Below, in pieces: positions 1 to 64,000 of a DNA stretch of 64,000 nucleotides (positions within the stretch are counted from its first letter, which is position 1; the number at the start of each line of letters is the position of its first letter). The notes under the pieces are model-generated. The model was not told the DNA's origin. It worked only from the letters and a program-made list of their open reading frames with translations, and searched no databases. The DNA comes from an uncultured Eubacteriales bacterium (GTDB lineage Bacteria; Bacillota; Clostridia; Peptostreptococcales; Anaerovoracaceae), in assembly GCA_902778585.1 (NCBI GenBank), contig CACYYD010000001.1, positions 62,001 to 126,000 on the forward strand, read 5' to 3'. Both the position numbers and the translations under genes were made by a program.

Positions 1-8
1 TGAAAGCG

Positions 9-767
9 TTAATCCTGCAGAGCTTCGAAACCGAATGTCGATGCCATTACTCTGGCCATTCTTTCCTTACGGCAGTTGTCGCAAAGGCAGTCAGGCTCGT
101 TCCCGCTTCTCTTTGCGGCCTCTGCGATCTGCTCAGGTGTTCCTATGACTTCTCCGCAGTGCTCACAGTGGACCAGATCGAAGGTCTTTCCCCAGATGGT
201 CCTTGTATTGAAGTCCTCAGACATCTCTATAGCCTTAGTAGGGCATACCTTCGCGCAGGCTCCGCAGCCTATGCAAACGCTGCTCGGGTCACCGTAAGGA
301 GTTGAGATAGCCTTTGTTATACCTCTGTTGACCGTAGAGATAGCTCCTACTGAGAGTGAACCGCACACCTTCGCGCAGAGTCCGCACATGACGCATTTTT
401 CGCCGTCCACCTTTATGAACCTGTCTATCTCAGGAGCTTTGTAGTACTTGCACATCCTTGCGATCTCAGGGCTCTCAGGAGCGCGCTTTGCAAGCAGGGT
501 GAGTATCATCGCACGCTCGCGCTTTATGCGCTCGCTGTTCGTCTCAACTTCGATTTCACTGTTAACAGGGTATACGCATGACACGACAACGCTCTTGCGG
601 CCGCGGTCCGTTATCTCGACTATACAGAGCCTGCATGCGCCCATGCCTTCTTCGAGCGAGTCATGCTGGCAGAGGGTAGGGATGGTGATGCCGTTTATGC
701 GCGCGATGTTCAGCAGGAATTCGCCTTTTTCACAGCTGCATTCCTTTCCGTCTATTTTTATGATCAT
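9..767 (-). CDS. Iron-sulfur subunit, NuoG/HydA N-terminal type (no H-cluster)
   Basis: Predicted electron-transfer subunit of 252 residues. It has an N-terminal [2Fe-2S] ferredoxin fold (Cys33, 45, 48, 64) and two [4Fe-4S] clusters (CVMCGLCAKVC from about residue 125, CIGCGACAKVCP from about 155). A C-terminal cysteine-rich tail (CEHC near 201, CLCDNC near 227) may bind a further metal. It resembles the front part of NuoG or of the HydA subunit of bifurcating [FeFe]-hydrogenases, but no hydrogenase H-cluster domain follows. The start was chosen at the ATG that overlaps the upstream stop by 4 bases (ATGA), with a GGGAGG-like site before it. It is the last gene visible in the AOR operon; I infer that it wires the NADH module to AOR or ferredoxin. 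Anything downstream lies outside the window. Confidence 0.8.
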   Translation of the reverse strand: MIIKIDGKECSCEKGEFLLNIARINGITIPTLCQHDSLEEGMGACRLCIVEITDRGRKSVVVSCVYPVNSEIEVETNSERIKRERAMILTLLAKRAPESPEIARMCKYYKAPEIDRFIKVDGEKCVMCGLCAKVCGSLSVGAISTVNRGITKAISTPYGDPSSVCIGCGACAKVCPTKAIEMSEDFNTRTIWGKTFDLVHCEHCGEVIGTPEQIAEAAKRSGNEPDCLCDNCRKERMARVMASTFGFEALQD

Positions 768-2557
768 CTTGCGGCCCTCCCTTCTGTACGTACTGCGTCG
801 AATCTGCAGTTCTCGCGGCAGCTTCCGCAGGCGATGCACTTGCTTGCGTCTATGCTGTGAGCCTTTCTGACCTCACCGGAGATGGCTCCGGCAGGGCAGG
901 CCCTTGCGCACGAAGTGCAGCCTCTGCAGGCTTCAGGATCGATCCTGAATGTCGTAAGCTCCTTGCAGACTCCCGCAGGACATCTGTGCTCAAGGATATG
1001 GGCTTCATACTCGTCCCTGAAATACTTGAGGGTGGTGAGCACCGGATTAGGTGCCGACTTTCCGAGCGCGCAGAGCGAGCAGTCTATCATCGTCTCGCCG
1101 AGAGCCTCGAGAAGGTCAAGATCTTCCATTGTGCCGCGTCCTTCGCAGATATCTGTAAGGATCTGAAGCATCTGCTTGAGACCTTCACGGCACGGAGTGC
1201 ACTTTCCGCAGGACTCGCCGCAGAGGAAGTTGACGTAGTATCTGGCGACATCGACCATGCAGCTTCTGTCGTCCATTACGATCATTCCGCCGGATCCCAT
1301 CATCGCGCCGTATTCCTTGAGAGTATCAAAGTCGACAGGGAGGTCGAGCATCGATTCAGGTATGCATCCGCCCGACGGTCCTCCGGTCTGTACGGCTTTG
1401 AAAGGTCTGTCACCCTTGATACCGCCGCCGATGTCAAAGATGAGCTCGCGGAGGGTAGTGCCCATAGGGACTTCCACAAGGCCCGTTCTCTTGACTTTTC
1501 CTACGAGGGCGAATACCTTGGTGCCCTTGCTCTTTTCCGTTCCGACGGAAGCGAAATCCGCTCCGCCGCGGCTGATTATGTACGGAACATTGGCCAGAGT
1601 CTCAACATTGTTGAGAACGGTAGGCTGGTTCCACAGACCTCTCTGAACGGATCTTATATACTTTGCGCGCGGTTCGCCGACCTTGCCTTCGACCGACTGC
1701 ATCAGAGCAGTAGACTCGCCGCAGACGAAAGCTCCTCCGCCGCGGACCACTTCGAGATGCAGCTTTCTTCCCGTGCCGCAGATATCGTCGCCGATGAATC
1801 CAGCGGCTTCTGCGTCTGCAAGAGCTTTGCGGACGTTATTTACAGCAAGATTGTACTCATCACGGATGTACAGGTAGCCCTGCTCGGATCCGATGGCCAG
1901 CGCGCATATCGCAAGACCTTCAATGACGCTGTGAGGGTCTCCTTCGAGTATGGACCTGTCCATGAACGCGCCCGGGTCGCCCTCGTCGCCGTTGCAGGCC
2001 ACATACTTAGGGAAGTTGTCATATCCGAGTGCCGTGCGCCATTTGCGTCCGGTAGGGAAGCCTGCGCCTCCACGTCCTCTGAGGCCCGAAGCATCGATTT
2101 CGTCGATTATCTCTTCAGGAGTCATGCCGAGTGCCTTCCGGAGGCCTTCATAGCCGCCGGATGCGATGTAATCCTCTATATGGGCAGGGGATATCTTTCC
2201 GATGTTTCTGAGGGCAATTTTGATCTGAGGAGCATAGAACGGGTTCTCGTCCTGGCTCTTTACGTATTCGCCCTTATCGTTTTTATAGAGCAGCTTCTCT
2301 ACAAGCTCTCCGTTTTCAACAGTCTTTTCAAGAATGTCCTCTACGTCGGATACCTTTACGTGGTAGTAGGATATCTCATCGGGGAGAATGGTGACGAGAG
2401 GACCGTTCTCACAGAAACCGTTGCAGCCTGTGCGCTTTATCTCGCACTCGACCTTTACGCCTTCAGCGCCCGCCGTAAGCCTTTCGAATTCCTCTGCGAC
2501 CTTTGCGCTGCCGTTTGCAAGACAGCCGGTGCCGCAGCATATGCGGATGGTCTTCAT
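764..2557 (-). CDS. NADH-binding flavoprotein subunit, NuoF/HydB type
   Basis: A protein of 597 residues in three parts. The N-terminal thioredoxin-like [2Fe-2S] domain has Cys near 8-13 and 45-49. The NuoF core has the FMN/NAD(H) loop GRGGAGFPTG near 161-170 and a [4Fe-4S] site CGKCTPCREG near 470. The C-terminal bacterial ferredoxin domain carries two [4Fe-4S] motifs (CRGCTSCARACP and CIACGSCRENC). This layout is that of HydB/HndC in electron-bifurcating hydrogenases rather than complex I. It should oxidise or reduce NAD(H) and pass electrons to the small Fe-S subunit encoded directly downstream. It lies 3 bases after the NuoE-like gene. A good AAAGGAGG-type site precedes the ATG. Confidence 0.88.
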   Translation of the reverse strand: MKTIRICCGTGCLANGSAKVAEEFERLTAGAEGVKVECEIKRTGCNGFCENGPLVTILPDEISYYHVKVSDVEDILEKTVENGELVEKLLYKNDKGEYVKSQDENPFYAPQIKIALRNIGKISPAHIEDYIASGGYEGLRKALGMTPEEIIDEIDASGLRGRGGAGFPTGRKWRTALGYDNFPKYVACNGDEGDPGAFMDRSILEGDPHSVIEGLAICALAIGSEQGYLYIRDEYNLAVNNVRKALADAEAAGFIGDDICGTGRKLHLEVVRGGGAFVCGESTALMQSVEGKVGEPRAKYIRSVQRGLWNQPTVLNNVETLANVPYIISRGGADFASVGTEKSKGTKVFALVGKVKRTGLVEVPMGTTLRELIFDIGGGIKGDRPFKAVQTGGPSGGCIPESMLDLPVDFDTLKEYGAMMGSGGMIVMDDRSCMVDVARYYVNFLCGESCGKCTPCREGLKQMLQILTDICEGRGTMEDLDLLEALGETMIDCSLCALGKSAPNPVLTTLKYFRDEYEAHILEHRCPAGVCKELTTFRIDPEACRGCTSCARACPAGAISGEVRKAHSIDASKCIACGSCRENCRFDAVRTEGRAAR

Positions 2558-2560
2558 CGC

Positions 2561-3028
2561 TTATCCCTCCTTTCTGTAGGAGTCAAGCACCTGCGGGAGC
2601 TTCTCCATAGTCATCTTGCCATAATAAGTATCGTCGACGACCATTACAGGCGCGAGCGCACAGGATCCCAGGCAGTTTACCAGCTCGAGGCTGAAGAGCC
2701 CGTCCTCGGTGGTCTCGCCGTCTGCTATGCCAAGCGCGCGGGTGATGCCTTCCACCAGAGTCATTGAGCCTCTGATGTGACAGGCAGTGCCGTCGCAAAG
2801 TTTGATTATATGTTTCCCCTTTGGCTTGAGGGACAGAGCCTTATAGAATGTCGCCATGGAGTAGAGCGTCGAAAGAGGGACGCTCAGGTAGTCAGCCAGC
2901 GCCTCAAGACCTTCCCTCGGGATATACTGGAATTCATGCTGAAGGTCCTGCATAATAGCCAGACTGTAATGCTGGTCGGCAGGGTAGGACTTCAGTATCT
3001 CATTGATCTTTTCTGTGTTAACAGGCAA
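2561..3028 (-). CDS. NuoE-like [2Fe-2S] subunit (HndA/HydC type)
   Basis: Thioredoxin-like [2Fe-2S] protein of the NuoE/HydC family, the usual partner of NuoF/HydB. The four cluster cysteines are visible as CDGTAC (Cys-x4-Cys) and CLGSC (Cys-x3-Cys). The start is uncertain. No ATG is available near the expected N-terminus, and two TTG codons fit, at 3028 (155 residues) and 3067 (168 residues). I list the shorter form because it does not run into the MoaD-like gene, whose stop is at 3051. Neither start has an ideal ribosome binding site, so translation may be coupled to the upstream gene. It sits between the MoaD-like and NuoF-like genes in the AOR operon. Confidence 0.85.
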   Translation of the reverse strand: MPVNTEKINEILKSYPADQHYSLAIMQDLQHEFQYIPREGLEALADYLSVPLSTLYSMATFYKALSLKPKGKHIIKLCDGTACHIRGSMTLVEGITRALGIADGETTEDGLFSLELVNCLGSCALAPVMVVDDTYYGKMTMEKLPQVLDSYRKEG

Positions 3029-3050
3029 TTTTCTGTACCAGCCTTTCTGT

Positions 3051-3335
3051 TTAACCCCCTGCAACAACAGGGAATATAAGTACGGTATCAGTGTCCTTGA
3101 GAGGAGCCTCAGGGCCGCCTATGAAGTCTATGCGGCGCCCGTTGACCATTACGATGGAGCGGTCACATATGCCGTTGCCGTCCGGAGTCAGAAGCTCGGT
3201 CCGGAACTTATCCCCGAAACGCTCTGCTATCTGCCTGCAGAGGACAATGACACTGTCTGCTTCCTGAGGCCAATCCATCTCCTTGCACCCGGCAAAATCC
3301 GGATCGCGGTAGTATGCAAAGAATTTTACTGTCAT
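3051..3335 (-). CDS. moaD: MoaD/ThiS-family sulfur carrier protein
   Basis: Small ubiquitin-fold protein of 94 residues ending in Gly-Gly (FPVVAGG), the hallmark of MoaD/ThiS sulfur carriers. The C-terminal glycine is adenylated and thiocarboxylated by a MoeB/ThiF-type enzyme; a candidate lies at 6719-7405. In pterin cofactor synthesis MoaD donates sulfur in the MoaE-MoaD complex. It is encoded inside the AOR operon, between AOR and the NADH module, suggesting a dedicated supply of tungstopterin. MoaD-like genes next to AOR are common in anaerobes. A GGAGGAG site lies just upstream. No MoaE is present in the window. Confidence 0.85.
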   Translation of the reverse strand: MTVKFFAYYRDPDFAGCKEMDWPQEADSVIVLCRQIAERFGDKFRTELLTPDGNGICDRSIVMVNGRRIDFIGGPEAPLKDTDTVLIFPVVAGG

Positions 3336-3361
3336 TACGGTCTCCTCCGATAATGCACCAA

Positions 3362-3391
3362 ATCCGGAAGCGGCATGTGCCGCTCCCGGAT
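3362..3391 (-). other. Intercistronic stem-loop after aor
   Basis: Inverted repeat ATCCGG-aa-GCGGCA / TGCCGC-tc-CCGGAT in the gap between the AOR stop and the MoaD-like start. On the mRNA strand it is not followed by a T-run, so it is more likely a 3'-end stabiliser that keeps AOR message abundant than a full terminator. The T-run on the plus strand side does not terminate any plus-strand gene. Confidence 0.55.
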
Positions 3392-3421
3392 CATTGTGTT
3401 TTTTTTATGTTTGCGGTCGGA

Positions 3422-5224
3422 TCAGAGACCGAGCTCTGCATCCTTTGCTGCTGTCGGAACGCCTTCAGCATCCCAGCCGCGTACTTCATAGTATTCCTTG
3501 AGCATCGTCTCAAGTTCATTTACCTTGCCCTTGGCAGGTCCGGTCTTGAGCTCTTCTCTCAGGAGGCGAGGAGGGAGTGTATCCTTCTCGACGCCGGCTA
3601 CTATGTTGAACTTCTTCTCGAGGTTCCAGATGCGCTCGCCCTTCAGAAGGATGTCTTCATCTGACTCATCATCCCAGCCGCATGCTTCTCTAAGCATACC
3701 GGCTATCTCAGGCAGACCCTGTCCGAATGTTGTGAACAGGCAGATCCCGGCTGAGTCGCAGAGTGCTGTGAGATCCTGGAAGATCTTGAGTGTTGCAGCC
3801 TTGCCTTCAGTTACCAGCGGATCCATAGCGCTAGGGATACCGAGTACCTCAGGCGAGATCATGTATCCTCTTACGTGGCAGCCGCCTCTGTTGGATGTAG
3901 CATACTCAAGACCGATGCCCTGGATAGCACGTCCGTCGTATGCAGGCATCTCCTGCTTCTTGACTGACATCGAGAGTTCAGGGTGTCCGTACTTTTCAGC
4001 CATGCGGTACGAACCGAGTCCCATGATCTTTCCAAAGCCTTCGCCCTTGCATGTCATCTCTGTAGCATCTACCATGGCCTGCGCATCGCCGAATCTCAGC
4101 GGGAAGCCGATCTCTTCTTCCTTGATGCAGCCCATCTCGAAGAGCTCCATAGCACATGCGATCGTCGAACCCATAGTGATAGGGTCAAGACCGTACTGGT
4201 TGCAGAGGAAGTTTGCCTTGCAGACAGCTCCGAGGTCGTCTACTCCGCATGCCGATCCGAATGACCAGCCTGCCTCATACTCAGGACCTTCGCCTCTGGA
4301 CTTGAATGCGCCCTCAGCGATGTCTACGAGTCTTCCGCAGCCGATGGAGCAGCCGAAGCAGCCCTTGTTGCGGATAAGATGCTTAGCGGCGAGAGTCTCA
4401 CCCGAGATGTCGTCAGCCTGAGGGAAGAGTGCTCCGTCACGGCCGTTATTGACAGGAAGTCCGCCTACACTGTTTACAATGTTTACGAGGATCATCGTTC
4501 CCAGCTGTCCGAGGCCCGCTCCTGTAACAGGGTGAGCGGCCAGAGTTGCCCTGGCATCCGCGCATACATTGAAGAATGCGTCAGGATGAGCTACCTTGAC
4601 TGACTTTGTACCCTTGACTGCGATGGCCTTGAGCATCTTGGAACCCATAACGGCTCCTGTGCCTCCGCGGCCCGCAGCGCGGTGCTTATCGTTCATGATT
4701 CCTGCAAAGAGGACACCTTCCTCGGCTGCCTTCGAGATAGTAGCGATCCTGAAGTTTTCTCCGCACTCAGCGTAGAGGGCTTCCGTAGCATCAAATACAT
4801 CTGATCCCCAGATGGCTGAAGCGTCGCGGAGCTCTACCTTGTCATCGTTGATGTACAGGTATACCGGCTTCTCGGAGATGCCTTCAAAGATGATCCCGTC
4901 GTATCCGGCATACTTGAGCTCAGGACCGAAGTGGCCGCCCGAGTTCGAAGCTTCGATGGTGCCGGTGAGAGGGGACTTGCAGATGACATTGTATCTGCCG
5001 CCCGATGTGGCGAATGTACCTGTCAGAGGACCTGTCATGAAGATCAGGTTGTTTCCCGGACCGAAAACATCGCACTTAGGATCACACTCGTCGCAGAAAT
5101 ACTTTGTTCCGAGACCTCTTGCGCCTACAAAATCATGTGCGCTTTTATCGTTGAGAGGCTCCTTGACTATCTTGCCCGTGTTCAGATTTACACGGATGAT
5201 CGTTCCTACATATCCGTTGTTCAT
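3422..5224 (-). CDS. aor: Aldehyde:ferredoxin oxidoreductase (tungsten enzyme)
   Basis: Catalytic subunit of the AOR family, which interconverts aldehydes and carboxylic acids at a tungsten bis-pyranopterin site with a nearby [4Fe-4S] cluster. Counting from the second Met, the cluster cysteines fall at 289, 292, 296 and 495. The catalytic-region Glu (in GEGPEYE, about 312) and His (in GGCHVRGY, about 450) match the positions known from the Pyrococcus furiosus enzyme almost exactly. The length of 600 residues is typical. Two adjacent ATGs exist; the second has better spacing from GAGGAGG. The gene is directly coupled to the upstream ferredoxin gene (TAATGATG). Neighbouring tungstate transporter genes support tungsten over molybdenum. 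The specific aldehyde substrate cannot be told from sequence. Confidence 0.95.
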   Translation of the reverse strand: MNNGYVGTIIRVNLNTGKIVKEPLNDKSAHDFVGARGLGTKYFCDECDPKCDVFGPGNNLIFMTGPLTGTFATSGGRYNVICKSPLTGTIEASNSGGHFGPELKYAGYDGIIFEGISEKPVYLYINDDKVELRDASAIWGSDVFDATEALYAECGENFRIATISKAAEEGVLFAGIMNDKHRAAGRGGTGAVMGSKMLKAIAVKGTKSVKVAHPDAFFNVCADARATLAAHPVTGAGLGQLGTMILVNIVNSVGGLPVNNGRDGALFPQADDISGETLAAKHLIRNKGCFGCSIGCGRLVDIAEGAFKSRGEGPEYEAGWSFGSACGVDDLGAVCKANFLCNQYGLDPITMGSTIACAMELFEMGCIKEEEIGFPLRFGDAQAMVDATEMTCKGEGFGKIMGLGSYRMAEKYGHPELSMSVKKQEMPAYDGRAIQGIGLEYATSNRGGCHVRGYMISPEVLGIPSAMDPLVTEGKAATLKIFQDLTALCDSAGICLFTTFGQGLPEIAGMLREACGWDDESDEDILLKGERIWNLEKKFNIVAGVEKDTLPPRLLREELKTGPAKGKVNELETMLKEYYEVRGWDAEGVPTAAKDAELGL

Positions 5225-5226
5225 CA

Positions 5227-5697
5227 TTACGCCTCCTCTCCGATAAGATCTCTGTACTGAGCGCTGACTGCAGCTCTCTTGTCATGGATGGCATCGGTGT
5301 CGACAAACTCCAGAGCGTGTCCCGGGCAATACTTTACGCACTTAGGATCGCCGTCGCAGAGGTCGCACTTGAACACCTTGCTGATAAGAGGATGATAAGA
5401 AATGTTGCCGAGAGGGCAGGCATTCTGGCACATCTTGCAGCCGATGCACTTGCTGTAATTGATGACTACCGCATTGTGCTCATTGCGGGTGATGGCCTTT
5501 ACCGGGCAGACCTTCATGCATGAAGGCTCCTCGCACTGAAGGCACATCATTGGAATGGCTACAGCGGCTTTCTCATACTCGAACACATGCACATTGGCAA
5601 GCTTCGGATTGAATTCTCCGTAGTGTCCGAACGAGCATGCAAGTTCGCATGTACGGCAGCCGATGCACTTTTCCGGCTTGATAACTAACTGTTTCAT
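5227..5697 (-). CDS. 4Fe-4S ferredoxin partner of AOR
   Basis: Electron-transfer protein of 156 residues with several [4Fe-4S] motifs (CIGCRTCELAC, CLQCEEPSCMKVCP, CIGCKMCQNACP, CDLCDGDPKCVKYCP). This is the pattern of multi-cluster small subunits (AorA/HycB/DmsB-like) that accept electrons from molybdo- and tungstoenzymes. It is the first gene of the minus-strand operon and abuts AOR, so it is almost surely the direct redox partner. A GGAGG site lies 27 bases upstream of the ATG with a 15-base perfect palindrome between them (5706-5720), an unusual initiation layout. Confidence 0.9.
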   Translation of the reverse strand: MKQLVIKPEKCIGCRTCELACSFGHYGEFNPKLANVHVFEYEKAAVAIPMMCLQCEEPSCMKVCPVKAITRNEHNAVVINYSKCIGCKMCQNACPLGNISYHPLISKVFKCDLCDGDPKCVKYCPGHALEFVDTDAIHDKRAAVSAQYRDLIGEEA

Positions 5698-5856
5698 AAT
5701 ATCGCGGGCAATAATTGCCCTTCACCTCCCTTATTTACATCAAAAATGAGGAGTAATATCTACACCTTGATTGTAAACGTTTATATTCCTATAAATAATA
5801 TGGGAGAGGGCAGTTGCATATTGCTTTTTGGAATAAGCAAAACCTATAATCGAAGC
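5698..5856. promoter_or_regulatory. Divergent control region between AOR operon and LysR gene
   Basis: This 159-base gap separates the AOR operon (leftward) from the lysR-type gene (rightward), the classic arrangement for LysR autoregulation and activation of a divergent target. It contains the palindrome GGGCAATAATTGCCC at 5706-5720 in the AOR-operon leader and an AT-rich stretch at 5730-5800 likely to carry the regulator site. I cannot assign an exact operator. TTTACATCAAAAATGAGG and TAAACGTTTA are candidates for inspection only. Confidence 0.45.
5821..5850 (+). promoter_or_regulatory. Candidate promoter of the LysR gene
   Basis: TTGCTT (5821-5826), 18-base spacer, perfect TATAAT (5845-5850). 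The -10 box ends only 6 bases before the ATG at 5857, so a normal start of transcription would fall at or next to the start codon and the mRNA would be leaderless. Confidence 0.45.
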
Positions 5857-6738
5857 ATGAACATACAGAATCTGAAGTATTTCGCAACAGTGGCCAAGCT
5901 CGAGAACGTATCGAGGGCGGCGGAGCTCATGCATACCTCGCAGTCTTCGATCTCGAAGAACATCCTGACACTGGAGGAGGAGCTCGGAACAAAGCTTTTT
6001 GACCGGCACGGCAAGAAGCTTATCCTTAATGATGCAGGAAAAAGGTTTCTGGAGAGCTGTGACCGCATACTTCAGGAGACGGAGACCGTAACAAAAGACC
6101 TACGCTACATGTCTACAGGTGATGACAACCTGATACGTATATGCGCGGTAGGAATGGATCCGCATATGTTTACATTCATGTCGATATTCAGGGTCTCTTA
6201 TCCTGATGTGGAATATGCAGTAGACACGATCTCTGATGGTAACGAGCTCCCGGACATAAACAGATATGACCTCATAATCTATCCGGATGAGCTCAGATAC
6301 AGAAAGTTCAAGGGAGTGGATCTTTATACTGAGAAATACATGTTTGCCGTGAGAAACGACAACCCGCTGGCAGAGAGGGTATCACTTCCGGTCAAAAACA
6401 TGAGCGGTCTGCCGATGGTCTTTCTGAGGCATAAAACGGAATATGAATATCCTTACCATGTATGCCTGGCGCAGACGGTGAAGATGAGTGCTGTTAATTT
6501 TGTGGATTCCAGAGACCATCACAGGCAGATGATCTCAAACGGCATAGCATGCGGTTTTGTGCCTGAGGGCAGCGCCGAGATGTACAGGAATGACAGCCGT
6601 ATAAAACTGCTGCATCTGACCGATGACAGATTCACAAGGCAGATGAAAGTCTGCTTCAAAAGAGAAAAGCACCTCTCCGTTACGGGAAGTGCTTTCAGAA
6701 AATCCATGATCGAGTACTTCAATCTGAGAAGCGAATGA
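5857..6738 (+). CDS. LysR-family transcriptional regulator
   Basis: Regulator of 293 residues. The N-terminal winged helix-turn-helix (residues 1-60, with SRAAELMHTSQSSISKNI) is typical of LysR proteins, followed by a two-lobed effector domain (about 90-290). It is transcribed divergently from the AOR operon and probably controls it in response to an aldehyde, acid or metal signal; the ligand is unknown. The start at MNIQNL matches family N-termini. No ribosome binding site is visible and the -10 box sits immediately upstream. Its 3' end overlaps the convergent ThiF-like gene by 20 bases. Confidence 0.88.
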   Translation: MNIQNLKYFATVAKLENVSRAAELMHTSQSSISKNILTLEEELGTKLFDRHGKKLILNDAGKRFLESCDRILQETETVTKDLRYMSTGDDNLIRICAVGMDPHMFTFMSIFRVSYPDVEYAVDTISDGNELPDINRYDLIIYPDELRYRKFKGVDLYTEKYMFAVRNDNPLAERVSLPVKNMSGLPMVFLRHKTEYEYPYHVCLAQTVKMSAVNFVDSRDHHRQMISNGIACGFVPEGSAEMYRNDSRIKLLHLTDDRFTRQMKVCFKREKHLSVTGSAFRKSMIEYFNLRSE

Positions 6739-7405
6739 TGTCAAAACTCATGTCGGCAAGTGATCCTATAAGAAGATTTCCTTCTATGGCAGTCTTACGG
6801 CCGCACAGGTACTGCAGTGCCGCAGCCGCTTCGATGGAAGCGCAGAACGCGGGGGTGACAGGAAGCGAAGTCTTTGAGGATGGCCTGTAATCCTCAGTAT
6901 ATATCTGGTGAAGCAGTCCTGACCCCGGAGGGACCACCATTGCCTGATATTCCCAGCCGCATATGGCTCCGTGTACTATCGCAAGACCGGCTTCGGAAGC
7001 TGCATCTTCTAGCATGAGCCTGGATGCAGCGTTATCAAGGGCATCAACGACAAGGTCAGCATCCGCCATAAGTGCGGGTGCGTTTTCTTTTGTGAGGAAT
7101 TCACAGACTGCCGTTACGCTGATGGAAGGATCGATAGCTTTCACGCGCTCAGCTGCAGCTTCGGCTTTTTTCTGCCCGAGGTTTTCCGAGGTGCTGAGAA
7201 GCTGCCTGTTAAGATTCGATTCCTCGAAAACATCACCGTCAACGACGGTCAGTGATCCTACGCCGGCCCGTGCAAGCTGCTCAATGATATTTCCGCCAAG
7301 GCCTCCGCATCCGGCTACCAGCACTCTGCTGCCGGACAGTTTTTCCATCTCTTCGATGGACAGGGACGGGATGTTCCGGCTGTGTCTCTCTCTTAACTCA
7401 AACAT
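6719..7405 (-). CDS. ThiF/MoeB/HesA-family adenylyltransferase (internal start)
   Basis: Likely independently translated protein of 228 residues. The ATG at 7405 has an AAAGGAG site 7 bases upstream that is intact despite the duplication. The nucleotide-binding motif GCGGLGG (32-38), acidic residues VVDGD (about 54-58) and NLNRQ (64-68) are typical of E1-like enzymes that adenylate the C-terminal glycine of MoaD/ThiS proteins. The two CxxC zinc pairs of MoeB are not evident, so it is closer to short HesA/ThiF-like forms. The MoaD-like protein at 3051-3335 is the obvious substrate. In the present sequence it can also be made as the C-terminal part of the fused ORF. Confidence 0.75.
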   Translation of the reverse strand: MFELRERHSRNIPSLSIEEMEKLSGSRVLVAGCGGLGGNIIEQLARAGVGSLTVVDGDVFEESNLNRQLLSTSENLGQKKAEAAAERVKAIDPSISVTAVCEFLTKENAPALMADADLVVDALDNAASRLMLEDAASEAGLAIVHGAICGWEYQAMVVPPGSGLLHQIYTEDYRPSSKTSLPVTPAFCASIEAAAALQYLCGRKTAIEGNLLIGSLADMSFDIIRFSD

Positions 7406-8383
7406 CCTTATGCTCCTTTCTCTTCGCGGATGCGCTCCGCTATCTCTTTTCCCAGTTTTTCGCCCTTCGCGGATGCGCTCCGCTATCTCTTTTCCCAGTT
7501 TTTCGCCCTGCGCAGATGCGCTGTCAGCTATCTCGTGTACGAAGTCCGCGTTGCCGCAGAAATGAAGCCACGCAGGATATCCGTTCTCACTTCTGAGGCC
7601 GTCTGCCAGGGATCTGTCAGGCTCGAGCCCTAATGCTGTGATAAGTGTATCGCATTCTATATATTCGTCTACGCCGGTATCAAAGTGATGAAGTGTGACA
7701 CCGGAAAGCAGGGGATGACCGTGTATTTCCGTAACAGTTGAATTCAGCGAGACGGGGATATCACAGGCTTTTATGCACTCTTCCTGATTCCGCCTGAGAC
7801 CTCCGAGATGGTCACTTATCTCTGCCATGCGGACCACAGTCTTGCCGAGCTGGACGAAGCGTCTGGCCATAATCTGTCCGATGTCTCCGCTTCCGAGTAT
7901 GAACACGCGCCTTCCGATATCGTATCCTCCGAGCTCGATCATCTCCTGAACCTCGCCGGCGGTATATATGCCTTCCGGACGTGTCCCCGATACCGGCAGG
8001 GACCAGAGAGGCTTTTCAGTGCAGCCTGTCGCAAGCACGCATTCGCGGAAGCTTATCTTGCTGAGCCCCTCAGCGGATGAAACAAGAGCCGTTTTATCTG
8101 CCGATAATGACAGGACGCGGCATCCGGGAAGATACTTCGCTGATGAATCCGATAAATGGCTGAACTCTGCGTCTGAGTATTCCGGACCGGTCATCTCTTT
8201 TCCGTATCTTCCGAGCCCGAAGCCCTTGTGCACGCACTGAGACAGTATTCCGCCCGCAGCGCTGCGCTCGTCAGCAAGGGTAACGGAGGCGCCGCATGCC
8301 GAGGCAGCAGAAGCAGCGGCCATTCCTGCCGCTCCGCTTCCTATGATCAGTATTTCAGTATCGACTGTCCGTATATCCGCCAC
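6719..8383 (-). CDS. FAD-dependent oxidoreductase fused in frame to a ThiF/MoeB-like domain
   Basis: Single ORF of 554 residues. Residues 1 to about 318 are a pyridine nucleotide-disulfide-type flavoprotein with an FAD site (GSGAAG near 15-20) and an NAD(P) site (GSGDIG near 165). It resembles the small flavoprotein subunit found beside GlpA-like dehydrogenases, and such a gene lies divergently at 8491. Residues 327-554 are a ThiF/MoeB/HesA-type adenylating domain. The join is not a normal linker: a perfect 43-bp tandem duplication (7423-7508) shifts frame from the first protein into the second. Removing one copy gives a 310-residue flavoprotein ending TAA, then GGATG for a separate ThiF gene. 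I infer a recent or variable fusion of two formerly separate, coupled genes. Confidence 0.8.
   Translation of the reverse strand: MADIRTVDTEILIIGSGAAGMAAASAASACGASVTLADERSAAGGILSQCVHKGFGLGRYGKEMTGPEYSDAEFSHLSDSSAKYLPGCRVLSLSADKTALVSSAEGLSKISFRECVLATGCTEKPLWSLPVSGTRPEGIYTAGEVQEMIELGGYDIGRRVFILGSGDIGQIMARRFVQLGKTVVRMAEISDHLGGLRRNQEECIKACDIPVSLNSTVTEIHGHPLLSGVTLHHFDTGVDEYIECDTLITALGLEPDRSLADGLRSENGYPAWLHFCGNADFVHEIADSASAQGEKLGKEIAERIREGRKTGKRDSGAHPRRERSIRMFELRERHSRNIPSLSIEEMEKLSGSRVLVAGCGGLGGNIIEQLARAGVGSLTVVDGDVFEESNLNRQLLSTSENLGQKKAEAAAERVKAIDPSISVTAVCEFLTKENAPALMADADLVVDALDNAASRLMLEDAASEAGLAIVHGAICGWEYQAMVVPPGSGLLHQIYTEDYRPSSKTSLPVTPAFCASIEAAAALQYLCGRKTAIEGNLLIGSLADMSFDIIRFSD
7423..7508. repeat. 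Perfect 43-bp tandem duplication (two copies)
   Basis: Copies at 7423-7465 and 7466-7508 are identical, and a partial degenerate third copy follows (TGCGCAGATGCGCT at about 7509). Because 43 is not a multiple of 3, the duplication changes the reading frame and fuses two genes. Tandem repeats of this length can contract by slippage or recombination, so the state may vary between cells. Confidence 0.97.
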
Positions 8384-8490
8384 GTATGCCTCCCTGTTTA
8401 TGGCAAAATGTTACCACTGTTGAAGCGCATCTTCAAAGAGGTTATATTTACATGTGGAATAAGAATGCATATATGCAGAGGACAGAGAGC

Positions 8491-9921
8491 ATGGAGAACG
8501 GGAAGAACAGCATCATAAATACGGATGTGCTGATAATAGGCGCGGGACTTCTCGGCTGCTTCACTGCCAGAAACCTTAAGAGATATGACATCGATGTCAT
8601 AGTGCTCGAGAAGGAAGATGACGTGTGCCGCGGTATCTCCAAGGCAAACACGGGTATCATCTACGCCGGCTACGATAATAAGCCGGGTACGGAGAAACAA
8701 AAACTCTGCGTACAGGCAAACGAAGACTTTGACCGCCTGTGCAGTGAACTGAATGTGCCTTTCAGCAGACCGGGCTCGCTGATGGTGGGCTACGGTCCGC
8801 GGGCAGATGAAGTCATCAGAAGAAAATACAGCGACGGCATAAAGGGCGGTGTCAGGGGCCTCAGGCTGCTCAGCGGAGCGGAGGCGGAGGAACTTGAGCC
8901 GTCACTCGCAAAAGGCATAAGCTCGGCTCTGCTTTCACTGTCTACAGCTACGGTCGACCCATGGGAGCTCGGCATAGCTGCGTATGAGAACGCAAAAGAC
9001 AATGGAGCACGCTTTGTCTTCGGAGATGCTGTGACCGGCATGCGGCGTGAAGAAGGCTCTTTCACGGTCGAAACGGATAACGGGATATATTCCGCAAAGG
9101 CTGTGGTAAACGCGGCGGGGCTTTCGTCTGACAGCGTAAGAGAGATGACGGAAGAACCCCTCATAAGACTGTATCCGGCAGCTGCCGACTATATCGTCCT
9201 GGACAGGGCAACAGGGGCCTTCGCGAACCATATAATCTTTCATGAAGGCGAGGACGGAAAAGGCCTCACCATAGTGCCGACCGTTGACGGGAATCTGCTG
9301 ATCGGACCGACGAGGCGTGACGCATCGGCAGAAGAAACTGAAACAAAAGATATGAGAACATCTGGCTCAGGACTCAGTCAGCTTGAGGAACTCTGCCGTA
9401 TGGTTGCTCCGGGAATAGACCTCACGCAGCAGATCAGAACGTTCGGCTCCCTGAGACCGGATCCGTATTATGTTTCCGTTGAGAGCGGGGGCATAATAAA
9501 AAAGGACGACAGCATTAAGGAACTGAAGATTCTCGAAGAGGACGGTCTCTTCAGCCTGATAGGCATCAAGACCCCGGGGCTTACTTTTTCTAATGAACTG
9601 GGATCACTGGTCGCCGGCAAAGCAGCCGCTTATGCGGGAAAGACAGGACAAAATCCTGACTTTGATCCGCGCAGAAAGGGTATAATAAGAGCACGCGATC
9701 TGAATGAAGAGGAACGCGCCGCGCTTATAGATAAAGACAGAAACTACGGTGAGGTCATATGCGCGTGCATGGATGTCACAAAGGCTGAAGTGCTTGAGGC
9801 TATAGAAAGAGGCGCGTATGACTTTGAATCCGTAAAGAGGCGCACGGGAGCGGGCTTCGGCAGATGCCAGGGGAGCCGCTGCAGAAGGCGCATAACGGAT
9901 AAACTTGAAAAGAGGGACTGA
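8491..9921 (+). CDS. GlpA-like FAD-dependent dehydrogenase with BFD-like [2Fe-2S] domain
   Basis: Flavoprotein of 476 residues from the chosen start. The N-terminal FAD-binding motif GAGLLG follows a short lead, then a DAO-family (glycerol-3-phosphate dehydrogenase-like) fold. The C-terminal BFD-like domain has the CACMDVTKAEVLEAI and CQGSRC cysteine pattern. Paired with the flavoprotein on the opposite strand it resembles GlpA-type or opine/hydroxyproline-type two-flavoprotein dehydrogenases; the substrate is not evident. The ATG at 8491 has AGAGG 9 bases upstream and starts just before the FAD motif. An earlier ATG at 8452 also has a weak site. It is separated from moaC by 2 bases, which is odd for a metabolic dehydrogenase and hints at a link to the pterin/AOR pathway. 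Confidence 0.8.
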   Translation: MENGKNSIINTDVLIIGAGLLGCFTARNLKRYDIDVIVLEKEDDVCRGISKANTGIIYAGYDNKPGTEKQKLCVQANEDFDRLCSELNVPFSRPGSLMVGYGPRADEVIRRKYSDGIKGGVRGLRLLSGAEAEELEPSLAKGISSALLSLSTATVDPWELGIAAYENAKDNGARFVFGDAVTGMRREEGSFTVETDNGIYSAKAVVNAAGLSSDSVREMTEEPLIRLYPAAADYIVLDRATGAFANHIIFHEGEDGKGLTIVPTVDGNLLIGPTRRDASAEETETKDMRTSGSGLSQLEELCRMVAPGIDLTQQIRTFGSLRPDPYYVSVESGGIIKKDDSIKELKILEEDGLFSLIGIKTPGLTFSNELGSLVAGKAAAYAGKTGQNPDFDPRRKGIIRARDLNEEERAALIDKDRNYGEVICACMDVTKAEVLEAIERGAYDFESVKRRTGAGFGRCQGSRCRRRITDKLEKRD

Positions 9922-9923
9922 AC

Positions 9924-10397
9924 ATGAGCGAATTCACACATTTTGATGAAAAGGGAAATGCCCGTATGGTCGACGTTTCGGATAAGGAGGTCACAAGAAG
10001 GAGCGCGACTGCTCAGGGCACGATATCCGTAAGCAGGGAGGTCATGGATGCGGTCCTTGGGAGAAAAGTGAAAAAAGGTGATGTGTTCACGGTTGCGCAG
10101 ACTGCCGGTATCATGGGCACAAAGCGCACATCGGATATTATCCCTATGTGCCATCCGCTGAGCCTTACCAACGCTGAGATACGCTTTGAGACGGATGAAG
10201 ATGCCTGCACCATAACGGTCTTCTGCACAGCAGTTACGGACGGGAAGACGGGGGTGGAGATGGAAGCCCTCACAGGTGTCAGCACGGCACTTCTTACCGT
10301 GTACGACATGTGCAAGGCCATCGATAAGAGGATGGTCATAAGCGATATACACCTTGTTTCGAAGACGGGCGGAAAAAGCGGAGACTTCAGCTTCTGA
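9924..10397 (+). CDS. moaC: Cyclic pyranopterin monophosphate synthase
   Basis: MoaC converts 3',8-cyclo-7,8-dihydro-GTP, the MoaA product, to cyclic pyranopterin monophosphate. The protein has 157 residues, the usual length. Family motifs are visible: THFDEKGNARMVDVSDKEVTRR at the start, PMCHPLSL, and GKTGVEMEALTGVS. It is followed by a terminator and then moaA, so the two enzymes of the first committed steps are adjacent but in separate transcription units. Confidence 0.97.
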   Translation: MSEFTHFDEKGNARMVDVSDKEVTRRSATAQGTISVSREVMDAVLGRKVKKGDVFTVAQTAGIMGTKRTSDIIPMCHPLSLTNAEIRFETDEDACTITVFCTAVTDGKTGVEMEALTGVSTALLTVYDMCKAIDKRMVISDIHLVSKTGGKSGDFSF

Positions 10398-10406
10398 CAA
10401 ATAAAG

Positions 10407-10429
10407 CTGCGCGCTGTGCGCAGTTTTTT
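10407..10429 (+). terminator. Rho-independent terminator after moaC
   Basis: Stem CTGCGC / GCGCAG with loop GCTGT followed by six T residues, 9 bases after the moaC stop. Confidence 0.85.
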
Positions 10430-10454
10430 AGCGCTTATTACTAAAAGGAATATA

Positions 10455-10483
10455 TTAATTTCTTTTTATTGGTAAGCTATAAT
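10455..10483 (+). promoter_or_regulatory. Candidate moaA promoter
   Basis: Perfect TATAAT at 10478-10483 in an AT-rich stretch, 23 bases before the moaA ATG. The -35 box is weak (TTAATT at 17-base spacing). It lies downstream of the moaC terminator, which supports a new transcription unit. There is no room for a molybdenum cofactor riboswitch. Confidence 0.45.
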
Positions 10484-10506
10484 ATAAAAAGTGGTAAAAT
10501 TCAAAC

Positions 10507-11481
10507 ATGGTTGACAATTTCGGGCGGAAAATAGAATACATGCGCGTCTCAATAACCGACAGATGCGACCTCAGATGCAGGTACTGCATGCCCGACGGGT
10601 GTGAGAAGGTACCGATGAGCCACATCCTGACCTATGAGGAGATCATACGCATCTGCAGGGCTGCAGCGCGACTCGGGATAAGCCGCATAAAGATAACCGG
10701 AGGCGAACCGTTCGTACGGCTCGGATGCACAGATCTCATGAAGAAGCTCAAGGCGCTGGACGGGATCGAAGAAGTCACTGTCACCACGAACGGCCAGCAG
10801 CTTGAGAATTATATAGATGAGCTTAAGGATATCGGGATAGACGGAATAAACATAAGCCTGGATACTCTCGATCCCGGGAAGTTTGAATATATCACCGGAA
10901 GAGGACAGCTGGAAAAGACCCTGCGCGGCATTGAACTCGCAGCGGCGTCGGGGATCAAAACAAAGATAAACGTTCTGCCGCAGAAGGGCTTCAATGAGGA
11001 TGAACTTGCGGATCTTGCAGGACTTGCCGGGAAATACGGCATAGATGTGCGTTTCATAGAACTGATGCCTGTCGGCGCAGCCAGTGCCGAGAACGGCATT
11101 TCAAATCCGTACATACTGAAGATGCTCAGGGAAAGGTGGCCGGATCTCGAGTCTGATCCGGAGACAAGAGGCAACGGACCGGCAGTATATTACAAAAGCA
11201 AAAGCCTTAAGGGAGATATAGGATTCATCAGCGCCATGCACGGAAAGTTCTGTGAATACTGCAACAGAGTGCGGCTGACCTCACAGGGACAGCTGAAGCC
11301 ATGCCTCAGCTATGATTCGGGGACTGATCTGGTCCCGTATCTCAAAGGTTCCGATGATGAACTCATGGAAGCTCTCCGTGGGGCAATAATGAAAAAGCCG
11401 GAAGCGCACTGCTTCGATAAAACAGAGACAGACGGTGACGATCATGCCGAACACCGCCTGATGTCGCAGATAGGAGGATAA
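10507..11481 (+). CDS. moaA: GTP 3',8-cyclase (radical SAM)
   Basis: First enzyme of molybdopterin/tungstopterin synthesis, rearranging GTP with S-adenosylmethionine radical chemistry. The N-terminal SAM cluster motif is Cys20-x3-Cys24-x2-Cys27 (CDLRCRYC). The second, GTP-binding cluster uses Cys248, Cys251 and Cys265 (CEYCNRVRLTSQGQLKPC). The MoaA family usually ends in Gly-Gly, and this protein does (SQIGG). The length of 324 residues is typical. The ribosome binding site is weak. It lies 4 bases upstream of the MOSC-Mog gene, so the two are co-transcribed. Confidence 0.97.
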   Translation: MVDNFGRKIEYMRVSITDRCDLRCRYCMPDGCEKVPMSHILTYEEIIRICRAAARLGISRIKITGGEPFVRLGCTDLMKKLKALDGIEEVTVTTNGQQLENYIDELKDIGIDGINISLDTLDPGKFEYITGRGQLEKTLRGIELAAASGIKTKINVLPQKGFNEDELADLAGLAGKYGIDVRFIELMPVGAASAENGISNPYILKMLRERWPDLESDPETRGNGPAVYYKSKSLKGDIGFISAMHGKFCEYCNRVRLTSQGQLKPCLSYDSGTDLVPYLKGSDDELMEALRGAIMKKPEAHCFDKTETDGDDHAEHRLMSQIGG

Positions 11482-11485
11482 CACT

Positions 11486-12430
11486 ATGGAGATGAACGGC
11501 CGCGTAGTCGCCGTATGCACAAGTGAAAGAAAAGGCACCCAAAAGACTGAGGTGCCGTCGATAAAGCTCGTTCCGGAATGGGGCATCGAGGGAGATGCTC
11601 ACGCCGGTAAGTGGCACAGGCAGGTAAGCCTGCTGGCTCTTGAAAAGATTGAGGCCTTCCGCGAAAAGGGAGCCGATGTGGATTTCGGAGCATTCGGTGA
11701 GAACATCATAGTTGAAGGATTCGATCTCAGAAAGCTTCCTGTGGGCACAAGATTCCGCATCGGGGATGCGCTTCTTGAGCTTACCCAGATAGGAAAGGAA
11801 TGCCATACGCACTGCGCCATCTACCACCAGGTGGGCGACTGCATAATGCCGAGGGAAGGCGTTTTCACGATAGTCCTCGAAGGCGGAGAAGTAAAAGCCG
11901 GAGACACTGTCGAGATGATCGAGGCTGACCCGTCCAGACCGTTCACCGCTGCGTGGATCACACTTTCTGACAAGGGAGCGGCAGGCGAGCGCGAAGACAA
12001 GAGCGGTCCGCTGATCGGAGAGATACTGAAAGAGAACGGATACAACGTCGTTGAGGGAGTTCTCATACCTGATGAGCCCGAGATGCTCAAAAAGCAGCTC
12101 ATGAGACTTGCAGATCAGAGGCAGGTGAATGTCATCTTCACTACAGGAGGCACAGGTTTCTCGCAGAGAGACAGGACGCCTGAGGCGACTGAGGAAGTCT
12201 GCGACCGCATGACTCCGGGCATCTCCGAAGCGATAAGAGCATACTCGATGACAAAGACTCCGACGGCCATGCTTTCAAGGGCTGTGGCAGGAATGAGGAA
12301 CGAGACTCTCATAATCAATCTGCCGGGAAGCCCAAAGGCTGTAAGGGAGTGTCTGGAATTTCTGATGCATCCGCTGGAACACGGGCTTGAGATAATGCTC
12401 GGCCGCGACGGCGAGTGCGCCAGACCGTAA
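11486..12430 (+). CDS. MOSC domain - MogA/MoaB fusion protein
   Basis: Two-domain protein of 314 residues. Residues 1 to about 150 form a MOSC domain with a conserved cysteine region (GKECHTHCAIYHQVGDC), a fold used for sulfur or pterin-metal handling. Residues about 152-314 form a MogA/MoaB molybdopterin adenylyltransferase domain (TTGGTGFSQRDRTPEAT, NLPGSPKAV), which activates molybdopterin with AMP before metal insertion by MoeA. Such MOSC-Mog fusions occur in Clostridia. A strong TAGGAGG site lies just upstream of the ATG. Confidence 0.93.
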   Translation: MEMNGRVVAVCTSERKGTQKTEVPSIKLVPEWGIEGDAHAGKWHRQVSLLALEKIEAFREKGADVDFGAFGENIIVEGFDLRKLPVGTRFRIGDALLELTQIGKECHTHCAIYHQVGDCIMPREGVFTIVLEGGEVKAGDTVEMIEADPSRPFTAAWITLSDKGAAGEREDKSGPLIGEILKENGYNVVEGVLIPDEPEMLKKQLMRLADQRQVNVIFTTGGTGFSQRDRTPEATEEVCDRMTPGISEAIRAYSMTKTPTAMLSRAVAGMRNETLIINLPGSPKAVRECLEFLMHPLEHGLEIMLGRDGECARP

Positions 12431-12522
12431 GTAACGGTATCTGCGGCGCGGTACGCTGCGCTTAAGATATATATTGTTTTGAACGTAGATAATTAAGTTA
12501 CAGCAATCAGGAGGAAAGAATT

Positions 12523-13389
12523 ATGAAACTGAAAAAGGTGTTGGTACTGCTTCTCAGCGGTATGATGGTCCTTTCATTCGCAGCCTGCGGAGGCGGCAGC
12601 AGTGAGGAAGAAGCAGCTGCTCCTGAAGAGGGCGACACACTGATGATGGCGACCACAACAAGTACTGAGGACACGGGACTTCTTGACTATCTGCAGCCGC
12701 TGTTCAAAGAGGATACAGGCATCGACCTGCAGTGGACAGCTGTAGGAACCGGCGAAGCTCTCAAGATGGGCGAAGACGGACAGGTCGACGTAGTGCTTGT
12801 ACACGCAAAGGCAAGTGAAGAGGAATTCGTTGCAAACGGATTCGGAGTTGAGAGATTCCCGGTAATGTACAACGACTTCGTTGTAGTAGGACCGGCTGAA
12901 CCGCTCGAAAAGACTGATGACGTTGCTGCATTCTTCGGAGCTCTCAATGATCAGCAGCTGACATTCGTATCCCGCGGAGATGACTCCGGTACGGACAAGA
13001 AGGAAAAGAAGATCTGGGAAGGTCTCGGCATCGACCCTCACGCAAATCCTAACTATCTCGAATCCGGCCAGGGAATGGGAGCTACTCTCACAATGGCAAA
13101 CGAGAAGAACGCTTACTGTCTGACAGACAGAGGAACTTGGCTTAAGCAGTCGAAGGATTCCGAGAACGAGTACACTATCGATATCGTCTGCGAAGGCGGC
13201 AAGGAACTTCTGAACCAGTACGGCGTTATCGCTGTAAATCCTGAGAAGTACCCTGAGGTCAACAACGAGGCAGCCAACGCATTCATCGAGTGGATCACAT
13301 CCGATAAAGTGCAGAAGCTGATCGCAGAGTACGGCGTAGAGGAATACGGACAGGCTCTCTTCACACCTAACGCAGGTACTGACAACTAA
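12523..13389 (+). CDS. tupA: Tungstate ABC transporter substrate-binding lipoprotein
   Basis: Secreted lipoprotein of 288 residues with lipobox FAAC (Cys22). The mature N-terminus carries TTTSTEDTGLLDYL, the oxyanion-binding signature of TupA-type tungstate binders, as opposed to the ModA signature AAASL found at 52638. It captures tungstate for the AOR cofactor. AGGAGG lies 7 bases upstream of the start. The 92-base gap before it holds a small GC hairpin (GCGGCG/CGCTGC, about 12443-12459) and may carry a promoter. The permease and ATPase follow directly. Confidence 0.93.
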   Translation: MKLKKVLVLLLSGMMVLSFAACGGGSSEEEAAAPEEGDTLMMATTTSTEDTGLLDYLQPLFKEDTGIDLQWTAVGTGEALKMGEDGQVDVVLVHAKASEEEFVANGFGVERFPVMYNDFVVVGPAEPLEKTDDVAAFFGALNDQQLTFVSRGDDSGTDKKEKKIWEGLGIDPHANPNYLESGQGMGATLTMANEKNAYCLTDRGTWLKQSKDSENEYTIDIVCEGGKELLNQYGVIAVNPEKYPEVNNEAANAFIEWITSDKVQKLIAEYGVEEYGQALFTPNAGTDN

Positions 13390-13392
13390 AAT

Positions 13393-14076
13393 ATGGGAGA
13401 ATGGCTCAGCGGAGTGTTTTCGAATCCCGCTGTGCTGAGCGCCATCAAAGTCACCTTTGAGATGGCTTTCGCGTCCACGCTCATATCCGCAGTGCTGGGT
13501 GTGGCAATAGGACTGTGGCTTCAGAACCACGATTTTACAGGTAAAAAGGCAGTTGTAAGGATAAACAGGACACTCATGGGAGTGCCTCCTGTAGTCATCG
13601 GACTGCTGGTATATCTGCTTACGATGCGCGGAGGGCCTCTTGGCCCTCTGTCGCTTCTGTTTACTGTCAGAGGCATGGTGCTCGCTCAGGTCCTGATCAT
13701 AACGCCTATAATAAGCGGTATGGTCTTTTCGTATGCCGAAAGCGCAGTCCCGGCGATACGGGCATTTGCGAGGACGATGGGCGCAGATAAAAAACAGACT
13801 GACAGGCTGATCATAAGCGAACTCAGAAATGAGATATATTTCTGCATCATCACGGGCTTCGGAAGGGCTATAAGTGAAGTCGGCTCCGTCATGCTCGTGG
13901 GAGGCAATATAAAGGGTCACACCAGGACCATGACTACCATGATCTCGCTCCTCAAGAGCCAGGGCATATATTCTGAGGGAATAGGCCTCGGAGTGCTGCT
14001 TCTGATCATGGCGTTCATACTTCAGACCCTGGGGGACTATGTAAGGAAGGAGCAGATCAGGGATGAGAATTACTGA
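13393..14076 (+). CDS. tupB: Tungstate ABC transporter permease
   Basis: Integral membrane protein of 227 residues with several hydrophobic helices and the binding-protein-dependent permease loop near FGRAISEVGSVMLVGGNI. It begins 3 bases after tupA and overlaps the ATPase gene by 14 bases, consistent with a three-component importer. Assigned as TupB by the TupA neighbour rather than by sequence alone. Confidence 0.9.
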   Translation: MGEWLSGVFSNPAVLSAIKVTFEMAFASTLISAVLGVAIGLWLQNHDFTGKKAVVRINRTLMGVPPVVIGLLVYLLTMRGGPLGPLSLLFTVRGMVLAQVLIITPIISGMVFSYAESAVPAIRAFARTMGADKKQTDRLIISELRNEIYFCIITGFGRAISEVGSVMLVGGNIKGHTRTMTTMISLLKSQGIYSEGIGLGVLLLIMAFILQTLGDYVRKEQIRDENY

Positions 14077-14665
14077 GCTCCGGAAGAAAATAGGAAAAAC
14101 GGATCTGTACATAGAAGATCTGAAAATAGAAAGCGGACTGGTGCACGGGCTTGTCGGACCTAACGGCTGCGGCAAGACGACGCTTTTAAAACTTATCATG
14201 GGCATCGTACAGCCGGATTCGGGCTCGGTAGACTATGAGGGTCTCAGCATGACCGACATGACCATGATGAGCCAGCGGCCTTACCTTATGCATACGAGCG
14301 TATATGACAACATAATCTATCCTCTCAAGATAAGGGGAGAAAAAATCGACCGCGATGAGGTGGAGGCACTTATGGAGCGCGTGGGTCTGCTGGATCTTAA
14401 GGATCAGTACGCAGGCAGCCTTTCGAGCGGAGAGAGGCAGAAACTGTCGTTCATAAGAGCAATCGTCTTCAGGCCGAAGATGGTCCTTATGGATGAGACT
14501 CTGTCGAATCTCGATGCCGAAAGTGAGGCCCTGTTCAGGGAAATAATAATGGAGAGGCACCGCGAGGACGGTTCCACATGGCTTATCGTGAGCCATCAGT
14601 GGGATGAGATGAATGATCTCTTCGACAAGGTGCATCATATGGAGAAGGGAAGGATCGTAAAATGA
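14063..14665 (+). CDS. tupC: Tungstate ABC transporter ATP-binding protein
   Basis: ATPase of 200 residues with Walker A (GPNGCGKTT), signature (LSSGERQKL) and Walker B (MVLMDE) motifs. It powers TupB import. It is short and has no regulatory C-terminal domain. It overlaps moeA by the tetranucleotide ATGA, placing tungstate uptake and metal insertion in one operon. Confidence 0.93.
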   Translation: MRITELRKKIGKTDLYIEDLKIESGLVHGLVGPNGCGKTTLLKLIMGIVQPDSGSVDYEGLSMTDMTMMSQRPYLMHTSVYDNIIYPLKIRGEKIDRDEVEALMERVGLLDLKDQYAGSLSSGERQKLSFIRAIVFRPKMVLMDETLSNLDAESEALFREIIMERHREDGSTWLIVSHQWDEMNDLFDKVHHMEKGRIVK

Positions 14666-15894
14666 AACTTCTCACGGTAGATACTGTAAGTGAAGCAAGG
14701 AAAAAGCTCAGGGAACGCTGCAGCGGGCTGATGCCGGGAACGGAAGAGGTCAGCCTCACGGAAGCGGCGGGGCGCATCCTTGCTTTTGACATTTTTTCAG
14801 AGGAAAACATCCCTCCGTACAGGAGGTCGATTATGGACGGTTACGCTGTACGGAGCTCGGATGTCGGTGCAGCGGGAGACATGATACCTACCATGCTGAA
14901 GGTCAGCGGAGAGGTACTCCTCGGAACGGACTCATCAGGACTCACTGTTGAACCCGGATGCTGCGTTTACGTGCCGACGGGCGGATACGTTCCTGAAGGC
15001 GCGGATGCGGTAGTGATGATAGAGTTCTGCGAGGCCTTCGGCGACGGGATGCTGGCTGTGTCAAAGTCTGCGGCTCACGGAGAGAATGTCGTGCAGATCG
15101 GAGAGGACGTTGCGGAAGGTGATATGCTGCTGCCGAAGGGCAGAAAACTCAGGCCTCAGGACATAGGAGTACTGGCCGCGGCAGGGATAGCTTCGGTACC
15201 GGTCATCGTGCCGTGGCGTGTTACTGTAATATCAACGGGCGATGAACTGGTTGGACCTGACGAGACTCCGGGGCCGGGCCAGATACGTGATATCAACTCA
15301 TATACGATAGCTTCAAGGAGCGCTGCTGAGGGGTTCTCAGTTGTAAGGGTGCTTTCTCTGAAAGATGATGACAGGGCGATAAAAGACGCGCTGGAGTCGG
15401 CAAAGGCAGACAGCGATTTGGTCGTAATGTCAGGCGGGAGCTCTCAGGGAAAGAAGGACATGTCGGCAGAACTCATCGGAAAAGCGGCCGACAGCGGGGT
15501 CCTCACACACGGCATTGCCGCAAAACCCGGGAAGCCTACGATCACGGCCTATGACAGCAAAAGCAATACGCTTTTCATAGGTCTTCCGGGACATCCGGCA
15601 GCGGCTCTGATGGTATATGAGCAAGTGCTGATTTGGCTGTGGCATGAGTTCAGCGGTCATGACGGCGGACTGAAGATAAGGGCGAAGGTCACCGCAAATA
15701 TTCCTGCCGCGCCGGGCCGTATGACATTCCAGCTTGTAAGACTGACGGACGGAGATGAGCCCGAAGCCGTGCCTGTATTCGCGAGATCGGGAATGATATC
15801 GCCTATGAGTGCTTCTGACGGGTATTTTGTGATGAGTGAGAACACTGAGGGAATAAGACCGGGAGATACGGTCACGGTCCACCTCTGGAGGTAG
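14662..15894 (+). CDS. moeA: Molybdopterin molybdenumtransferase-type protein MoeA
   Basis: MoeA inserts the metal oxyanion into adenylated molybdopterin. The 410-residue protein has the usual four-domain arrangement with RRSIMDGYAV, MSGGSSQGKKDM and GLPGHPAAALMVYE motifs. It is translationally coupled to tupC, so tungstate is the likely metal. It is one of three MoeA-related proteins in the window. Confidence 0.93.
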   Translation: MKLLTVDTVSEARKKLRERCSGLMPGTEEVSLTEAAGRILAFDIFSEENIPPYRRSIMDGYAVRSSDVGAAGDMIPTMLKVSGEVLLGTDSSGLTVEPGCCVYVPTGGYVPEGADAVVMIEFCEAFGDGMLAVSKSAAHGENVVQIGEDVAEGDMLLPKGRKLRPQDIGVLAAAGIASVPVIVPWRVTVISTGDELVGPDETPGPGQIRDINSYTIASRSAAEGFSVVRVLSLKDDDRAIKDALESAKADSDLVVMSGGSSQGKKDMSAELIGKAADSGVLTHGIAAKPGKPTITAYDSKSNTLFIGLPGHPAAALMVYEQVLIWLWHEFSGHDGGLKIRAKVTANIPAAPGRMTFQLVRLTDGDEPEAVPVFARSGMISPMSASDGYFVMSENTEGIRPGDTVTVHLWR

Positions 15895-15898
15895 AAAA

Positions 15899-17806
15899 AT
15901 GAAGAGGAATCTCTATCTGAAGACAACGCCGGTTGAAGAGGCGAGAGAAATTTACATGAGCGCTCTCGGTGATACTGCATCAGCAAAGGCAGAGACTGTC
16001 AGTGTTATTGAGGCCCTGGGACGGGTGACTTCCGAAGCTGTTTACGCGAAGTATTCATCGCCGCTTTATAATTCCGCGGCTATGGACGGCATAGCAGTCG
16101 TTTCCGCAGCTACTGAAGGCGCATCGGAGGCTTCTCCTCTCACACTGAAACCGGGCGAAGACTACATGATAGTCGATACCGGAGATCCGATCAAAAAGCC
16201 ATACGATGCGGTCATCATGGCTGAGGACACCCAGGAAACTGATGAAGGCATGGTGATACGCGCGGCCGCGCATTCGTGGGAGCACGTGAGACCGGTAGGC
16301 GAGGACATAGTAGTCGGCGAGATGATACTCACAAGATGCCACCGCATACGTCCTATCGACATAGGTGTCCTGCTCTCGGGAGGAGTAACCGAGATCTCAG
16401 TTTACGCTCAGCCGAAAGTAGGCATCATACCGACCGGCACCGAGATAGTGGAGCCATATGAGGACCCGGAGGAAGGGGACATAATAGAATCCAACTCGAG
16501 GATGTTCGAGGCTATGGTGCGCGAAAACGGCGGTATTCCACGCAGATATGACATAGTCGAGGACGATTATGAAAAGATAAAGGCGGCCGTGCTCAGAGCA
16601 CTCGATGAGAACGATATGGTTCTGGTAAACGCCGGATCGAGCGCAGGCACGGAGGACTATACCGTTCATATACTTAGGGAGATAGGCGAGGTGTTCATAC
16701 ACGGAGTGGCGATGAAGCCGGGCAAGCCTGTAATTCTTGCGAAGGCATGCGGCAAGCCTGTCATCGGGATCCCGGGTTATCCGGTATCCGCTTACCTGGC
16801 TGTCGAGAACTTCGTTTATCCGGTCCTGAGGTCCTTTACAGGACTGAGGGAAGCAAATGACCACAGGATAGAAGCTGTTCTTTCAAGACGTCTTGTGTCT
16901 TCACTCAAGCACAGAGAATACGTGCGCGTAAGAGTAGGACGTGTTGGCGGCAGGTATGTATGCGCGCCGCTTGCAAGAGGAGCGGGAGCCGCGATGAGCA
17001 TGGTGAAGGCTGACGGATTCTGCATCATACCGCAGGAGAGTGAGGGCTTTGAAGCGGGAGAGACCGTGGAGGTCATACTCTTCAGATCCGCAGAGGATAT
17101 AGGCAGGACGATAGTCTGTACGGGAAGCCATGACCTTCTTCTCGATGTGATATCCGATCTTTTGTCGGGTGAGAATGAGGGTATAAGGCTCTCAAGCACA
17201 CATGTAGGAAGCCTCGGAGGCCTTATGGCGCTGGCAAGAGGCGAAGCTCATATAACGCCGACACATCTTCTTGATGAGGAGACAGGTGTTTACAACGAAT
17301 CCTATATAAGGAAACTGTTCCCTAACGAAGAAATGTTATTGGTTAAGGGAGTCAGAAGGATACAGGGCCTTATGGTCGCAAAGGGGAATCCGCTCGGGAT
17401 AAAGGGTGTGGAGGACCTTACAAGAGTAAAATACGTAAACAGGCAGAGGGGCGCAGGCACAAGAGTGCTCCTCGACTACAAGCTGAAGCAGGCAGGCATA
17501 TCCCCGTCAGAGATCGACGGTTATGATGCTGAAGCAGCGACTCATATGGCTGTTGCTGCACAGGTGGCGAGCGGTGAGGCTGACTGCGGCATGGGAGTAT
17601 ATTCCGCTGCTCATGCGATGGGGCTCGACTTCATACCTGTAGGAGACGAAGAATACGATTTCGCGATGAGACCTGAGACCTATGAGAGTCCTGAGATGAA
17701 ATGCTTCCTCAGACTGCTCGGAAGCGATGAGTTCAGAAGCAAGCTCGACGAACTCGGCGGTTATTCATTTGAAGGATCGGGAACTGTCATCCGTGTATGT
17801 CCGTGA
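15899..17806 (+). CDS. MoeA fused to periplasmic-binding-protein-like domain
   Basis: Protein of 635 residues. Residues 1 to about 400 are a second MoeA (YNSAAMDGIAV, NAGSSAGTEDY, GIPGYPVSAYLAVE). Residues about 405-635 resemble a type 2 periplasmic binding / LysR substrate-binding domain (for example RQRGAGTRVLLDYKL and GEADCGMGVYSAA) with no signal peptide, so it acts in the cytoplasm. This MoeA-PBP architecture is known in anaerobes; the extra domain may bind or sense a metal oxyanion or pterin. It follows moeA by 4 bases. Two MoeA types in tandem after tupABC suggest division of labour in metal choice or two-step insertion. Confidence 0.9.
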   Translation: MKRNLYLKTTPVEEAREIYMSALGDTASAKAETVSVIEALGRVTSEAVYAKYSSPLYNSAAMDGIAVVSAATEGASEASPLTLKPGEDYMIVDTGDPIKKPYDAVIMAEDTQETDEGMVIRAAAHSWEHVRPVGEDIVVGEMILTRCHRIRPIDIGVLLSGGVTEISVYAQPKVGIIPTGTEIVEPYEDPEEGDIIESNSRMFEAMVRENGGIPRRYDIVEDDYEKIKAAVLRALDENDMVLVNAGSSAGTEDYTVHILREIGEVFIHGVAMKPGKPVILAKACGKPVIGIPGYPVSAYLAVENFVYPVLRSFTGLREANDHRIEAVLSRRLVSSLKHREYVRVRVGRVGGRYVCAPLARGAGAAMSMVKADGFCIIPQESEGFEAGETVEVILFRSAEDIGRTIVCTGSHDLLLDVISDLLSGENEGIRLSSTHVGSLGGLMALARGEAHITPTHLLDEETGVYNESYIRKLFPNEEMLLVKGVRRIQGLMVAKGNPLGIKGVEDLTRVKYVNRQRGAGTRVLLDYKLKQAGISPSEIDGYDAEAATHMAVAAQVASGEADCGMGVYSAAHAMGLDFIPVGDEEYDFAMRPETYESPEMKCFLRLLGSDEFRSKLDELGGYSFEGSGTVIRVCP

Positions 17807-17879
17807 CAGCAGGCTATGGTAAAATATATCTTGTGATCAATATTTGCGGAACGATGTAACGGGACGGAGGTGTACTGTT

Positions 17880-18899
17880 ATGAAATGTGCGATATACGGA
17901 GCCGGATCTCTCGGCACGATAATGGGAGCTTATCTCACAAAAAATGGTTTTCCGATCGAACTGGTGAACCGCAATGTAAAACACGTTGAAGCTCTTCAGA
18001 AGAACGGAGCGCATGTTTCCGGAACGGTGGATTTTTCGACTCCGGTCAACGCGATCCTTCCTGACCGGATGAATGGACCTTATGACATCATATTTCTGAT
18101 GACGAAGCAGCTACACAACCCTGAAGTCGTGACAATGCTGAAGCCGATGCTGGCAGATGACGGCGTGATAGTGACTCTGCAGAACGGCATTCCTGAGCCG
18201 GGCATCGCAGAGATAGTAGGAGCTGACAGGACCATCGGCTGCACGGTCGAATGGGGCGCAACTATGACAGGTCCGGGCGAGTGCGAACTCACGAGCGACC
18301 CTGACAGCCTGTCCTTCCATATGGGAGGCATGGAGGGCATTCCTGAGGAGAGGATAGAAAAGGTAAAGAGCGTGCTCGAATACATGTGTCCGGTGGACAT
18401 CGAGGACAACCTCATGGGCGCCCGCTGGTCCAAGCTTCTAATCAACGCTACTTTCTCCGGACTGGGTACCGTAATAGGAGGGACCTTCGGCGATGTTGCA
18501 AATTGGAAGCCGGCCAGACTTACTGCTCTCAGCTGCATGAAGGAATGCGTGGATGTTGCCCGTGCAGGCGGAGTCACCTTTGCACCTGTGCAGGGCAAGG
18601 ACATCACAAAGCTCTTCTACTATAACAACAAGGCGAAGAAGAAATTTGCCGAGCTGCTTATGCCGATAGCGATGAAAAAGCACTTCAGCATTTTCCCTTC
18701 GATGCTTCAGGACCTTCAGAAGGGCAAGCCTTGCGAGATCGATGCCATCAACGGAGTCGTGTGCGAGTGGGGCAAAAAATACGGAGTCCCTACGCCTGTG
18801 AACGACAGGATAGTCGAAGTAGTTAAGAAAGAGCAGAATGAGGGACTGAGACCTATGCTGGCTAACATCCAGTACTTCGAAGAATTCTACAAATCATAA
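17880..18899 (+). CDS. Ketopantoate reductase-family (PanE/ApbA) protein
   Basis: NADPH-dependent 2-dehydropantoate 2-reductase family, 339 residues. It has the N-terminal nucleotide motif GAGSLG and, in the C-terminal domain, a conserved region around KLLINATFSGLGTVIGG. Family members make pantoate for coenzyme A, but many paralogs reduce other 2-oxoacids, so the substrate is open. The start at 17880 has a GGAGGTG site and begins at the Rossmann motif. A weak 73-base gap separates it from the MoeA fusion. It ends inside a bidirectional terminator. Confidence 0.85.
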   Translation: MKCAIYGAGSLGTIMGAYLTKNGFPIELVNRNVKHVEALQKNGAHVSGTVDFSTPVNAILPDRMNGPYDIIFLMTKQLHNPEVVTMLKPMLADDGVIVTLQNGIPEPGIAEIVGADRTIGCTVEWGATMTGPGECELTSDPDSLSFHMGGMEGIPEERIEKVKSVLEYMCPVDIEDNLMGARWSKLLINATFSGLGTVIGGTFGDVANWKPARLTALSCMKECVDVARAGGVTFAPVQGKDITKLFYYNNKAKKKFAELLMPIAMKKHFSIFPSMLQDLQKGKPCEIDAINGVVCEWGKKYGVPTPVNDRIVEVVKKEQNEGLRPMLANIQYFEEFYKS

Positions 18900-18926
18900 C
18901 CACCAGTTTAACTGGTGGTTATGATT
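18892..18926. terminator. Bidirectional terminator-like perfect palindrome
   Basis: Perfect 17-bp inverted repeat with a single central base between the convergent PanE-like and M32 peptidase genes. It includes the PanE-like stop codon and ends 1 base before the peptidase stop. Only short T-runs follow, so termination may rest on the very stable stem. Confidence 0.7.
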
Positions 18927-18927
18927 G

Positions 18928-20439
18928 TTACAGCCCGTATACTTCAGAGAACTTGTTCTTCAGATAATCTATGTAATAGCCCGGGTCGAATTCTGCTCCG
19001 AGGACTCTTCTCAGGAGTTCGGCAGGGGTGTATCTTGCACCGTGCTTCCAGATGTTCTCGCGGTTCCAGTCGTTTACGGGACCGAAATCGCCTTTTGCTA
19101 TACATCCGTCCACATCCACGCTTTCCTTCATTTTCGCCAGAAATTGTGCGCCGTACGCGTTTCCGAGTGCGTATGAAGGGAAGTATCCCATCAGGCCGCT
19201 TGCCCAGTGGCTGTCCTGAAGGACGCCGTGCTTATCGTCAGGAACGTCAATGCCGAGATATTCCTTATACATCCTGTTCCATTCCTCAGGAAGATCCTTT
19301 ACTTCGAGTTCATCATGCATTATCCGCTTTTCGAGTTCATAACGCACCATGATATGCAGGCAGTAGGTGAGCTCATCCGATTCTGTCCTTATGAGCGACG
19401 GTTCGGCCTTGTTCACCGCGCGGTAGAATTCCTCTGCGTCACGGCCTGCCATATGCTCCGGGAATAGCTCGGCGAGCTTCGGGAAAACATAAGTGCAGAA
19501 AGCTCTGCTCCTTCCTATGAGGTTTTCATAGAATCTGCTCTGGCTCTCATGTATGCTCATTGCAACACCGCCGTCGAGCACGGTGTATGCAAGTTCATCG
19601 GCAGAACCGGTGTCATAGAGGGCATGGCCGCCTTCGTGTACCACGCTGTACATGGAGCACGCGAAGTCATCCTCGAAGTAGTGCGTGGTGATGCGCTCAT
19701 CAAAGTGAGATCCCAGACTCGTCGTGAAAGGATGCTCAGTAGTCGAGAGACCAACATGTCCGAGATCAAGACCTATAAGCTCCATGAGCCAGTAGGACAG
19801 TTCCTCCTGCCTGTCTTCGGGGAAGAAGCCGTGTCTCAGGCTGTCATCGATCTGAGGAGCTTCTGAGACCTTCTTAAGGAGAGGCACTATCTCTGAGCGC
19901 AGTCTTCCGAAAAAGCTGTCGCAGGCCTCCATGGTGAGGCCTTCCTCATATTCATTAAGGCAATAGTCATAGACATCCTTCTCAGGAGCGACATACTTCG
20001 CGAATCTCTTCTTTGCCGCGACCAGCTGCTCCAGATACGGACGGAACATCTCAAAGTCTGACTGCTCCTTTGCGTCATGCCATACATCATCAGCTTTTAC
20101 CATGAGTTCCTGATAGGCGATGTACTCGTCCATCGGGATCTTTTTCATCTCCCGGATATCCTTCAGAAGAAGGTGCACCATGCGCCGCTCATCATAGGAA
20201 AGGTCTTCCTTATTCGCATCAAGGAACTCCAGAAGCTCTGCAGTCTCTTCCGATGCAGCCAGTCTGTACATCTCTTCTGAGAGTATGGACAGGGTGGCGC
20301 CTCTGTTTTCTGCGGTAGCCTTCGGAGCTGTGGTGCAGCCGTCATAATAAATGAGACCCGCGGCATGGTCGTACGCAGCCATTTTGCGCTGCAGTGACAT
20401 CAATGCCTCGCGGCCCTCATCAAGAGTCATGTTGATCAT
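18928..20439 (-). CDS. M32-family metallocarboxypeptidase
   Basis: Zinc carboxypeptidase of the thermostable carboxypeptidase (Taq) family, 503 residues, the usual size. The zinc motif HEGGH is at 268-272 and the downstream HESQSRFYEN carries the third-ligand glutamate. It removes C-terminal residues from peptides in the cytoplasm. The start at 20439 was chosen because AGGAGG lies 10 bases upstream; longer in-frame extensions have no family similarity. Confidence 0.93.
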   Translation of the reverse strand: MINMTLDEGREALMSLQRKMAAYDHAAGLIYYDGCTTAPKATAENRGATLSILSEEMYRLAASEETAELLEFLDANKEDLSYDERRMVHLLLKDIREMKKIPMDEYIAYQELMVKADDVWHDAKEQSDFEMFRPYLEQLVAAKKRFAKYVAPEKDVYDYCLNEYEEGLTMEACDSFFGRLRSEIVPLLKKVSEAPQIDDSLRHGFFPEDRQEELSYWLMELIGLDLGHVGLSTTEHPFTTSLGSHFDERITTHYFEDDFACSMYSVVHEGGHALYDTGSADELAYTVLDGGVAMSIHESQSRFYENLIGRSRAFCTYVFPKLAELFPEHMAGRDAEEFYRAVNKAEPSLIRTESDELTYCLHIMVRYELEKRIMHDELEVKDLPEEWNRMYKEYLGIDVPDDKHGVLQDSHWASGLMGYFPSYALGNAYGAQFLAKMKESVDVDGCIAKGDFGPVNDWNRENIWKHGARYTPAELLRRVLGAEFDPGYYIDYLKNKFSEVYGL

Positions 20440-20525
20440 AAAAAGTAATACCTCCTGTGGATTATTTCCACGTAATATATTAATATATCCGGGATGCGTT
20501 TGCCATATCAGGAAAACAAACATAC

Positions 20526-21878
20526 ATGGAATTCGATAAAAAGCAGCTGAACAGAAAACTGGTAAGAATAGCAACTCCCATAGCGATACAGGGAGTGGTA
20601 TCGGCAACTCTTACCATGGTCGACAACATCATGGTAGGCATGCTGGGAGAAACCGAGCTTGCGGCAGTGGGCGTGGGATCCCAGCTGTTTATGGTGCATT
20701 ATCTTGTGCTCTTCGGCATACTGTCGGGTTCTGCCACATTCATGGCTCAGTTCTACGGCACCAGAGACATGGCAAACATCAGAAAGGTGATAGGCCTGGA
20801 CTTCACACTTCTTGCCGTGCTTGGAGCAGTGTTTTTCTCTGTGACTCTCGGAGCTACAGATCTTATCGTATCGATATATACCGAAGACCCGGCCGTAAAG
20901 GCTCTGGCCATGCAGTATGTGAGGATAAACAGCATATCGTTCATGCTCCTTGCATTCTCAGCGCCTCTTGAAATGGCTTTCAAGGCTACACAGCAGGTGA
21001 GGATACCTATGGCAGTCAGTGCGGCCGTTTTTGTGACCAATCTCACGATCAACTACATACTGATCTTCGGAAAGTTCGGAGCGCCGCAGCTCGGCGTTGC
21101 GGGAGCGGCCATCGGTACGCTGTCGGCAAGGATAGTTGAGGTGGTCCTCAACGCGTACTTCGGCTTCCGCAGCAGAAATGAGTTTGCAGGCAGTATCAGG
21201 AGCTACTTCGGATGGGACAGGGAGCTTGTGCGCCGCATCATAAAGAACTCGACGCCTACAACATTGAACGAATTCTTCTGGGGATTCGGACAGACTATGT
21301 ATGTAGCAGCATTCAGCCGCATAAGCACCACGGCATATGCCGCATACCAGGCTGCCAACGCGATATTCAACATATTCAACTTTGCGACATTCAGTATAGG
21401 CGATGCCGCATTGATCCTGGTCGGAGAAAAGCTTGGAGAGGGGGATATGGAGTATACCTGGGAGCTTTCAAAGCACCTGGTAAAGGTGAGCCTTATAGCA
21501 GGAGCGGCGGTAGGTCTGTTCACCGCAGCCATAGCAGGACCGCTTTCAGGGATTTTCAACCTGACCGAAGCCGGGCAGATGTACACAAAGTACATCATTA
21601 TCGTGCTGGGCGTCACTATGGCGGGAGACCTCTTCAACGGTCTTCAGGTAGCGGGCATTCTGAGGGCAGGGGGCGATACCAGATTCGCCATGATAACAGA
21701 GATGTCATGCATATGGCTGATCGCGGTTCCGCTTGCTTTCATAGCCGCCCTGGTGTGGCATCTGCCGGTTCACCTGGCACTCCTTGTCACAAGGACAGAG
21801 ATATTTATAAGAGCGTTTATAGTTGGAAAGAGATTCATCTCAAAGAAGTGGATGAATACTGTCATCACCGATCTTTAG
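20526..21878 (+). CDS. MATE-family efflux transporter
   Basis: Multidrug and toxin extrusion type antiporter of 450 residues with about twelve hydrophobic helices and the N-terminal MATE pattern (ATPIAIQGVVSATLTMVDNI). It is divergent from the M32 peptidase gene and convergent with trkH (3-base gap). Substrate unknown. Confidence 0.9.
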   Translation: MEFDKKQLNRKLVRIATPIAIQGVVSATLTMVDNIMVGMLGETELAAVGVGSQLFMVHYLVLFGILSGSATFMAQFYGTRDMANIRKVIGLDFTLLAVLGAVFFSVTLGATDLIVSIYTEDPAVKALAMQYVRINSISFMLLAFSAPLEMAFKATQQVRIPMAVSAAVFVTNLTINYILIFGKFGAPQLGVAGAAIGTLSARIVEVVLNAYFGFRSRNEFAGSIRSYFGWDRELVRRIIKNSTPTTLNEFFWGFGQTMYVAAFSRISTTAYAAYQAANAIFNIFNFATFSIGDAALILVGEKLGEGDMEYTWELSKHLVKVSLIAGAAVGLFTAAIAGPLSGIFNLTEAGQMYTKYIIIVLGVTMAGDLFNGLQVAGILRAGGDTRFAMITEMSCIWLIAVPLAFIAALVWHLPVHLALLVTRTEIFIRAFIVGKRFISKKWMNTVITDL

Positions 21879-21881
21879 ACA

Positions 21882-23342
21882 TTATCTGCGGTACAGCATG
21901 CCCTGGCGCCATGTGGACGGCGCAAAGAGAAGCAGGATAGGGAAGAGTTCGAGCCTGCCCGCAAGCATGCCGAGCGAAAGGACAAGTTTTGAAAGCGCTG
22001 AGAAATCAGCGAAATTGCCTGCAGGACCGACTGCACCGAGGCCCGGCCCTATGTTGTTGACGCAGGCGATAACGGCAGTAACTGTCGTTTCGAATGACTG
22101 GTCATCGAGCGAGACGACAAGTATGCATGAGATCATGATGAGACAATATACCGCGAAATAGATGAGACATGCCGAGAGCGTTTCTTCTTCGGCAATGCGG
22201 CCCTCAAAACGGATGCTCTCGACCGACCTCGGATGTATCATCCTGCGCATACCTCTTTTGATGGTCCTGAAGAGCAGCATCACCCTGGACACTTTCAGAC
22301 CTCCGCCTGTGCTTCCTGCGCAGGCTCCGACAAACATCAGTATGACGAGCAGAATGCGGGAATACTGAGGCCACTGATCGAAGTCCGCGGTCGCAAAGCC
22401 GGTGGTGGTGATGACCGAAGAAACAGAAAAGAATGAATCAAGCACAGCCTGGCGGAAGTTTCCGTACAGGCTGTTTATGTTTACGGCAATAGTGACCACT
22501 GCAAAGGCGACTATACCGAAATAACAGCGCAGTTCTTCGCTCCTCAGGGCAGTGCCCAGGCGCTTCAGAAGCACTAGGTAATAAAGGTTGAAGTTGACTC
22601 CGAAGAGCAGCATAAAGATACCTATAACTATCTCAAAGTAGTCGCTGTCATAGTAGGCAATGCTGGCTCCGTGGTTCGAGAATCCGCCGGTACCGGCTGT
22701 TCCGAAGACATTGATGAGGCTGTCGTAAAGCGACATACCGCCGGCCAGCAGAAGGATCAGCAGTATGACAGACATCACCATGTAGATGCCGTAGAGGATC
22801 TTTGCGGTGTCGCGCATCTTAGGAACGAGCTTGCTTGAGGACGGACCCGGAGACTCCGCGCGGAGAAGGTGCATGCTGCGTTTTCCGCCCAAAGGAAGGA
22901 TTATCATGCCGAATACAAGTATTCCCATGCCGCCGATCCAGTGGGTGAAGCTGCGCCAGAACATCATGGCGCTGTCGAGCGATTCCACCTCGGTCAGTAT
23001 GCTCGAGCCGGTGGTAGTGAATCCGGATACCGTTTCAAAGAATGCGTCGAAGAAATTCGGGATCTGGCCGCTTATGATAAAAGGCAGACTCCCGAAGAGG
23101 CTCAGCATGATCCATGAAAGGCCTGTTATGACAAAGCCTTCGCGCGCATATATATTGCTGCCTGCCGGTCTTATGAGCATCAGAAGACCTCCGGCAAGAG
23201 CTGTAAGACAGGCGGTGCCCGCAAAAATGAGCGCTGAGGAGCGCTCGCCGCATATAAGTCCGACAGCAGCCGGCAAAAGCATCAGTCCGGCTTCTACCAG
23301 CATTATCATTCCTACTGTACGAAGTACTATCTTTATTTTCAT
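21882..23342 (-). CDS. trkH: Trk-type potassium uptake membrane protein
   Basis: Membrane subunit of 486 residues with repeated pore-loop motifs (TTTGSSILTEVE, GTAGTGGFSNHG, TTGFATADFDQW, NNIGPGLGAVGP) that form the potassium selectivity filter. It lies 9 bases downstream of trkA and is co-transcribed. Together they form a potassium uptake system gated by nucleotide. Confidence 0.95.
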   Translation of the reverse strand: MKIKIVLRTVGMIMLVEAGLMLLPAAVGLICGERSSALIFAGTACLTALAGGLLMLIRPAGSNIYAREGFVITGLSWIMLSLFGSLPFIISGQIPNFFDAFFETVSGFTTTGSSILTEVESLDSAMMFWRSFTHWIGGMGILVFGMIILPLGGKRSMHLLRAESPGPSSSKLVPKMRDTAKILYGIYMVMSVILLILLLAGGMSLYDSLINVFGTAGTGGFSNHGASIAYYDSDYFEIVIGIFMLLFGVNFNLYYLVLLKRLGTALRSEELRCYFGIVAFAVVTIAVNINSLYGNFRQAVLDSFFSVSSVITTTGFATADFDQWPQYSRILLVILMFVGACAGSTGGGLKVSRVMLLFRTIKRGMRRMIHPRSVESIRFEGRIAEEETLSACLIYFAVYCLIMISCILVVSLDDQSFETTVTAVIACVNNIGPGLGAVGPAGNFADFSALSKLVLSLGMLAGRLELFPILLLFAPSTWRQGMLYRR

Positions 23343-23351
23343 TATCTTTAT

Positions 23352-24710
23352 CTACTTAAGGATCATGGACAGGTCGGTCAGTTGTCCGATGGTGGTTGCT
23401 ATTATCACGTGGTCGCCCGGCTCGATAGTGTCGTTTCCGCGGGCTATTATGACTTTTCCCTTGCGGAGTATCGCGCAGACAAGCACGCCCTCACGGATCT
23501 GAAGGTCTCTCAGAGGGGTGCCCGTTAGCTCGCTGTGCTCCGCGTTGACGATGAACTCCAGAGCCTCTGCGGACTTGTCGGCGATGCGGTAGAGAGCCTC
23601 GACATTGCTGTCGCCGGCGCTTTCCATCGCTCTTACGTATCCGACTACGCGGCTGGCGATGATGTCGCGCGGACAAACGATGCTTCCGGCGCGGTCATTG
23701 TCTATGAGGTCGCTCATGTTGGTCCTGGATATCTTTGTGATGACGCGCGGCACATTTTTGCGGATCGCGTACATGCCCATGAGCATATTGATCTCATCCG
23801 TACCTGTCAGCGAGATGAAAGCACTCGTCGTGTCGAGCCCTTCCTCCTCGAGCACGTCCCTGTTGGTCCCGTCGGAATTGATGACAAGTATCTCAGGGAA
23901 GAACTGCTCCATTCTCTCGGCAGCTGCAGGATTCTGCTCCATGACGACCGGTCTGATGCCGATCTCACGCATCATGCGGATAAGGTAGTAGGTGATATGA
24001 CCGGCTCCGAGTATGAGAGCCTGCTTAGGCATATGCCTTTTTATACCGCAGAGCGACAGGAAACGTTCTGTCTCTGCAGGCTCTGCCGCAAAGCATATGC
24101 CGTCTCCGACCATGAGCCTGTCATTGCCGCCCGGAATGATGGTCTCGTGTCCGCGCCTTATAGCGCAGACGAGGGCTCTGGAATTGTATTTTGATGCGAG
24201 CTCATAAAGAGGCATGGATGTTGCAGGACCTTCTTCCGTGAGCCTGAATTCGATCATCTCAAACAGTCCGTGACCGAATGACTCCACGGAAAGGAGCCCC
24301 GGAAAGCGCAGCAGGGAGAATATCTCCTGGGCCGCGTATTTTTCAGGATTAATGGTCATGGAAAGGCCCATGTCATCAGCGAACAGGTCTATCTCATCTG
24401 CGAGTTCCGGTGTTCTTACACGCGCTATCGTATGCTTTGCGCCCTGCTTTCTTGCGAGCAGGCAGCAGAGCATATTGGCCTCGTCGCTGTCTGTTGCCGC
24501 AATAACGAGGTCGGCTGATCCGGCGCCGGCCTCTGCCAGGAGCTTCGCGTTTGTAGCTCTTCCGCTGAGACAAAGAACATCAAAGCTGTTCTGGAGCTCG
24601 AGAAGTTTTTTTTCGTTATGATCAATCGATACGACGCGGTGGCCTTCCTGGGCAAGCTGCTCGACGAGCAGACCCCCGACCTTACCGGCGCCGACTACTA
24701 TAATATTCAT
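23352..24710 (-). CDS. trkA: Trk system potassium transporter regulatory subunit
   Basis: Cytoplasmic gating subunit of 452 residues with two tandem RCK units, each a Rossmann TrkA-N domain (GAGKVG near residue 7; second GAGHIT near 235) plus a TrkA-C domain. It binds NAD(H) or ATP/ADP and regulates TrkH. It is the first gene of the trkA-trkH operon. A short hairpin with flanking T-runs (ATACCT/AGGTAT, about 24746-24762) lies in its leader. Confidence 0.95.
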   Translation of the reverse strand: MNIIVVGAGKVGGLLVEQLAQEGHRVVSIDHNEKKLLELQNSFDVLCLSGRATNAKLLAEAGAGSADLVIAATDSDEANMLCCLLARKQGAKHTIARVRTPELADEIDLFADDMGLSMTINPEKYAAQEIFSLLRFPGLLSVESFGHGLFEMIEFRLTEEGPATSMPLYELASKYNSRALVCAIRRGHETIIPGGNDRLMVGDGICFAAEPAETERFLSLCGIKRHMPKQALILGAGHITYYLIRMMREIGIRPVVMEQNPAAAERMEQFFPEILVINSDGTNRDVLEEEGLDTTSAFISLTGTDEINMLMGMYAIRKNVPRVITKISRTNMSDLIDNDRAGSIVCPRDIIASRVVGYVRAMESAGDSNVEALYRIADKSAEALEFIVNAEHSELTGTPLRDLQIREGVLVCAILRKGKVIIARGNDTIEPGDHVIIATTIGQLTDLSMILK

Positions 24711-24866
24711 ATTGTTTTCCAGCCTTTGTTGCTTTAATAAAACAATACCTTCAGCAGGTATTTTTCACTATAATAGTACAAGACAATACAAAATGATAAT
24801 ACTTTTCAGTTATGACCGCCACACCTTTTTAAATAAAGGCAGCAGAACATATCAGTCAGAAGGGAA

Positions 24867-27569
24867 ATGAGCATCAAAAGGATAACACTCGGAATACTCG
24901 CGCATGTAGACGCCGGCAAGACGACCTTGTCGGAGGCTTTGCTGTACCTTACAGGCGAGATAAAAAAGCCGGGCAGAGTAGACCACGGAGACTCATTTCT
25001 TGATGACAACGCGATAGAAAGAAACCGCGGCATCACGATCTTTTCGCGTCAGGCGAGATTCACGGTAAAGGGCGCAGTTGAGAGTGAGCCGGATACCGAA
25101 GTGACCATGATAGACACTCCGGGACACGTGGACTTCTCGGCCGAGATGGAAAGATCGCTATCGGTAATAGACTACGCTCTTCTGGTGGTGAGCGGCTCCG
25201 AAGGTGTGCAGGCTCACACGAAGACCCTGTACAGGCTTCTTAATGAAAGAAACATCCCTGTATTCATCTTTGTGAACAAGATGGACATAACTGTAAGGGA
25301 TAAGGAAGACCTCATATCCGAAATGGCGGCTGACCTCAGCGCCGGGCTCGCTGACTTCAGCGGCGCCGCGGGGATGACAGACGGCTTCATTGATGCAGTG
25401 ACTCTGCATTCGCCTGAACTCGCAGAGACCGTTCTCGAGGGCGGACTGCCTGATGACAGACAGATCGCAGATGCGGTACTCAGGGGCGAGATAGTGCCGT
25501 GCTTCTTCGGCTCAGCTCTTAAGATAGAGGGCGTAGAGCCGCTGATAGAGGCTATAGGAAGATATACTAAAGAACCCGCATACGGCGATGAATTCGGTGC
25601 AAGGGTATACAAGATAGCCGACTCGGGTGACGGCGAGAGGCTTTGCTTCATAAAGGTCACCGGAGGCGAACTGAAAGTAAGGGATAAGGTAAGGATAAAC
25701 AGCGCGGCAGGCGGCGAAGGCAGCGAGGAGAAGATCAACAGGATAATGCTCTACTCCGGCAGCCGGTACGTCACTGCCGATTCCGTACCGGCCGGCACGG
25801 CGTGCGCCGTGACGGGGCCCGCGCGGGCCCTGCCGGGCGACGGCCTTGGTGCCGAGCCGCCGCTCCATACCCATTCTATAAAGCCTTTCATGGTATATGC
25901 GGTAGACGGTCCGGACGGCATGGATCCGTTCCTCCTCATGAAAGACCTCAAACTTCTCGAGCAGGAAGATCCTATGCTGAATGTGGCCAGGCGGCCTGAC
26001 GGCAATATCGAGATAAGGCTCATGGGGCAGGTCCAGCTCGAGGTCCTGCAGGCAGAGATAAAGGAAAGGTTCGGCTATGACGTCAGCTTCAGTACGGGAA
26101 GCGTCCTCTACCTCGAGACCGTAAAGGGAACATACGAGGGCATGGGTCACTTTGAACCGCTGAGGCACTACGCCGAGGTCCACCTGATCATAGAACCCGG
26201 TGAGCGCGGAAGCGGCATAGTGATCACGAGTGATGTCCCTGAGGATGAGCTCGCGCTCAACTGGCAGAGGCTCATCATGACGCATCTCGAAGAAAAAGAA
26301 CACAGAGGCGTACTGACGGGCGCTCCACTGACAGATGTGAAGATAAGCCTCGCGGCTGGCAGGGCGCACGACAAGCACACCAACGGCGGCGATTTCAGAG
26401 AGGCTACATACAGAGCGGTAAGGCACGCTCTCATGCAGGCGGCTTCCGAAGGTAATGCAGTCCTGCTTGAGCCGTGGTGTGAATACGAGATAGAGCTGCC
26501 GGCCCAGAATGTGGGCCGCGCCATGACGGACATAAAGCAGATTGGAGGCAGCCAGTCGGGCCTCGAGCAGAACGGGGACAGTGCAAGGATAAGCGGGCGC
26601 GTTCCGGCTTCGGAGATATCCGACTATCAGGTGACGCTTGCCGGATACACCTCCGGAGAGGGGCGTCTGTCCATTGCTCCTGCCGGTTACTCCGAATGCC
26701 ATAATGCTGCGGCTGTGATCGAAGAAAGCGGCTATGATCCTGAGCGCGATACTGAAAACACAGCGGACTCCGTATTCGTCAATCACAGCGGAAGCGATAT
26801 CGTCAGATGGGACGAGGCAGCAGAGCACATGCACATAGCAAGTGTGCTCAAAAGGCGGTCTGCGGAGAGAAGCGATGGGTACTTCAGTACAGCGGTTCGC
26901 AGCGCGGGCGGTGAAGCCCATGTCGACGCAAAGGAAGCAGCGCGCAGAAGGGCTGCGGCAGAGAAAGAACTCAGAAGCATCTTTGAACGCACTTACGGAT
27001 CTTCAAAGCAGACGCACCGCAATGACGCAAGAGAGGCCGATTACAGACAGAAGCCGGAACTCACTGAAGAGGAAGCTGCAAGGAACCGGGCCCGCAACGA
27101 GGAGATAAAATCGCGCCTTGAGCACAAAAAAGGACAGCAGGATGAAAGACCTGTCACTGTCCTGATAGACGGCTACAACCTGATATTCGCGGACGAATAT
27201 CTTAAGGAACTTTCCGAACGCGACATGGGATCGGCGAGAGACCAGCTGCTCGACATGCTCGGCAATTACGCGGGCTATACGGGCTTTGATGTGACGGTCA
27301 TATTTGATGCGTACAATGTGCCGTACGGAACGGGCCATGAGGAGATCATAAACGGCATACGCGTAATGTTCACGGCTGCCGATGAGCCTGCGGACATACG
27401 CATGGGAAAGATGACGGCAGATATGAAGGACAGGCAGGTCTATGCCGTATCTTCAGACAGCCTCGTCCAGACGGACGCCTGGACACACGGGGCACTCAGG
27501 ATCTCTTCGCGTGAGTTCCTCGCGATGCTTGAGCGCACCGAAGAAGAGATACGGAGCAGGCTATGCTGA
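24867..27569 (+). CDS. TetM-like translation GTPase with C-terminal NYN (Rae1/YacP-like) nuclease domain
   Basis: Protein of 900 residues. Residues 1 to about 650 match the EF-G/TetM ribosome-protection fold: G1 AHVDAGKTT (12-20), RGITI (54-58), DTPGH (83-87), NKMD (137-140), then domains II-V. A charged linker of about 100 residues follows, rich in Lys, Arg and Glu. Residues about 760-900 are an NYN/PIN-like domain of the YacP/Rae1 type (VLIDGYNLI with Asp768, VIFDAYN with Asp814, SSDSLVQTDAW). Rae1 is known to cleave mRNA in the ribosomal A site, and TetM-type GTPases bind the same site. I infer a ribosome-associated factor that both remodels the A site and may cut mRNA. The 157-base upstream region has TATAAT at 24769-24774 and a GAAGGGA site. 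Confidence 0.9.
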   Translation: MSIKRITLGILAHVDAGKTTLSEALLYLTGEIKKPGRVDHGDSFLDDNAIERNRGITIFSRQARFTVKGAVESEPDTEVTMIDTPGHVDFSAEMERSLSVIDYALLVVSGSEGVQAHTKTLYRLLNERNIPVFIFVNKMDITVRDKEDLISEMAADLSAGLADFSGAAGMTDGFIDAVTLHSPELAETVLEGGLPDDRQIADAVLRGEIVPCFFGSALKIEGVEPLIEAIGRYTKEPAYGDEFGARVYKIADSGDGERLCFIKVTGGELKVRDKVRINSAAGGEGSEEKINRIMLYSGSRYVTADSVPAGTACAVTGPARALPGDGLGAEPPLHTHSIKPFMVYAVDGPDGMDPFLLMKDLKLLEQEDPMLNVARRPDGNIEIRLMGQVQLEVLQAEIKERFGYDVSFSTGSVLYLETVKGTYEGMGHFEPLRHYAEVHLIIEPGERGSGIVITSDVPEDELALNWQRLIMTHLEEKEHRGVLTGAPLTDVKISLAAGRAHDKHTNGGDFREATYRAVRHALMQAASEGNAVLLEPWCEYEIELPAQNVGRAMTDIKQIGGSQSGLEQNGDSARISGRVPASEISDYQVTLAGYTSGEGRLSIAPAGYSECHNAAAVIEESGYDPERDTENTADSVFVNHSGSDIVRWDEAAEHMHIASVLKRRSAERSDGYFSTAVRSAGGEAHVDAKEAARRRAAAEKELRSIFERTYGSSKQTHRNDAREADYRQKPELTEEEAARNRARNEEIKSRLEHKKGQQDERPVTVLIDGYNLIFADEYLKELSERDMGSARDQLLDMLGNYAGYTGFDVTVIFDAYNVPYGTGHEEIINGIRVMFTAADEPADIRMGKMTADMKDRQVYAVSSDSLVQTDAWTHGALRISSREFLAMLERTEEEIRSRLC

Positions 27570-27647
27570 TGCACGCGATTGATTAAGTGCGCGCACGGTG
27601 TTATTTTTAGTCTGTGTAAAACAGAACAAACTGAAAGGACAAGTGAA

Positions 27648-28271
27648 ATGAAAAAGACATTTGCGATCATTCTTACTGCTATGCTTGCAGTATCGATGCT
27701 TCTTGCCGGCTGCGGCGGAGGCAGCAGCCAGACTGAAGAGCCTTCCGCTCCTGAAACGGCAAAGGCTGAAGGCATCGGGATACATCATGCCGAGATAGAG
27801 ATAGCCGGTTACGGCACAGTGAGCCTCGAACTCGACGGGGATGAGGCGCCTATCACAGTGCAGAACTTCATGGATCTGGCAAATGAGGGATTCTATGACG
27901 GTCTGACTTTCCACCGCATCATCGACGGCTTCATGATCCAGGGAGGAGACCCTAACGGCAACGGAACCGGCGGTTCGGGAAAGAACATCCCGGGAGAGTT
28001 TGCATCGAACGGCATAGAGAACAACATAGCGCATGAAAAGGGAGTCATTTCGATGGCAAGAGCCCAGGACCCTAACAGCGCCAGTTCGCAGTTCTTCATC
28101 ATGGTCGAGGCTGCATCACACCTTGACGGTGAGTACGCTGCCTTTGGTCACGTGACAGCCGGCCAGGAGATAGTCGACCAGATCGCGAAGGACGCACAAC
28201 CGCTCGACAGCAACGGGACCATCGCGCCTGAAGACCAGCCTGTCATTACGACAGTCAGAATAATCGACTGA
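27648..28271 (+). CDS. Lipoprotein cyclophilin-type peptidyl-prolyl isomerase
   Basis: Secreted lipoprotein of 207 residues with lipobox LLAGC (Cys22), a short Ser/Glu linker and a cyclophilin domain (FHRIIDGFMIQGGDPNGNG, ASSQFFIMVEAASHLDGEYAAFG). It is predicted to assist folding of exported proteins outside the membrane. The start at 27648 has AAAGGA upstream and begins the signal peptide. It follows the TetM-like gene by 78 bases. Confidence 0.93.
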   Translation: MKKTFAIILTAMLAVSMLLAGCGGGSSQTEEPSAPETAKAEGIGIHHAEIEIAGYGTVSLELDGDEAPITVQNFMDLANEGFYDGLTFHRIIDGFMIQGGDPNGNGTGGSGKNIPGEFASNGIENNIAHEKGVISMARAQDPNSASSQFFIMVEAASHLDGEYAAFGHVTAGQEIVDQIAKDAQPLDSNGTIAPEDQPVITTVRIID

Positions 28272-28364
28272 TGATCAGGCATGGCAGCGCGGCTTTGTAG
28301 TATACTTTGAATGATAAACATCTGCTGAAGAAGCAGTTCATAATAATGAAAAGGAGAAAGAAAA

Positions 28365-28754
28365 ATGATCAAGGAATTTAAGGAATTTATCAGCAAGGGA
28401 AACGTAATGGACATGGCAGTAGGCATCATCATCGGCGGAGCTTTCACAGCTATCGTGACAGCACTCGTTGATTCCATCCTCATGCCTATCATCGGAGCTA
28501 TCAGCGGCGGAAAGAGCGTTGCAGATATGTCGATCATGGTAGGAAACGCAGCTATCGGCTACGGAGCTTTCATTCAGGCTATTATCGACTTCCTCCTCAT
28601 CGCATGGGTGCTGTTCATGATCATCAAGGCCCTCAACAAAGCGAAAGCTGCAGTTGCAAAGGAAGAGGAAGAAGCTCCGGCAGAGCCTGAGGCTGATCCT
28701 GCAGACATCGCTCTTCTGAAAGAGATCAGAGACCTGCTGAAGGAGCAGAAATAG
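28365..28754 (+). CDS. mscL: Large-conductance mechanosensitive channel
   Basis: Two-helix channel of 129 residues that opens under membrane tension during osmotic downshock. The N-terminal KEFKEFISKGNVMDMAVGII is diagnostic, and a C-terminal helix (ALLKEIRDLLKEQ) is present. AAAAGGAG lies at good spacing from the ATG. Confidence 0.97.
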   Translation: MIKEFKEFISKGNVMDMAVGIIIGGAFTAIVTALVDSILMPIIGAISGGKSVADMSIMVGNAAIGYGAFIQAIIDFLLIAWVLFMIIKALNKAKAAVAKEEEEAPAEPEADPADIALLKEIRDLLKEQK

Positions 28755-28784
28755 CAAAGACCACATCGCGGCAAAGAGGGGACT

Positions 28785-30113
28785 ATGGACAGTGAAAAAA
28801 ACCGGGCATATGCGGAGAGTCTGCAGAAACTCATAAGGATAGAAACCGTATCGGATCCTGACTGCGGGAGCAGTCCTGAAAAGTTTGAAGTACTCAGAAG
28901 TCTTCTCTGGGAGATGTTTCCAAATATTCGCGAGGCATGCGAACTGAAGGACTTCGGAGGTCCGCTTCTCCTTAAGTGGAAGGGAAGGGACTCTTCGAAA
29001 GAGCCGGTACTCTTCATGAACCACCACGACGTGGTTCCTGCAGATCCTGCCGGATGGGAACATTCTCCTTTCAGCGGAGATATAGCTGACGGAAAGATAT
29101 GGGGCAGAGGCACACTCGATGACAAGGGAGGACTCTGGGCCATGTTTCAGGCTGCCGATGAACTTGCTGCAGAGGGATTCACTCCTGCGAGGGATATCTG
29201 GTTCGAGACAAACTGCAACGAAGAGACCATGGGAGAAGGGTCCGAAAGGATAGCGAAATGGCTGCATGCCGAAGGCGTCAGATTCGAAGCGGTCTTCGAT
29301 GAAGGCGGTGACATCGTCCATGACCCGATAGGAGGGGCGGACGGTACCTTTGCCATGATAGGAGTCGGTGAAAAGAGCGTGGTCAACCTTAAGTTCACCG
29401 CAAAGTCCACAGGCGGACACGCGTCAACACCGGGAAAGAATACTCCGCTCGTAAGGCTCGGTAAGTTTATGGCTTACGTCGAGAAACATCACGTCTTTGA
29501 TGTAAAGCTGTCCCCGACCATAGCTGAGATGTTCAGGACCTTTGCTCCTTATATGGGAGCTGCCGGCAAGGTGCTTGCAAAGCCTGAGAAACTCAGAAAG
29601 CCTCTCGAGAAGATAATACCTATGTTCGGTGCGACAGCGACAGCTCTTCTTTCCACTACCATTGCCTTTACCATGTCAGGAGGCGGAGAGGCAGTAAACG
29701 TGATACCTCACGAAGTCTGGGTCATTGCTGATATGAGATGCTCGCATCATCAGGGGAAGGAAGCCTCGGTCGAAGCGATCAGGAAGGCTGCGGCAAAGTT
29801 TGATATTGAGACGGAAGTGATCGCATCCGAACCTGAGTCGGGACTGGCTGATTATAAGGGGAGCGCGTTCAGACTCGCTGCCGAGGCTGCGATGGCGTGC
29901 GTACCGGGAGTTGATGCCTGCGCGCCTTATATCATGACAGGCGGATCGGATTCGAGGTTTTTCGATATCGTATCCGACCAGTGCATCAGGTTCCTTCCGT
30001 TCACCATCACGGCTGAGCAGATGGATTCCATACACGGCGTAAACGAGTGCTTAAACATCGATTCACTGGCTCCGGCCGTTGACTATTACAAATACATGTA
30101 CAGGCACGTTTAA
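28785..30113 (+). CDS. M20-family dipeptidase/deacylase
   Basis: Zinc peptidase of 442 residues. The metal site is seen in MNHHDVVPADP and WGRGTLDDKGG, the catalytic/ligand Glu pair in TNCNEETMGEGS, and the C-terminal dimerisation and catalytic regions follow. It probably cleaves dipeptides or N-acyl amino acids in the cytoplasm. It is followed after 21 bases by a YfcC-type transporter, suggesting uptake and cleavage of a shared substrate. Confidence 0.9.
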   Translation: MDSEKNRAYAESLQKLIRIETVSDPDCGSSPEKFEVLRSLLWEMFPNIREACELKDFGGPLLLKWKGRDSSKEPVLFMNHHDVVPADPAGWEHSPFSGDIADGKIWGRGTLDDKGGLWAMFQAADELAAEGFTPARDIWFETNCNEETMGEGSERIAKWLHAEGVRFEAVFDEGGDIVHDPIGGADGTFAMIGVGEKSVVNLKFTAKSTGGHASTPGKNTPLVRLGKFMAYVEKHHVFDVKLSPTIAEMFRTFAPYMGAAGKVLAKPEKLRKPLEKIIPMFGATATALLSTTIAFTMSGGGEAVNVIPHEVWVIADMRCSHHQGKEASVEAIRKAAAKFDIETEVIASEPESGLADYKGSAFRLAAEAAMACVPGVDACAPYIMTGGSDSRFFDIVSDQCIRFLPFTITAEQMDSIHGVNECLNIDSLAPAVDYYKYMYRHV

Positions 30114-30134
30114 GACACTTAAGGGGGTGCAGCC

Positions 30135-31550
30135 ATGGCAGGCAATGGGAAGAGAGACAACAGCGACGGCTTAAATATCGGTGTCAGGTCGTTTCTGATA
30201 GCCATAGGGATCATATTTGTCCTCATGGCAGCCACTTATGTTCTCACGCTCGTTATACCGGGCGGAGAATACGCAAGGATCACTGACGCCTCGGGCAATA
30301 CGGTAATAGACACAGACGCGGGATTCAGATACGTGGAAGGCGGCATTCCATTCTGGAAATGGTTACTGTCGCCTTTTCTTGTGCTCGGAGCCGAGGGCTC
30401 GGGTACGATAATCGCGATCCTGATATTTCTGCTGGTGATAGGAGGAGTGTTCAATTCTCTTACCGCCTGCGGAATGATGAACTACATGCTCGGCAGTATA
30501 GTCAGCAGATTCGGAGGAGTCAGATACAGGCTGATGGCAGTCCTGATATTTTTCTTTATGGCGCTGGGCTCCCTGGTGGGCTCCTTTGAGGAGGTCATTC
30601 CGATGGCGCCGATCGTGGTCGCGCTTTCATGCGCCCTCGGATGGGACGACGTCACAGGAGTGGCGATGTCTCTGCTGGCGACCGGCTGCGGATTTGCCGC
30701 AGGAATAGCGAACCCGTTCACAATAGGAGTCGCGCAGAGCCTCGCGGGGCTTCCGATGTTCAGCGGAATGTGGTTCAGGGCTCTGTCGTTTATACTCATA
30801 TATCCTCTCCTTCTGTGGTTTGTAAGAAGGCACGCCAGAAAGGTGGAGAGGCCCGCGGAAGAGGCAGATCTGGGCGGAACTCACGTAAGGGACGCAAAAA
30901 TGGACAGGGGCCTCAGGGTATTCGGCGTCATATTCGGCGCAGGCATACTGACAGTGCTGAGTTCGGGCTTCATAAAGGCGCTGCAGGACTACACAATGAT
31001 AATAGTGGCGCTGATGTTCCTGACTGCGGGCATAGCGTCCGTCCTTGTTTCGGGAACGCCGCTGAAAGAGCTCGGCAGGACATTCCTGAACGGAATAATA
31101 ATGATCGCGCCGTCTGTCATCATGATACTCATGGCGTCATCGATAAAATATACGATGACAGAAGCCAAGATACTTGATACAATTTTATACCGCGCCACGG
31201 AAATGGCGGGTTCAATGCCCAAGGCAGGCGTGGTGCTGTTTATCTATGCCATTTGCCTGGTCATGAACTTTTTTATTGCTTCAGGCTCAGCAAAGGTGTT
31301 CCTCCTGATACCGATCATAGCGCCGCTGGCTCAGCTCTTCGGGATCAGCATGCAGCTGTCTATCGTGGCTTTCGCCTACGGAGACGGATTCAGCAATGTT
31401 ATCTATCCGACAAATGCCGGGCTCCTCATAGCTCTGGGGCTGTCAGACATAAGTTACGGAAAGTGGTTCAGATACTCATGGAAATTCCAGGCGCTCAATC
31501 TTGTCCTTACATCGGCACTGCTGATGCTGGGGCTTGCCGTGGGATACTGA
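30135..31550 (+). CDS. YfcC-family membrane transporter
   Basis: Integral membrane protein of 471 residues with many hydrophobic helices and the YfcC/DcuC-like pattern (TLVIPGGEYARI near the start, GSFEEVIPMAPIV, SGSAKVFLLIPIIAPLAQL). The family is thought to carry amino acids, peptides or C4-dicarboxylates; the substrate is not settled. It lies between the M20 peptidase and the GH3 gene in a tight gene run. Confidence 0.85.
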   Translation: MAGNGKRDNSDGLNIGVRSFLIAIGIIFVLMAATYVLTLVIPGGEYARITDASGNTVIDTDAGFRYVEGGIPFWKWLLSPFLVLGAEGSGTIIAILIFLLVIGGVFNSLTACGMMNYMLGSIVSRFGGVRYRLMAVLIFFFMALGSLVGSFEEVIPMAPIVVALSCALGWDDVTGVAMSLLATGCGFAAGIANPFTIGVAQSLAGLPMFSGMWFRALSFILIYPLLLWFVRRHARKVERPAEEADLGGTHVRDAKMDRGLRVFGVIFGAGILTVLSSGFIKALQDYTMIIVALMFLTAGIASVLVSGTPLKELGRTFLNGIIMIAPSVIMILMASSIKYTMTEAKILDTILYRATEMAGSMPKAGVVLFIYAICLVMNFFIASGSAKVFLLIPIIAPLAQLFGISMQLSIVAFAYGDGFSNVIYPTNAGLLIALGLSDISYGKWFRYSWKFQALNLVLTSALLMLGLAVGY

Positions 31551-31563
31551 CAAAGGTGAAATA

Positions 31564-33987
31564 ATGAACAGATACGAAAAAGACCATATCGAAAGACTCA
31601 GGCCTTATCTCGCAGAGTGTACGGTGCTCCTTAATAAGAACGGAGCATTTCCTCTTGACGCGCCGTGTACCATCGCGGCGTACGGAAGCGGAGTGAGAGA
31701 TACCGTCAAAGGCGGTACGGGCTCAGGCGAGGTGAACTCCAGATATTCTGTAAGCATAGAGCAGGGGCTCAGGGATGCGGGTTTCACAATAGTGAATCCG
31801 TTCTGGCCTGATATGTTCAAAGTCTTTAACGATAAGGCAAAAAAGGATTTTCATTCCGAAATACGAAAGAAAGCCCGCAAAGAAAGGACAAATATACTGG
31901 CAGCATCCATGGGAGCGGTCATGATGCAGCCGGAGTACATCATCCCGCTGGATAAGACCGCTGATGCCGCGATATACGTGGTATCACGCATATCCGGAGA
32001 AGGAAACGACAGACTGGCAGAAAAGGGAGATCTCAAGCTTACTGACAGTGAAGTCAGAGACATACTGGCTCTGAATGAATGCTATGAGAGATTCATGCTG
32101 GTGATAAATGCCGGCGGACCGGTAGACCTTGAACCTGTAATGGATGCAGGCAACATACTTGTTCTGTCGCAGCTGGGCGTTGAGACGGGCGCGGCACTGG
32201 CAGACATCCTGCTCGGCAAGGCATATCCGTCGGGTAAACTGGCAACGACCTGGGCGGTCACCGAAGACTACTGCACGGCAGGTGACTTCGCTGAAAGAGA
32301 CGAGACCAGGTACCGCGAGGGCATTTACGTCGGGTACAGATATTTTGACTCCTTCGGTCTTGAACCGCTGTTTCCTTTCGGCTTCGGTCTTGGCTACACG
32401 GACTTCTCCTTCGGAAAGGCGAAAGTCAGCGCCGAAGGTTCTGAAGTAAGTCTGTCGGCAAAGATCAAAAACACCGGAAACTTTGCCGGAAAGGAGACCC
32501 TGCAGGTCTACGTATCGTGCCCGAGAGGCAGGATGGACAGAGAACTCAAAAGTCTTGCCGGATTCACAAAGACCGCAGAGTTGGCGCCGGGAAAAAGCTG
32601 CACGGCAGAAGTCAGTTTTGACATAAGAGATCTGGCCGCCTTTGATGAGAAGTCGGCTTCATATATACTTGAAAAGGGCGACTACATCGTCCTTGCCGGA
32701 CCTGACAGCAGGGCGGCAGAACCTGCAGCGGTACTGAGACTAGCGTCTGACTTCATAGTAAGGCGGTCGGCGAATCTCTTCGGAGGAGCCGGCTTTGAAG
32801 ATCTCAGGAGTCCGGGGCTTGCTGCATTCGATACAAAAGGTCTGCCGGTGACAGAGCTCGACCTTTCGGAGTGTGAAACATTCCTTCCGTCGGCTGCCAT
32901 CTGCAGCGAGGCAGGGAGCAGCATCCTCGCGGATATGAGCGGGGAAGAGCTCGCTTACCTCAATGTCGGAAATTTCGATCCTGCAAGCAAAGGTCTTATC
33001 AGCGTTATAGGCGACTCATCGGAGAGCGTCGCGGGTGCCGCCGGTGAATCGACAAAACTCTTTGAAAGCAGGGGTATAAACAATATAATCATGTCCGACG
33101 GACCTGCGGGCGTCAGGATAGCAAAGAAGTACTATGAGGACGGCAAGGGCAAGCATACGATAGGGTCGCCTCTTCCTGAGTCGATGACAGAGATGCTGCC
33201 TTCGCTTGTCAGAAAACTGGTCGCCGGAGAACCGAAGCTCAGGGCCGGCACCGCAATAAAGGAGCAGTACTGCACAGCCATCCCGATCGCGACAGCCATA
33301 GCCCAGAGCTGGAATACTGAATTCGCCGGTATATGCGGAGACATCGTCGGAACGGAGATGGAGATCTTCGGCATAGACTTCTGGCTTGCTCCGGCTCTGA
33401 ACATACACAGGAGCGTGCTCTGCGGACGCAACTTCGAATACTTTTCGGAGGATCCTCTTCTGAGCGGCAGATTCGCTGCGGCGCTCACCGCGGGCGTACA
33501 GAAGCATGCCGGCCGAGGAGCGACCATAAAGCACTACGCGGTGAACAACCAGGAGACCAACCGCTATGCCAACAGCAGCATGGTAAGCGAGAGGGCTCTG
33601 CGTGAGATATACCTTAAGGGCTTTGGCATCTGCGTGCGCGAAGCAGATCCGATGGCTGTGATGACATCGTACAATCTGCTCAACGGAGAACACACTTCGG
33701 AGAGCAAGGCTCTTACGGAAGTACTGCGGTCGGAATTCGGCTTTGACGGTCTCATAATGACAGACTGGGTGATCGGCGGAGATCTTCTCCTGGCAAAGGG
33801 CTCAAAGTACGGAACTCCTGATGCAGCAAAGGTGGCTGCGGCGGGCTGCAGCCTGTTCATGCCGGGAGGCAGAAAAGACTATAAACAGATAATAACGGGA
33901 CTCAGAGACGGTAAGGTAACGGAAAGACAGCTAAGGGAAAACGCAGGCTGGCTTCTGCATGTGCTGGCGAGACTCGGAAAGGCTTAA
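31564..33987 (+). CDS. Glycoside hydrolase family 3 with inverted domain order
   Basis: Predicted beta-glycosidase of 807 residues, cytoplasmic (no signal peptide). The usual GH3 C-terminal domain comes first (about 1-290), then a fibronectin-like domain (about 290-400). The (beta/alpha)8 domain comes last (NFEYFSEDPLL, KHYAVNNQETNR, and FDGLIMTDW with the nucleophile Asp). This inverted arrangement is known from some Ruminococcus and Butyrivibrio beta-glucosidases. The start at 31564 has AAAGGTGA upstream. galK follows after 6 bases, suggesting use of a galactose-containing glycoside. Confidence 0.9.
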   Translation: MNRYEKDHIERLRPYLAECTVLLNKNGAFPLDAPCTIAAYGSGVRDTVKGGTGSGEVNSRYSVSIEQGLRDAGFTIVNPFWPDMFKVFNDKAKKDFHSEIRKKARKERTNILAASMGAVMMQPEYIIPLDKTADAAIYVVSRISGEGNDRLAEKGDLKLTDSEVRDILALNECYERFMLVINAGGPVDLEPVMDAGNILVLSQLGVETGAALADILLGKAYPSGKLATTWAVTEDYCTAGDFAERDETRYREGIYVGYRYFDSFGLEPLFPFGFGLGYTDFSFGKAKVSAEGSEVSLSAKIKNTGNFAGKETLQVYVSCPRGRMDRELKSLAGFTKTAELAPGKSCTAEVSFDIRDLAAFDEKSASYILEKGDYIVLAGPDSRAAEPAAVLRLASDFIVRRSANLFGGAGFEDLRSPGLAAFDTKGLPVTELDLSECETFLPSAAICSEAGSSILADMSGEELAYLNVGNFDPASKGLISVIGDSSESVAGAAGESTKLFESRGINNIIMSDGPAGVRIAKKYYEDGKGKHTIGSPLPESMTEMLPSLVRKLVAGEPKLRAGTAIKEQYCTAIPIATAIAQSWNTEFAGICGDIVGTEMEIFGIDFWLAPALNIHRSVLCGRNFEYFSEDPLLSGRFAAALTAGVQKHAGRGATIKHYAVNNQETNRYANSSMVSERALREIYLKGFGICVREADPMAVMTSYNLLNGEHTSESKALTEVLRSEFGFDGLIMTDWVIGGDLLLAKGSKYGTPDAAKVAAAGCSLFMPGGRKDYKQIITGLRDGKVTERQLRENAGWLLHVLARLGKA

Positions 33988-33993
33988 ACTGCA

Positions 33994-35154
33994 ATGATAG
34001 AAACTGTAAGAAATATATTTATTGAATTATACGGGGACAGAGAAGACATACGCACATATTTCGCACCGGGAAGGGTGAACCTGATAGGCGAACACACCGA
34101 CTATAACGGCGGACACGTATTCCCATGCGCGATATCATTCGGCACATATGCTGCCGCAGCGAAGCGCAGCGATAGGAAACTCAGGTTTTACTCCGTAAAC
34201 ATAAAGGGCGGAGTCACTGAATGCAGCCTCGATGATTTCAGACCGCTGGATGACAAAAGCTGGACCGCATATCCGAAGGGCGTGATGTGGGCTATGGCAG
34301 AGCGCGGAATGAAGATGGACTGCGGACTCGACGTAGTCATCGGAGGAGATATCCCTGCAGGCGCAGGCCTTTCATCTTCGGCATCGCTTGAGGTCCTCAC
34401 CGGGGTCATGCTGAGAGACCTTTACGGCTTTGAACTCAGCAATCAGGACATCGCTCTTATTGGCCAGTACAGCGAGAACAACTATAATGGTCTCAAGTGC
34501 GGCATCATGGACCAGTTCGCATCAGCAATGGGAAAGAAGGATCACGCCATCTTCCTCGATACATCGGACCTGGACTTCCAGTATGTACCGTTCGTGCTGA
34601 AGGACGAGGTGCTCATCATAACCAATACAAACAAAAAGCACTCGCTCACAAACAGCGCATACAACGACAGAAGAAGAGAGTGCGGCGAGGCTCTTGAAGA
34701 TCTTAAGAAGGCGGTGAGCATCGATTCGCTCTGCGATCTTTCACCTGAGGAATTCAGAAAGCACTCCGGCGCGATAAGCGATCCGGTATGCCTCAGAAGA
34801 GCGCATCACGCGGTATATGAGAACCAGAGGACTCTGGATGGAGTCGAAGCGCTCGAAAAAGGAGATCTTGAAGCTTTCGGCAAGCTGATGAACGAGTCGC
34901 ATGTCTCGCTCCGCGACGATTATGAGGTCTCGTGCGAAGAACTGGATATCCTGGCAGAGACCGCATGGAAGATCCCGGGAGTCATAGGATCAAGAATGAC
35001 AGGCGGCGGCTTCGGAGGCTGCACCGTTTCGATCGTAAAGAAAGAATATGAAGACATATTCTGCCGCACGGTAGGAGAGACCTATCTCGAAAAGGTAGGT
35101 TATGACTGCACGTTCTACGTGGTATCTCCGGGCAGCGGACCTGAAGTATTCTAA
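33994..35154 (+). CDS. galK: Galactokinase
   Basis: GHMP kinase of 386 residues that phosphorylates galactose. The galactokinase signature GRVNLIGEHTDYNGG, the ATP loop PAGAGLSSSASLEV and the C-terminal MTGGGFGGCTV are all present. No galT or galE is in the window. It sits in the same run as the GH3 gene. Confidence 0.97.
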   Translation: MIETVRNIFIELYGDREDIRTYFAPGRVNLIGEHTDYNGGHVFPCAISFGTYAAAAKRSDRKLRFYSVNIKGGVTECSLDDFRPLDDKSWTAYPKGVMWAMAERGMKMDCGLDVVIGGDIPAGAGLSSSASLEVLTGVMLRDLYGFELSNQDIALIGQYSENNYNGLKCGIMDQFASAMGKKDHAIFLDTSDLDFQYVPFVLKDEVLIITNTNKKHSLTNSAYNDRRRECGEALEDLKKAVSIDSLCDLSPEEFRKHSGAISDPVCLRRAHHAVYENQRTLDGVEALEKGDLEAFGKLMNESHVSLRDDYEVSCEELDILAETAWKIPGVIGSRMTGGGFGGCTVSIVKKEYEDIFCRTVGETYLEKVGYDCTFYVVSPGSGPEVF

Positions 35155-35161
35155 CTGATTA

Positions 35162-35467
35162 TCAGAGGAATAACTCAAGAACGAGCACCGTAAGGCATCC
35201 TGCCACGGCAACTGTAAACAGACCGCGGCCGGCCCACGCGGCACCTATGCAGACGATGAGTGCTGCGGCTCCCGCGAGGGGTGACTGTGTAGCTTCGACT
35301 ATGGCCGGGAAGGTCATTACAGCCAGAGTCACATACGGTACATAATAAAGGAATGACTGAAAGAACCGGTTCTCTACCGGTTTTTTCATTATGAGTGAAG
35401 CGGCCACACGCATGATCCATGTGGAGAACGCCATTACAAAGATATATACATAGACATTAATCTGCAT
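35162..35467 (-). CDS. azlD: AzlD-family branched-chain amino acid exporter subunit
   Basis: Small membrane protein of 101 residues with four hydrophobic segments, partner of AzlC. The ATG at 35467 has GGAGG 8 bases upstream; a GTG at 35476 overlaps that site and is unlikely. It overlaps azlC by 11 bases and is convergent with galK. Confidence 0.88.
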   Translation of the reverse strand: MQINVYVYIFVMAFSTWIMRVAASLIMKKPVENRFFQSFLYYVPYVTLAVMTFPAIVEATQSPLAGAAALIVCIGAAWAGRGLFTVAVAGCLTVLVLELFL

Positions 35468-36194
35468 CAGGCGCACCTCCTTCTGAAACGGCCTCTGTCT
35501 TCCTCGGGAAGAGAAGGGCGAATACGGAAGATATAACTACCGTAAGAATTATGGTGCGGTTTCCCTGCGAGAGGGAGGATATCCACGGAGCCCTGACCGC
35601 GGCATAAGATGCGGCAAAACTTATGAGGACTGCGGCTCCTACGGCCTTGTCCTTCTTTGACGGCGGGATAATGACGGCGATGAACATGCCGAAGAGGGCG
35701 ACGCTCAGAGCGCTGACTATGCGCGCCGGAAGTATGTTTCCCATGGATATTCCAAGCGCCGTGCCGAGAGCCCAGAGAGGGACAGCCGTGATCAGCGCGC
35801 CGAAAGTATAGTAAGGAGTAGGGATGCCCGGTCTTGCGATCGTGATCCCGAATATCTCATCTGTGATGCAGCTTCCGACCAGAAGACGTGTGGACAGCGG
35901 TGTGCCTTCAGGCATGCGCTGGTTGAGGGCAAAGCCCATCAGGATATATCTGGCGTTTATGATGAACATCAGAAGGACCAGTTCTGCAAGTGTGGTGTTT
36001 GTCGCGTACAGAGCAAAGCCCATGTACTGACCGGCAGAAGCGTATGTTAAAAGACTTGCGATAAAGCCCTGGGCAGCGCTGAATCCGTAGTCACGCGCGG
36101 CTATTCCCAAAGAAAAAGCCACGGCGAAATACCCGAGTCCTATCGGTAAACCGTGCCTGCATCCCTGTATGAAAATCTGCCTGTTTGTCTCCAT
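35457..36194 (-). CDS. azlC: AzlC-family branched-chain amino acid exporter
   Basis: Membrane protein of 245 residues with the AzlC pattern (GCRHGLPIGLGYFAVAFSLGI, GSCITDEIFGI). With AzlD it forms an exporter of branched-chain amino acids and analogues. It is first in its operon and divergent from the OFA transporter across a 127-base gap in which I see no further gene. Confidence 0.92.
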   Translation of the reverse strand: METNRQIFIQGCRHGLPIGLGYFAVAFSLGIAARDYGFSAAQGFIASLLTYASAGQYMGFALYATNTTLAELVLLMFIINARYILMGFALNQRMPEGTPLSTRLLVGSCITDEIFGITIARPGIPTPYYTFGALITAVPLWALGTALGISMGNILPARIVSALSVALFGMFIAVIIPPSKKDKAVGAAVLISFAASYAAVRAPWISSLSQGNRTIILTVVISSVFALLFPRKTEAVSEGGAPDAD

Positions 36195-36321
36195 TCCCGA
36201 TCCTCTTTTTCAATAATCCTGCTCTATACTTTACCACAATCCCGCCGCTGTATGCTAAAATAACTATGTATGAGTTCAGAGACAAAAGCATCTGAACAAA
36301 AGAAAAGGGGATTTTTAACAG

Positions 36322-37563
36322 ATGAACACTAACAAAAGATGGGTATATCTCGGAATGGGAACGCTTACACTGCTGTTCCTTGGTCTTATTTACGCATGGT
36401 CGATCTTCAGGACGCCTTTCGGCGAACTCTTTCCTGACTGGAGCATCTCACAGCTTTCCATGACATTCACTATATCAATGATTTTCTTCTGCCTCGGCGG
36501 GTTCGCGGGCGGAGTGCTGAGCAAAAAACTCAGCATAAGGACAAGAATGCTCATATCAGCGGTGATGCTTCTAGTCGGATTCTTCGCGGTATCCATGGTG
36601 AAGCCTGATTCTCCGTCATCGAGCCTGATAATGCTGTACATCTTCTACGGCGTTTTCGGCGGAGGCGGTGTAGGTTTCGCATATAACGGAGTGATAGGAA
36701 CTCTCAATAAGTGGTTTCCTGACAAAGTGGGACTGGCATCGGGCATAATGCTGATGGGCTTCGGCCTCGGCGGACTGGTGCTCGGATCGATAGTCAACAC
36801 GATGATAGGTTCCATGGGTATACTGCCGGTATTCAGGATACTCGGCGTGGTCATCTGCATCGTATGCGTTCTGGCTGCGATGATCATAAAGGTGCCGGGC
36901 AAGGAGGATTCCGATGCTCTGGCTCTTCTCGCAGGCGGCGCGTCAAAGGCAGGCAAGCCTGAAGACGCAGAGGTGAAGAATTACACTCCGGGCGAGATGC
37001 TCAGGACTTCCAGATTCTGGTTCTTCACCATCTGGGCGATCCTTCTCAACTCCGCTGGACTGCTGGTAATAAACAGCGCGGCAAACATCTCGGTGGCTTT
37101 CGGAGGGACAGCAGTGCTCGGAATGATAGTCTCGCTCTTCAACGGTGCAGGCCGCATCGTTGCAGGCAACAACTTCGACAGGCACGGACGCTTCATGTCG
37201 ACTCTTGTTAACAACGCGTTCATGCTGGCAGCAGGCATACTGCTGGTACTGGGCGGTATGACGGGCGCTTACGCATTCATACTCTGCGGACTGGTCTTTG
37301 TGGGACTCGCGTACGGCGGATGCCCTACGATCACTTCGGCTTACATAAACAAGGCTTTCGGACCTGCCAACTTTGCGACCAACTTCAGCATCGCAAACTT
37401 CAGCCTTATCCCGGCGGCTACGATCGGACCGATGATCTCATCGGCGCTTCTTGAGTCGGCGGGCGGCAGCTATGATACAAACTTTTACGCTATAGTAGGA
37501 TTCTCGCTTGCGGCAGCAGTCTTCTGGCTCCTGCTCAACAAGGCAAGCAGTAATGAGAAATAG
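36322..37563 (+). CDS. OFA-family MFS transporter
   Basis: Major facilitator protein of 413 residues resembling oxalate/formate antiporters (YAWSIFRTPFGELFPDW at the start, FGGGGVGFAYNG, PDKVGLASGIMLMGFGLGG). About twelve membrane helices. The substrate is probably a small organic anion. It is coupled to an FAD oxidoreductase gene 13 bases downstream. Confidence 0.9.
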   Translation: MNTNKRWVYLGMGTLTLLFLGLIYAWSIFRTPFGELFPDWSISQLSMTFTISMIFFCLGGFAGGVLSKKLSIRTRMLISAVMLLVGFFAVSMVKPDSPSSSLIMLYIFYGVFGGGGVGFAYNGVIGTLNKWFPDKVGLASGIMLMGFGLGGLVLGSIVNTMIGSMGILPVFRILGVVICIVCVLAAMIIKVPGKEDSDALALLAGGASKAGKPEDAEVKNYTPGEMLRTSRFWFFTIWAILLNSAGLLVINSAANISVAFGGTAVLGMIVSLFNGAGRIVAGNNFDRHGRFMSTLVNNAFMLAAGILLVLGGMTGAYAFILCGLVFVGLAYGGCPTITSAYINKAFGPANFATNFSIANFSLIPAATIGPMISSALLESAGGSYDTNFYAIVGFSLAAAVFWLLLNKASSNEK

Positions 37564-37576
37564 AGGGGTGGGAAGT

Positions 37577-38953
37577 ATGGACTATGATGTGATCATTATC
37601 GGCGCGGGCCCGGGAGGCATATACGCTGCCTATGAGCTTGCAAAGAACAACACAGGAATGAAGATCGCCGTGATCGAGGCCGGCAAGGAACTGGCAAACA
37701 GAAAATGCCCGATCGACGGAGACAAGGTCAAGACATGCATAAACTGCCCAAGCTGTTCCATAATGAGCGGTTTCGGAGGAGCGGGAGCGTTCTCTGACGG
37801 AAAGTACAACATCACCAATGACTTCGGCGGAACACTTCACGAATATATCGGCAAGGACAAGGCCATCGAGCTGATGAAGTATGTCGACGAAATCAACATG
37901 TCGCACGGGGGAGAGGGCACAAAACTCTATTCGACCGCGAACACTTCGATCAAAAAGCTCTGCATGCAGAACAAACTGCTCCTCCTGGACGCTTCAGTAA
38001 GGCACCTCGGCACAGACAAGAACTATGTTGTGCTGGGCAACCTTTACGATGAACTCAAGGATAAAGTCGACTTTATGTTCCTGACACCGGTAGTCGATAT
38101 AGCTGTTATCGACGGCGGCTACAAGATCGTAACTACAAAGAGCAGCCTCACATGTTCAAAGTGCATCGTATCCGTGGGAAGAAGCGGCAGCAAGTGGATG
38201 GAAGAGGTCTGCCACAACCTCGATATCGAGACCGAGTCCAACAGAGTCGACCTCGGAGTCAGGGTAGAGCTTCCGGCAGAACTGTTCTCACATCTTACTG
38301 ATGAGCTCTATGAGAGCAAGATCGTTTACAGAACAGAGAAGTTTGAGGATAAGGTCCGCACATTCTGCATGAACCCTCGCGGCAGTGTCGTAAATGAAAA
38401 CACCAACGGCATCGTTACCGTAAACGGACACAGCTTTGAGGATCCTGCAAAGCAGACCGACAAGACAAACTTTGCGCTTCTGGTATCCAAGCACTTCTCG
38501 GAGCCTTTCAAGGACAGCAACGGCTACGGCGAGAGCATAGCCAGACTTTCCAACATGCTCGGCGGAGGAGTCATCGTTCAGAGGTTCGGCGACCTCATCA
38601 GAGGAAGAAGGACCAACCACAAGAGACTCGAAGCGAGCTTTGTAACACCGACACTCAAGGCAGAACCGGGCGATCTCAGCCTTGTTCTTCCTAAGAGGAT
38701 ACTCGACGGCATCATCGAGATGATATATGCCCTCGACAAGATAGCGCCGGGAACGGCCAATGATGACACTCTCCTCTATGGTGTAGAGGTCAAGTTCTAC
38801 AACATGGAAGTAAAACTTAATGAGCGTCTCGAGACAAAATACAGCGGACTCTATATGATCGGAGACGGCAGCGGAGTAACGCATTCGCTGTCTCACGCGT
38901 CCGCCAGCGGGGTATTCGTGGCAAGAGACATACTTAGTTCTGTAAAGAACTGA
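37577..38953 (+). CDS. FAD-dependent oxidoreductase (uncharacterised dehydrogenase family)
   Basis: Flavoprotein of 458 residues with the N-terminal FAD site GAGPGG and a cysteine-rich stretch CINCPSCSIMSGFGGAGAFSDG, typical of a widely conserved but uncharacterised FAD-dependent dehydrogenase family. The C-terminus has the FAD-binding GDGSGVTHSL. The start at 37577 was chosen for its GAGGGGTGGG site and the FAD motif. Reaction unknown. It lies between the OFA transporter and threonine synthase. Confidence 0.85.
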   Translation: MDYDVIIIGAGPGGIYAAYELAKNNTGMKIAVIEAGKELANRKCPIDGDKVKTCINCPSCSIMSGFGGAGAFSDGKYNITNDFGGTLHEYIGKDKAIELMKYVDEINMSHGGEGTKLYSTANTSIKKLCMQNKLLLLDASVRHLGTDKNYVVLGNLYDELKDKVDFMFLTPVVDIAVIDGGYKIVTTKSSLTCSKCIVSVGRSGSKWMEEVCHNLDIETESNRVDLGVRVELPAELFSHLTDELYESKIVYRTEKFEDKVRTFCMNPRGSVVNENTNGIVTVNGHSFEDPAKQTDKTNFALLVSKHFSEPFKDSNGYGESIARLSNMLGGGVIVQRFGDLIRGRRTNHKRLEASFVTPTLKAEPGDLSLVLPKRILDGIIEMIYALDKIAPGTANDDTLLYGVEVKFYNMEVKLNERLETKYSGLYMIGDGSGVTHSLSHASASGVFVARDILSSVKN

Positions 38954-38979
38954 TAATTTCTGAAAGGAGCAAAGCATCC

Positions 38980-40209
38980 ATGAAAAACGTCAAATGCCTA
39001 AAATGCATCAAGTGCGGCAGGGAATACGAGGCTGCACCTGATGCCACCACATGCGAGTGCGGAGGGATACTCGATGTAGTCTATGACTATGATTACATAA
39101 GAGAGAACTTCAGTCCTGAAAGCATCTCGGAGAGCGATAACTATACTATGTGGCGTTACCGTCCGTTCCTCCCTGTGGAGGAGGACACACAGCAGCCGCC
39201 TCTCAGAGTCGGCTGGTCGCCTCTGTACGAGGAGCCGCGCATGGCCGAGAAACTCGGTATCCGCAAGTTATGGCTCAAGGACGACGGACTGAATCCTACA
39301 GCTTCACTCAAGGACAGAGCGAGCTCGATGGGTGTCGCCAAGGCAATAGAGGCAGGTTATGATACGATCGCATGCTCGTCGACCGGAAACGCCGCCAGCT
39401 CCCTTGCGGGAAATGCCGCTGCAGCTGGCCTCAAAACATACATCTTCGTACCTGAAAGAGCACCTATCGGAAAGGTAGCCCAGCTTCTTATCTTCGGAGC
39501 TACGGTCATTTCGGTAGAGGGCAATTACGAGGAGACCTTCGAACTGTCGAAGGCTGCCATCGATGAATACGGCTGGTACAACAGAAACGCTGCCATCAAC
39601 CCTTATCTGATGGAAGGCAAGAAGACTGTTGCTCTCGAGATCGCAGAGCAGCTCGGCTGGAAGGTGCCTGACTATGTCGCACTGTCAACAGGCGACGGCT
39701 GCACTATCGCAGGAGTATGGAAAGGATTCAAAGACCTCTACAGCGCAGGCTTCACTGACAGACTGCCTAAGCTGATATCGGTGCAGTCGGTCAACACATG
39801 CCCTATAAACAGAGCAGCACGCACGGGACAGCCTTGGGAGCCGATGGAAGAGAACACCATCGCCGACTCCATCTCGGTAGGCGTTCCGCGCAACCCTGAC
39901 AAGGCGATCAACGCGATCGTGGAATCGGGCGGCATACCTGTAGAAGTAACTGATGACGAGATCCTCGAGGCTATGAGAGAGACCGGACGTGAGTGCGGAG
40001 TATTCGGTGAGCCTGCAGGCGTTACCGGCATGGCAGGTCTCAAAAAGCTCTGCAAAGAGGGAAAGATCCCTGCAGACGCAAGCGTTGCGGTAATAGTTTC
40101 GGGCAACGGACTGAAGGATACTGCGAACGGCATCAAGGCAGCGGGCGAACCTATTAAGCTTGAACCGGATATCGATAAGTTCCGTGAAGTTCTGAAGAGC
40201 CTTAAATAG
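38980..40209 (+). CDS. thrC: Threonine synthase
   Basis: PLP enzyme of 409 residues that converts O-phosphohomoserine to threonine. An N-terminal zinc-ribbon-like segment (CLKCIKC and CEC) precedes the fold. The PLP lysine is in NPTASLKDRASS, and SSTGNAASSLAGNAAAAGL binds the cofactor phosphate. Threonine synthase-like paralogs acting on other substrates exist, and the metabolic neighbours give no support for a complete threonine operon, so the specific reaction is likely but not certain. Confidence 0.85.
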   Translation: MKNVKCLKCIKCGREYEAAPDATTCECGGILDVVYDYDYIRENFSPESISESDNYTMWRYRPFLPVEEDTQQPPLRVGWSPLYEEPRMAEKLGIRKLWLKDDGLNPTASLKDRASSMGVAKAIEAGYDTIACSSTGNAASSLAGNAAAAGLKTYIFVPERAPIGKVAQLLIFGATVISVEGNYEETFELSKAAIDEYGWYNRNAAINPYLMEGKKTVALEIAEQLGWKVPDYVALSTGDGCTIAGVWKGFKDLYSAGFTDRLPKLISVQSVNTCPINRAARTGQPWEPMEENTIADSISVGVPRNPDKAINAIVESGGIPVEVTDDEILEAMRETGRECGVFGEPAGVTGMAGLKKLCKEGKIPADASVAVIVSGNGLKDTANGIKAAGEPIKLEPDIDKFREVLKSLK

Positions 40210-40221
40210 GCTGATCGACTG

Positions 40222-40253
40222 AAAATCTTTATTGACATATAAAAGATTTTTTG
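40222..40253 (+). terminator. Terminator after thrC
   Basis: AT-rich stem AAAATCTTT / AAAGATTTT with T-run, 13 bases after the thrC stop. Its loop contains TTGACA (40232-40237), which could also serve as the -35 box for the next gene. Confidence 0.5.
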
Positions 40254-40329
40254 GCATCATAAAACTATACGAGATAACAATCGCATAAAATTGAAAATAT
40301 AGATTAAATGCGTTTTACGGAGGTATGAG

Positions 40330-41802
40330 ATGCTTGATTTGACCATCTATGAAAAAGGATTAAAAAACAACATTGAGAGAGCAAAGGCTCAGAACATCAT
40401 CCTGCCTACAATCGAGCAGCAGATGCATCCTGAGAAGATCCCTCAGAAGATCCTCGATAAGCTGACAAAGGTCGGCCTCTGGGACATCGATCCTGTAAAC
40501 CTGTTCCGTATCACCTGGAAGAACGAGCAGAAGAAGTCCGGCGGACTCTTCCACGGACCTAACTACATCGTGCTTCCTCCTGAACTCACAGGCGTTAAGT
40601 GCCGCATCATCTGCATGATCGGAAAGTGGTTCCCGACAGGATGCCATAAGGTAGGAGCTTCCTACGGCTGCCTTATCCCTGAATTCGTAACAGGACAGTT
40701 CGATACAAGTTACCACAAGGCTGTATGGCCTTCGACAGGCAACTACTGCAGAGGAGGAGCATTCGACAGCGCACTGCTCGGAGTTTACTCCGTTGCTATC
40801 CTGCCTGAGGGCATGAGCCGTGAGAGATTCGACTGGCTCAAGAACGTTGCCAGCGAAGTTATCGCTACACCGGGAACAGAGTCCAACGTTAAGGAGATCT
40901 TCGACAAGACTCACGAACTCAGAGAGACAAGAGAAGACGTATGGATCCTCAACCAGTTTGAGCAGATGGGCAACTACATGTGGCATTACAATGTAACAGG
41001 AAATGCCATCGCAGAAGCATTCGAAGAGGTCAAGGGCGAGAACGGAAGACTTGCAGGAATGGCATTCACATCCGGTTCCGCAGGCACAATGGCTTCCGGC
41101 GACAGACTGAAAGAACTCTATCCTACAGCTAAGCTGGCAGTAGGTGAGGCGCTCCAGTGCCCGACACTGCTTGACAACGGGTTCGGTGCTCACAGGATCG
41201 AGGGAATCGGCGACAAGCACGTTCCATGGATCCACAATGTCAAGAATACCGACATGGTCATCGACATCGACGACGAAGACTCCCAGAACATCCTGAGACT
41301 CTTCAACGAGCCTGTAGGCCGCGAGTACCTCAAGGAGCAGGGTGTCGATCCTGAACTCGTAGATCTGCTCGGATACTTCGGAATCAGCGGTATCGCAAAC
41401 ATGCTGTGCTGCATCAAGATGGCTAAGTACTATGAGCTGACAGAGAATGACGTTCTGGCAACAGTAATGACAGACTCTGCAGAGATGTATCAGTCCAGAA
41501 TCAAGGAACTCCAGGACGAGCAGGGTGAGTACACACACGAGATGGCTGCTCTCCACTACAACAAGCACATCCTTGATGAGAAGACTGACAACATGCTCGA
41601 GCTCCGCTACACAGACCGCAAGAGGATCCACAACCTCAAGTATTACACATGGGTCGAGCAGCAGGGCAAGACAAGCGACGAACTGAATGCTCTCTGGTAT
41701 GATGAAGCGAACACATGGGGCGCTCTCAGAAAGGAAAGAGCAAAGATCGATGAGCTCATCAATGAGTTCAACGAAGCTACGGGACTGCTCAAAAACCTGT
41801 AA
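40330..41802 (+). CDS. PLP-dependent enzyme, tryptophan-synthase-beta-like fold, function unknown
   Basis: Protein of 490 residues of the fold-type II PLP superfamily. The probable PLP lysine is in GCHKVGASYG, and WPSTGNYCRGGAFDSALLG and TSGSAGTMASGDRLK fit the phosphate-binding loops. It is related to cysteine synthase and threonine dehydratase but not a plain member of either; I do not recognise the reaction. It has its own leader of 120 bases with a GGAGGT site and its own terminator, and its codon use looks highly biased, suggesting strong expression. It lies just upstream of the purine cluster. Confidence 0.75.
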   Translation: MLDLTIYEKGLKNNIERAKAQNIILPTIEQQMHPEKIPQKILDKLTKVGLWDIDPVNLFRITWKNEQKKSGGLFHGPNYIVLPPELTGVKCRIICMIGKWFPTGCHKVGASYGCLIPEFVTGQFDTSYHKAVWPSTGNYCRGGAFDSALLGVYSVAILPEGMSRERFDWLKNVASEVIATPGTESNVKEIFDKTHELRETREDVWILNQFEQMGNYMWHYNVTGNAIAEAFEEVKGENGRLAGMAFTSGSAGTMASGDRLKELYPTAKLAVGEALQCPTLLDNGFGAHRIEGIGDKHVPWIHNVKNTDMVIDIDDEDSQNILRLFNEPVGREYLKEQGVDPELVDLLGYFGISGIANMLCCIKMAKYYELTENDVLATVMTDSAEMYQSRIKELQDEQGEYTHEMAALHYNKHILDEKTDNMLELRYTDRKRIHNLKYYTWVEQQGKTSDELNALWYDEANTWGALRKERAKIDELINEFNEATGLLKNL

Positions 41803-41810
41803 GATGACAG

Positions 41811-41840
41811 ACGGAGACCGCGTATGCGGTCTCCGTTTTT
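41811..41840 (+). terminator. Rho-independent terminator after the PLP enzyme gene
   Basis: Perfect 11-bp stem ACGGAGACCGC / GCGGTCTCCGT, loop GTAT, then five T residues. Confidence 0.92.
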
Positions 41841-41897
41841 CATATGTCTGACATATCTGAAACGGACCAAAACATAAAACCATTTTGCTTATTCATA

Positions 41898-41926
41898 TTG
41901 TCATTTATTAAAAGAGAGGTTAAAAT
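41898..41926 (+). promoter_or_regulatory. Promoter of the nucleoside transporter operon
   Basis: TTGTCA (41898-41903), 17-base spacer, TAAAAT (41921-41926), giving a predicted transcription start near 41933, about 93 bases before the BmpA start codon. Confidence 0.6.
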
Positions 41927-41932
41927 ATAACC

Positions 41933-42025
41933 ATCATAAACCTTATTACTGATATGGTAGGGTAACTGTACCCACATGCCGGTCGGTAATCATCTGTGTA
42001 TCTGATTACAGGGAGGAAAATGATT
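41933..42025 (+). promoter_or_regulatory. Structured 5' leader of the BmpA gene
   Basis: The predicted leader of about 93 bases contains hairpins GGGTA-ACTG-TACCC (41960-41973) and GTAATCA / TGATTAC (41986-42009); the latter ends directly before the AGGGAGG ribosome binding site. The sequence TGATATGG precedes the first hairpin. This could be a regulatory leader, but it does not match the purine riboswitch core and I do not assign a class. Confidence 0.35.
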
Positions 42026-43243
42026 ATGAAAAAGAAACTTATTGCTCTTATGCTTTGCCTGGCAATGGTCATGATCCCGGTTCTGGCAAGCTGCGGCGGC
42101 GGAAGCGATGACGGCGGCTCATCTGAAGAAGGAAAGATGAAGGTCGGCCTGATTTGCCTCCACGATGAGAACTCCACTTACGACCTCAACTTCCTCAGTG
42201 CGTTTGAGGAAAGCTGCGAGAAGATGGGTGTAGAGGCAGTCATCAAGAAGAATGTCCCTGAAGGACAGGAGTGCTATGATGAGGCTATGAACCTTGCCGA
42301 CGAAGGATGCTCACTGATCATCTCAGACTCGTTCGGTCATCAGGACTACATGCTGCAGGCTGCAAAGGAAGCTCCGGAAGTACAGTTCGTAAGCTGCACC
42401 GGAACAAACGCTGCTTCGGCAGGACTCGACAACTATCACAATGCATTTGCTGCTATCTATGAGGGACGTTATCTCGCAGGTGTTGCAGCAGGAATGAAGC
42501 TCAACGAGATCAAGGAAGCCGGCAAACTCAAGGGTGCTGCTCCTAAGATGGGTTATGTAGGCGCGTTCACATACGCAGAGGTAGTTTCCGGTTACACATC
42601 ATTCTATCTTGGCGCTAAGAGCGTTTGCCCTGACGTAACAATGGACGTTACATTCACAGGTTCGTGGTATGATGAGACAGCTGAGAAGGAAGGCGCTAAC
42701 AAGCTGATCCAGGGCGGATGCGACCTGATCTCGCAGCACGCAGACTCGATGGGTGCTCCTACAGCTTGCGAAGAGGCAGGAATCCCTGACGTTTCGTACA
42801 ACGGCTCAACAAAGAGCGCTGCTCCTAATACTTACATCATTTCGTCCAGAATCAACTGGTCACCGTTCTATGAATATGCTATCGCAGCTGTTCAGAACGG
42901 CGAGGCTATGGAACCTGACTGGACAGGAACAATTGAGACAGGTTCGGTAGAACTGACAGAGCTCAATGAGGATGTTGCTGCAGAAGGCACACAGGCTAAG
43001 ATCGACGAAGTTAAGGCTGGTCTGAATGACGGATCCATCCATGTATTCGACACAGGTATGTGGACAGTTGATGGAGCTGCAATGGATAAGTATGTACCGG
43101 CTGATACAACATACGGCGACTTCGATCCGGCTAACGAGGACAAGATCCTTGCTGACGGATACTTCCATGAATCAGAGTTCAGATCGGCTCCGTACTTCGA
43201 TCTCAACATCGACGGAATCAACCTGCTCGATACAGCTTTCTAA
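42026..43243 (+). CDS. BMP-family nucleoside-binding lipoprotein
   Basis: Substrate-binding lipoprotein of 405 residues with lipobox VLASC (Cys23). The mature part follows the BMP/PnrA family (VGLICLHDENSTYDLNF, EGRYLAGVAAGMKL, GCDLISQHADS), which binds purine nucleosides for ABC import. It is longer than many family members. The start at 42026 is 9 bases after GGAGG. A strong stem-loop follows the gene, and the ATPase and two permeases come next. Adenine deaminase nearby fits purine uptake. Confidence 0.92.
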   Translation: MKKKLIALMLCLAMVMIPVLASCGGGSDDGGSSEEGKMKVGLICLHDENSTYDLNFLSAFEESCEKMGVEAVIKKNVPEGQECYDEAMNLADEGCSLIISDSFGHQDYMLQAAKEAPEVQFVSCTGTNAASAGLDNYHNAFAAIYEGRYLAGVAAGMKLNEIKEAGKLKGAAPKMGYVGAFTYAEVVSGYTSFYLGAKSVCPDVTMDVTFTGSWYDETAEKEGANKLIQGGCDLISQHADSMGAPTACEEAGIPDVSYNGSTKSAAPNTYIISSRINWSPFYEYAIAAVQNGEAMEPDWTGTIETGSVELTELNEDVAAEGTQAKIDEVKAGLNDGSIHVFDTGMWTVDGAAMDKYVPADTTYGDFDPANEDKILADGYFHESEFRSAPYFDLNIDGINLLDTAF

Positions 43244-43274
43244 AATCAATCTGAAAGATCAAATCTCAATAGTT

Positions 43275-43305
43275 TTGACCGGTCCCGCCCAGCGGGGCCG
43301 GTCAA
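43275..43305 (+). other. Intercistronic stem-loop after BmpA gene
   Basis: Fourteen-pair stem TTGACCGGTCCCGC / GCGGGGCCGGTCAA with a 3-base loop and no T-run after it. It probably stabilises the binding-protein mRNA and limits read-through, giving more BmpA than membrane subunits. Confidence 0.7.
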
Positions 43306-43348
43306 TATTTCAAAACAGGAGTATTAATCTTCGAAAGGAGGGATTATT

Positions 43349-44917
43349 TTGCAAGACAGCAGAACACCCGCAGTTTCGATGAGAAACATAACCAAGACAT
43401 TCGGTTCGATAGTGGCCAACCGCGGCGTTAATCTCGACATATACAGGGGCGAGATCCTTTCGCTTCTGGGCGAGAACGGTTCCGGCAAGACCACCCTGAT
43501 GAACATGCTCTCAGGCATCTATTACCCGGATGAGGGAGAGATCTTCATCGACGGAAAACACGTACAGATATCCTCACCTAAAGACGCATATGATTACGGC
43601 ATAGGCATGATCCATCAGCACTTCAAGCTGGTAAATGTTTTTACTGCCGCTCAAAATATAATTCTGGGAATCGACTCGTACGACGGAAAGAAAGTCCCGA
43701 AATGGAACAGGCTCGACCTTGAGACCGCTGCAAAGAAGATCCGTGAGATCTGCGATGCATATGGATTTGAAGTTGATCCGAACAAGAAGATTTATGATAT
43801 GTCGGTGTCTGAAAAGCAGACCGTAGAGATCGTAAAGGTTCTTTACAAGGGCGCAGACATCCTCATTCTTGACGAGCCTACAGCTGTACTTACTCCGCAG
43901 GAGACAGAAAAGCTCTTCGCCGTGCTCCGCAATATGAGGGCTGACGGAAAGACAGTCATCATCATCACGCACAAGCTGCACGAGGTAGAAGAGATCTCTG
44001 ACAAGGTAGCTATTCTCCGTAAGGGTGAGTTCATCGGAGAACTGATAACAAAGGAGACCAACGCCCAGGAAATGACCAACATGATGGTAGGGCGCGAGGT
44101 CAAACTCAATATAGACAGACCGGAACCAAAGAACGTAAAGCCTAGGATAGAGATCAAGGATCTTACGGTAAGATCTGAAGACGGCGTCCTTAAACTCGAC
44201 AATGTCTCGTTTACGGCAAATACAGGGGAGGTACTCGGTATCGCAGGTATCTCGGGCTGCGGCCAGAAAGAACTTCTCGAAGCGATAGCCGGACTTCAGC
44301 CTATCGAAAAAGGCGAGATCAATTACATCGAGGACGACGGATCTTCGACCAGCCTGGTCGGAATGAGCGATCTTGAGATCGATGCCAAGGGAGTATCGCT
44401 GGCATTCGTCCCTGAGGACAGACTCGGCATGGGACTTGTTGCTAACATGGACCTGGTAGACAACATGATGCTCAGATCTTTCCGCAGAAAAGGCAAGATC
44501 GCCGGATTCACAGACCGGAAGACTCCAAGGGATCTCGCAAGAAAGGTAGTTGACGAACTTGAAGTAGTTACACCGGGCCTTGAAACTCCGGTAAGGAGAC
44601 TGTCCGGAGGTAATGTACAGAAGGTGCTGGTAGGCCGTGAGATCGCGATGAATCCGACGGTGCTCATGTCAGCTTACGCAGTAAGAGGACTCGACATCAA
44701 CGCTTCGTACACCATCTATGATCTTATCAATCAGCAGAAGGAAAGAGGCGTGGCGGTCATATTTGTCGGTGAAGACCTTGACGTTCTTCTCGAACTCAGC
44801 GACCGTATACTGGTGCTTTGCGCAGGCAAGGTCAGCGGTATAGTCGATGGCAGAACAGCAGATAAACACGAAGTCGGTCTGCTGATGACAAAAGTCGGAG
44901 GTGGTGAAATTGGATAA
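43349..44917 (+). CDS. Nucleoside ABC transporter ATP-binding protein (double ATPase)
   Basis: Protein of 522 residues with two fused ABC domains, like NupO/RbsA. The first has a complete Walker A (GENGSGKTT) and LDEPTAVLT. The second is degenerate at Walker A (GISGCGQKE) and Walker B region (AVRGLD), which is usual for this family. The start codon is TTG with AAAGGAGG 7-8 bases upstream. It overlaps the first permease gene by 8 bases. Confidence 0.93.
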   Translation: MQDSRTPAVSMRNITKTFGSIVANRGVNLDIYRGEILSLLGENGSGKTTLMNMLSGIYYPDEGEIFIDGKHVQISSPKDAYDYGIGMIHQHFKLVNVFTAAQNIILGIDSYDGKKVPKWNRLDLETAAKKIREICDAYGFEVDPNKKIYDMSVSEKQTVEIVKVLYKGADILILDEPTAVLTPQETEKLFAVLRNMRADGKTVIIITHKLHEVEEISDKVAILRKGEFIGELITKETNAQEMTNMMVGREVKLNIDRPEPKNVKPRIEIKDLTVRSEDGVLKLDNVSFTANTGEVLGIAGISGCGQKELLEAIAGLQPIEKGEINYIEDDGSSTSLVGMSDLEIDAKGVSLAFVPEDRLGMGLVANMDLVDNMMLRSFRRKGKIAGFTDRKTPRDLARKVVDELEVVTPGLETPVRRLSGGNVQKVLVGREIAMNPTVLMSAYAVRGLDINASYTIYDLINQQKERGVAVIFVGEDLDVLLELSDRILVLCAGKVSGIVDGRTADKHEVGLLMTKVGGGEIG

Positions 44918-46019
44918 AAACAAAAAAGAACCTTTGATTCACATCACCAAGCGCAAGGCGATATCCAAAAAACATGAATGGGCGATCAGGCTCGGCAGCA
45001 TACTGATCGCGCTCGTGGTATGCGCCATCATAACGACGCTTACGACACACCTCAACCCTATAAGCGTATATGCATCCATGATCGACGGATCGTTCGGAAG
45101 CGAACGTAAGGTCTGGGCACTGCTGAAAGAACTTTCAATACTGCTGATGGTGTCGGTAGCTCTGGCACCGGCATTCAAGATGAAGTTCTGGAACCTCGGC
45201 GGAGGCGGACAGGTTATGGCCGGAGTACTTGCGACAACGACTTGCATGATCACTCTCGGCGACAAGCTGCCTAACGGCGCTCTTATCCTGCTGTCGCTGG
45301 TAGCGGCTCTTTTCGCAGGCGCTCTCTGGGCTTTCATTCCGGCTTTCTGCAAAGCTAAGTGGAATACCAACGAAACACTGTTTACCCTGATGATGAACTA
45401 CGTAGCAACTCAGATAGTTGCGTACTTCATAATCATCTGGGAGAGCCCTAAGGGATCCGGAAAGATCGGTATCGTAAATCAGCACACTCAGGCCGGATGG
45501 CTTCCGATCATAGCAGGAAAGCAGTATCTTCTGCCTGTGCTGATCTCGATAGCAGTTACCATCTTCATGTACATATATCTGAAGTACAGCAAACAGGGCT
45601 ATGAGCTCTCGGTAGTAGGCGAGAGCCAGAATACGGCGAGATACGTAGGGATCAACGTAGGAAAGGTCATAATCCGTACGCTTATTCTCTGCGGACTTAT
45701 CTGCGGACTCACCGGATGGCTGCTCGTAGCAGGTACCGACCACACCATGACTACCACCATTGAAGCCGGCAGAGGCTTCCTCGGAGTAATGGTCGCATGG
45801 CTGGCACACTTCAATCCTATAGGGATGGTGCTGTCGGGCCTTCTGATGGTATTCATGAACAGAGGCGGCGGCGAGATATCCACTGCCTTCGGACTCAATA
45901 AATCGTTCGGAGACATCCTCACCGGCGTTATCCTGTTCTTCGTAATAGGAAGTGAATTCTTCATCAATTACCAGGTACACTTCCGCAAGTCACATGGAAA
46001 GGAGGCTGCAGATGTTTAG
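44910..46019 (+). CDS. Nucleoside ABC transporter permease 1
   Basis: Membrane permease of 369 residues of the branched-chain/ribose type, related to NupP. Helices begin near residue 26, and the cytoplasmic loop GESQNTARYVGINVGK contacts the ATPase. The start is taken as TTG at 44910, 8 bases after GGAGG, because upstream GTG codons overlap that site. It overlaps both neighbours by 8 bases. Confidence 0.9.
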   Translation: MDKNKKEPLIHITKRKAISKKHEWAIRLGSILIALVVCAIITTLTTHLNPISVYASMIDGSFGSERKVWALLKELSILLMVSVALAPAFKMKFWNLGGGGQVMAGVLATTTCMITLGDKLPNGALILLSLVAALFAGALWAFIPAFCKAKWNTNETLFTLMMNYVATQIVAYFIIIWESPKGSGKIGIVNQHTQAGWLPIIAGKQYLLPVLISIAVTIFMYIYLKYSKQGYELSVVGESQNTARYVGINVGKVIIRTLILCGLICGLTGWLLVAGTDHTMTTTIEAGRGFLGVMVAWLAHFNPIGMVLSGLLMVFMNRGGGEISTAFGLNKSFGDILTGVILFFVIGSEFFINYQVHFRKSHGKEAADV

Positions 46020-46998
46020 TCTTGTATCTTTCATACCAAGGGCTATCGTGCAGAGCGTTCCGCTGCTGCTCGGATGCGTGGGAGAGACTCTCAACGAAAA
46101 GGCAGGCAGCCTTAACCTCGGTATTCCTGGTGTCATGTACGTTGGCGCCATTTCAGGAGTTATAGGATCATTCTTCTATGAAAACTCCGGCGCGACCTTC
46201 AATCCTGTAATAGGCCTGCTGATACCTATTCTGTGCTGCATGCTGGGATCACTGATGATGGGACTGATATTCTGTTTCCTCACAGTAACACTCAGAGCAA
46301 ACCAGAACGTAACAGGACTTGCGATGACTACCTTCGGCGTTGGATTCGGTAACTTCTTCGGAGGTTCCATCATCAAGCTGACCGGAGCTGAAGTACCGTC
46401 GATCGCTCTTTCCGCAACAAGTAAGGCGTTCAAGACAGCGCTTCCTTTCGCGGGTAAGGCCGGAGTCGTAGGCGATCTGCTTCTGTCCTACAGCTTCATG
46501 ACATATGTCGCGATCATCATAGCGATCTTCACATCCTATGTACTCAAGAGAACACGTACAGGTCTTGAGCTCAGAGCGGTAGGAGAGAACCCTGCGACAG
46601 CAGATGCTGCGGGTATCAATATCAACAGATATAAATACTTCTCGATCTGCATAGGCTGCATGATAGCCGGAATCGGCGGACTCTATTACGTACTCGACTA
46701 CGCAAGCGGTGTATGGTCGAACGACGCATTCGGAGACCGCGGATGGCTCGCTATCGCACTCGTTATCTTCTCGATCTGGCGTCCTAACTGGGCTGTATGG
46801 GAGTCGATCCTCTTCGGAGGTCTCTATATCCTCTATCTGTACATCCCTACGGGAACCAACTTCGCTATGAAGGAGATATACAAGGGACTGCCTTATATAG
46901 TAACGATCATTGTTCTTATCGCCATCAGCCTTAAGAACAAGCATGAGAACCAGCCGCCTGAAGCATTGGGACTTCCGTACTTCAGAGAAGACCGGTGA
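46012..46998 (+). CDS. Nucleoside ABC transporter permease 2
   Basis: Second permease, 328 residues, related to NupQ. It has the family start VGETLNEKAGSLNLGIPGVM and the loop GENPATADAAGININ. It pairs with the first permease to form the membrane channel. GGAGG precedes the ATG at 46012. A stem-loop after the gene separates it from adenine deaminase. Confidence 0.92.
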   Translation: MFSLVSFIPRAIVQSVPLLLGCVGETLNEKAGSLNLGIPGVMYVGAISGVIGSFFYENSGATFNPVIGLLIPILCCMLGSLMMGLIFCFLTVTLRANQNVTGLAMTTFGVGFGNFFGGSIIKLTGAEVPSIALSATSKAFKTALPFAGKAGVVGDLLLSYSFMTYVAIIIAIFTSYVLKRTRTGLELRAVGENPATADAAGININRYKYFSICIGCMIAGIGGLYYVLDYASGVWSNDAFGDRGWLAIALVIFSIWRPNWAVWESILFGGLYILYLYIPTGTNFAMKEIYKGLPYIVTIIVLIAISLKNKHENQPPEALGLPYFREDR

Positions 46999-47024
46999 CG
47001 GAAGGCAGAATATGCAAAAGAAAC

Positions 47025-47055
47025 AAAGGGAAAGCACTTCAGTGTCTTTCCCTTT
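47025..47055 (+). other. Stem-loop between permease 2 and adenine deaminase
   Basis: Stem AAAGGGAAAG-CAC / GTG-t-CTTTCCCTTT with loop TTCA, 26 bases after the permease stop. Only a few T residues follow, so it may act as a partial terminator or mRNA processing site. Confidence 0.6.
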
Positions 47056-47081
47056 AATATAAGCGGAAGGAGCGTGATACC

Positions 47082-48788
47082 TTGAAATACGAAGATTATA
47101 AAAAGCTCGCGCCTGCCACGCTCGGCAAGGTAAAAGCAGATCTTCTGTTTAAGAACTGCAAAATCGTGGATGTTTTTACAGGCGAGATCGTGGAGTCGTG
47201 CGTGGCTGTGAAGGACGGCATCATTCTGGGTGTATCCAAGTCATATCAGGGCAAAAAGGAGATAGACCTTGGCGGTGCTTACATCGCTCCCGGCTTCATA
47301 GACGCACATCTTCATCTTGAATCTACCATGGTCGCTCCGGCTGAGCTTGTAGCGACTGCAGCAGCATGCGGAACGACCACATTCATAGTCGATCCTCATG
47401 AGGCAGCTAATGTATCGGGCGCGGACGGCATAAGATATATTCTTGATCAGACCGAAAAGTCCGATGCCAATGTATTTGTGATGATGCCTTCGTGCGTTCC
47501 TGCGACAGACATAGACGACAACGGCTGCATGTTTGCCGCGAACGATATGTATCCGTTTGTAGGAAACGAGAGGATACTCGGTCTCGGCGAGGTAATGGAT
47601 GACGAAGCCGTTGTGAACGCAGACCAGAGGATGTTTGCGAAGTTTGCGCTCTTTGAGCACCAGACCATTGACGGTCACGCTCCGTTCCTTCCTAACAAGA
47701 AGCTGTCGGTATACAAACTGGCCGGAATCGATACAGACCATGAGGCTTCATCGTTCGAATATGCGCTCGAAGAGGCGAGACGGGGAATACACGTGCATGT
47801 ACGCGAAGGATCAGCCGCCCACAACGTTGATGACATCATCAGCGGAATAGTGCGGACCGGCATTGATACCGAGCACTTCAGTTTCTGCACCGATGACAAG
47901 CACATAGAAGACATCCTGAGAGAAGGCCATATAGTCTATAACGTCAGAAGGGCTGTGGAGCTTGGTCTTGATCCGTTCAAGGCCATAAAGATGGCCACCA
48001 TCAATACTGCCAAGTGTTATGGCTTAAAGCATATGGGCGCCATTGCTCCGGGCTATCAGGCAGACTTTGTCATCTTTGACAATATGAAGGACTTCAATAT
48101 CCTCGATGTGTACTTCAAGGGCAAAAGGATCGACCGGGATGCTCCTGTAAAGGTAAAGCGCTGTCCGTCCCATCTGAAGCATACAGTCAATATCGACAAG
48201 GTAAGCGCAAAAGACTTTGCTCTTCCGATCAGAGGCGGGATCACACATGTCATCGGCATGGAGCCTAAGCAGATAGTGACCAACGACCTTACTGAGCATT
48301 TTGCAAAGACCGATAATTTTGTACCGCATGACGGATATCTCAAGATCGCAGCGGTTGAAAGACATAAGAGAAGCGGAAAGATAGGCGTTGCGGTGACAAA
48401 GGGCTACGGTATCCGCGGAGGCGCGATAGCGTCATCGGTATCGCACGACTCGCATAACATCATCGTTATAGGTGACAACGATGAAGATATCGCTGTTGCC
48501 GTCAACGAGATCGCTCGCGTTCAGGGCGGATACACAGTAGTAGAGAACGGCAAGGTCTTTGATACGCTGCCGCTTCCTATCATGGGACTCATGACGGACG
48601 TCCACTTCGAAGAGGTAAATGAGAAGCTCAAGGTCATGAAGGAAAAGGCTTACGAGATGGGAGTATCAAAGGACTTCGATCCGTTTATCACTCTTTCATT
48701 CATGGCTCTCACCGTAATACCGGCACTCCGTATAACGCCGAGAGGGCTGTTCAGAGTGTCAGACAAGGGCTCGGGATTCATTAAATAG
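47082..48788 (+). CDS. ade: Adenine deaminase
   Basis: Metal-dependent amidohydrolase of 568 residues that deaminates adenine to hypoxanthine. The metal motif DAHLHLEST (His76, His78) and the typical CGTTTFIVDPHE follow family pattern, and a C-terminal domain with SSVSHDSHNIIVIGDND is diagnostic of Ade. The start is TTG with GGAAGGAG upstream. Hypoxanthine is a natural feed for the molybdenum hydroxylase encoded at 60176-63951. A terminator and then a TnpB element follow. Confidence 0.96.
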   Translation: MKYEDYKKLAPATLGKVKADLLFKNCKIVDVFTGEIVESCVAVKDGIILGVSKSYQGKKEIDLGGAYIAPGFIDAHLHLESTMVAPAELVATAAACGTTTFIVDPHEAANVSGADGIRYILDQTEKSDANVFVMMPSCVPATDIDDNGCMFAANDMYPFVGNERILGLGEVMDDEAVVNADQRMFAKFALFEHQTIDGHAPFLPNKKLSVYKLAGIDTDHEASSFEYALEEARRGIHVHVREGSAAHNVDDIISGIVRTGIDTEHFSFCTDDKHIEDILREGHIVYNVRRAVELGLDPFKAIKMATINTAKCYGLKHMGAIAPGYQADFVIFDNMKDFNILDVYFKGKRIDRDAPVKVKRCPSHLKHTVNIDKVSAKDFALPIRGGITHVIGMEPKQIVTNDLTEHFAKTDNFVPHDGYLKIAAVERHKRSGKIGVAVTKGYGIRGGAIASSVSHDSHNIIVIGDNDEDIAVAVNEIARVQGGYTVVENGKVFDTLPLPIMGLMTDVHFEEVNEKLKVMKEKAYEMGVSKDFDPFITLSFMALTVIPALRITPRGLFRVSDKGSGFIK

Positions 48789-48820
48789 AGGCGGCATTGA
48801 GCCGGAAATAAGATGACAGA

Positions 48821-48865
48821 GGCCGCAGCTCCGGGCAAGAAACGCTCCGGCGGCGCGGCCTTTTT
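48821..48865 (+). terminator. Terminator after adenine deaminase
   Basis: Stem GGCCGC / GCGGCC with inner CCGG/CCGG pairing and a five-T tail. The T-tail forms part of the TTAC target of the adjoining TnpB element. Confidence 0.85.
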
Positions 48866-48877
48866 ACCATAAAAACA

Positions 48878-48921
48878 GGCGAGAAAGCCCCTGTCCTCTA
48901 TAGGCAGCGGGATGAATCGCC
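48878..48921 (+). repeat. Left-end imperfect palindrome of the TnpB element
   Basis: Nested stem: outer GGCGA / TCGCC, inner CCC-CTG / CAG-c-GGG. It is preceded by the AAAG guide tetranucleotide. A second small hairpin GCCCT-TGC-AGGGC follows at 48919-48931. Confidence 0.7.
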
Positions 48922-48987
48922 CTTGCAGGGCAGTGAAGTTTAGGCACACCTCGAGTATTCCAGAGGTATTTAGATAGGCTGAATCCC

Positions 48988-49016
48988 TTGAAAAAACTGA
49001 GACTTCGTGATATAAT
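48988..49016 (+). promoter_or_regulatory. tnpB promoter
   Basis: TTGAAA (48988-48993), exact 17-base spacer, TATAAT (49011-49016), 24 bases before the tnpB ATG. Confidence 0.65.
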
Positions 49017-49040
49017 AGAACATACGTTCGGAGGCATGTC

Positions 49041-50144
49041 ATGAAGCGGATCAGAGGGTATAAATACAGAGCATATCCAAATAAAAAGCAGCAGGAGTTC
49101 TTTGCGAAGACCTTCGGCTCATGTCGCTACGTGTATAATCACTACCTTGCGATGAGAAGATCCAGATGGGAAGAGTGGCATGACACTATGTCATTTCCGG
49201 AGACGACAAAAGACCTCGCAAATAACCTCAAGAAAGAGCACGAATGGCTGAAACAAGCAGACAGCAGTGCACTGCAGCAGAGTCTGAGACATCTTGAGAA
49301 TGCGTATGAGAACTTCTGCGCAAAGAGAAGCGGCTACCCAAAGTTCAAAAGGAAGAGATCTGATCAGAGCTACCGGACGATGAACAACAATGGCAGCATT
49401 CGGATCGAAGGAGCTGCCGTAAGACTGCCGAAGGCAGGCAAGGTAAAGATCGTCAAAACCAGGGAATTCGACGGTCGTATCATCAGTGCGACAGTATCAC
49501 TGACGTCTGGAGGCAGGTGGTACATCTCGCTGCAGGTAGAGGAAGAATTTGAGCTCCAGCCTAACAAGGGCGGGAAGGTCGGCATAGACGCGGGACTTTC
49601 AGCACTGTACACAGATTCAGAGAATAACAGAATAGAGAATCCGAAGACCCTCTCAAAGCATGAGAAACGTATCCGCAGACTACAGAGGTCACTGTCACGC
49701 AAACAGAAGGGATCAAAGAACAGAGAAAAGGCCCGGATAAGACTTGCAAGAGAGCACGAGAAGGTAGCAGACATCAGAAATGACTTCCAGCACAAGATCA
49801 GCTATAGACTGGCGAGCGATAACCAAGTCGTCTGTATAGAAGATCTTGATGTCAGAGGAATGATGAAAGACCACAAGCTCGCGAGATCCATATCCGACGC
49901 ATCATGGAACGAGTTTTTCAGGAAACTTGAATACAAGATGGGAGACCGGGGCGGTATCCTGATAAAAGTCCCGAGGACATATCCATCGAGCCAGATATGC
50001 AGCTGCTGCGGCAGGCAGAACAGGAAAGTGAGAGATCTTGCAATACGGTCGTGGACCTGCCCGGAATGCGGGGCACAGCATGACCGGGACAAGAATGCCG
50101 CGGTCAACATACTGGTCAAAGGTCTTGAGATGCTTGCATCCTGA
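49041..50144 (+). CDS. tnpB: RNA-guided endonuclease TnpB
   Basis: Full-length TnpB of 367 residues. The RuvC residues are Asp183 (GIDAGL), Glu267 (CIEDLD) and Asp350 (HDRDKNAA). The zinc finger uses Cys320, Cys323, Cys340 and Cys343. The N-terminal helix-turn-helix and wedge regions (YRAYPNKKQQEF) are intact, so the protein is probably active. The known role is guide-RNA-directed cleavage next to a target-adjacent motif, which favours retention of the element. Here the expected motif is TTAC. CGGAGG lies 6 bases before the ATG. Confidence 0.95.
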   Translation: MKRIRGYKYRAYPNKKQQEFFAKTFGSCRYVYNHYLAMRRSRWEEWHDTMSFPETTKDLANNLKKEHEWLKQADSSALQQSLRHLENAYENFCAKRSGYPKFKRKRSDQSYRTMNNNGSIRIEGAAVRLPKAGKVKIVKTREFDGRIISATVSLTSGGRWYISLQVEEEFELQPNKGGKVGIDAGLSALYTDSENNRIENPKTLSKHEKRIRRLQRSLSRKQKGSKNREKARIRLAREHEKVADIRNDFQHKISYRLASDNQVVCIEDLDVRGMMKDHKLARSISDASWNEFFRKLEYKMGDRGGILIKVPRTYPSSQICSCCGRQNRKVRDLAIRSWTCPECGAQHDRDKNAAVNILVKGLEMLAS

Positions 50145-50300
50145 GACAAAATACATAAGATAACACAAATACCGTGGGTCGCACGGGAATCTACGCCTGT
50201 GGAGAGAGTGTAAGACGGACTCTAAAATAGAGAACGCAGTTCTCGCAGAAGCAGGAATCTCCCACTTCAAGTTACTGGACTAAGTGGCGGGAGCGTTCAA
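50145..50300 (+). ncRNA. Candidate omega (guide) RNA and right end of the TnpB element
   Basis: The region after the tnpB stop contains hairpins CTCT/AGAG (50220-50232), GAGAAC-GCA-GTTCTC (50230-50244) and a bulged CTCCCACTT / AAGTGGCGGGAG (50259-50293) ending in GTTCAA. This layout matches TnpB omega RNAs, whose 5' part lies in the end of tnpB and whose guide is the flanking DNA after the right end, here starting GGGAAACAGGAATAATG. The 5' limit is not known. Confidence 0.5.
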
Positions 50301-50314
50301 GGGAAACAGGAATA

Positions 50315-51442
50315 ATGATCGAAAAAGAAAGAATGCAGGCAGCCATAGAGGCTGCCGAAAAACACTGGAAATATCTTCATACGATACCCGAGATGGCATT
50401 TGAGGAGCATAAGACCACTGAGTACATCAGGAAGGTGTGCGAAGAGTATCCTGTGAAGATAATAGATCTTGGAATGAAGACAGGCCTTGTGTGCTGGCTC
50501 GACGCCGGCAGCAGCAAGACCGTGGCTCTCAGGGCAGATATAGACGCTGTGCCGACTGCTGACGGTCCGCATCATTTCTGCGGGCATGATTCGCATTCGT
50601 CGGCGCTTCTCGGAGCCATGGACTATCTTTGCGGTACTGAAGATCTTCCGTATAATCTTCTCTTCATATTCCAGCCTGCAGAGGAGGGAACACGCGGCGC
50701 ACGCGCTATGCTTGACCACGGGCTTCTCGAAAAAGTCCCGCAGAGACCGGTCCGTATATTCGGCATACACAACCGCCCGGAGGTCGACTTCGGCAAAGTC
50801 GTAGTGCACAGGGGACCGCTGATGTCTGAGAAGAGCATATTCCGCATGACATTTGAAGGAGTGGCCGGTCACGGCTCTCTGCCTCACAAGTGCGTCGATC
50901 CCATCGTTGCCGCGGCGGCGTTTATTAACGGGATACAGACGATATCCAGCCGCAACATCGATCCTTTTGACCCGGTGATCTGCACGGTAAACAGCGTGAA
51001 CGCGGGAGCACCTGACATTGCTGTCACTGCTGATGCGAGAGTCACGGGCTATTTCAGGTCATTCAGCCATGAGGCTCACAAGAGGATGGGGCAGAGGCTC
51101 AGGAGACTTGCTGAAAGTACGGCCGAGGCTTATGAGTGCAGATTCGATCTTAATGTGACGCATGCAGTCCCGGCGGTATTCAACGGCGATGAAATGCACG
51201 CGCTGGCATCAAAGGCAGTGGCTTCCGTTCTCGGGGAGAACGCGGTCACTGACAGCGATCCTTGTCTTGCATCGGAGGACTTTGCCGTTTACGGTGAAGA
51301 GATGCCGGCCTTCCTGTACTGGGTCGGAAGCGGTGTTCCGGGAGAGGCCTGCCCGCCGTGGCATGACCCGGGATTCCACATGGATCCGAGGTATATGCAG
51401 TCGGCCGTACCGGTGCTCTGCGCTTCGGCAATGGTTGGATAA
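50315..51442 (+). CDS. M20-family amidohydrolase
   Basis: Metal-dependent hydrolase of 375 residues related to N-acyl amino acid amidohydrolases. It has LHTIPEMAFEEHKT at the start, the metal ligands in CGHDSHSSALLG and FQPAEEGTRGARAM, and the C-terminal SEDFAVY region. In this setting it might open or trim a purine-breakdown product, but that is inference. The ribosome binding site lies just outside the right end of the TnpB element, so insertion has replaced the native upstream sequence. A terminator follows. Confidence 0.87.
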   Translation: MIEKERMQAAIEAAEKHWKYLHTIPEMAFEEHKTTEYIRKVCEEYPVKIIDLGMKTGLVCWLDAGSSKTVALRADIDAVPTADGPHHFCGHDSHSSALLGAMDYLCGTEDLPYNLLFIFQPAEEGTRGARAMLDHGLLEKVPQRPVRIFGIHNRPEVDFGKVVVHRGPLMSEKSIFRMTFEGVAGHGSLPHKCVDPIVAAAAFINGIQTISSRNIDPFDPVICTVNSVNAGAPDIAVTADARVTGYFRSFSHEAHKRMGQRLRRLAESTAEAYECRFDLNVTHAVPAVFNGDEMHALASKAVASVLGENAVTDSDPCLASEDFAVYGEEMPAFLYWVGSGVPGEACPPWHDPGFHMDPRYMQSAVPVLCASAMVG

Positions 51443-51470
51443 ATCTAAAATCGTTTTAGCTTTAAAATCA

Positions 51471-51498
51471 AAAAACAGCCTCTTTTGGGGCTGTTTTT
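51471..51498 (+). terminator. Terminator after the M20 amidohydrolase gene
   Basis: Stem AAAAACAGCC / GGCTGTTTTT with a T-rich 3' arm. A further small palindrome CTAAAA-TCG-TTTTAG (about 51445-51459) precedes it. Confidence 0.85.
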
Positions 51499-51561
51499 GT
51501 TGATGTTTCGTTCTTGCCGATGCTAAAATTAGTTAAGCGTTTTAAGTTTGAGGACATATTA

Positions 51562-52584
51562 ATGAAACTGATAAAAACAGAAGATGCGGTCGGGCACGTA
51601 CTGTGCCACGACATCACACAGATAATAAAGGGCGTTACGAAGGACGCGGTATTCCGTAAGGGCCACATCGTTACAGAGGAAGATATACCCGTGCTGCTTT
51701 CTGTCGGCAAAGAGAATCTCTATGTCTGGGAAAACGATGAAAGCATGATGCATGAGAACGAAGCTGCCGAGGTCCTCTGCGCTATCTGCAAGGGCATGAA
51801 TGTAAGCCGCGGCGGAGTAAAGGAAGGCAAGATAGAACTGTTTGCTGAGTGCGATGGTGTCCTCAGGATCGACAGGGAAAAGCTTAACGCCGTCAATTCC
51901 TTCGGACAGATGATGATAGCGACCCGCCATGGAGACTTTCCGGTAAAGAAGGGCGACAAGCTTGCAGGAACACGCATCATACCTCTGGTCATCGAGAAGG
52001 AAAAGATGGACAGGGTGAAGGCGCTCTGCGGAGAAGAAGCTATCCTTGATGTGATGCCGTATATGCCTCGCAAGGCCGGTATAGTTACCACCGGAAGCGA
52101 GGTCCTGAAAGGCCGCATAAAAGATGAATTCACGCCCGTAGTCATGGAAAAACTGAGAGAATTCGGTGCTGAGATAGCCGGACAGAAGCTGAGCGGAGAT
52201 GACAGCGCCGTCATAGAAAAATGCATAAGGGAGTTCATTGACGAAGGCTGTGACCTCATTCTCTGCACCGGCGGCATGAGCGTCGATCCTGACGACAGGA
52301 CGCCTCTCGCCATACGCAATGTCTGCGGAAGTGCGGTGACCTATGGTGCGCCGGTACTTCCGGGAGCGATGTTCATGCTCTCATATTACGGCGATGAAAA
52401 CATCCCTGTCATGGGGCTTCCGGGATGCGTCATGTACGCGAAACGGACTATCTTCGATCTTGTTCTCCCAAGGATAATGACGGGAGAGACCCTTACAAAG
52501 GAGGACTTTGACAGGATGGGAGAAGGCGGGCTCTGCCTGGGCTGCGACATATGCACATTCCCGAACTGTGGGTTTGGAAAATAA
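51562..52584 (+). CDS. MoeA/Mog-like molybdopterin-binding protein with cysteine-rich tail
   Basis: Protein of 340 residues with a molybdopterin-binding MoCF domain (VTTGSEVLKGRIKDEF, LCTGGMSVDPDDRTP, GLPGCVMYAKRT) and an N-terminal domain unlike full MoeA. The last 15 residues hold the motif C-x2-C-x2-C-x4-C (CLGCDICTFPNC), which may bind a metal. Such proteins accompany molybdenum hydroxylase gene clusters. It lies directly before modABC, pointing to molybdenum rather than tungsten. The start at 51562 has GAGGA upstream. Confidence 0.85.
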   Translation: MKLIKTEDAVGHVLCHDITQIIKGVTKDAVFRKGHIVTEEDIPVLLSVGKENLYVWENDESMMHENEAAEVLCAICKGMNVSRGGVKEGKIELFAECDGVLRIDREKLNAVNSFGQMMIATRHGDFPVKKGDKLAGTRIIPLVIEKEKMDRVKALCGEEAILDVMPYMPRKAGIVTTGSEVLKGRIKDEFTPVVMEKLREFGAEIAGQKLSGDDSAVIEKCIREFIDEGCDLILCTGGMSVDPDDRTPLAIRNVCGSAVTYGAPVLPGAMFMLSYYGDENIPVMGLPGCVMYAKRTIFDLVLPRIMTGETLTKEDFDRMGEGGLCLGCDICTFPNCGFGK

Positions 52585-52637
52585 TAACGTCAGAAAAGGG
52601 ACCAGGAACTATATGGTACAGAAAGGAGAGCATTGAG

Positions 52638-53483
52638 ATGAAAAAGAATCTTATTGCACTTGTTTTGGCGTTTGCCATGGTGTTCGCACTGGCAGCATGC
52701 GGCGGAGGAGAGTCTGAAGAAGCTGCGGAAAAAACGACCGTAAATGTATTTGCTGCGGCATCCCTCGGAGCCGTGATGAGCGAATTTGAGTCATCATACG
52801 AAGCCGATAATCCGGACGTCGATATAGTTATCAACGCGGACAGTTCCGGAGCTCTTCTGACTCAGATCCAGGAAGGTGCGCCTTGTGATGTGTTCTTCAG
52901 CGCTGCGCAGAAGCAGATGGATACTCTTGAAGAAGAGAGCATGGTAGTTGAGGGAACAAGGACCAACGTTGTAAACAACCAGCTGGTCGTCATCACTCAG
53001 CCTGACAGTGAAACAGCCGTTACCGGACTTGCGGATATCGCAAATGCAAAGAGCATCGCTCTGGCTGACGGAAGTGTACCTGTAGGCAAATATACAAGAC
53101 AGGCCATGATAAACCTCGGCCTTCTTGCCGAGGTGGAGGATCCTGCTGCGATCACAACAGCTGAGGTCTCTGAGCAGCTCGGCGGAGTGGAGATAAGCGA
53201 GCAGGGCAATGTAAGCAAGGTCCTCGCAGCTGTTGAAGAGGCATCCTGCGAAGTCGGGACCACATATCTTTCGGATACAGTCGGACATGAGGACAAGGTA
53301 AAGATCCTCGAGACAGTAGGATACGATGTGACAGGCAACATCATCTATCCTGTCGCCCAGATCACAAATCAGGACGCTGATGACGCAGAGACCGCTGCAG
53401 CTGCGGACTTCATAGCCTTCATCACAAACGATGAGGCAAAGGCTCTCTATCAGCAGTATGGATTCGATACAGACGTTGAATAG
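52638..53483 (+). CDS. modA: Molybdate ABC transporter substrate-binding lipoprotein
   Basis: Lipoprotein of 281 residues with lipobox LAAC (Cys21). The mature part shows VNVFAAASLGAVMSEF and NADSSGALLTQI, the ModA oxyanion site. The signature differs from TupA at 12523, so the cell appears to import molybdate and tungstate by separate systems. AAAGGAGAG lies upstream. It is the first gene of modABC. Confidence 0.94.
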   Translation: MKKNLIALVLAFAMVFALAACGGGESEEAAEKTTVNVFAAASLGAVMSEFESSYEADNPDVDIVINADSSGALLTQIQEGAPCDVFFSAAQKQMDTLEEESMVVEGTRTNVVNNQLVVITQPDSETAVTGLADIANAKSIALADGSVPVGKYTRQAMINLGLLAEVEDPAAITTAEVSEQLGGVEISEQGNVSKVLAAVEEASCEVGTTYLSDTVGHEDKVKILETVGYDVTGNIIYPVAQITNQDADDAETAAAADFIAFITNDEAKALYQQYGFDTDVE

Positions 53484-53506
53484 CCCGAAGGGCACGGAGC
53501 ACTAAA

Positions 53507-54211
53507 GTGGACAGCTTTATAGAACTGGCAAAAACACTGGACTGGAGTCCTCTGTGGATATCACTGAAGACCGGGGTCGTGGCGACAGTCATATCGTTCT
53601 TCCTCGGCCTTTGGGCTGCCCGCAAAGTGATCAAAAAAGATTACAGAACAAAGTCGGTGCTGGACGGCATACTCACACTTCCTATGGTGCTGCCGCCTAC
53701 AGTTGCCGGCTTCTTTTTGCTTTTGATATTCAGCCGCAGAAGGAGCTTCGGGATATTTCTGAATGACACCTTTGATATCCAGGTGGTCCACACCTGGCTG
53801 GGATGCATTCTGGCAGCAACGGTCATAGCGTTCCCTCTGATGTACAGGAACGCGAGGGCAGCGTTCGAACAGATAGACGCGAACCTAGTATATGCGGGCC
53901 GCACACTAGGAATGTCAGAACTCGAGATCTTCTGGCGCGTTGTTGTGCCTACTGCCGGACCGGGCATCGCCAGCGGGACCATACTCACATTCGCAAGAGC
54001 GATGGGCGAGTACGGCGCAACTTCGATGCTCGCGGGCAACATCCCGGGCAAGACGGGAACGGTGTCGCAGCGCATCGCCATGGTCATCCAGGACGGCGAT
54101 TATGCGACGGCAGGATTCTGGGTCGTCATAGTGCTTCTTATAGCTTTCCTGGCTGTATTCCTGATCAACCTGATCACGGGAAAGCACATGAAGAACATCC
54201 GCAAGTGGTAG
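53507..54211 (+). CDS. modB: Molybdate ABC transporter permease
   Basis: Membrane permease of 234 residues with the ModB pattern LDGILTLPMVLPPTVAGF and the ATPase contact loop GRTLGMSELEIFWRVVVP, GEYGATSMLAGNIPGKT. The start codon is GTG, 7 bases after GGAG. Confidence 0.94.
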   Translation: MDSFIELAKTLDWSPLWISLKTGVVATVISFFLGLWAARKVIKKDYRTKSVLDGILTLPMVLPPTVAGFFLLLIFSRRRSFGIFLNDTFDIQVVHTWLGCILAATVIAFPLMYRNARAAFEQIDANLVYAGRTLGMSELEIFWRVVVPTAGPGIASGTILTFARAMGEYGATSMLAGNIPGKTGTVSQRIAMVIQDGDYATAGFWVVIVLLIAFLAVFLINLITGKHMKNIRKW

Positions 54212-54252
54212 GAACGGCAAACTGAAAGGTCATCTTTATCAACTGATAATTT

Positions 54253-55308
54253 ATGAGTCAACTGTATGCAGACATACACAAGAGAATAGGAAACTTTGAG
54301 CTTGATGTCCTGATCGAAAGCGATGCCCGGCGCATCGGTATACTCGGCGCTTCGGGAAGCGGCAAGAGCATGACGCTCAAATGCATAGCGGGTATAGAGG
54401 ACGTGGACTCCGGCCGCATCGAAGCGGGCGGGCGGGTGCTCTTTGACTCAGCCTCAAAGACATGCCTTAAGCCGCAGAAACGAAACGTCGGATACATGTT
54501 TCAGAACTACGCCTTGTTCCCGACGATGACGGTACTCGGAAATGTCATGGCCGGTCTGAGAGGAAGAAAAGACGGGAACCGCAGCGCCGCTATGGACATG
54601 CTGAAGCGTTTCGGTATGGAGGGCTTCGAAAACAGACTCCCGGGAGAGCTTTCGGGCGGTCAGCAGCAGAGGGTCGCTCTTGCGCGCATCATGGTGACAG
54701 AGCCTGGTCTCATACTTCTGGATGAGCCGTATTCTGCGCTTGACGGTTATCTCAGGGACCGTATGCAGCTTGAGATGCTCGAGATGCTGGATGACTATAA
54801 GGGACAGGTGATCATGGTGTCTCACAGCCGCGATGAACTTTACCGCTTCAGCGAAGAGCTCTTTGTGCTTGACGGAGGAAAGATAATAAGGCACGGCGCC
54901 ACAAAGGACGTGTTCGCCGATCCGGGATGCATCGGGGCCGCCAGGCTTACCGGCTGCAAGAACTTTTCTGCTGTTGACATCAGCGATGAACATACCGCGC
55001 TGGCCCGTGACTGGGGCATCACTCTGAAAACGGAGCGTGTCATTCCTGCCGGGACTGAATATATAGGATACAGGGCTCACAGCCTTGAACCGGTATGGGG
55101 AGAAAGACAGGATAACTGCATAAAATTCGATCTTGTAAGATCCGATGATCTTCCTTTCGAAAAGAACCTGTACGTACAGTCAGGCGGTGAAGGTGAGGGG
55201 AGCATCATCTGCTGGTTCATCCAGAGAGATGCACAGAAAGATATCGGGAAAAAAGGGTATCCGGACTATCTGAAAATGACAGAAGAAAACATGCTGTTTC
55301 TGAAATAA
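54253..55308 (+). CDS. modC: Molybdate ABC transporter ATP-binding protein
   Basis: ATPase of 351 residues with Walker A (GASGSGKSM), signature (LSGGQQQRVALARI) and Walker B (LILLDEP), then a C-terminal TOBE-like extension (about 230-351) of the kind that senses oxyanions in ModC. The ribosome binding site is weak. The XdhC-type maturation gene follows 13 bases later, linking uptake to enzyme assembly. Confidence 0.93.
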   Translation: MSQLYADIHKRIGNFELDVLIESDARRIGILGASGSGKSMTLKCIAGIEDVDSGRIEAGGRVLFDSASKTCLKPQKRNVGYMFQNYALFPTMTVLGNVMAGLRGRKDGNRSAAMDMLKRFGMEGFENRLPGELSGGQQQRVALARIMVTEPGLILLDEPYSALDGYLRDRMQLEMLEMLDDYKGQVIMVSHSRDELYRFSEELFVLDGGKIIRHGATKDVFADPGCIGAARLTGCKNFSAVDISDEHTALARDWGITLKTERVIPAGTEYIGYRAHSLEPVWGERQDNCIKFDLVRSDDLPFEKNLYVQSGGEGEGSIICWFIQRDAQKDIGKKGYPDYLKMTEENMLFLK

Positions 55309-55321
55309 GGGGGCTGACATC

Positions 55322-56353
55322 ATGAAATTCTATGATGCTGTAGGCGAACTGAATACGAATACCAAAAATCGCATGTTTACCGTGTGCAAAGGACCTCATG
55401 CCGGTGAGAAGATGATCACATCCGCCGGGAAGACCGTCTGGTGCAGTGAGGAGAACGGCTTTTTCGCCGCGCAGGGTGCCTGTGCGGCTGAGCTCCCGAA
55501 CGGCTCGCTGTCTGAGGCGGGCGGCGAAGAAGTATTTGCGGAGCTTCTCGGGAATGAGACCCGCATAGTCATTTGCGGAGCCGGTCACGTTTCGATGCCG
55601 GTCATAAGCATAGCGAAGATGATGCGCTGCCACGTGACGGCCATAGACGACAGGGAGCAGTTCGTAAGGAATGCTCTTGATCACGGCGCAGATGAAGGCA
55701 TCTGCATGGGCTTTGAAGAAGCGCTGGCAGACATACCGGGAAGCAGTGACACTTATTTCATAATCGTGACGCGCGGCCACAAATACGATACAGAATGCCT
55801 CATGAGCATAGTGCAGAAGCCTCATGCATATATCGGCATGATAGGAAGCCGCCGCAAAGTCTCACTTGTGAGGGAGGCGCTTGCAGCTGCCGGTGTTGCG
55901 CAGGAAGTCATCGACTCGGTGCACATGCCTATAGGTCTGCGTATCGGAGCCGAGACGCCGGAAGAGATCGCCGTATCCATAATGGCAGAGATCATCGAAG
56001 TCAAGAACAAGGACAAAAGAAACTGCGGCTTCCCGCCTGAGGTGATGAAGGCGCTTCAGGCAGAGGGCAGGGACAGTGCCGTGCTCGCGACCATAATCTC
56101 TAAACAGGGATCCTCACCGAGGGGCGCAGGTACAAGGATGCTCGCCGGCCGTGACGGGATAATTGCCGGCACCATAGGCGGAGGACTCGCTGAGGCAAGG
56201 GCAGCGGCCCGGGCCTCTGAGATGCTGAAAGAACAAAACAAAAACAACGGGACAGCGCCCGTTGTCATGAAGATCGATATGGCAGGCAATGACATCGAAA
56301 ATTCCGATATGATATGCGGAGGCATGATCGAGGTCATGCTTGAGACAGTCTAA
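55322..56353 (+). CDS. XdhC/CoxI-family maturation factor with reversed domain order
   Basis: Protein of 343 residues. The Rossmann XdhC C-terminal-type domain (VICGAGHVSMPV, GMIGSRRKVSLV) comes first, and the CoxI-type domain (ATIISKQGSSPRGAGTRML, TIGGGLAEA, CGG) comes last, opposite to classical XdhC. XdhC proteins bind the mature molybdenum cofactor, promote its sulfuration and insert it into hydroxylases. Its position after modABC and near the hydroxylase genes fits that role. It is convergent with the YqeC-MocA gene with a 1-base gap. Confidence 0.88.
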   Translation: MKFYDAVGELNTNTKNRMFTVCKGPHAGEKMITSAGKTVWCSEENGFFAAQGACAAELPNGSLSEAGGEEVFAELLGNETRIVICGAGHVSMPVISIAKMMRCHVTAIDDREQFVRNALDHGADEGICMGFEEALADIPGSSDTYFIIVTRGHKYDTECLMSIVQKPHAYIGMIGSRRKVSLVREALAAAGVAQEVIDSVHMPIGLRIGAETPEEIAVSIMAEIIEVKNKDKRNCGFPPEVMKALQAEGRDSAVLATIISKQGSSPRGAGTRMLAGRDGIIAGTIGGGLAEARAAARASEMLKEQNKNNGTAPVVMKIDMAGNDIENSDMICGGMIEVMLETV

Positions 56354-56354
56354 A

Positions 56355-57602
56355 CTATACAGGTCTGTCGATGTCTGTAACTTCGGCCTCGCTTTCTGCC
56401 TCAACACAGAGAAGGGCATCCGCATGAGCGTCGGTTAGCTGCCTTCCGCCGGTATCACCGCTGAGGCTCATAAGCTCAGCTCTGTATTTTGAAGAGAATA
56501 TCTTGGGATTGTACATCTTCCCCTCAAATGCAAGGGAGACGATAGCTGCAGTCCCTTTTTTATATTCTTCCTTATACGCTTCAAGCATACGCTCCAGCGT
56601 AGCCGTGCTGAGCCATGGCTGGTCGCATACGCAGAACATGTAAGCATCCGCGTCGCCTGCGGCTTCGATTCCAAGCTGCATGCTGTGAGAGATGCCGAGG
56701 TCTGGACAGTCGTTCATCACGACATCGAAGTCCCCGGCCAGGCCGGCAACTTCTTCATACTGCGTGACCAATATCCTGCGCGGTACATCAAGAGGCCTTA
56801 CCGCATCCAGTACATGCGAAACCATCGGGAGTCCGTCGCCCGGATCATGCAGCAGTTTGTTGCTTCCGAAGCGCTTGCTGCTGCCGGCGGCTTCAAGTAT
56901 GACCGCGATCTTAAGATCATCTGCGGACTTAAGGGATCCCCAGGCGCTCTGTATGCCGAAAACGCCAAGTATCTGCTGCATCCTGTAAGCGCACGCGAGC
57001 CTGTCTATGTCGTCATCGACCTGATTCATGAAAACACGGAATTCTCCGCGTGCGTTTTTCTGGCCGCCTTCGCGCGATGAAAGCATGGCATGAAGCAGAT
57101 TGACATCGACGGTCTCACGTTTGAGCCTGTCCGGCAGATCGTCTGCGCGGTAAATGACATCGGCGGTGTTTCTGCCCAGGGCGGAAAGACCCGCGACACA
57201 GACGGTGAAGTCGCTGTATTCGGGAACGACCGGCTCCCATGGGGCAGGCCACTTGAGAGGCATGCCGCGGGATCCGTCCGCTTCGATCAATACGACATCG
57301 TACTCATCCCGGAGGCGCTCCAGCACTTCATCGCCGGGGCTCATAAGCTTGCCGGGCCTTTCAGGATCGTCTTTTGCTGTTATTGTGATGCCTTCATCAA
57401 GAGGCTCCGCGTGACGGAGCATGTGAGTCGTAGTTGTTATAGCTACTTTTTTTCCGGAGCGTGCAAGCTCCTTTGCCCAGGCAAAGATAAGCGAGGTCTT
57501 GCCGCCCGAACCGGTAACGCTGATGACAGCGTGCTCCGGCAGGGTGATCTGCAGCGCTTCGCTTATGCTTTCCTGTTTTCCTCTGAAATTACATAGTTCC
57601 AT
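56355..57602 (-). CDS. YqeC - MocA (molybdenum cofactor cytidylyltransferase-like) fusion
   Basis: Protein of 415 residues. Residues 1 to about 225 are a YqeC-family GTPase/ATPase-like domain (P-loop GSGGKTS at 31-37, EADGSRGMPLKWP), a marker of selenium-dependent molybdenum hydroxylase systems. Residues about 229-415 are a MocA/MobA-like nucleotidyltransferase (ILEAAGSSKRFGSNKLL, CDQPWLS), which attaches CMP to molybdopterin. Fusion of the two puts selenium-type maturation and cytidylation in one polypeptide. It is transcribed opposite to its neighbours from the gap shared with the xanthine permease. Confidence 0.9.
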   Translation of the reverse strand: MELCNFRGKQESISEALQITLPEHAVISVTGSGGKTSLIFAWAKELARSGKKVAITTTTHMLRHAEPLDEGITITAKDDPERPGKLMSPGDEVLERLRDEYDVVLIEADGSRGMPLKWPAPWEPVVPEYSDFTVCVAGLSALGRNTADVIYRADDLPDRLKRETVDVNLLHAMLSSREGGQKNARGEFRVFMNQVDDDIDRLACAYRMQQILGVFGIQSAWGSLKSADDLKIAVILEAAGSSKRFGSNKLLHDPGDGLPMVSHVLDAVRPLDVPRRILVTQYEEVAGLAGDFDVVMNDCPDLGISHSMQLGIEAAGDADAYMFCVCDQPWLSTATLERMLEAYKEEYKKGTAAIVSLAFEGKMYNPKIFSSKYRAELMSLSGDTGGRQLTDAHADALLCVEAESEAEVTDIDRPV

Positions 57603-57644
57603 ATAAAAGATTTTACAATTATGGCATTATTCGGTCAACAAGAC

Positions 57645-57650
57645 TATAAT
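57645..57650 (+). promoter_or_regulatory. Candidate -10 box for the purine permease gene
   Basis: Perfect TATAAT in the 104-base divergent gap between the YqeC-MocA gene and the permease gene; no convincing -35 box. A small palindrome CATCCGGATG lies in the leader at about 57679-57688. Confidence 0.35.
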
Positions 57651-57706
57651 GGTTTTAGGATTAAGGATACGGGACTTGCATCCGGATGGGTGAGAAGGAG
57701 GTATTC

Positions 57707-59173
57707 ATGAAAACCGGAAAGACAGAGAAAAAGAAAAAGGACACCAGCGTAAGCATCAGGAACGTCTACAGGCTTGAGGGCAGGGTGCCGCTCGACAAGG
57801 CGATACCTTTCGGACTCCAGCACGTGCTGGCGATGTTCGTTGCAAATGTAGCACCGCTCATCATCATCGCGTCGGTAGCCGTTTACGACGGACAGCCGTT
57901 CAGCGCGGTCGAGACGGCCAGACTGATACAGAACTGCATGCTTATCGCGGGACTGGGTACCATGGTACAGCTTTATCCTGTGTGGAAGGTAGGCTCGGGA
58001 CTTCCTATCGTTATGGGCCTCAGCTTCACATTCCTTGCTGCCGCAATGTCGGCTGCATCGAAGGATTACGGCATCATGGTAGGTGCCATAATCGTGGGCG
58101 GCTGCTTTGAAGGCATACTTGGACTGACTGCAAAATACTGGAGAAAGATCATTTCTCCGCTGCTGTCGTCATGTGTAGTTGTAGCGATAGGACTCAGCAT
58201 CCTGAACGTAGGAGTTTCATCGTTCGCGTCATCAGGGAAGTATCCTGTGGGCGCGTGGCAGAACCTGCTGGTGGCAACTCTGACACTGATCGCGGCATTG
58301 GTATTCCATATCAGAGTGAAGGGCGTCGCCAAGCAGATGTACGTACTCTTCGGACTGATCGTGGGCTACATCATCTCCATATTCTTCGGAATGGTGGACT
58401 TTGGCGCGATGGGGGACACCATCAAGGAGATGGGCGTATTCTCAGTACCTGAGCTCTTCGCGTTCAAGCCTAAATTCCAGGCCGGTGCGATAATATCGTT
58501 CTGCCTGGTGTTCATGGTATCGGCGGTAGAGACCATAGGAGATACCACCGCAGCTTGCACGGGCGGTCTGGGACGTGACATCACGGAAAAGGAGATCTCG
58601 GGATCTCTCTGCTGCGACGGATTCATGTCTGCGATATCGGGCGGAGTCTTCGGCTGCTCGCCAATAACATCATTCAGCCAGAACGTCGGTCTTATCGCGA
58701 TGACTCACGTAGTAAACAGATTCTGCATAATGTTCGGAGCCCTGGCAATGATACTCGGCGGACTGTTCCCGCCTATAGGAGCGTTCTTCACAACGCTGCC
58801 TGACTGCGTTCTCGGCGGCTGCACGGTCATCATGTTCGGTTCCATAATGATGGCGGGCATCAAGATGATGATCGACGCAGGACTTGATAACAGAAACACT
58901 CTTATAGCTGCTACATCTCTCTGCCTCGGAGTAGGCGTGACACAGGTGGATGGATTCTTTGATCATCTGCCGGCAATAATCGGAGAGATCTTCGCGGGCA
59001 ACATGGTAGCCGGTGTATTCGTGGTAGGACTCATAATGGAGCTTCTGCTTCCGAAGGATCCGGCCAAGTACGAGGCTTTCATGGACCAGATGGACGATAA
59101 GATCGATATGGCAGAACCTGATCCTGGACTGTTCTACGGAAGAACAGCGGACGAAGATCCTGAGCAGAAATAA
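57707..59173 (+). CDS. Uracil/xanthine permease (NCS2 family)
   Basis: Membrane permease of 488 residues with the NCS2 pattern (PFGLQHVLAMFVANVAPLI, VETIGDTTAAC, GGVFGCSPITSFSQNVG). Its setting next to molybdenum hydroxylase genes suggests xanthine, urate or another oxidised purine as substrate. The start at 57707 was chosen for AAGGAGG at good spacing. It ends in an acidic cytoplasmic tail. Confidence 0.93.
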   Translation: MKTGKTEKKKKDTSVSIRNVYRLEGRVPLDKAIPFGLQHVLAMFVANVAPLIIIASVAVYDGQPFSAVETARLIQNCMLIAGLGTMVQLYPVWKVGSGLPIVMGLSFTFLAAAMSAASKDYGIMVGAIIVGGCFEGILGLTAKYWRKIISPLLSSCVVVAIGLSILNVGVSSFASSGKYPVGAWQNLLVATLTLIAALVFHIRVKGVAKQMYVLFGLIVGYIISIFFGMVDFGAMGDTIKEMGVFSVPELFAFKPKFQAGAIISFCLVFMVSAVETIGDTTAACTGGLGRDITEKEISGSLCCDGFMSAISGGVFGCSPITSFSQNVGLIAMTHVVNRFCIMFGALAMILGGLFPPIGAFFTTLPDCVLGGCTVIMFGSIMMAGIKMMIDAGLDNRNTLIAATSLCLGVGVTQVDGFFDHLPAIIGEIFAGNMVAGVFVVGLIMELLLPKDPAKYEAFMDQMDDKIDMAEPDPGLFYGRTADEDPEQK

Positions 59174-59194
59174 GCAAAAATAAGAAAAATTACG

Positions 59195-59226
59195 GGCTGC
59201 AGAGGCTATTCTGCAGCCTGTTATTT
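59195..59226 (+). terminator. Terminator after the purine permease gene
   Basis: Stem GGCTGCAG / CTGCAGCC with loop AGGCTATT and a T-rich tail TGTTATTTT. Confidence 0.75.
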
Positions 59227-59265
59227 TAAAAACCAAAATAATTTTAGGTTTTTGGCCCGTTGTTC

Positions 59266-59294
59266 TTGTTTTGATACATTATTGATTCTATAAT
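59266..59294 (+). promoter_or_regulatory. Promoter of the MerR-type gene and hydroxylase operon
   Basis: TTGTTT (59266-59271), 17-base spacer, TATAAT (59289-59294). Start of transcription is predicted near 59301, about 30-40 bases before the coding start. Confidence 0.5.
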
Positions 59295-59331
59295 TGAGAT
59301 GGATAGGTATATCTCGTGACAGAAAAGTGAG

Positions 59332-60126
59332 ATGGACCAAATGAAAAAATACTATGACCGGACATGGAAAATAGGGGAGCTGGCGAAGATGTTCGACATC
59401 AACGTCCAGCTCTTGCGTCATTATGACAAAGAGGGGCTGCTTGTTCCGGGAATAAGAAATCCGGAGAACAAGTGGCGGACCTACAAGTACGATCAGATCT
59501 ATCCGCTCGCCATGATAAGACTGCTGCGTCAGCTGGACTGCTCACTGGATGACATAGGAGATTTCATGCACAGGCGGAGCCCGGATCTGACCGAAAAGTA
59601 CCTGAGGCGCCGGATGAAGACGATCAGAGCAAAGTATGAAAAGCTCCTGAAAATGGAGGCCGTGATGAACGACCGCTTCGCGATGGTGAACCGCGAAATG
59701 AAGTATGCGGCTTCAGACCAGATCTTCGAATATTCCGAAGAAGAGATCTATTACATCGAGATAGGCGGTATCGAGGATATCTTCGTAAATGAGCTGTTCT
59801 ACCTGTACCCGACTCTCGTCTTCTACACAGGCGATGATGTCAGGTTCGCAGTCTGGATACCTGCAGAAGAGACCGCATCATTCGACAAATACAGTGACAG
59901 GCTCCGCTGCCTGCCTATCGACGAGTATCTGGTAGGCTTCCACAAGGGACCGCATGAGAAGCTGCCCGAGACATTTGAACGCATACGGGAGGCGGCTCCG
60001 GGAATACTGGATGAAGGCTGCAGGATAGGGGACACGATGATATGCATAGACATCATCGACCAGTTCATAGAAGCAGACAGAAACAATTTCGTCACCAAGG
60101 TGATGACCAAGATATACAGAGATTGA
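59332..60126 (+). CDS. MerR-family transcriptional regulator with GyrI-like ligand domain
   Basis: Regulator of 264 residues. The N-terminal MerR helix-turn-helix (WKIGELAKMFDINVQLLRHYDKEGLL) is followed by a dimerisation helix (about 80-130) and a C-terminal GyrI/BmrR-like effector domain (about 140-264). An ATG at 59341 (MKKYY) is an alternative start. It is transcribed towards the hydroxylase genes and 50 bases before them, so it probably controls them in response to a purine or a related small molecule; the ligand is unknown. Confidence 0.87.
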   Translation: MDQMKKYYDRTWKIGELAKMFDINVQLLRHYDKEGLLVPGIRNPENKWRTYKYDQIYPLAMIRLLRQLDCSLDDIGDFMHRRSPDLTEKYLRRRMKTIRAKYEKLLKMEAVMNDRFAMVNREMKYAASDQIFEYSEEEIYYIEIGGIEDIFVNELFYLYPTLVFYTGDDVRFAVWIPAEETASFDKYSDRLRCLPIDEYLVGFHKGPHEKLPETFERIREAAPGILDEGCRIGDTMICIDIIDQFIEADRNNFVTKVMTKIYRD

Positions 60127-60175
60127 TATAACTGACAGCTAACTGTTACAGATAGAAAGGACAAGGAGGGCGAAC

Positions 60176-62518
60176 ATGTCCAACAAGTACATCGGTCAGT
60201 CGGTCACAAGGCTCGATGCCCGCGACAAGGCGATGGGACGCATCAAATACACCGATGACATGTGCGATAAAGGTGCGCTTGTCATCAGGGTTCTGCATTC
60301 CACGGTCGCAAACGGCATCGTCAAAAAGATCGACACTGAAGAGGCAGAAAAGATACCCGGCGTAGTCCGCGTCTTCACCTGCTTTGATCTGGAAGAAAAG
60401 CACTATTATCCGACAGCGGGTCATCCGTGGTCGACGGATCCTGCACATCAGGACATTGCCGACCGTCTCATCATGACGGACAGGCCTCTCTTCTACGGCG
60501 ATGATATCGGAGCCGTAGTAGCGGAGGATGAGGTAGCGGCAGCCCAGGCTATACGCGTTCTGGAAAAGAGCGTCGAATACGAGGAGCTCCCGTTTGTCCT
60601 TGACGCGCAGGAAGCAATGAAGGAAGGCGCGCCTCAGCTTCACGAGAAATATCCAAACAACGTGCTCGCGCATACCGAGATACATATGGGCAGCGTGGAG
60701 GAGGCGATAAAGGAGCCGGGCCTCACAAAGGTTGAGGGCTGGTACGAGACCCAGCCGGTGCAGCACTGCCACATTGAGAACTTCATCTGCTACGCGTACG
60801 GTGAGGGCGACAGGACTGTAGTAGTCACATCGACCCAGATACCTCACATCGTGCGCCGTGTCATCGGACAGGCTCTCGGCATGGACTGGGGCAAGTTCAG
60901 AGTCATCAAGCCTTATGTCGGCGGCGGGTTCGGAAACAAGCAGGACGTCCTTTACGAACCGCTCTGTGCATGGATAAGCATCCAGCTCGGCGGACGCCTT
61001 GTAAAGCTTGATGTCCCTCGTGAGGACACCTTCATAAGCAACCGTATCAGGCACGCCATCAGGTATCACATCACTTCGTGGATGCGCCCTGACGGAAGCT
61101 TCGCTGCAAGGACCATAAAGGCATGGTGCAATAACGGAGCATACAGTTCGCACGGCCACGCTATCGCGGCCAAGGGACTGAACGCGTTCCCGCAGCTCTA
61201 TCCTTGCGACAACATCGACGGCGAGACCTGGACAGTCTACACGAACCGCTCTGTTGCCGGCGCGATGAGAGGCTACGGCATGCCGCAGGCGAGCTACGCT
61301 TTCGAGTGTCACGCTGAGGACTGCGCGAGAGCCATGAAGATGGATCCGCTGGAGTTCCGCCGCAAAAACCTGATGCCGGTCGGATACTACCACGCGTTCT
61401 CGAAAAACGAACTTTACTCCGATACATTCAACCAGTGCTTCGACAAGGGTGCTGAGATAATCGGATATTACGACAAGGTAAAGAAATACAAGAATCAGAC
61501 CGGAGACATCAGAAGGGGCATAGCAGTATCGACCTTCTGGTACAACACTGCGGTCTATCCAATAGCACTTGAGACTTCGTCCTGCCGTATCGTGATGAAC
61601 CAGGACGGTTCGGTCCAGTTCCAGCTGGGCGAGACCGAGATAGGCCAGGGCGCAGATACTGCTGCAGCACAGATGATAGCCGAAGAACTCAGCATACCGG
61701 TCAGCATGGTGCATCCGGTATCCTGCCAGGATACGGACATCACGCCGTTCGGCACGGGTGTATACGCATCCAGAGGAACATATACACTGGGCTTCTCTGT
61801 AAGACAGACTGCTATGCTGCTGAAGGAAAAGATCCTTGAGGCAGCGCATCAGTTCACGAGGATGCCGGTATACAACCTCGACCTTATTGACGGCAAGATA
61901 GTCAGGACGACAGACGGACGCGAACTCATGTCCATAGGTGACCTTGCCCTGTCGAAACTGTATACGACAGACGGATCGCAGCACCTGACTGCAGAGTCGA
62001 CATACCAGATCAAATCGAACGCTTACTCGTTCGGATGCTGCTTCGCAGAGGTCGAGGTCGACATACCGATGTGCCGTGTAAGGCTTCTCAACATCGTGAA
62101 CGTCCACGACTGCGGACAGGTGATCAACCCGCTGCTCGCCTCCGGGCAGGTCCACGGCGGCCAGAGCATGGGAATAGGATATGCTCTTTCGGAAAAGCTG
62201 ATGTGGGATGAGAAGACAGGCAGACCGCTGAACAACAATCTGCTTGACTACAAGCTGTCGTCATTCATGGATCATCCGAGACTGAATGCGGCATTTGTAG
62301 AGAACTACGAGCCTACCAGCGCTTACGGCACAAAGGGACTCGGAGAACCGCCGGCATGTCCGGTAGCTCCGGCCATCAGAAACGCCATAGGCGCGGCAAC
62401 GGGCCTGTACATAAACGAGCTCCCGCTGTCACCGCACACTCTGTTCAGAGAATTCTCTGACGCGGGACTCATAAACGATCCATGGAGAAAAGAAGAGCAG
62501 GGAAAGGAGGGCAGATAG
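60176..62518 (+). CDS. xdhA: Molybdenum hydroxylase large (molybdopterin-binding) subunit
   Basis: Large subunit of the xanthine dehydrogenase family, 780 residues. The molybdenum site motifs GGGFGNKQD, AGAMRGYGMPQ, GQGADTAAAQ and the catalytic glutamate in GLGEPPA are present. The enzyme hydroxylates purines or related heterocycles with water as oxygen donor. Separate genes for the FAD and [2Fe-2S] subunits follow, as in E. coli-type xdhABC. Nearby YqeC suggests a selenium-containing molybdenum site. Xanthine is the best guess; purine hydroxylase or nicotinate-type substrates remain possible. A GGAGGG-like site precedes the ATG. Confidence 0.92.
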   Translation: MSNKYIGQSVTRLDARDKAMGRIKYTDDMCDKGALVIRVLHSTVANGIVKKIDTEEAEKIPGVVRVFTCFDLEEKHYYPTAGHPWSTDPAHQDIADRLIMTDRPLFYGDDIGAVVAEDEVAAAQAIRVLEKSVEYEELPFVLDAQEAMKEGAPQLHEKYPNNVLAHTEIHMGSVEEAIKEPGLTKVEGWYETQPVQHCHIENFICYAYGEGDRTVVVTSTQIPHIVRRVIGQALGMDWGKFRVIKPYVGGGFGNKQDVLYEPLCAWISIQLGGRLVKLDVPREDTFISNRIRHAIRYHITSWMRPDGSFAARTIKAWCNNGAYSSHGHAIAAKGLNAFPQLYPCDNIDGETWTVYTNRSVAGAMRGYGMPQASYAFECHAEDCARAMKMDPLEFRRKNLMPVGYYHAFSKNELYSDTFNQCFDKGAEIIGYYDKVKKYKNQTGDIRRGIAVSTFWYNTAVYPIALETSSCRIVMNQDGSVQFQLGETEIGQGADTAAAQMIAEELSIPVSMVHPVSCQDTDITPFGTGVYASRGTYTLGFSVRQTAMLLKEKILEAAHQFTRMPVYNLDLIDGKIVRTTDGRELMSIGDLALSKLYTTDGSQHLTAESTYQIKSNAYSFGCCFAEVEVDIPMCRVRLLNIVNVHDCGQVINPLLASGQVHGGQSMGIGYALSEKLMWDEKTGRPLNNNLLDYKLSSFMDHPRLNAAFVENYEPTSAYGTKGLGEPPACPVAPAIRNAIGAATGLYINELPLSPHTLFREFSDAGLINDPWRKEEQGKEGR

Positions 62519-62519
62519 C

Positions 62520-63407
62520 ATGTATGACATGAAGGCGCTTTACGAAGCCGAAAGCGTGCAGGATGCCGTCAGACTCAGACTGGAGCATCCGGACGCCCAG
62601 ATACTTGCGGGAGGTTCTGACGTGCTCGTTCAGATACGTGAGGGCCGCAGGGCCGGAGCTGAGTTCATCAGCATATACATGCTCGACGAGCTCAGAGGAG
62701 TAAGCATCGATGAGGAGGAAAACATCCGCATCGGCTCTCTCACAAGCTTCTCGCATATCACTAAGGACCCTATAATCCAGAAATATATAAACGTTCTCGG
62801 AGAGGCCGTCGACATGGTCGGAGGTCCTCAGATAAGAGCGATAGGAACCATCGGAGGCAATACCTGCAACGGAGTAACTTCTGCTGATTCAGCATCGACG
62901 CTGATGGCGTGGGATGCGGTGATCGAGCTTACCGGTTCCGAAGGAACAAGGCGCGTTCCTATAAAGGACTTCTATATTAAGGCTAAGGTAGTTGACATAA
63001 GACCTGATGAGATCCAGACAGCGATACTGATCCCGAAGGAATCCTACGAAAACTGCTTCGGCCACTATATCAAATACTCGATGAGAAACGCCCTTGATAT
63101 CGCGACCACAGGCTGCTCGGTCAACGCTGTTCTGAGCGATGACAAAAAGAGATTCGAGCGCGTACGCATAGGATACGGCGTTGCATCACCGATCCCTATC
63201 AGGGCGTACAGCGCTGAGGAATTCATCAAAGGTAAGGAAATAAACGAAGAGAATATCAAGGAATTTGCGCTGACTGTACTGCAGGATGTTAATCCGCGTG
63301 ACAGCTGGCGTGCCGGAAAGGCTCTTCGTCAGCACATTTCGGTAGTCATGGCTGAACGTGCTCTCAAAGAGTGTGTAAAGCTTGCAGGAGGTGAAGCTGA
63401 TGAGTAA
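62520..63407 (+). CDS. xdhB: Molybdenum hydroxylase FAD-binding subunit
   Basis: FAD subunit of 295 residues. The flavin loops AGGSDVLVQIREG (near 31-43) and GTIGGNTCNGVTSAD (near 115-130) are clear. It passes electrons from the iron-sulfur subunit to NAD+ or another acceptor. It starts 2 bases after the large subunit stop, with AAAGGAGG upstream, and overlaps the small subunit gene by 8 bases. Confidence 0.94.
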   Translation: MYDMKALYEAESVQDAVRLRLEHPDAQILAGGSDVLVQIREGRRAGAEFISIYMLDELRGVSIDEEENIRIGSLTSFSHITKDPIIQKYINVLGEAVDMVGGPQIRAIGTIGGNTCNGVTSADSASTLMAWDAVIELTGSEGTRRVPIKDFYIKAKVVDIRPDEIQTAILIPKESYENCFGHYIKYSMRNALDIATTGCSVNAVLSDDKKRFERVRIGYGVASPIPIRAYSAEEFIKGKEINEENIKEFALTVLQDVNPRDSWRAGKALRQHISVVMAERALKECVKLAGGEADE

Positions 63408-63951
63408 GCAGTACAAGGTGGTCCACTGCACCGTTAACGGAAAAGAGATAGAGCAGATAGTGGATGTGCGCGAGTCACTCACTGACATGCTCAGAAATGA
63501 CCTCCGCCTGACTTCGGTAAAGAAGGGCTGCGAGGTAGGCGAGTGCGGAGCGTGCACCGTCATAATAAACGGCGAGGGCTTCAACTCGTGCATCTACCTT
63601 GCTGTATGGGCAGAAGGCAAGGAGATATGGACGCTCGAAGGTCTTACCGGCCCGGGCGGAGAGCTCTCTGACATCCAGCAGGCATTCGTGGATGAAGGAG
63701 CCATACAGTGCGGATTCTGCACTCCGGGCTTCATAATGACCAGCTGGGAGATAGTTAATTCAGGTAAAGAATATACGGATGACGAGCTCAGGAAGGCTCT
63801 GTCGGGACACCTCTGCAGGTGCACCGGATATGAGAACATCTTCCGTGCCGTCAAGAAGACGATGCTTAGACATCTCGGCAAGTATGAAGAGGCCGAACTC
63901 GTAAATTCGCAGGGCATCACGGAATATCCGGAACCGATGCCTTTCAAGTAG
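63400..63951 (+). CDS. Molybdenum hydroxylase [2Fe-2S] subunit
   Basis: Small subunit of 183 residues with two [2Fe-2S] clusters. The plant-type cluster is in GCEVGECGACTVIINGEGFNSC and the second in QCGFCTPGFIMT with CRCTGYENI. It carries electrons from the molybdenum site to FAD. The ATG at 63400 lies 8 bases after AGGAGG; an upstream TTG at 63382 overlaps that site and is unlikely. In E. coli this subunit is called XdhC, a name also used for the unrelated maturation factor, so no symbol is given. Confidence 0.94.
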   Translation: MSKQYKVVHCTVNGKEIEQIVDVRESLTDMLRNDLRLTSVKKGCEVGECGACTVIINGEGFNSCIYLAVWAEGKEIWTLEGLTGPGGELSDIQQAFVDEGAIQCGFCTPGFIMTSWEIVNSGKEYTDDELRKALSGHLCRCTGYENIFRAVKKTMLRHLGKYEEAELVNSQGITEYPEPMPFK

Positions 63952-63976
63952 CACAGAGATCGCAAGGAGAATGCTT

Positions 63977-64000
63977 ATGGCTAGTCAACTGTTAATGGCA
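63977..64000 (+). CDS. Start of a further gene, cut by the window end
   Basis: An ATG at 63977 lies 7 bases after AAGGAG and opens a frame (MASQLLMA) that runs off the window; an in-frame ATG at 63971 is an alternative. The position right after the hydroxylase genes suggests another member of the operon. Aminohydrolases of the SsnA type often sit here in related clusters, but eight residues cannot identify it. Confidence 0.45.

Follow-up and report, generated by a model that had tools for sequence, protein, structure and literature searches.

Which ribosomes, if any, would be served by a protein that joins a translational GTPase resembling those of tetracycline resistance to a nuclease of the Rae1/YacP type? 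The question is raised by a gene of the window, the stretch of 64,000 nucleotides analysed here, whose assembly is nearest to Mogibacterium MAGs from the ruminant gut, in the family Anaerovoracaceae. The open reading frame is intact at the coordinates originally given (24867-27569), begins with ATG and closes with the stop codon at 27567-27569. An assembly artefact can be discounted, since each of the best 80 relatives in GTDB genomes carries the fusion in a single frame; their hosts are Mogibacterium, Anaerovorax, Oscillospiraceae, Lachnospiraceae, Fusibacter, Clostridium punense and Desulfosporosinus.

Proteins of this type have been noticed before. Atkinson 2015 described Tet proteins in ten Clostridiales species that had gained a YacP-like NYN domain, and proposed that they might cleave rRNA or confer resistance in a new way (PMC4342817). 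The window protein has the same domain architecture and host group (Clostridiales) and, by these two described traits, almost certainly belongs to one family with them. In that account, however, the fusions were filed under the Tet subfamily, and the replacement of stand-alone YacP and the distinct tip are absent. The original prediction knew of no functional description of the joined architecture; this stands for the function, as no account of how a coupling of GTPase and nuclease would work was found in the literature searched, outside which the main Rae1 papers lie, but the architecture itself had been published in 2015. New here are that the GTPase falls outside curated Tet membership, that the gene is a core and non-mobile one, that it almost never occurs together with stand-alone Rae1, that tip and catalytic residues do not vary, and that the tail of Rae1 has been lost.

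Architecture of the fusion protein

The features of the gene are the following.

24867..27569, plus strand: whole gene, a GTPase-NYN fusion of 900 amino acids and stop (open reading frame and Pfam)
24882..25568, plus strand: GTP-binding domain with G' region, residues 6-234 (Pfam)
25638..26090, plus strand: domains II (258-325) and III (340-408), divergent (Pfam below cut-off; EF-G fold over 1-624)
26103..26441, plus strand: domain IV, residues 413-525 (Pfam EFG_IV, 61.8 bits, over cut-off)
26139..26186, plus strand: loop I of domain IV, GMGHFEPLRHYAEVHL, residues 425-440 (alignment)
26358..26399, plus strand: tip loop III of domain IV, GRAHDKHTNGGDFR, residues 498-511, in place of the Tet tip YYSPVSTPADF
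26460..26708, plus strand: domain V (EFG_C), residues 532-614 (Pfam, 63.6 bits, over cut-off)
26685..26834, plus strand: family-specific extension past domain V, residues 607-656, where unfused relatives stop
26835..27152, plus strand: charged variable linker, residues 657-762 (poor conservation, low pLDDT)
26967..26999, plus strand: conserved helix motif in the linker, ELRSIFERTYG, residues 701-711 (alignment, predicted structure)
27159..27557, plus strand: NYN_YacP (Rae1) nuclease domain, residues 765-897 (Pfam, sequence, fold)
27168..27170, plus strand: catalytic acid D768, equal to Rae1 D7 by alignment
27306..27308, plus strand: catalytic-type acid D814, FDA motif (alignment)
27393..27395, plus strand: catalytic-type acid D843, xAD motif (alignment)
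27456..27458, plus strand: catalytic-type acid D864, SD motif (alignment)

The N-terminal module belongs to the EF-G/Tet branch of translational GTPases and has kept the G motifs and the EF-G fold. Pfam GTP_EFTU covers residues 6-234 with 168.8 bits, over its cut-off, and the motifs G1 (AHVDAGKTT, 12-20), G2 (RGIT, 54-57), G3 (DTPGH, 83-87) and G4 (NKMD, 137-140) are all present. D15, K18, T20, G55, D83, K138 and D140 are invariant across 109 fusions, and H87 is found in 108 of the 109. The matches to EFG_III (340-408, 23.7 bits) and to domain II (D2, 258-325, 17.0 bits) remain under the Pfam cut-offs, yet their order is right, and Pfam recovers the five-domain EF-2/EF-G architecture with its G motifs. 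The EF-G/TetM-like core with G motifs at 12-140 that had been predicted agrees with this domain order and with all four motifs. A fold search with the full model matched EF-G over residues 1-624 (Z 40.5) with an rmsd of 11.8, a value attributed to domain rearrangement. At the end of domain V, within a GYxxCHN motif, C611 (26697-26699) is an invariant cysteine (109/109 fusions).

Between the two modules lies the linker, charged as had been proposed and mostly disordered in the predicted structure, with pLDDT <50 at residues 669-687, 709-729 and 753-758. Amid this variable region of the fusions the helical motif ELxxIFERTYG is conserved, and it is possibly a docking element.

The nuclease domain gave a Pfam NYN_YacP match of 112.8 bits (residues 765-897) against a cut-off of 24.6, and a sequence search with the C-terminal 140 residues reached Rae1 of Bacillus subtilis (5mq8/5mq9) with E about 1e-17. 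Because the GTPase filled the match list of the full model with EF-G-like structures only, the NYN region was folded and searched separately, together with 21 relatives (mean pLDDT 83). The predicted structure superposed on B. subtilis Rae1 with Z 19.8 and an rmsd of 1.6 A over 129 residues, the best structure other than Rae1 having a Z of 8.7. Profile, sequence and fold thus concur in the assignment of these residues to Rae1/NYN. The aspartates 768 and 814 of the original prediction are correctly placed, and the rest of the acidic site is made up of D843 and D864. None of these four acids varies in 109/109 fused proteins, so that both conditions named as refuting the original prediction, a C-terminus without NYN/Rae1 match and unconserved acids, fail to hold. 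The nuclease site is, by its residues, catalytically intact. The B. subtilis protein (5mq8, 5mq9) shares the nuclease fold and the catalytic acids with the fusion, but it is a stand-alone protein of about 170 aa, adjoins rlmB (yacO) and carries a basic C-terminal tail, while the window NYN is fused, sits at another locus and ends near Rae1 residue 140, without that tail. For Rae1/YacP of B. subtilis the reference is Leroy 2017, as given in papers that cite it.

Distribution of fused and stand-alone Rae1

The genome of the window contains a single PF05991 match, and its rlmB is located between serine dehydratase and hisZ-type genes with no yacP beside it. In the family Anaerovoracaceae the YacP domain is found in 105 of 198 genomes, nearly all of the ORFs being as long as a fusion; a few are shorter and seem to be fragments or to be cut by contig ends, and no clear stand-alone Rae1 gene was found among the 105 YacP-positive genomes. 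Across 391 Clostridia genomes the lengths of YacP ORFs were bimodal, 119 genomes carrying the fusion, 102 the stand-alone form and 10 an intermediate length (probably contig-end cuts for the most part). Among the 230 YacP-positive genomes resolved in this sample both forms occurred together in one, against 31 expected under independence. A sample of the phylum, 299 genomes, gave 18 with the fusion, 137 with another form and 0 with both. The Fisher P of this mutual exclusion is 6e-18 for the class and 2e-5 for the phylum, values that ignore shared ancestry and overstate the independence of the data, since the exclusion is partly by descent. The results of the survey bear out the expectation that genomes with the fusion lack a separate Rae1 and, as far as gene content can tell, the fusion stands in for it. 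Between a third and a half of the genomes of each sample lacked both forms, which makes the function a dispensable one.

The sole genome of the class sample with both a fusion and a stand-alone Rae1 is G522 (L090, L091). The stand-alone gene of G418 may be a contig-split fusion, and G327 holds two fused copies, of 894 and 890 aa, perhaps by contamination or duplication.

Both states are present inside the same families (f25, f26, f30 and f31), hence the switch between them probably happened more than once. In the NYN tree the stand-alone domains form one clade (100/99), with the exception of G436, which is nested among the fused domains; a single origin of the fusion was not rejected (p-AU 0.40). 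The row P0001 of this tree is a fragment of 92 aa, its close relatives being of full length. The NYN of G436 (L088) has stand-alone length, about 173 aa, its genome also encodes an unfused GTPase of the other clade, and the gene is a candidate for gene fission.

The surroundings of the gene were also inspected. The neighbours trkH-trkA and ppiA-mscL were considered as conserved operon partners and rejected, since they are common only to close Mogibacterium-type relatives and give no evidence of a partner. No Rfam match that could mark a regulatory leader was found in the window, promoter and terminator scans remained at chance level, and membership in a defence system was discarded after PADLOC returned one weak, chance-like match (E 0.003).

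Possible action on the ribosome

EF-G and Tet factors put domain IV into the A site (cf. Atkinson 2015, PMC4342817). Rae1 is an mRNA endonuclease acting in that same site (PMC12320835, PMC6613710). As the A site is the place assigned to domain IV and to Rae1 alike, they could not occupy it jointly, and the simple picture of a nuclease delivered there to cut fails sterically; a sequential step must be assumed, with delivery in sequence or at a neighbouring site.

The C-terminus of the nuclease bears on how it would reach the ribosome. The end of stand-alone Rae1 is a basic tail of the LEKIRR type, with a mean charge of +2.35 over the last 12 residues, while in the fusions the corresponding mean is -0.05 and the basic tail is gone or swapped for a neutral end; the basic motif was found in 11 of 109 fusions versus 21 of 31 stand-alone proteins. 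Suppressors of a B. subtilis efp mutant that act by loss of Rae1 function include R166P, a substitution within the tail (PMC6613710). Erosion of the tail is expected if the GTPase took on targeting, and we infer that it has assumed this role of the Rae1 tail.

The reading preferred here, to which a probability of about 0.5 is given, is that a GTPase of the EF-G/Tet branch, bearing an intact Rae1 on a flexible linker, fills in for the absent stand-alone Rae1. Taken together, the analysis makes it most likely that the fusion would be a ribosome-directed GTPase-nuclease, which cuts mRNA on stalled ribosomes and replaces Rae1. We infer ribosome binding, an mRNA substrate, cleavage at the A site and the order of the GTPase and nuclease events. 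The GTPase would recognise a ribosome whose A site is vacant or stalled, the invariant HTxGGDF tip of domain IV would probe the decoding centre, and GTP hydrolysis would act as the switch by which domain IV is withdrawn or released. The tethered nuclease, on a linker of roughly 100 residues, could then cut the mRNA on the same ribosome, and tmRNA-SmpB would clear the truncated complex left by the cut; tmRNA and SmpB are both encoded in the genome of the window. This more detailed version, a GTP-gated rescue nuclease whose HTxGGDF GTPase selects stalled ribosomes and licenses the cut by the tethered Rae1, and which replaced free Rae1 across much of Clostridia, is put forward tentatively, with the odds somewhat against it. 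If it were true, many gut Clostridia would use a one-protein factor in which a translational GTPase is coupled to on-ribosome mRNA cleavage. How Rae1 finds its ribosomes would then become testable in these proteins, as the targeting module is covalently attached.

The GTPase also exists without the nuclease. Unfused proteins annotated as 'translation factor GTPase family protein', from Clostridiaceae-type genomes and Ligilactobacillus salivarius, have the HTxGGDF tip and the extension after domain V as the fusions do, and form one clade with them in the GTPase tree (100/100), but lack linker and nuclease; the clostridial genomes examined have a separate Rae1. Such relatives, mostly of 650-670 aa and ending just past the domain V extension, occur in 14 of the 61 genomes that have stand-alone Rae1, and the two unfused GTPases of the phylum sample, whose genomes were picked without regard to YacP, were also in genomes of that kind. 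By gene content this co-occurrence is a link of the Rosetta-stone type between GTPase and Rae1, in a small sample. A GTPase found alone must have a job without the nuclease, and from this, as well as from the long and variable linker, it could be argued that the two halves share a chain for co-expression only, the NYN acting as an ordinary Rae1 and the GTPase as an auxiliary factor similar to EF-G or LepA. This separate action is considered unlikely, given that the erosion of the Rae1 tail and the conserved linker motif suggest a division of labour, and that there was only one clear case of a stand-alone gene split off from an NYN of the fused type.

Somewhat more doubtful is that the nuclease cuts rRNA or tRNA, in maturation or in order to inactivate faulty ribosomes. 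The idea follows Atkinson 2015, where an rRNA RNase ability was proposed for the clostridial Tet proteins (PMC4342817), and NYN/PIN folds do cut structured RNA too, a minimal protein-only RNase P being among the weaker structural matches of the domain (Z about 7-9). However, that proposal is older than the Rae1 papers, no other homologue comes near Rae1, a protein for which the cutting of mRNA during translation is reported, and stand-alone Rae1 and fusion replace each other.

Relation to tetracycline-protection proteins

The Tet proteins are the nearest GTPase group outside the fusion family, with about 31% identity. Tet(O), Tet(M) and Tet(W) share with the fusion a five-domain EF-G-like GTPase, and differ from it in loops I and III of domain IV, in the C-terminal extension and in the nuclease. 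In loop I, where H428, E430, P431 and H434 are invariant in the 109 fusions, GHFEPLRHYAEVHL stands where Tet has IHIEVPPNPFWASV. The Tet sequence of tip loop III is absent from the window protein, which has GRAHDKHTNGGDF there instead. The HTxGGDF tip, in the family form GRAHxKHTxGGDF, is found in 109/109 fusions and in every relative examined, fused or unfused, and in none of the Tet or EF-G sequences examined. In the GTPase tree the HTxGGDF proteins constitute a single clade (100/100) beside Tet.

The best full-length curated profile was tet_protect (NCBIfam NF012153), with 385.4 bits against a cut-off of 775, which the positive controls Tet(W) (852 bits) and Tet(O) (849 bits) surpassed; the tested fusions of the HTxGGDF family scored far under it. 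The GTPase of the fusion is a subfamily separate from the tetracycline-protection proteins, so that the description as TetM-like holds for the fold and not for family or function. Drug-blocked ribosomes, named as a substrate together with stalled ones in the original prediction, are not favoured, because of the Tet score below the cut-off and the missing Tet tip. Near-full-length fusions were present in only 2 of 72,556 plasmid records, and the fusion is a widespread core chromosomal gene, not a mobile resistance gene. The least probable of the alternatives, a Tet-type ribosome-protection resistance protein with an accessory nuclease, as in some database annotation, may appeal to tet_protect as top profile, to a GTPase tree that unites the family with Tet to the exclusion of EF-G (99/91) and to the label of an Agathobacter rectalis homologue, but is very unlikely with half of the curated score, HTxGGDF in the place of YYSPVSTPADF and a gene so rare on plasmids.

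Two GenBank "Bacteriophage sp." records, MT835514 and MT835563, also contain fusions. A phage or mobile origin was rejected for MT835514.1 (L294, a fecal scaffold), where the fusion sits among mraW, gltX-type and feoB genes, neighbours by which the DNA looks bacterial.

The fusion is often mislabelled as a tetracycline-resistance protein and, if the present reading is true, core genes of this type that bear a TetM/TetW-type label may raise the apparent number of resistance genes in gut surveys. The A. rectalis fusion (L103:4989-7790, on a replicon of 252 kb) is annotated as TetM/TetW/TetO/TetS resistance. The unfused HTxGGDF-type GTPase of L. salivarius megaplasmids (L105:3989-5923) is mostly annotated as Tet resistance as well, and in the L. 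salivarius record examined it adjoins rpsN (S14).
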